Positions 1 through 17,417 of a stretch of DNA of 17,417 nucleotides are shown in pieces (position 1 is the first letter of the stretch; the number at the start of each line of letters is the position of its first letter). The notes beneath the pieces are model-generated. The model made no database searches, was not told the DNA's origin, and saw only the letters and a list, made by a program, of their open reading frames with translations. Position numbers and translations under genes: made by a program. Source of the DNA: Asticcacaulis sp. (GTDB lineage Bacteria; Pseudomonadota; Alphaproteobacteria; Caulobacterales; Caulobacteraceae); contig NZ_JAIWNX010000280.1 in assembly GCF_020217185.1 (NCBI RefSeq), positions 1 to 17,417 of the forward strand. The letters are read 5' to 3'.

Positions 1-1
1 G

Positions 2-1852
2 GACCGCGCGCCCTCCATCACCTATCTGGATCGCTCCGGCGCGCTGGTAGCTGTGCGCGGTTCGCAGTTTGCGCCGCCGGTCGATATCGACGAATTGCCG
101 GACTATGTGCCCGCGGCCTTTATCGCCATCGAAGACCGCCGCTTCTATCACCATTTTGGCTTTGACCCCATCGGGGTCGGCCGCGCCCTGATCCGCAATG
201 CCACACGCAAGGAAGGTGCCAATCTGGCTGGTGGTTCGACCATCACGCAGCAGTTGGCGCGCAACCTCTTCCTCTCCAACGACCAGAATGTGAAGCGCAA
301 GGTGCAGGAACTGATCCTGTCCGTGTGGCTGGAGATGAAGTTCACCAAGAAGCAGATCCTGGCCCTCTACCTTAACCGCGTGTGGTTCGGCGGCGGGGCG
401 ACCGGCATCGAAGCGGCCGCTCAGCGTTATTTCAACAAACCGGCCAAGGACCTGACCATCGGCGAAGCGGCCATGCTGGCTGGCATGATGAAGGGCCCGT
501 CGCGCTATTCACCGCTGTCGGACAAGGACCGCGCCATTCGCCGCACCGAGATCGTGCTGAACGAAATGGTGGAGGCCAAGGTCATCACGCCGGAACAGCG
601 CGCCGACGTATTCAAGACCGGCATCAAGGTGTCGCGCACGCTCGCCACCGAACACGCGCAATATTACGTCGATTGGCTGCAATCGGAGATCGGTCAGATG
701 ATCGACCTCAGCCAGCTCAAGGACGATATCATCGTTGAAACCACGCTCGACCTGCCGATCCAGACCGACGCTGAACGCGCCGTCAAGGCGATGATGGAGC
801 GCGACGTCAAGAAGAAGGTGGAGCAGGCGGCGCTGGTCTCTATCGACGGCGAAGGCCGCGTGCGCGCCCTTATCGGCGGCGTCTCCTATTCCGACAGCCA
901 GTTCAACCGCGCCATCGACGCCAAGCGTCAGGCGGGTTCGGCCTTCAAACCCTTCGTCTATCTGACGGCCATGGAAAGTGGTCAGTTCCGCCCCGATACG
1001 CCTGTGGTGGATGAGCCCGTCACCATCGACGGCTGGACCCCCGCCAACTACACCAACAAATATCTGGGCGACATCACCCTGACCACGGCGCTGGCGCAGT
1101 CGATCAACACGGTCGCCGCGCGTCTGGCCGATCAGGTGGGGCGCTCCAATGTGGCCGCGACCGCACGCCGTCTGGGCATCACCTCCAAGATCAATACCGA
1201 TCCGGCCATGGCGCTCGGCACCGCCGATGTGACGCCGCTGGAAATGGCGCGCGCCTATGTGCCCTTCTCCAACGGCGGCTATAAGGTCGCGCCCTATGGC
1301 ATCGTGCGTATCCGCACCACCAAAGGCAAGGTCCTGTATCAGCATAGCGCGGCGGACAGCCGGGCCCTGGTGATCAACAACCCGGCGCTCGGCTATATGA
1401 ACCAGATGATGCGCGAAGTGGTGCGCTCAGGTACGGGTTCGGGTGTTCGCCTGTCACAGTTTGATATTGCCGGTAAGACGGGCACGACTTCGGATTACCG
1501 CGATGCGTGGTTCGTCGGCTATACGGGGGGCTTCACCACCGCCGTCTGGGTGGGGCGCGACAACAATTCACAAATGGCCAAGGTGACCGGTGGCGGTACG
1601 CCGGCGGCCATCTGGCGTGAATACATGTCGCGCGCCCTGACGCGTATCAAGGTTTCGACCATTCCCACCGGGACGGGTACGCTCGATACGGGGGCGACCA
1701 CAGCCGTCGATGACTTGCTCGGCACAGCGACCAGCGCCGAGGCCCCGACGGTGACCATCGAACCGGCGCAACCGGCAAAGTCGGAAACCCCGCAAACGCT
1801 CGACGAAGTGTTTGAAGACGCCCAAAAGGACTCCCAGAAGCGTAATCCCTAG
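2..1852 (+). CDS. Class A penicillin-binding protein (bifunctional glycosyltransferase/transpeptidase), 5' partial
   Basis: Polymerises lipid II into glycan strands and cross-links peptide stems in the periplasm. The frame is open to the left edge; the in-frame GTG at 53 is internal, since the upstream codons read DRAPSITYLDRSGALVAV, the usual lead-in to this family's GT51 domain. Numbering from that GTG: glycosyltransferase motif EDRRFYHH with catalytic E27, GGSTITQQLARNLFL at 60-74, a RKVQE motif near 82 and KKQILALYLN near 99-108. The transpeptidase has SAFK (S296, K299), SIN (S350-N352) and KTGT (K475). The N-terminal membrane anchor lies outside the window. The C-terminal ~50 residues are low-complexity, rich in Thr, Ala and Pro. 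The TAG stop is part of the CTAG that opens the palindrome at 1849. Alphaproteobacteria carry several paralogues, so I give no symbol. Family assignment is secure. Confidence 0.95.
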   Translation, partial: DRAPSITYLDRSGALVAVRGSQFAPPVDIDELPDYVPAAFIAIEDRRFYHHFGFDPIGVGRALIRNATRKEGANLAGGSTITQQLARNLFLSNDQNVKRKVQELILSVWLEMKFTKKQILALYLNRVWFGGGATGIEAAAQRYFNKPAKDLTIGEAAMLAGMMKGPSRYSPLSDKDRAIRRTEIVLNEMVEAKVITPEQRADVFKTGIKVSRTLATEHAQYYVDWLQSEIGQMIDLSQLKDDIIVETTLDLPIQTDAERAVKAMMERDVKKKVEQAALVSIDGEGRVRALIGGVSYSDSQFNRAIDAKRQAGSAFKPFVYLTAMESGQFRPDTPVVDEPVTIDGWTPANYTNKYLGDITLTTALAQSINTVAARLADQVGRSNVAATARRLGITSKINTDPAMALGTADVTPLEMARAYVPFSNGGYKVAPYGIVRIRTTKGKVLYQHSAADSRALVINNPALGYMNQMMREVVRSGTGSGVRLSQFDIAGKTGTTSDYRDAWFVGYTGGFTTAVWVGRDNNSQMAKVTGGGTPAAIWREYMSRALTRIKVSTIPTGTGTLDTGATTAVDDLLGTATSAEAPTVTIEPAQPAKSETPQTLDEVFEDAQKDSQKRNP

Positions 1853-1990
1853 ATCATTATGATTTCTGGTAGAAACATAATGATCCAGATTTTTGTTTAG
1901 CCCCTCGCCGGGCGGTGGCTCCGCCACCTTGGCCGCCGCCTCAATGGCGGCTTGAGCGGAATGATTCCATTTGAAATCATTCCGCTCTAA
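1849..1990 (-). repeat. Composite palindromic repeat element, copy 1 (intergenic)
   Basis: Two parts are visible. A hairpin at 1849-1888 has arms CTAGATCATTATG and CATAATGATCCAG (one mismatch). A 108-nt unit at 1883-1990 is, on the minus strand, almost identical to the unit inside mutM at 3547-3654. That unit contains three nested stems: AGCGGAATGATT/AATCATTCCGCT (1955-1986), GCCGCC/GGCGGC (near 1933-1951) and GGTGGC/GCCACC (near 1914-1927). By eye fewer than ten positions differ between the copies, and the two small indels cancel, so both are 108 nt. The stop codon of the upstream penicillin-binding protein gene lies in the first CTAG. Possible roles are a terminator or simply a mobile palindromic repeat. 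Confidence 0.85.
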
Positions 1991-2027
1991 ACACCTGACG
2001 CTGACCAAACAACGCCCGAAAACGCTC

Positions 2028-2061
2028 AAGGGTTAACGGTTTTCAAATACCGTTAACCCTT
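2028..2061. terminator. Perfect 13-bp inverted repeat followed by T-rich run
   Basis: AAGGGTTAACGGT (2028-2040) pairs perfectly with ACCGTTAACCCTT (2049-2061) around an 8-nt loop, followed by TTGCTTTTGCC. It lies between the penicillin-binding protein gene and the aldo/keto reductase-like gene, about 160 nt before the latter. A Rho-independent terminator is the simplest reading; the GC content of the stem is modest. The stem contains two GTTAAC cores, but the spacing of their TTAA halves does not fit a CtrA box. Confidence 0.6.
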
Positions 2062-2222
2062 TTGCTTTTGCCCTATGGTTTTCAACTGTGGAAGACCGCT
2101 TTTTCCTGCAAATTTGTCATAAATACCCGCCGCTGTTCAGAGGTTGTTTAACCTTTGACCGCAGAATCCTGGATGTCACAGGTCATAGCCTGTTGGAATC
2201 ATTAAGGTTTGGGTAAGGATCA
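2062..2222 (+). other. Leader region of the aldo/keto reductase-like gene
   Basis: Moderately AT-rich sequence without an open frame of note. AGGTT-N4-AACCT at about 2140-2153 and ACAGG-N6-CCTGT near 2179-2194 are short symmetric sequences. TTAA-GGTTTGG-GTAA near 2202-2216 resembles a CtrA box with one mismatch. A GAATC (GANTC-type) occurs near 2164. No convincing -35/-10 pair was found. AAGGA just before the ATG at 2223 is a plausible ribosome binding site. Confidence 0.35.
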
Positions 2223-3143
2223 ATGAAAGCGGCTCTGGGCCTAGGATCGGCGCAATTCGGATGCGACTACGGCATCTCGAACCTGCGCGGCCGCGTGTCC
2301 GAAGACGAGGTCCGCCAGATCCTGCAATACGCGGCCCAGTGCGGCCTGAAGGCCATCGACGTCGCCCCCTATGAAGGCGATGTCGAACGCATACTCGGCC
2401 GTTGCTGGCCCTTCCCCTCACCGTTCAAGCCGCAAATCCGCAGCGTCCGCGCCGAAAGAGGGCTCGACTGGGTCGAATCCCGCCTTAAGCGTTCGGTCGA
2501 GCATATGGGTCTGGCCCGCGTCGGCGTCGGCATGATCGACGATGCGGCCGACCTGATGGGCCCCCAAGGCGATGCCCTGTGGGCGCGTATGGAAAAGCTG
2601 AAGGCCGACGGCCTGTTTTCCCGCATCGGTATTTCGGCGCGTTACGAAGATTCACCCGTGGCCCTGGCCAAGCGCTTCAAGCCCGACCTTATTCAGGTGC
2701 CGACCTCAATCCTCGATCAGCGACTGGTGCGTGAAGGCGCTCTGGAAGCGCTGGCCGGCATGGGCATCGAGGTGCAGGTACGCTCGGTCTTCCTTCAGGG
2801 CCTGTTGTTCACGCCGCGCGAAGCCCTGCCTGCCAATCTGCAACCGCTGGGCCCGCAATTGTCGCGCATCCGTCGCCACCTGCTGGAAACCGCGACCGAC
2901 CCCTTGCACGCGGCCCTGAGCTACGCCCTGAACCTCAAGGGCGTGTCTTCGGTGATCGTCGGCGTTACCTCAGCCGCCGAACTGCGCGCCGTCATTGCCG
3001 CCTCAGATCGGCCACGCCCGGACCTCGCCTGGCACGCCTTTGCCATCGAAGACCCGATCGCGCTCAACCCGGCGCTCTGGCACGCCGACCTCAGCGACGA
3101 CCCACGCCTGCGCGAACGCCGCTCGGTCATCTGCGCCGCTTAA
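2223..3143 (+). CDS. Aldo/keto reductase-like protein, atypical active site
   Basis: 306 residues. The fold is recognisable from LGLGSAQFGCDYGISN at 5-20 and the DxAxxY-like segment D46-V-A-P-Y50. Later come a K69 in the position of the catalytic lysine, GLFSRIGISA, and a C-terminal SSVIVGVTSAAEL typical of the NADP-binding end of aldo/keto reductases. The opening resembles family members found in polysaccharide or sugar-modification clusters (recall only). The conserved catalytic histidine, normally in a 'LLHDPDDL'-type segment, appears replaced by Asp: the matching stretch reads MIDDAADL at 104-111. It may therefore not be a standard carbonyl reductase. ATG at 2223 is preceded by AAGGA at good spacing. 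It appears monocistronic, and no neighbour suggests a substrate. Family fairly sure, function unknown. Confidence 0.85.
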   Translation: MKAALGLGSAQFGCDYGISNLRGRVSEDEVRQILQYAAQCGLKAIDVAPYEGDVERILGRCWPFPSPFKPQIRSVRAERGLDWVESRLKRSVEHMGLARVGVGMIDDAADLMGPQGDALWARMEKLKADGLFSRIGISARYEDSPVALAKRFKPDLIQVPTSILDQRLVREGALEALAGMGIEVQVRSVFLQGLLFTPREALPANLQPLGPQLSRIRRHLLETATDPLHAALSYALNLKGVSSVIVGVTSAAELRAVIAASDRPRPDLAWHAFAIEDPIALNPALWHADLSDDPRLRERRSVICAA

Positions 3144-3279
3144 AGCCTGCCAAGGCTCTGGCTTCGAAATAAGAACATCCGTCCGTGTGCCGAAAAACAA
3201 AGGGCTCAGCGCCTCTTTTCGTGTTTTTCGTGGCTAAAATAATCTACACAGGCAGGTACACTTTCATGCTGGATCGTTT

Positions 3280-4257
3280 ATGCCCGAACTGCCCGAAGTC
3301 GAAACCGTCCGGCGCGGCCTGACGCCTGCGCTGGAGCACGCGCGGCTGAGCGGCCTGCGCCTGCATCGGTCCAATCTGCGCTATGCCTTCCCGGAGCGCT
3401 TTGCCGAGCAACTGGAAGGGGCCGAAATCCTGCGGCTGGAGCGCCGCGCCAAATACCTGCTGTTCCACCTCGACACGCAGGCTGTATGGGTCACCCACCT
3501 TGGCATGACCGGACGATTTCAGGTCACTGACATCGACGGGCAAAGCCTAGAGCGGAATGATTTCTACAGGAATCATTCCGCTCAAGCCGCCATTGAGGCG
3601 GCGGCCAAGGTGGCGCAAGCCACCGCCCGGCGAGGGGCTAAACAAAAGCTGGATGGCAACTATTACCACGCGGTGCGGCCTGATCCCAAACACCTGCACG
3701 TTCAGGTGCTGGCCACCAAAGGCGGCGTGACGCGCCTGATCGACTTCTATGACCCGCGCCGCTTCGGCTTCATGCTGTTATTGCGCCCTGACGAACTTTA
3801 CGCGCAAGGCTGGTACAAGGGGCTGGGCCTCGAACCCCTGTCCGACGCCCTGAACGCCGACGCCTTGCACGCCCTGTTCAGCCCCCGCCGCACACCGCTG
3901 AAAAGCCTGCTGATGGATCAGACGCTGATTTCGGGGTTGGGCAATATCTATGTCTGTGAGGCCCTGTGGCGGGCCGCCCTGTCGCCCGACCTGCCCAGCG
4001 ACAGGCTGAGCCACACCAAGGCGGCTGAGCTGACCCTGGCCGTGCGTGAGGTGCTGGAAGAGGCCGTGGCGGCGGGCGGCTCCTCGATCAGCGATTTCGC
4101 CTCCGCTTCCGGCGAGCTGGGCTATTTTCAGCACCGCTTCCGCGTCTATGATCGCGAGGATGAGCCCTGCCTGCGGCCCGGTTGCGGGGGCACCATTGCC
4201 CGCAAAACCCATTCTGGGCGCTCGACTTTTTATTGTCCGGCGTGCCAGAAAGGTTAA
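3280..4257 (+). CDS. mutM: Formamidopyrimidine-DNA glycosylase (8-oxoG repair) with in-frame palindromic insertion
   Basis: Bifunctional DNA glycosylase/AP lyase that removes 8-oxoguanine and formamidopyrimidines. The start is fixed by MPELPEVE: P2 is the catalytic N-terminal nucleophile and E3 is conserved. Also visible are K58 (RRAKYLL), LGMTGRF at 74-80, YDPRRFGF at 157-164, QTLISGLGNIY near 214-224, and a C-terminal zinc finger C297-x4-C302...C319-x2-C322 with GRSTFYC (R313). At 325 residues it exceeds the usual ~270-290. Residues L90-D125 (36 aa) are encoded by a palindromic repeat (3547-3654), placed in the loop between the GMTG strand and the next β-strand. That loop is variable in length in the family. 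Without the insert it would be 289 residues. All core catalytic and zinc residues remain, so the enzyme is probably functional. It lies upstream of rpsT-dnaA, a common alphaproteobacterial arrangement. Confidence 0.97.
   Translation: MPELPEVETVRRGLTPALEHARLSGLRLHRSNLRYAFPERFAEQLEGAEILRLERRAKYLLFHLDTQAVWVTHLGMTGRFQVTDIDGQSLERNDFYRNHSAQAAIEAAAKVAQATARRGAKQKLDGNYYHAVRPDPKHLHVQVLATKGGVTRLIDFYDPRRFGFMLLLRPDELYAQGWYKGLGLEPLSDALNADALHALFSPRRTPLKSLLMDQTLISGLGNIYVCEALWRAALSPDLPSDRLSHTKAAELTLAVREVLEEAVAAGGSSISDFASASGELGYFQHRFRVYDREDEPCLRPGCGGTIARKTHSGRSTFYCPACQKG
3547..3654 (+). repeat. Palindromic repeat element, copy 2, inserted in frame in mutM
   Basis: 108 nt, exactly 36 codons, starting with CTAGAGCGG and ending with CTGGAT. 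The first stem pairs AGCGGAATGATT with AATCATTCCGCT. It is followed by GCCGCC/GGCGGC around ATTGA and by GGTGGC-GCAA-GCCACC. It matches the minus strand of 1883-1990 almost base for base, but here the extra hairpin that copy 1 carries beyond CTGGAT is absent. The encoded peptide (LERND...KQKLD) is Ala-, Lys- and Arg-rich and contains no stop in the mutM frame. Confidence 0.92.
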
Positions 4258-4280
4258 GGAGATCGGATGAGGCGAAAAAA

Positions 4281-4301
4281 GAGTCGTTCTGTGGATGATT
4301 C
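4281..4301 (+). promoter_or_regulatory. DnaA-box-like site flanked by two GANTC sites
   Basis: TGTGGATGA at 4290-4298 differs from the DnaA box TGTGGATAA at one position. GAGTC (4281-4285) and GATTC (4297-4301), both GANTC sites, bracket or overlap it. It lies just upstream of the rpsT promoter. A single near-match can occur by chance, so this is tentative. Confidence 0.35.
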
Positions 4302-4315
4302 TTGCCCCGAAAGCG

Positions 4316-4344
4316 TTGACCTGCCTGCGCCCTTCGGTTATATC
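4316..4344 (+). promoter_or_regulatory. Sigma-70-type promoter of rpsT
   Basis: TTGACC (4316-4321), a 17-nt spacer, then TATATC (4339-4344). Both hexamers are close to housekeeping consensus. Transcription would start about 80 nt before the rpsT ATG, in keeping with a highly expressed ribosomal protein gene. Confidence 0.7.
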
Positions 4345-4428
4345 CCGCCCCCTTGAAATTCGTGTCGCGGCCCCCTTTAGAAGGCTGGCGCCGCGGCTCC
4401 CTTAACTTATCGTCCCCTGAGGTGATGA

Positions 4429-4695
4429 ATGGCAAATAATCCCGGCGCCAAGAAAGCGATCCGCAAGATCGCCCGCCGTACCGAAGTCAACAAGGCGCGC
4501 CGTTCGCGCGTCCGTACCTACGTGCGCAAGTTCGAAGAAGCTCTGGCCGCTGGCGATGCCGCCGTTGCCAAGACCGCCTTCATCGAAGCGCAATCCGAAC
4601 TGATGCGCGCCGTGTCGAAGGGCGTGGTGCACAAGAATACCGGCGCCCGCAAGGTGTCGCGTCTGGCCGCCGCTCTCAAGAAGCTGGCTGCCTAA
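4429..4695 (+). CDS. rpsT: 30S ribosomal protein S20
   Basis: 88 residues, the usual size. It is a very basic, helical protein that binds 16S rRNA early in 30S assembly. [17 protein letters not shown] and [18 protein letters not shown] are signature N- and C-terminal segments of bacterial S20. GAGGTGATGA directly before the ATG provides a strong Shine-Dalgarno sequence. It has its own good promoter (4316-4344) and sits upstream of dnaA, as in other alphaproteobacteria. In E. coli S20 regulates its own translation (known for that species); nothing here shows this directly. Confidence 0.97.
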
Positions 4696-4712
4696 TTTCC
4701 TTTTCCTGATTA

Positions 4713-4762
4713 CAACAAGCATCAGGCACAGAGCAATCCGCTCCGTGCGCTGATGTTTGTTG
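4713..4762 (+). terminator. Long imperfect hairpin downstream of rpsT
   Basis: Arms of about 22 nt: CAACAAGCATCAGGCACAGAGC (4713-4734) is nearly the reverse complement of 4740-4762, with two mismatches and one bulge around the loop AATCC. It starts 18 nt after the rpsT stop. The sequence after it (TCTTTGGG) is not a proper T-run, so it may be a weak terminator, an RNA-stabilising 3' stem or a palindromic repeat. Confidence 0.55.
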
Positions 4763-5334
4763 TCTTTGGGACTGTGATGAGTCCGGACGATCTTGCTGAG
4801 CGTCCGCGCTTTGGTTTTCCTAAATCTTTCAATGACCTGACATCTTTGCCACCTTGTGGTGAAGCGTCTTTTTGCGCGTAAAAGTTTTTTAACCCCTGCG
4901 TCAAAATGACAACGTCTTAACGGTTCGTAAATTTCTCCTTACCGGGGAAGACGTTATCAGAGTCAACAGAAATATCAGCGCTGGTCAGCAAATATCCTCG
5001 TTGACCTGACCGCCGGGAAAGCTAAGGTGAACCCATCTCGCCTTTCCATCCCAATACGGATGAAACGGTGGTGCCGGGCAATGCCTTGCACCAAACGAGA
5101 GTCTGTTGCCAAAATTTCACAAAACCAATGACTTAGGTTTTGCCGGAATGCGGATCAGATCGGGGGTGGACACAGCCTGACACTGGTTAAGGTGTGAACG
5201 CCAAGGGTTTTTGTAACCGGAGGCGGCTCTCCCTCTTCGGGTGTCAGGGGCTCTCTCAGAGCCTGTGTCAGCCCGTCTGAAGCCGTCGCCGCATAGCGTA
5301 AGAGTTGGGGAAAAATGATCGGGGCTTTGATAAC
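4763..5334 (+). promoter_or_regulatory. dnaA upstream control region and leader
   Basis: About 570 nt without a credible gene. It holds three GANTC sites, all GAGTC: 4779-4783, 4960-4964 and 5099-5103. A candidate promoter is TTGACC (5001-5006), 16 nt, TAAGGT (5023-5028). TTAA-CGGTTCG-TAAA near 4918-4932 resembles a CtrA box with one mismatch. GGCTCT-CTC-AGAGCC (5249-5263) is a perfect 6-bp hairpin in the putative leader. In Caulobacter, dnaA transcription responds to GANTC methylation and its long 5' leader affects translation (established for that genus); transfer to this sequence is inference. No cluster of DnaA boxes was seen, so I do not call an origin. Confidence 0.5.
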
Positions 5335-6768
5335 ATGCCAGGCGTAAACAACTGGTCGCCGATCCAGCCTGAAATGGTATGGACTAAAGTCGCATCCGCG
5401 CTTCGTCATGAACTGGGTGAGGGGCCGTACAACTCCTACGTCGCGCCGTCGGCGCTGCGACAGAACCCGCTGGGCGACCCGGTGCTGGTGACGCCGACGC
5501 TCTATGCCCGCGACTGGTTCGCCCGCAATGCCCTGCGCCGCGCTAACGAGCTGTGGGCGCAACACGATCCGGACCACCGTTCGCTGGAGCTGAAATCGCG
5601 CGCTGAATTCGATGATCAGTCGAAGGCCGCCCCCGTGACACCGGTAACCCGCGTGGATAGCGCCGAAAGTGCGCCCCCGCCCTCCGCCATGGCCCCTGTG
5701 GTCAATTTTCACGACGCCGCGGCCCGCGTGGCCGGTCTTCAGGAACGCCTGACGTTCGAGACCTTTGTGCCCGGTCGTGGCAATGAATTCGCCTATACCA
5801 TGTCGCGTCAGGTGGCCACCTGGGCGGATGGGCACTTTAACCCGGTCTTCTTCCACGGCCCTTACGGCTATGGGAAAACGCACCTTCTGAACGCCATCGC
5901 CTGGGAGGCGAAGGCCCGCCGTCAGGACGCGAAGGTCGTCTATCTGACCGCGGAAAAGTTCACCTCGACCTTTGTGAAATCGCTTCAGGACCGCTCCACC
6001 GCAGCCTTCAAGGATGAGTTGCGCAGCGCCGACCTGCTTCTGATCGACGATGTGCACTTTATCGGCGGCAAGACCTCTTCGCAGGAGGAGCTGTTTCACA
6101 CCTTGACCGCGCTGCTGGAAAACAATAAGCGCGTGGTGTTCACGGCGGACCGCCCGCCGTCGCACCTCAACGAAATCGAAGCGCGTCTCAGATCGCACCT
6201 GTCCTCCGGACTGGTTTGCGCTCTGGATGTCGCCGATCAAAGCCTGAGAATGGGCATTATCGAGCGCAAGCTCGATCAACTCGCTAAGCGTCTGGGTGTC
6301 GCCCAGAAGCCGCAACATGATGTACTGCAATTTTTAGCAGATCGCGTACCGGGTTCTATCCGAGAGCTGGAAGGGGCCGTTAATACCCTGGCCGCTTCGG
6401 CCGGTGCGCGTCTGGGGAGTTTGACTTTGGACGAAGCTATGGCCTTGCTGCAACCCAACCTGAAGGTATCGGCTGAGCGCCGCGTGACGGTCGATGAAAT
6501 CCAGAAGCTGACGGCGGATCACTTCGCCCTTAAGCAGGCGGACCTTCTGTCGGAGCGCCGCACGCGCTCGGTCGCCCGCCCGCGTCAGGTGGCGATGTGG
6601 CTGTGCAAGCAGCACACGACGCGTTCCTATCCGGACATCGGCCGCCGTTTCGGCGGGCGTGACCACACCACGGTTCTGCACGCCGTGAAGAAGGTTGAGG
6701 AGCTGCTGCAAAGCGACGAACAGATCGCCAAGGACGTGGAAGCGCTGACCCGCAAACTGCGTGGCTGA
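5335..6768 (+). CDS. dnaA: Chromosomal replication initiator protein DnaA
   Basis: AAA+ ATPase that binds DnaA boxes and opens the origin. From ATG 5335 it has 477 residues. Domain I begins at about residue 10 (PEMVWTKVASALRHELGEG). Walker A is GPYGYGKT (175-182) and Walker B LLLIDDVHF (D238, D239). RELEGAVNTL follows, and domain IV carries the DNA-binding signature GRRFGGRDHTTVLHA. The protein ends KLRG as in Caulobacter. Start choice: an in-frame TTG at 5305 would add 10 residues but has only a poorly placed purine stretch. ATG 5335 has CGGGG about 10 nt upstream. A separate out-of-frame ATG at 5315, with GGGG before it, opens a 10-codon frame that overlaps the 5335 start. A strong terminator follows at 6824. 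Confidence 0.97.
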   Translation: MPGVNNWSPIQPEMVWTKVASALRHELGEGPYNSYVAPSALRQNPLGDPVLVTPTLYARDWFARNALRRANELWAQHDPDHRSLELKSRAEFDDQSKAAPVTPVTRVDSAESAPPPSAMAPVVNFHDAAARVAGLQERLTFETFVPGRGNEFAYTMSRQVATWADGHFNPVFFHGPYGYGKTHLLNAIAWEAKARRQDAKVVYLTAEKFTSTFVKSLQDRSTAAFKDELRSADLLLIDDVHFIGGKTSSQEELFHTLTALLENNKRVVFTADRPPSHLNEIEARLRSHLSSGLVCALDVADQSLRMGIIERKLDQLAKRLGVAQKPQHDVLQFLADRVPGSIRELEGAVNTLAASAGARLGSLTLDEAMALLQPNLKVSAERRVTVDEIQKLTADHFALKQADLLSERRTRSVARPRQVAMWLCKQHTTRSYPDIGRRFGGRDHTTVLHAVKKVEELLQSDEQIAKDVEALTRKLRG

Positions 6769-6810
6769 TTAACCGGTTTAACCGGTTGACGCCGCTTAAT
6801 AAACATTTAA
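6769..6810 (+). promoter_or_regulatory. TTAA-rich array with perfect CtrA-type box
   Basis: A 9-nt direct repeat TTAACCGGT occurs twice (6769-6777, 6778-6786), also forming two AACCGGTT palindromes. It is followed by TTAA-TAAACAT-TTAA (6796-6810), an exact match to the TTAA-N7-TTAA pattern bound by CtrA in Caulobacter. It lies just after the dnaA stop and before the dnaA terminator, about 115 nt upstream of dnaN. Function inferred from the motif only. Confidence 0.5.
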
Positions 6811-6823
6811 GGTCTTGCGAAGC

Positions 6824-6848
6824 GCCGGGGCAACTGCCCCGGCCTTTT
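6824..6848 (+). terminator. Rho-independent terminator after dnaA
   Basis: GCCGGGGC (6824-6831), loop AACT, GCCCCGGC (6836-6843), then CTTTTGCT. A perfect 8-bp GC stem with a short T-run. It suggests dnaA and dnaN are not simply one transcript. Confidence 0.85.
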
Positions 6849-6883
6849 GCTCTATACCTACACGGCCGCAAAGGCTGGCTAAT

Positions 6884-6909
6884 GATTCGGCCAATAATTC
6901 TGGCCAATA
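6884..6909 (+). promoter_or_regulatory. dnaN upstream repeat and GANTC site
   Basis: GGCCAATA is repeated at 6889-6896 and 6902-6909, a 13-nt period, and a GATTC (GANTC) site at 6884-6888 touches the first copy. They lie 16-42 nt before the dnaN ATG. A regulatory role is possible; no clear -35/-10 was identified. Confidence 0.35.
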
Positions 6910-6925
6910 GCTCTGGGATGCCAAG

Positions 6926-8047
6926 ATGCAGCTAATCATTGAACGTGGCGCACTCCTGAAGGCACTGGGCCACGTCCAGAACGTGGTGGAACGCCGCAAC
7001 ACCATCCCCATACTGTCGAACGTGCTCCTCTCGGCCGAAGGGTCTCAGGTGTCGTTCTCGGCGACCGATCTCGATATGGAGATCGTGGATTCGGCCGAAG
7101 CCATCGTTGCCGTGCCGGGTCAGATCACCGCACCGGCCCACACCCTCTACGAAATCGTGCGCAAGCTGCCCGACGGGGCCGATGTTGAACTGCGCTATCA
7201 GGCCGGTGACGATCCGCGCCTGTCGGTTCAGGCCGGGCGGTCGCGCTTCGCCCTGCCCGTCCTGCCCGCGGGCGACTTCCCGGTCATGTCGGGCGACCAC
7301 GACGGCACGACCTATGCGCTGCTGAAAGAAGACTTGAAGCGCCTGATCGACAAGACGCGCTTTGCCGTGTCGACAGAAGAAACGCGCTACTATCTCAACG
7401 GCCTGTTCCTGCACACCCTGACCGAGGACGGTTCGGGCTATCTGCGCGCTGTGGCCACCGATGGTCACCGTCTGGCGCTCGCCGAAATGCCGGCGCCGGA
7501 CGGCTCGATGGGCAGCGCCGGGGTCATCATCCCGCGCAAGACGATTGATCAGGCCCGCCGCCTGCTGGACGACGGCACGGGCTATGTCGAACTGACGGTC
7601 TCGCCCGCCAAGATCCGCTTTAACTTCGGCACCGCCGCCCTGACGTCGAAAATCATCGACGGCTCCTTCCCGGACTACGGCCGCGTGATTCCGAAGAACA
7701 ACGACAAGCTGATGCGTATCGACACGGGCATCCTGTCGCGCGCCGTCGATCGCGTTTCGACCATCTCAGCGGAAAAGAGCCGCTCGGTGAAGATGGCGAT
7801 CGAGCCGGGCCGTCTGACGCTCACCGTGCGCAATATCGAAGCCGGTCAGGCCGTCGAAGAAGCGGAAATCGACTACGATTCCGACGCGCTCGAAATTGGC
7901 TTCAATGCCCGCTACATCCTCGACGTGATGGGTCAGATTGCCGGTGAACAGGTCGAACTGCGGCTCAATGACGCGGCGTCTCCGACCCTGGTCCTCGATA
8001 CCGCCGATCAGGGCGTCCAGTACGTGCTGATGCCGCTACGGGTATAG
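6926..8047 (+). CDS. dnaN: DNA polymerase III beta subunit (sliding clamp)
   Basis: 373 residues, the usual size. It forms a ring-shaped dimer that tethers polymerase III and other proteins to DNA. Recognisable parts are MQLIIERGALLKALGHVQN, the VVERRNTIPILSNVLL segment at 20-35, the first-domain ATDLDMEI, AVATDGHRLALAE in the middle domain, and the C-terminal QYVLMPLRV that lines the partner-binding pocket. The Shine-Dalgarno sequence is weak: only GGGATGCCAAG precedes the ATG, which is supported by family alignment. It is separated from dnaA by a terminator and has a candidate cell-cycle control region of its own. A terminator-like hairpin follows before recF. Confidence 0.97.
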   Translation: MQLIIERGALLKALGHVQNVVERRNTIPILSNVLLSAEGSQVSFSATDLDMEIVDSAEAIVAVPGQITAPAHTLYEIVRKLPDGADVELRYQAGDDPRLSVQAGRSRFALPVLPAGDFPVMSGDHDGTTYALLKEDLKRLIDKTRFAVSTEETRYYLNGLFLHTLTEDGSGYLRAVATDGHRLALAEMPAPDGSMGSAGVIIPRKTIDQARRLLDDGTGYVELTVSPAKIRFNFGTAALTSKIIDGSFPDYGRVIPKNNDKLMRIDTGILSRAVDRVSTISAEKSRSVKMAIEPGRLTLTVRNIEAGQAVEEAEIDYDSDALEIGFNARYILDVMGQIAGEQVELRLNDAASPTLVLDTADQGVQYVLMPLRV

Positions 8048-8091
8048 GCTCAATTCTTCGCCCCGCTCACATCTTGGCAATGAGAGAAATG

Positions 8092-8137
8092 GTCAGATCG
8101 AAACCCGGGGTTACCGTGTGTTTCGATCTGACTTTTT
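8092..8137 (+). terminator. Terminator-like hairpin between dnaN and recF
   Basis: GTCAGATCGAAAC (8092-8104) pairs perfectly with GTTTCGATCTGAC (8120-8132) around a 15-nt loop, and TTTTT follows at 8133-8137. The 13-bp stem plus T-run fits intrinsic termination, with recF starting only 16 nt later. Confidence 0.75.
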
Positions 8138-8153
8138 CGTTTAAAGGGCGCAC

Positions 8154-11728
<3,575 letters not shown>

Positions 11729-11729
11729 A

Positions 11730-11761
11730 GACAAGCAGGGGTTAGGCCCCGCCCCCTTGTC
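11730..11761 (+). terminator. Hairpin between gyrB and the Nudix gene
   Basis: GACAAG-CA-GGGG (11730-11741) pairs with CCCC and CTTGTC (ending 11761) with small interruptions. It begins 1 nt after the gyrB stop and ends right at the next ATG. It lacks a T-run, so terminator function is uncertain; it leaves no room for a Shine-Dalgarno sequence. Confidence 0.5.
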
Positions 11762-12166
11762 ATGAGCAAGATCATTCACCTCGCCACGGCCGTTGTGGTC
11801 GATCCGCAGCGCAAGCGGGCGCTCGTCGTGCGCAAGCACGGCTCAGCGACCTTCATTCAGCCGGGCGGCAAGATAGACGCCGGTGAGACGGCCATCGAGG
11901 CTTTGCGCCGCGAATTACGCGAAGAAATCGGGCTGGAGATCAGAGAAGACGAAGCTGTCTATCTGGGTCATTTCACGGCTCCGGCTGTCCATGAAACCGG
12001 CTTTACCGTGGACTCGCAAGCCTTCTGGATCGAGACGGACAAACCCGTCTGTGCGGCATCAGAAATCGCAGTAATACAATGGATTGATCCGGCAGATGCG
12101 CCGAACCTGCCTTTGGCACCACTCTCAAAACAGCTCATGGCGTTAACCGTGGAACGGCTTAAGTAA
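11762..12166 (+). CDS. Nudix hydrolase
   Basis: 134 residues. It hydrolyses nucleoside diphosphates linked to another moiety; the substrate cannot be told from sequence. The Nudix box is complete and canonical: G36-x5-E42-x7-REL-x-EE-x-GL, ending at residue 58. The N-terminal strand IIHLATAVVVD and the RKHGSATFIQPGGKID segment fit MutT-like small enzymes. The start is uncertain: ATG 11762 has no Shine-Dalgarno because the hairpin after gyrB fills the gap, though it may be translated by coupling to gyrB 33 nt upstream. The second half uses more A/T-rich codons (AGA, GCA, ATA) than its neighbours, which might hint at a separate origin. The stop codon lies inside the inverted duplication at 12158-12289. 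Confidence 0.9.
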   Translation: MSKIIHLATAVVVDPQRKRALVVRKHGSATFIQPGGKIDAGETAIEALRRELREEIGLEIREDEAVYLGHFTAPAVHETGFTVDSQAFWIETDKPVCAASEIAVIQWIDPADAPNLPLAPLSKQLMALTVERLK

Positions 12167-12289
12167 TGGGGCGTGGGGTCCGTGACCCCACAAAACCTGT
12201 GATCAAAGAAAAAGCCTCGCTCAGAAAAGCGAGGCTTTTTCTTTGATAGAAGATTCTGGGGCCGCAGGCCCCAGACCCCGTTACTTAAG
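12158..12289. repeat. Nested inverted duplication spanning a convergent intergenic region
   Basis: The left end reads CTTAAGTAATGGGGCGTGGG onward from 12158. The reverse complement from 12289 reads CTTAAGTAACGGGGTCTGGG onward. About 26 of the first 33 positions agree, both then reach the shared perfect stem at 12202/12247, and each side keeps a small hairpin (GGGGTC/GACCCC on the left, CTGGGGCC-GCA-GGCCCCAG at 12256-12274 on the right). The whole intergenic region is thus one imperfect palindrome of about 132 nt. Confidence 0.7.
12202..12247. terminator. Bidirectional intrinsic terminator
   Basis: ATCAAAGAAAAAGCCTCGCT (12202-12221) and AGCGAGGCTTTTTCTTTGAT (12228-12247) form a perfect 20-bp stem around CAGAAA. 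The AGCCTCGCT/AGCGAGGCT core with flanking A- and T-runs works in both directions. It serves the Nudix gene on the plus strand and argG on the minus strand, which converge here. Confidence 0.92.
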
Positions 12290-12293
12290 AGGC

Positions 12294-13535
12294 TTACTTG
12301 GCGTCGCGCGCGTCGCGCTTGGCCGCCACACGCAGGCGCAGGGCGTTGAGCTTGATAAAGCCCGCCGCATCGCGGTGATCATAGGCGACCTTGCCCTCTT
12401 CAAAGGTTACCAAATCCTGATCATAGAGGCTGTAAGGGCTTTCGCGGCCGATGACCGTCACATTGCCCTTATAGAGCTTCACCGTCACGCGGCCCGTAAC
12501 CTTGGCCTGCGAATAGTCGATGGCGGCCTGAAGCATTTCGCGCTCCGGCGAGAACCAGAAGCCGTTATAGACCAGCGAGGCGTATTTCGGCATCAGCTCG
12601 TCCTTCAGGTGCATGGCTCCGCGGTCCAGCGTGATCGATTCGATACCGCGGTGCGCCGCCAGCAGGATGGTGCCGCCGGGGGTTTCATAAACGCCGCGCG
12701 ACTTCATGCCGACGAAGCGGTTTTCAACGAGGTCCAGACGACCGACGCCATTATCGTGACCCAACTGGTTCAGCCTGGTCAGCAGCGCCGCCGGAGACAG
12801 GGCTTCGCCATTGATGGCGACCGGATCGCCCTTTTCAAAGTCGATGGTGAAAACCTCGGCCTTGTCCGGCGCGGCTTCCGGGGAGATGGTGCGCTGATAG
12901 ACGAACTCGGGGGCTTCGACCGCCGGGTCTTCCAGCACCTTACCTTCGGACGAAGAGTGCAGCAGGTTGGCATCGACCGAGAACGGCGCGTCACCGCGCT
13001 TGTCCTTGGCGATGGGGATCTGGTGCTGTTCAGCAAAGGCCAGCAGCGATTCGCGCGACGCAAAATCCCACTCACGCCACGGGGCAATGACGCGGATATC
13101 AGGCTCCAGGCCGTAATAGCCCAGTTCGAAACGCACCTGATCATTGCCCTTACCCGTCGCGCCGTGGCAGACGGCGTCGGCACCAACCTTGCGGGCAATT
13201 TCGATCTGCTTCTTGGCGATCAGCGGACGCGCGATCGACGTGCCCAGCAGGTATTGGCCTTCATAGACGGTGTTGGCGCGGAACATTGGGAAGACGAAAT
13301 CGCGCACAAACTCTTCGCGCAGGTCTTCGATATAGATGTTTTCCGGCTTGATGCCGAGCAGTTCGGCCTTCTTGCGCGCCGGCTCCAGTTCCTCACCCTG
13401 ACCGAGATCGGCGGTGAAGGTCACCACCTCGGCATTATATTCGGTCTGAAGCCACTTCAGGATGATCGAGGTGTCGAGGCCGCCCGAATAGGCGAGGACG
13501 ACTTTCTTGACGGGCTTTTCAGTAGGGGAGGTCAT
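12294..13535 (-). CDS. argG: Argininosuccinate synthase
   Basis: 413 residues, usual for the family. It joins citrulline and aspartate with ATP in the penultimate step of arginine biosynthesis. The N-terminal ATP pyrophosphatase loop is AYSGGLDTS (15-23). Further recognisable segments are [29 protein letters not shown], and, in the synthetase domain, [14 protein letters not shown] with HRGIES. The ATG at 13535 is preceded on the minus strand by GGAG about 10 nt upstream. It stands alone, convergent with the Nudix gene and downstream of kup in the same direction, separated from kup by a terminator. Its 200-nt upstream region holds a large inverted repeat (13585-13644) that could influence expression. 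Confidence 0.98.
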
Positions 13536-13584
13536 GGGGCAACCACTCCGGTCAGGGGGTAAAAACAGTTGCTCGCGCCTTTAA

Positions 13585-13644
13585 GACCTGAGGGGGGCGG
13601 ATGCAAGTTTGTTTGTCGTTCGCGGCAAACAAATTGCTCAGGTC
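13585..13644. repeat. Two-level inverted repeat upstream of argG
   Basis: Outer arms GACCTGAG (13585-13592) and CTCAGGTC (13637-13644) are perfect complements. Inside, GCAAGTTTGTTTG and CAAACAAATTGC pair with one bulge around about 10 nt. It lies 50-110 nt upstream of the argG start, in its promoter or leader. A regulatory or repeat origin is possible; nothing further can be said. Confidence 0.5.
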
Positions 13645-13652
13645 AGGAAACG

Positions 13653-13686
13653 AAAAAAGTCTCACCGAGCGGGCCGGGAGACTTTT
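13653..13686 (-). terminator. Intrinsic terminator downstream of kup
   Basis: On the minus strand AAAAGTCTC and GAGACTTTT form a 9-bp stem with a GC-rich interior, and the 3' side continues into TTTTTTCG. A second, very tight palindrome GGGGGAAAG-C-CTTTCCCCC (13710-13728) lies between it and the kup stop. Confidence 0.8.
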
Positions 13687-13734
13687 CGCGTTGTTGGAAG
13701 GGGGCACTTGGGGGAAAGCCTTTCCCCCCATGAT

Positions 13735-15756
13735 TTAGACTGAGACCTGCGTCCCAAGCTCGACCACGCGCCCCGGCGGAATATGGAAGAACTCCGTCGG
13801 GTTGGTGGCGTTGCGCATCAGGAAGATGAACAGGCGATCTTGCCACAGGGGCATACCGGACGTCGCCGAGGCCACCACGCTGCGGCGGCCGAGGAAGAAG
13901 CTGGTGGCCATGATGTCGAACTTCAGGCCTTGCTTGCGGCAGATACCCATGGCCTTGGGCAGGTTGGGGCTTTCCATGAAGCCATAGTGCACCGTGACCC
14001 GTTTGAAGTCCTCATCCAGCTTTTCGATAGTGATGCGCTCGGACTCGTGCACGCGCGGGATGTTGCGCGTATCGACCGTCAGGATGATGTTCTTCTCATG
14101 CAAGATCTTATTGTGCTTGAGATTGTGCATCAGGGCCACAGGTGCCACTTCGGAGTCGGAGGTGAGGAAGATGGCCGTGCCCGGCACGCGGTGCGGCGGG
14201 CGGGCCTTCAACATGTCGATCAGGTCCGTCAGCAGGACGCTGTCGCGGCGGGACTTTTCAAACAGGATGCCCGATCCGCGCACCCAGGTCGCCATGATGG
14301 TGAACAGGCACGCCCCGATCAGCACCGGCAGCCAGCCGCCGGAGAAGAAGCGCAGCATGTTGGCGCTGAGGAAGGACAGGTCGAGGATCATGAAGGGTAC
14401 GATGAAGGCCAGAACGCGCGGCCAACCCCACTTCCACATCTGACGCATAACGATGGCCGCCATCAGGGTGGTCACCACCATGGTCCCGGTCACAGCCAGA
14501 CCGTAGGCGTGGGCCAGAGCCGAGGAGGTCTGGAAGGTGACCATCACCACGACCACGCCGACCAGCAGCATGGTGTTGAGCTGCGGGACGAAGATCTGAC
14601 CTTCCTGCGTTTCCGACGTGCGCTTGACGTTCAGGCGCGGCAGGAGACCCAGTTGAATGGCCTGCTGTGTCAGCGAGAAGGCCCCGGTAATAACCGCCTG
14701 AGACGCCACGACCGTGGCCATACCCGCCAGCAGCACCAGCGGCAGGCGCAGGGCCAGTGGCGCCATTTCAAAGAACCAGTTGAGTTCCTCAAACGGACGA
14801 CCCGCCGCCTGAGACGCATCCAGAACCGTCAGCGCCAGCGCCCCTTGCCCCAGATAGTTGAGAGTCAGACATGGCAGCACAAAGAACAGCCACGCCGCCT
14901 GAATAGGCCAGCGACCGAAATGGCCCATATCCGCCGTTAGGGCCTCGGCCCCGGTCACGGTCAGAAAGACCGCGCCCAGCACGATAAAGCCGGCCATGCC
15001 GTGCTCAGACAGAAATTTTACAGCATAGTAGGGATTGATAGAGGCCAGAATCTGCGGATTGGCGATAAACTGGCTGATACCCAGCACCGCCATGGACGCA
15101 AACCAGACGGCGCAGATGGGGCCAAACAGCAGACCAACCTTGGCCGTGCCGTGGCTTTGGAAGGCAAACAGGCCGATCAGCATGACCCCGGCAATCATCA
15201 GCACCAGTTCGTTCGAGATGCTGTTTTCCAGAGCCGGAATGGTACGCAGGCCTTCGACGGCCGACAGGACCGACATGGCCGGGGTAATCACTGCGTCACC
15301 ATAGAATAGCGCGGCGCCGATGATGCCGAGCGTAAAGACGACCGCCGTGCGCTTGCCGATGGCTTGCTGCGCCAGCGCCATCAGCGACAAAACGCCGCCT
15401 TCGCCCTTGTTGTCGGCGCGCATGATGAAGCCGACATATTTGACCGTCACCACAAGGATCATCGCCCACAGGGCCAGCGATACGACACCGAGAATTTCGG
15501 GACGCGTCACGCCATCACCCGCCGCCGCGTGCAAGGCTTCCTTGAAGGCGTAGAGCGGCGAGGTGCCGATATCGCCAAAGACCACGCCGATGGACCCCAG
15601 AGCCAGCGCCCAGAAGCCCGCGTGTTTGGTGTGGCCTTCGGTGGTCTGCGGTTGTGAGGGTTTGTGCGCGGACGCGACGTCCGCTCCGGGCTTGTCGCCG
15701 GTGGAGACCGAAGCGTCCGGGGAGGGACTGGCTTCGGGAGGGGTATCCCCGATCAT
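13735..15756 (-). CDS. kup: Potassium uptake protein Kup
   Basis: 673 residues from ATG 15756. Inner-membrane K+/H+ symporter of the KUP/HAK/KT family. The diagnostic GVVFGDIGTSPLYA is at 56-69 in the first membrane segment, and FGRWPIQAAWL and a series of hydrophobic stretches give about 12 membrane segments. A cytoplasmic C-terminal domain follows, ending HIPPGRVVELGTQVSV. The first ~45 residues are a Ser/Pro/Thr-rich extension with no visible motif. Start choice: the frame is open to a GTG at 15780, but AGGAG lies 9 nt before ATG 15756, which decides for the latter. That AGGAG can pair with an upstream CTCCTG. The gene is divergent from the Rrf2 regulator and has its own terminator. Confidence 0.96.
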   Translation of the reverse strand: MIGDTPPEASPSPDASVSTGDKPGADVASAHKPSQPQTTEGHTKHAGFWALALGSIGVVFGDIGTSPLYAFKEALHAAAGDGVTRPEILGVVSLALWAMILVVTVKYVGFIMRADNKGEGGVLSLMALAQQAIGKRTAVVFTLGIIGAALFYGDAVITPAMSVLSAVEGLRTIPALENSISNELVLMIAGVMLIGLFAFQSHGTAKVGLLFGPICAVWFASMAVLGISQFIANPQILASINPYYAVKFLSEHGMAGFIVLGAVFLTVTGAEALTADMGHFGRWPIQAAWLFFVLPCLTLNYLGQGALALTVLDASQAAGRPFEELNWFFEMAPLALRLPLVLLAGMATVVASQAVITGAFSLTQQAIQLGLLPRLNVKRTSETQEGQIFVPQLNTMLLVGVVVVMVTFQTSSALAHAYGLAVTGTMVVTTLMAAIVMRQMWKWGWPRVLAFIVPFMILDLSFLSANMLRFFSGGWLPVLIGACLFTIMATWVRGSGILFEKSRRDSVLLTDLIDMLKARPPHRVPGTAIFLTSDSEVAPVALMHNLKHNKILHEKNIILTVDTRNIPRVHESERITIEKLDEDFKRVTVHYGFMESPNLPKAMGICRKQGLKFDIMATSFFLGRRSVVASATSGMPLWQDRLFIFLMRNATNPTEFFHIPPGRVVELGTQVSV

Positions 15757-15763
15757 GCAATAT

Positions 15764-15785
15764 CTCCTGAGAGACCACACAGGAG
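15764..15785 (-). promoter_or_regulatory. Candidate Shine-Dalgarno-masking hairpin of kup
   Basis: On the minus strand CTCCTG (15785-15780), a 10-nt loop and CAGGAG (15769-15764) are perfect complements. The second arm contains the kup ribosome binding site AGGAG. A 6-bp stem could lower translation initiation; this rests on sequence symmetry alone. Confidence 0.4.
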
Positions 15786-15877
15786 GGTCCTCGCTTGAAC
15801 GGCGGGCCTCTTACGCCCATTTCTAGACAGATTCAATCCACATTGCATCAGGCCTCTGCTCAGGCACGCCGATTCCA

Positions 15878-15953
15878 CTAGTATCGTGAATTTGAAGTTC
15901 GCATCATCTTTATATCCAGAGCTGTGCGAACTTCAAATTCAAAACGATACTAG
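15878..15953. repeat. CTAG-ended palindromic repeat A (76 nt)
   Basis: Begins CTAGTATCG and ends CGATACTAG. The arms continue GAATTTGAAGTTCGCA / TGCGAACTTCAAATTC around a loop of about 21 nt, with only a 2-nt bulge. In reverse orientation it aligns along its full length with the repeat at 15967-16041. Confidence 0.88.
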
Positions 15954-15966
15954 ATACAATAAGTTG

Positions 15967-16041
15967 CTAGTGTCCTGTTGAAACTGAAATTCGCCAGAGG
16001 TCGATATCAAGCGCACGCGAATTTCAGATTCAGGACACTAG
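15967..16041. repeat. CTAG-ended palindromic repeat B (75 nt)
   Basis: Begins CTAGTGTCCTG and ends CAGGACACTAG. The arms continue CTGAAATTCG / CGAATTTCAG with small bulges. It is 13 nt from repeat A and homologous to it in inverted orientation. At several stem positions where A and B differ, both arms differ together so pairing is kept. Confidence 0.88.
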
Positions 16042-16053
16042 GAATGGCAGTCA

Positions 16054-16066
16054 AATTATCGTAATT
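16054..16066. promoter_or_regulatory. Candidate operator of the Rrf2-family gene
   Basis: AATTA-TCG-TAATT is a perfect symmetric site, overlapping the palindrome GTAATTAC, 11 nt before the ATG at 16078. Many Rrf2 proteins bind AT-rich symmetric sites in front of their own genes; direct evidence here is only symmetry and position. Confidence 0.4.
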
Positions 16067-16077
16067 ACAGAGAGATC

Positions 16078-16497
16078 ATGTCCGACAGTCAGAGATTTCC
16101 CGTCGCCGCGCACACCCTGGCCTATCTGGCCCACAAAGGGGCCTATTCGCGCGAACAGGCGGTATCTTCGTCTGTGCTGGCGGCCTCTATCCCGACCAAC
16201 CCGGTGGTTATCCGTCGCATGACCACGCAACTGGCCAAGGCCGGTCTGGTCGATACCTGCTCAGGTGTCTCCGGCGGCACGTGGTTGCTCAAACCCGCCG
16301 AAACCATCCCGCTGGATCAGGTGCTGCACGCCGTGCACGGTTGTGCCCATCTGGGCTCGGCCCCGCCGGGGGCCGATGGCTGCCCCGTCGGTCAGGCCAT
16401 CCCCAAGGCGGTATCGGGCGCGATGAAGGCGGCCAATGCCGCCGCGACCGAAACCCTGTCGAAAATCACCGTCGCCGACCTTATCCGGAATATCTGA
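16078..16497 (+). CDS. Rrf2 family transcriptional regulator (YwnA-like)
   Basis: 139 residues. The N-terminal winged helix-turn-helix reads FPVAAHTLAYLAHKG, then SSSVLAASIPTNPVVIRRMT as the recognition region (about 30-49), then the wing SGVSGGTWLLKPA. It has three cysteines, C61, C89 and C102. The last two (GCAHLGS... DGCPVGQAI) sit where cluster- or thiol-sensing cysteines lie in related proteins, but the spacing is not that of IscR or NsrR. It is closest in feel to the YwnA/YwgB branch (recall). AGAGAGA precedes the ATG. The stop codon overlaps the start of the dehydrogenase gene (TGATG), so the two form an operon and the regulator probably controls the pair and itself. The inducing signal is unknown. 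Confidence 0.9.
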   Translation: MSDSQRFPVAAHTLAYLAHKGAYSREQAVSSSVLAASIPTNPVVIRRMTTQLAKAGLVDTCSGVSGGTWLLKPAETIPLDQVLHAVHGCAHLGSAPPGADGCPVGQAIPKAVSGAMKAANAAATETLSKITVADLIRNI

Positions 16498-17291
16498 TGC
16501 GTAGACTGGCCCTCATTACCGGCGCAACTTCGGGCATTGGCCTGGCCTTCGCCCGCGTCTATGCCAGCCACGGCTGGGACGTGGTGGTGACGGGCCGCCG
16601 TCAGGAGCGGCTGGAAAAGCTGGTCGAGGAAATCCGCCTGCGCTTCGGCGTCGAAGCCTATTTCGTCGTGGCCGACCTGTCCGAATCGGGCGCGCCGCAA
16701 AAGCTGATCGACTATGTAATGTCTCTGGGGCGCAAGGTCGATGGGCTGGTCAATAATGCCGGCTATGGCCTGCCCGAAGGCTTTATCGGCAATGCCTTTT
16801 CGTCGCACGAGGCCTTTTTGCGGGTACTGATGCACGCCCCGACCGAACTGGCCTATCTGGTCCTGCCCGGCATGATCGAACAGAAGTTCGGGCGCATCGT
16901 CAACGTGTCGTCTCTGGCCTCCTACCTGCCCGCCTCACCGGGCGACACCCTCTATGCCCCGGTCAAGGCCTATCTGACGCGCTTTTCGCAAGGCCTGCAC
17001 CTTGAGGCGCGCGACCACGGCGTCCACGTCAGCGCCCTATGCCCCGGCTACACCTACTCAGAGTTCCACGACGTCACGGGCTCGCGAGAGCGCATCAGTC
17101 AGGCGACGCCGGAATGGATGTGGATGGGCGCTGATGAGGTGGCCCGCGAAGGCTATCAGGCCGCCGAAGCCAATCGCGCCATCTGCGTGCCAGGCGCGCC
17201 TAACAAGTTCCTGTCGGCGCTGTTGAAGATCATCCCCGACGACTGGGCGCTGGAGCTGATCTCCAACCACCTGCGCAAGATGGTGCGCTAG
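16497..17291 (+). CDS. Short-chain dehydrogenase/reductase
   Basis: 264 residues, classical SDR size. NAD(P)-dependent oxidoreductase with unknown substrate. The nucleotide-binding motif is TGATSGIG (8-15), with NNAG at 86-89 and the catalytic set S139 (IVNVSSLASY), Y153 and K157 (YAPVK). R34-R35 after the second β-strand (VTGRRQERL) suggests a preference for NADP. The C-terminal third resembles SDRs annotated as fatty-acid or lipid oxidoreductases, but I would not assign a substrate. The ATG shares one base with the TGA of the Rrf2 gene, so translation is coupled. The frame extends upstream inside the Rrf2 gene, but the motif begins right after this ATG. The stop TAG is the first CTAG of the palindrome at 17288. 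Confidence 0.93.
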   Translation: MRRLALITGATSGIGLAFARVYASHGWDVVVTGRRQERLEKLVEEIRLRFGVEAYFVVADLSESGAPQKLIDYVMSLGRKVDGLVNNAGYGLPEGFIGNAFSSHEAFLRVLMHAPTELAYLVLPGMIEQKFGRIVNVSSLASYLPASPGDTLYAPVKAYLTRFSQGLHLEARDHGVHVSALCPGYTYSEFHDVTGSRERISQATPEWMWMGADEVAREGYQAAEANRAICVPGAPNKFLSALLKIIPDDWALELISNHLRKMVR

Positions 17292-17330
17292 AGCGAAATG
17301 ACTTTCAGTGGAAGCGCCATTTCGCTCTAG
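17288..17330. repeat. CTAG-ended palindrome after the dehydrogenase gene
   Basis: CTAGAGCGAAATG (17288-17300) and CATTTCGCTCTAG (17318-17330) are perfect 13-bp complements around a 17-nt loop. It belongs to the same family as the terminal hairpins of the elements at 1849-1990 and 3547-3654 (CTAGAGCGGAATG), with the G/C pair next to AATG changed to A/T in both arms. It supplies the stop codon of the dehydrogenase and may act as a transcript end. Confidence 0.88.
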
Positions 17331-17417
17331 GCCGTAGACTCATAACGCTCTGATCCAGATGCGAGAGGCTAAAATCTTGACAGCGGCAAGGAAGTTGAGG
17401 GGATTTTTGTCATACCG
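17331..17417 (-). mobile_element. End of an IS5-like insertion sequence (partial)
   Basis: The sequence from about 17331 (GCCGTAGACTCA) contains the 3' end of a transposase frame on the minus strand and presumably the element's terminal repeat. It abuts the CTAG (17327-17330) that closes the palindrome. The rest lies beyond the window, so the other terminus and the target duplication cannot be checked. Confidence 0.6.
17340..17417 (-). CDS. IS5-family transposase, C-terminal fragment (window edge)
   Basis: Read on the minus strand from 17417 the frame gives RYDKNPLNFLAAVKILASRI then WIRAL and a TGA stop at 17342-17340. An RYDK..xNFLAAV..ASxRIWLR tail is characteristic, from memory, of IS5-family (IS427-like) DDE transposases common in alphaproteobacteria. 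Only 25 residues are visible, so whether the gene is intact is unknown. It converges with the dehydrogenase gene. Confidence 0.65.
   Translation of the reverse strand, partial: RYDKNPLNFLAAVKILASRIWIRAL

Follow-up and report, generated by a model that had tools for sequence, protein, structure and literature searches.

The window, a stretch of 17,417 nt forming contig NZ_JAIWNX010000280.1 of Asticcacaulis sp. (assembly GCF_020217185.1), carries a mutM gene with a piece of a palindromic repeat inserted in its reading frame, and an intergenic copy of the same repeat in the opposite orientation (Table 1). The MutM protein scores 301.8 bits with the enzyme model NF002211, whose cut-off is 212, and has 325 aa against 293 aa in each of its six nearest relatives. 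Its conserved motifs and zinc finger are intact despite the insert, both in an alignment of 20 proteins and in a domain search, which bears out the statement of a first-pass annotation, made from the sequence alone, that catalytic and zinc residues are kept. Comparisons were made within a sample of 25 genomes of the genus Asticcacaulis, labelled G000 onwards, where G000 is the window's own genome and G007 the representative genome of another species, assembled in 3 contigs, one of them of 2.4 Mb. mutM is present in all 25, and the gene of G000 shares 96.7% DNA identity with that of G007 and 93.5% with that of G018.

Table 1. Features of the repeat and of mutM in the window
Feature	Position	Strand	Description	Basis
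Full-length intergenic copy	~1850..1989	-	abuts stop codon of upstream gene (53-1852)	TA at 1850-1851 and 1988-1989
mutM (fpg)	3280..4257	+	325 aa, in-frame insert included	NF002211; Fapy_DNA_glyco, H2TH and zf-FPG domains
TA at 5' edge of insert	3548..3549	+	putative target dinucleotide, CTAG context	TA-flanked copies; empty sites
Inserted repeat piece	3550..3645	+	96 nt = residues 91-122; 3' junction ambiguous to ~3654	alignment to empty sites
5' terminal palindrome	3550..3583	+	GAGCGGAATGATT..AATCATTCCGCTC, GAATC (GANTC site) at loop	fold; GANTC in other copies
Structured core	3583..3647	+	hairpin 1, GCCAAG, covarying hairpin 2, CGCCCGGCG..GAGGG	core comparisons

Within the alignment of 20 MutM proteins, residues 91-122 occur in the window's protein only and are missing from all 19 others. 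The MutM match is unbroken in 23 of the 25 Asticcacaulis genomes and split at the place of the insert only in G000 and G007. A DNA alignment of nine mutM genes includes seven without the insert, those of G018, G006, G004, G015, G013 and the more distant G008 and G024; the gene of G007 has it at the identical base. Since this separate assembly carries it, the insert, as judged from the sequences, predates the split between the window's species and that of G007, and an assembly artefact is unlikely. The insertion, first described as recent, is recent in a relative sense only: it is shared by another species, with 2 of 96 nt different, and to call it very recent would be an overstatement. The comparison also replaces the unit of 108 nt and 36 codons first delimited by an insert of 96 nt and 32 residues, the full repeat being about 136 nt long. 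The 5' edge does sit at the TA of a CTAG, as reported; this CTAG, like the GCTGGAT that follows the insert, is host-like or ambiguous when compared with relatives, and lies outside the 96 nt. The further 3' palindrome of full copies is absent from the mutM copy.

Purifying selection on MutM continued after the insertion. Between G000 and G007, codon changes outside the insert comprise 23 synonymous and 6 amino-acid changes, and those within it 0 and 2, too few to judge; the count presumes that the insertion is shared by descent, so that the differences postdate it. An AlphaFold model of the window's protein matches MutM structures. Its pLDDT is below 50 at residues 87-133, where a low-confidence helix is predicted at 101-115, and in 6tc6, the solved MutM with the best sequence score, three residues are left unaligned at the place of the insert. 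From these three observations the insert is likely to be a flexible loop between strands. The surface loop of the first-pass annotation is only weakly favoured by the same low confidence and doubtful helix.

The two copies of the window are indeed nearly identical in opposite orientation, as first noticed: 3548-3654 and 1883-1989 are 80% complementary when compared without gaps and 94% identical with gaps. The repeat unit folds at -58.6 kcal/mol (z -7.0; none of 200 shuffles as good), as consecutive hairpins and not as the three nested stems initially proposed. A full copy begins sharply with GAGCGG and ends as sharply with GATC, between TA dinucleotides, and the consensus measures 136 nt and includes a 3' palindrome. 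The repeat being longer than 108 nt, with this further palindrome, the intergenic copy extends over the whole interval given in Table 1. Of 131 full-length copies, 74 are flanked by TA at both ends, often as YTAG..TAG; of 132 examined for GANTC, 90 have it in the 5' arm and 3 in the 3' arm. The consensus has one open frame out of six; in a first set of 94 full copies this frame was open in 27, and 53 had no open frame whatever. The 3' palindrome is often missing, and many such copies end at consensus positions 83-123. In two loci (L248, L261) a different palindrome (GAGCGAAATGAC..) follows the core, which suggests an exchange of end modules.

The description of a palindromic, mobile-looking repeat is upheld by its many copies and by empty sites in relatives. 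G000 holds at least 40 strong places in a DNA search in which the best 40 of 99 candidates were scored. Translated searches, in which one copy may give two matches, returned 63 in G000, 65 in G007, 83 in G018, 34 in G004 and 26 in G006, and 13 of the 25 Asticcacaulis genomes carry the repeat. Outside Asticcacaulis, 365 genomes from 21 genera of the same family gave no match to the full element at E 1e-6 (best 2 candidates per genome), and the pattern of its 5' arm, with up to two mismatches, occurred in none of these 21 genera among 388 genomes. A search of public proteins with the element peptide had two hits, the window's protein itself and a doubtful hypothetical protein of 178 aa; a viral collection gave no exact match. 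No account of such a repeat in Asticcacaulis appeared in the literature searched, which consisted of titles and abstract openings with few subscription papers. Contigs C17, C203 and C144 of G000 begin or end within repeat copies, as is expected of assembly breaks.

The survey of copies comprised 217 entries, about 214 of them distinct (L149, L150 and L162, labelled Gx, are second fetches of places in G013 and G001), and covered 12 of 83 matches in G018, 15 of 34 in G004 and 3 of 25 in G008; mutM of G000 is represented by a palindrome half (L175). A gene finder based on codon usage, which had learnt from 12 stretches of window genes, places 209 entries between genes, 5 across the end of a gene and 3 within genes. 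Open frames spanning the copies at L032, L139, L166, L234, L255, L264, L241 and L209 were not counted, codon usage calling no genes there. Both neighbours were resolved for 190 intergenic copies, which lie between convergent genes in 84 cases, tandem genes in 79 and divergent genes in 27; this count leaves aside 23 of the 217 entries, located close to locus ends, and one further entry was unresolved.

Comparison of 52 copies of G000 with G007 gave an orthologous copy for 22 by at least one flank and for 19 by both, which implies turnover between close species. The intergenic copy of the window has a precise empty site in G007 and is present in G018, whose contig starts within the copy. The mutM sequence groups G000 with G007, yet this copy pairs G000 with G018, a pattern that might reflect loss, exchange or a polymorphism of long standing. 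The same copy uses the TA of the upstream stop codon (1850-1852), which reads TAG here and TAA in the empty site of G007, so that a stop is kept. A separate palindrome, GTTAACGG..CCGTTAAC, lies nearby at 2020-2069, with matching stretches in loci of G018, G007, G006 and G004.

A second in-frame insertion was found in G006, where a complete element of 46 codons lies within a protein of 802 aa, in the same frame as in mutM; both inserts are thus read in the single frame that is open in the consensus. The element is missing from homologues in G018, G000, G007 and G004, whose matches cover residues 1-118/119 and 166-802; since the two matching pieces touch in G018, the insert amounts to 46 codons. 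At the DNA level the flanking bases differ between the filled and empty versions. The protein has no Pfam match at E 0.001, and its comparison with public proteins gave nothing at E 1, itself included. Because this search missed its own protein, perhaps through 90% clustering or another start, inserts may hide in such collections. Nearly all of the copies examined are outside genes.

Part of the element extends well beyond the genus. Its middle was found in at least 10 other genomes at 80-91% identity, among 385 genomes taken across the class with the best 2 candidates per genome, and the 64-nt core, with its covarying hairpin, occurs in other alphaproteobacterial families. The core is flanked by other palindromes at L406, L409, L410 and L411 and by none that is obvious at L407 and L408; L412 resembles coding DNA. 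Clusters of two to four cores at L406, L407 and L408 belong to a single genus (G648, G422, G550). A covariance model built on 26 cores reached 105 of the 385 genomes at E 0.001 (best 13 candidates per genome, with rough E-values), some of its weakest matches being coding DNA. Among 29 new loci (L414-L442), 20 were inspected (L414-L430, L432, L434 and L435); 18 of these 20 share the order GCCAAG, variable hairpin, CGCCCGGCG, GAGGG, most of the distant ones carrying a short insertion ahead of GAGGG. L432 and L435, which resemble coding DNA, were set aside.

Hairpin 2 of the core covaries, as assessed on three alignments. The first (A2) contains 26 cores, namely 24 of 50 and the two window copies, picked by hand with copies having a broken hairpin 2 among those omitted; over three helices it has 23 double-changed cells, a number reached by none of 500 shuffles. 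The second (A4) contains all 50 cores (12 from L406-L411 plus 38 Asticcacaulis cores, chosen for dissimilarity out of 168) and the two window copies. In A4, 89.9% of the cells pair, double changes number 26 (a count that none of 500 shuffles attains), three pairs change on both sides (reached by 102 of 500 shuffles), and hairpin 2 is broken in a sub-group of Asticcacaulis copies. In the wider alignment (A3), whose loci were found by means of the model, which favours pairing, 98.3% of the cells pair and 25 of 120 cells are double-changed, against none of 500 shuffles and at most 3 in slid controls; shuffles do not preserve relatedness. Further pair types were not exceptional (71, 193 and 156 of 500 shuffles). 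No Rfam family was matched at its cut-off in the core; Rfam gave only sub-threshold matches, to mir-9256 at 1849-1888 and to a c-di-GMP riboswitch off the core, and a neighbouring tRNA. Applied to 76 of 80 named mutM loci, the core model gave 8 matches, the best of 18 bits, and none was accepted as real.

These observations allow a broader reading, which we hold tentatively and consider somewhat less probable than its opposite, the more so in view of the A4 copies that break hairpin 2. The Asticcacaulis repeat might be the local form of a composite mobile family found throughout the Alphaproteobacteria, in which the 64-nt core (hairpin, GCCAAG, covarying hairpin with a GCGGAnGC tip, CGCCCGGCG..GAGGG) would move or be recognised and the ends would be swapped by lineage; in Asticcacaulis the core can be read as an alanine-rich helical peptide, which might lead to capture by proteins.

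For the mutM insert itself, the preferred account, to which as a whole we assign a probability of about 0.8, is that of a non-autonomous, MITE-like palindromic repeat, TA-flanked and with a consensus of 136 nt, that would have entered mutM before the lineages of the window's species and that of G007 parted. The TA target would have been duplicated on insertion, so that a standard copy adds 138 nt, or 46 codons. Given this gain of 46 codons and a single open frame, survival within genes would be limited to one phase and orientation; it would also require a protein that tolerates the peptide. In mutM, a deletion of 42 nt between one GCTGGAT in the element and another in the host probably trimmed the 138-nt insertion; it would have taken out the 3' palindrome and left exactly 96 nt. 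What remains would be a tolerated flexible peptide.

Several measurements bear on this account. Nine full copies hold AAACAAAAGCTGGAT before the 3' palindrome, and the deletion predicted from them is 42 nt in 6 of the 8 that can be measured and 40 nt in the other 2. Against the account, the same copies, as insertions, range from 133 to 138 nt: only L245 has 138 nt, four have 137, one has 136 and one is not measurable; the mutM copy has a loop longer by one base, which brings its added length to 138. Also against it, the pre-insertion sequence required is CTAGCGCTGGAT, and G018 has CTTGCGCTTGAT, two bases different. Duplication of TA, when compared with empty sites, is clean in only one case (the intergenic copy, against G007) and imperfect in two, to which the G006 site with its differing flanks is added, and both ends carry TA in just 74 of the 131 full-length copies. 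A transposase of the IS630 type (DDE_3) was not found in G000 and was present in 2 of 8 genomes searched, and no autonomous parent with the same ends was recognised among the fetched loci.

The most serious competitor, with about one chance in three, holds that mutM took up a short form of about 96 nt directly, through incomplete transposition or from a short subfamily, and that no deletion followed. The many copies that stop at consensus 83-123 and have no 3' palindrome speak for it. However, the mutM copy passes the common short end (GAGGGGCT, position 92) and continues into AAACAAAAGCTGGAT, which long copies also contain, and the arithmetic of the deletion fits exactly. It is also conceivable, if unlikely, that the repeat persists because its nucleic-acid structure has a function, for instance as a terminator, an mRNA end or a site bound by proteins, and is not selfish DNA; its presence in mutM would then be accidental. 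The covariation of the core hairpin and the preponderance of convergent over divergent neighbours (84 against 27 of 190) agree with such a role, which is harder to reconcile with the turnover of copies (22 of 52 shared), with the lack of any match in 12 of the 25 genomes and with the broken hairpin 2 of some copies. Slightly less probable again is single-strand movement of the REP or IS200/IS605 type, in which the repeat would be placed after YTAG and no target would be duplicated: T or C mostly precedes TA and G mostly follows it (TTAG or CTAG), and the ends form hairpins, yet the two sides may share TA alone (TTAG with TAAA, in 7 of 131 copies). A misjoin of the repeat into mutM was rejected as very improbable, largely on account of the separate G007 copy: the window's own genome is in 320 pieces, some starting or ending in element copies, but the position is identical in the three-contig assembly and both flanks match one gene in frame. 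That residues 91-122 are ancestral to MutM and gave rise to the dispersed repeats has hardly any probability left, as nothing more than the similarity of the copies favours it and empty sites in 19 of 19 aligned relatives and 23 of 25 genomes, of a genus in which 13 of 25 carry the repeat somewhere, lead to its rejection.

In-frame palindromic inserts are already known from Rickettsia and enterobacteria, and the Asticcacaulis case is a further variant. According to the available text of two papers (PMC10969869, PMC2229807), the insertion of Rickettsia palindromic elements (RPE) in frame into protein genes is established, and these elements are hairpin-rich repeats of 100-150 bp with an open frame, present in protein genes of several species. 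The Asticcacaulis repeat resembles them in structure and in its in-frame entry into protein genes, seen in mutM of two species and in the 802-aa protein of G006; it differs in that 3 of 217 entries are in genes, against nearly half of the RPEs in the portion of PMC10969869 consulted, a comparison of behaviour only. The enterobacterial repeats RU-1 to RU-3 are likewise described, in the accessible part of PMC2759123, as small, mobile, MITE-like repeats with open frames that occur within annotated genes; the host differs. The first-pass view that such behaviour would be notable in a free-living host was therefore overstated.

In design, going by description, the nearest alphaproteobacterial repeats are the CcrM-associated intergenic repeats CIR1-4 of Caulobacter and other Alphaproteobacteria. 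In the available text of PMC2229807 these measure about 110 bp; a linker connects their two inverted-repeat arms, the termini are TA, and GANTC, the methylation site of CcrM, lies at an arm loop. The Asticcacaulis repeat shares this layout, with the TA and 5'-arm GANTC frequencies given above. The same text describes CIRs as having no genic copies and stops in all six frames, unlike the Asticcacaulis repeat, which enters genes and has one open frame in its consensus. REP sequences and BIMEs, as presented in the part of PMC3733652 available, are also palindromes present at scattered places and bordered by a tetranucleotide; the Asticcacaulis repeat is longer and composite, and the DDE_3 search found no associated transposase.

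A free-living alphaproteobacterium thus joins the hosts whose palindromic repeats become protein. The case is documented by empty sites and by two insertions that arose separately, and it gives a view of how a widespread DNA-repair enzyme was selected once the insert was in place. The multi-copy structured core, spread over parts of the class and matching no Rfam family at the cut-off, makes it possible to test if these repeats act as functional RNA, serve an enzyme as sites or are selfish DNA. Elsewhere in the window, an inverted repeat of 34 nt with a 6-nt loop lies between two genes at 12188-12261 and is terminator-like.
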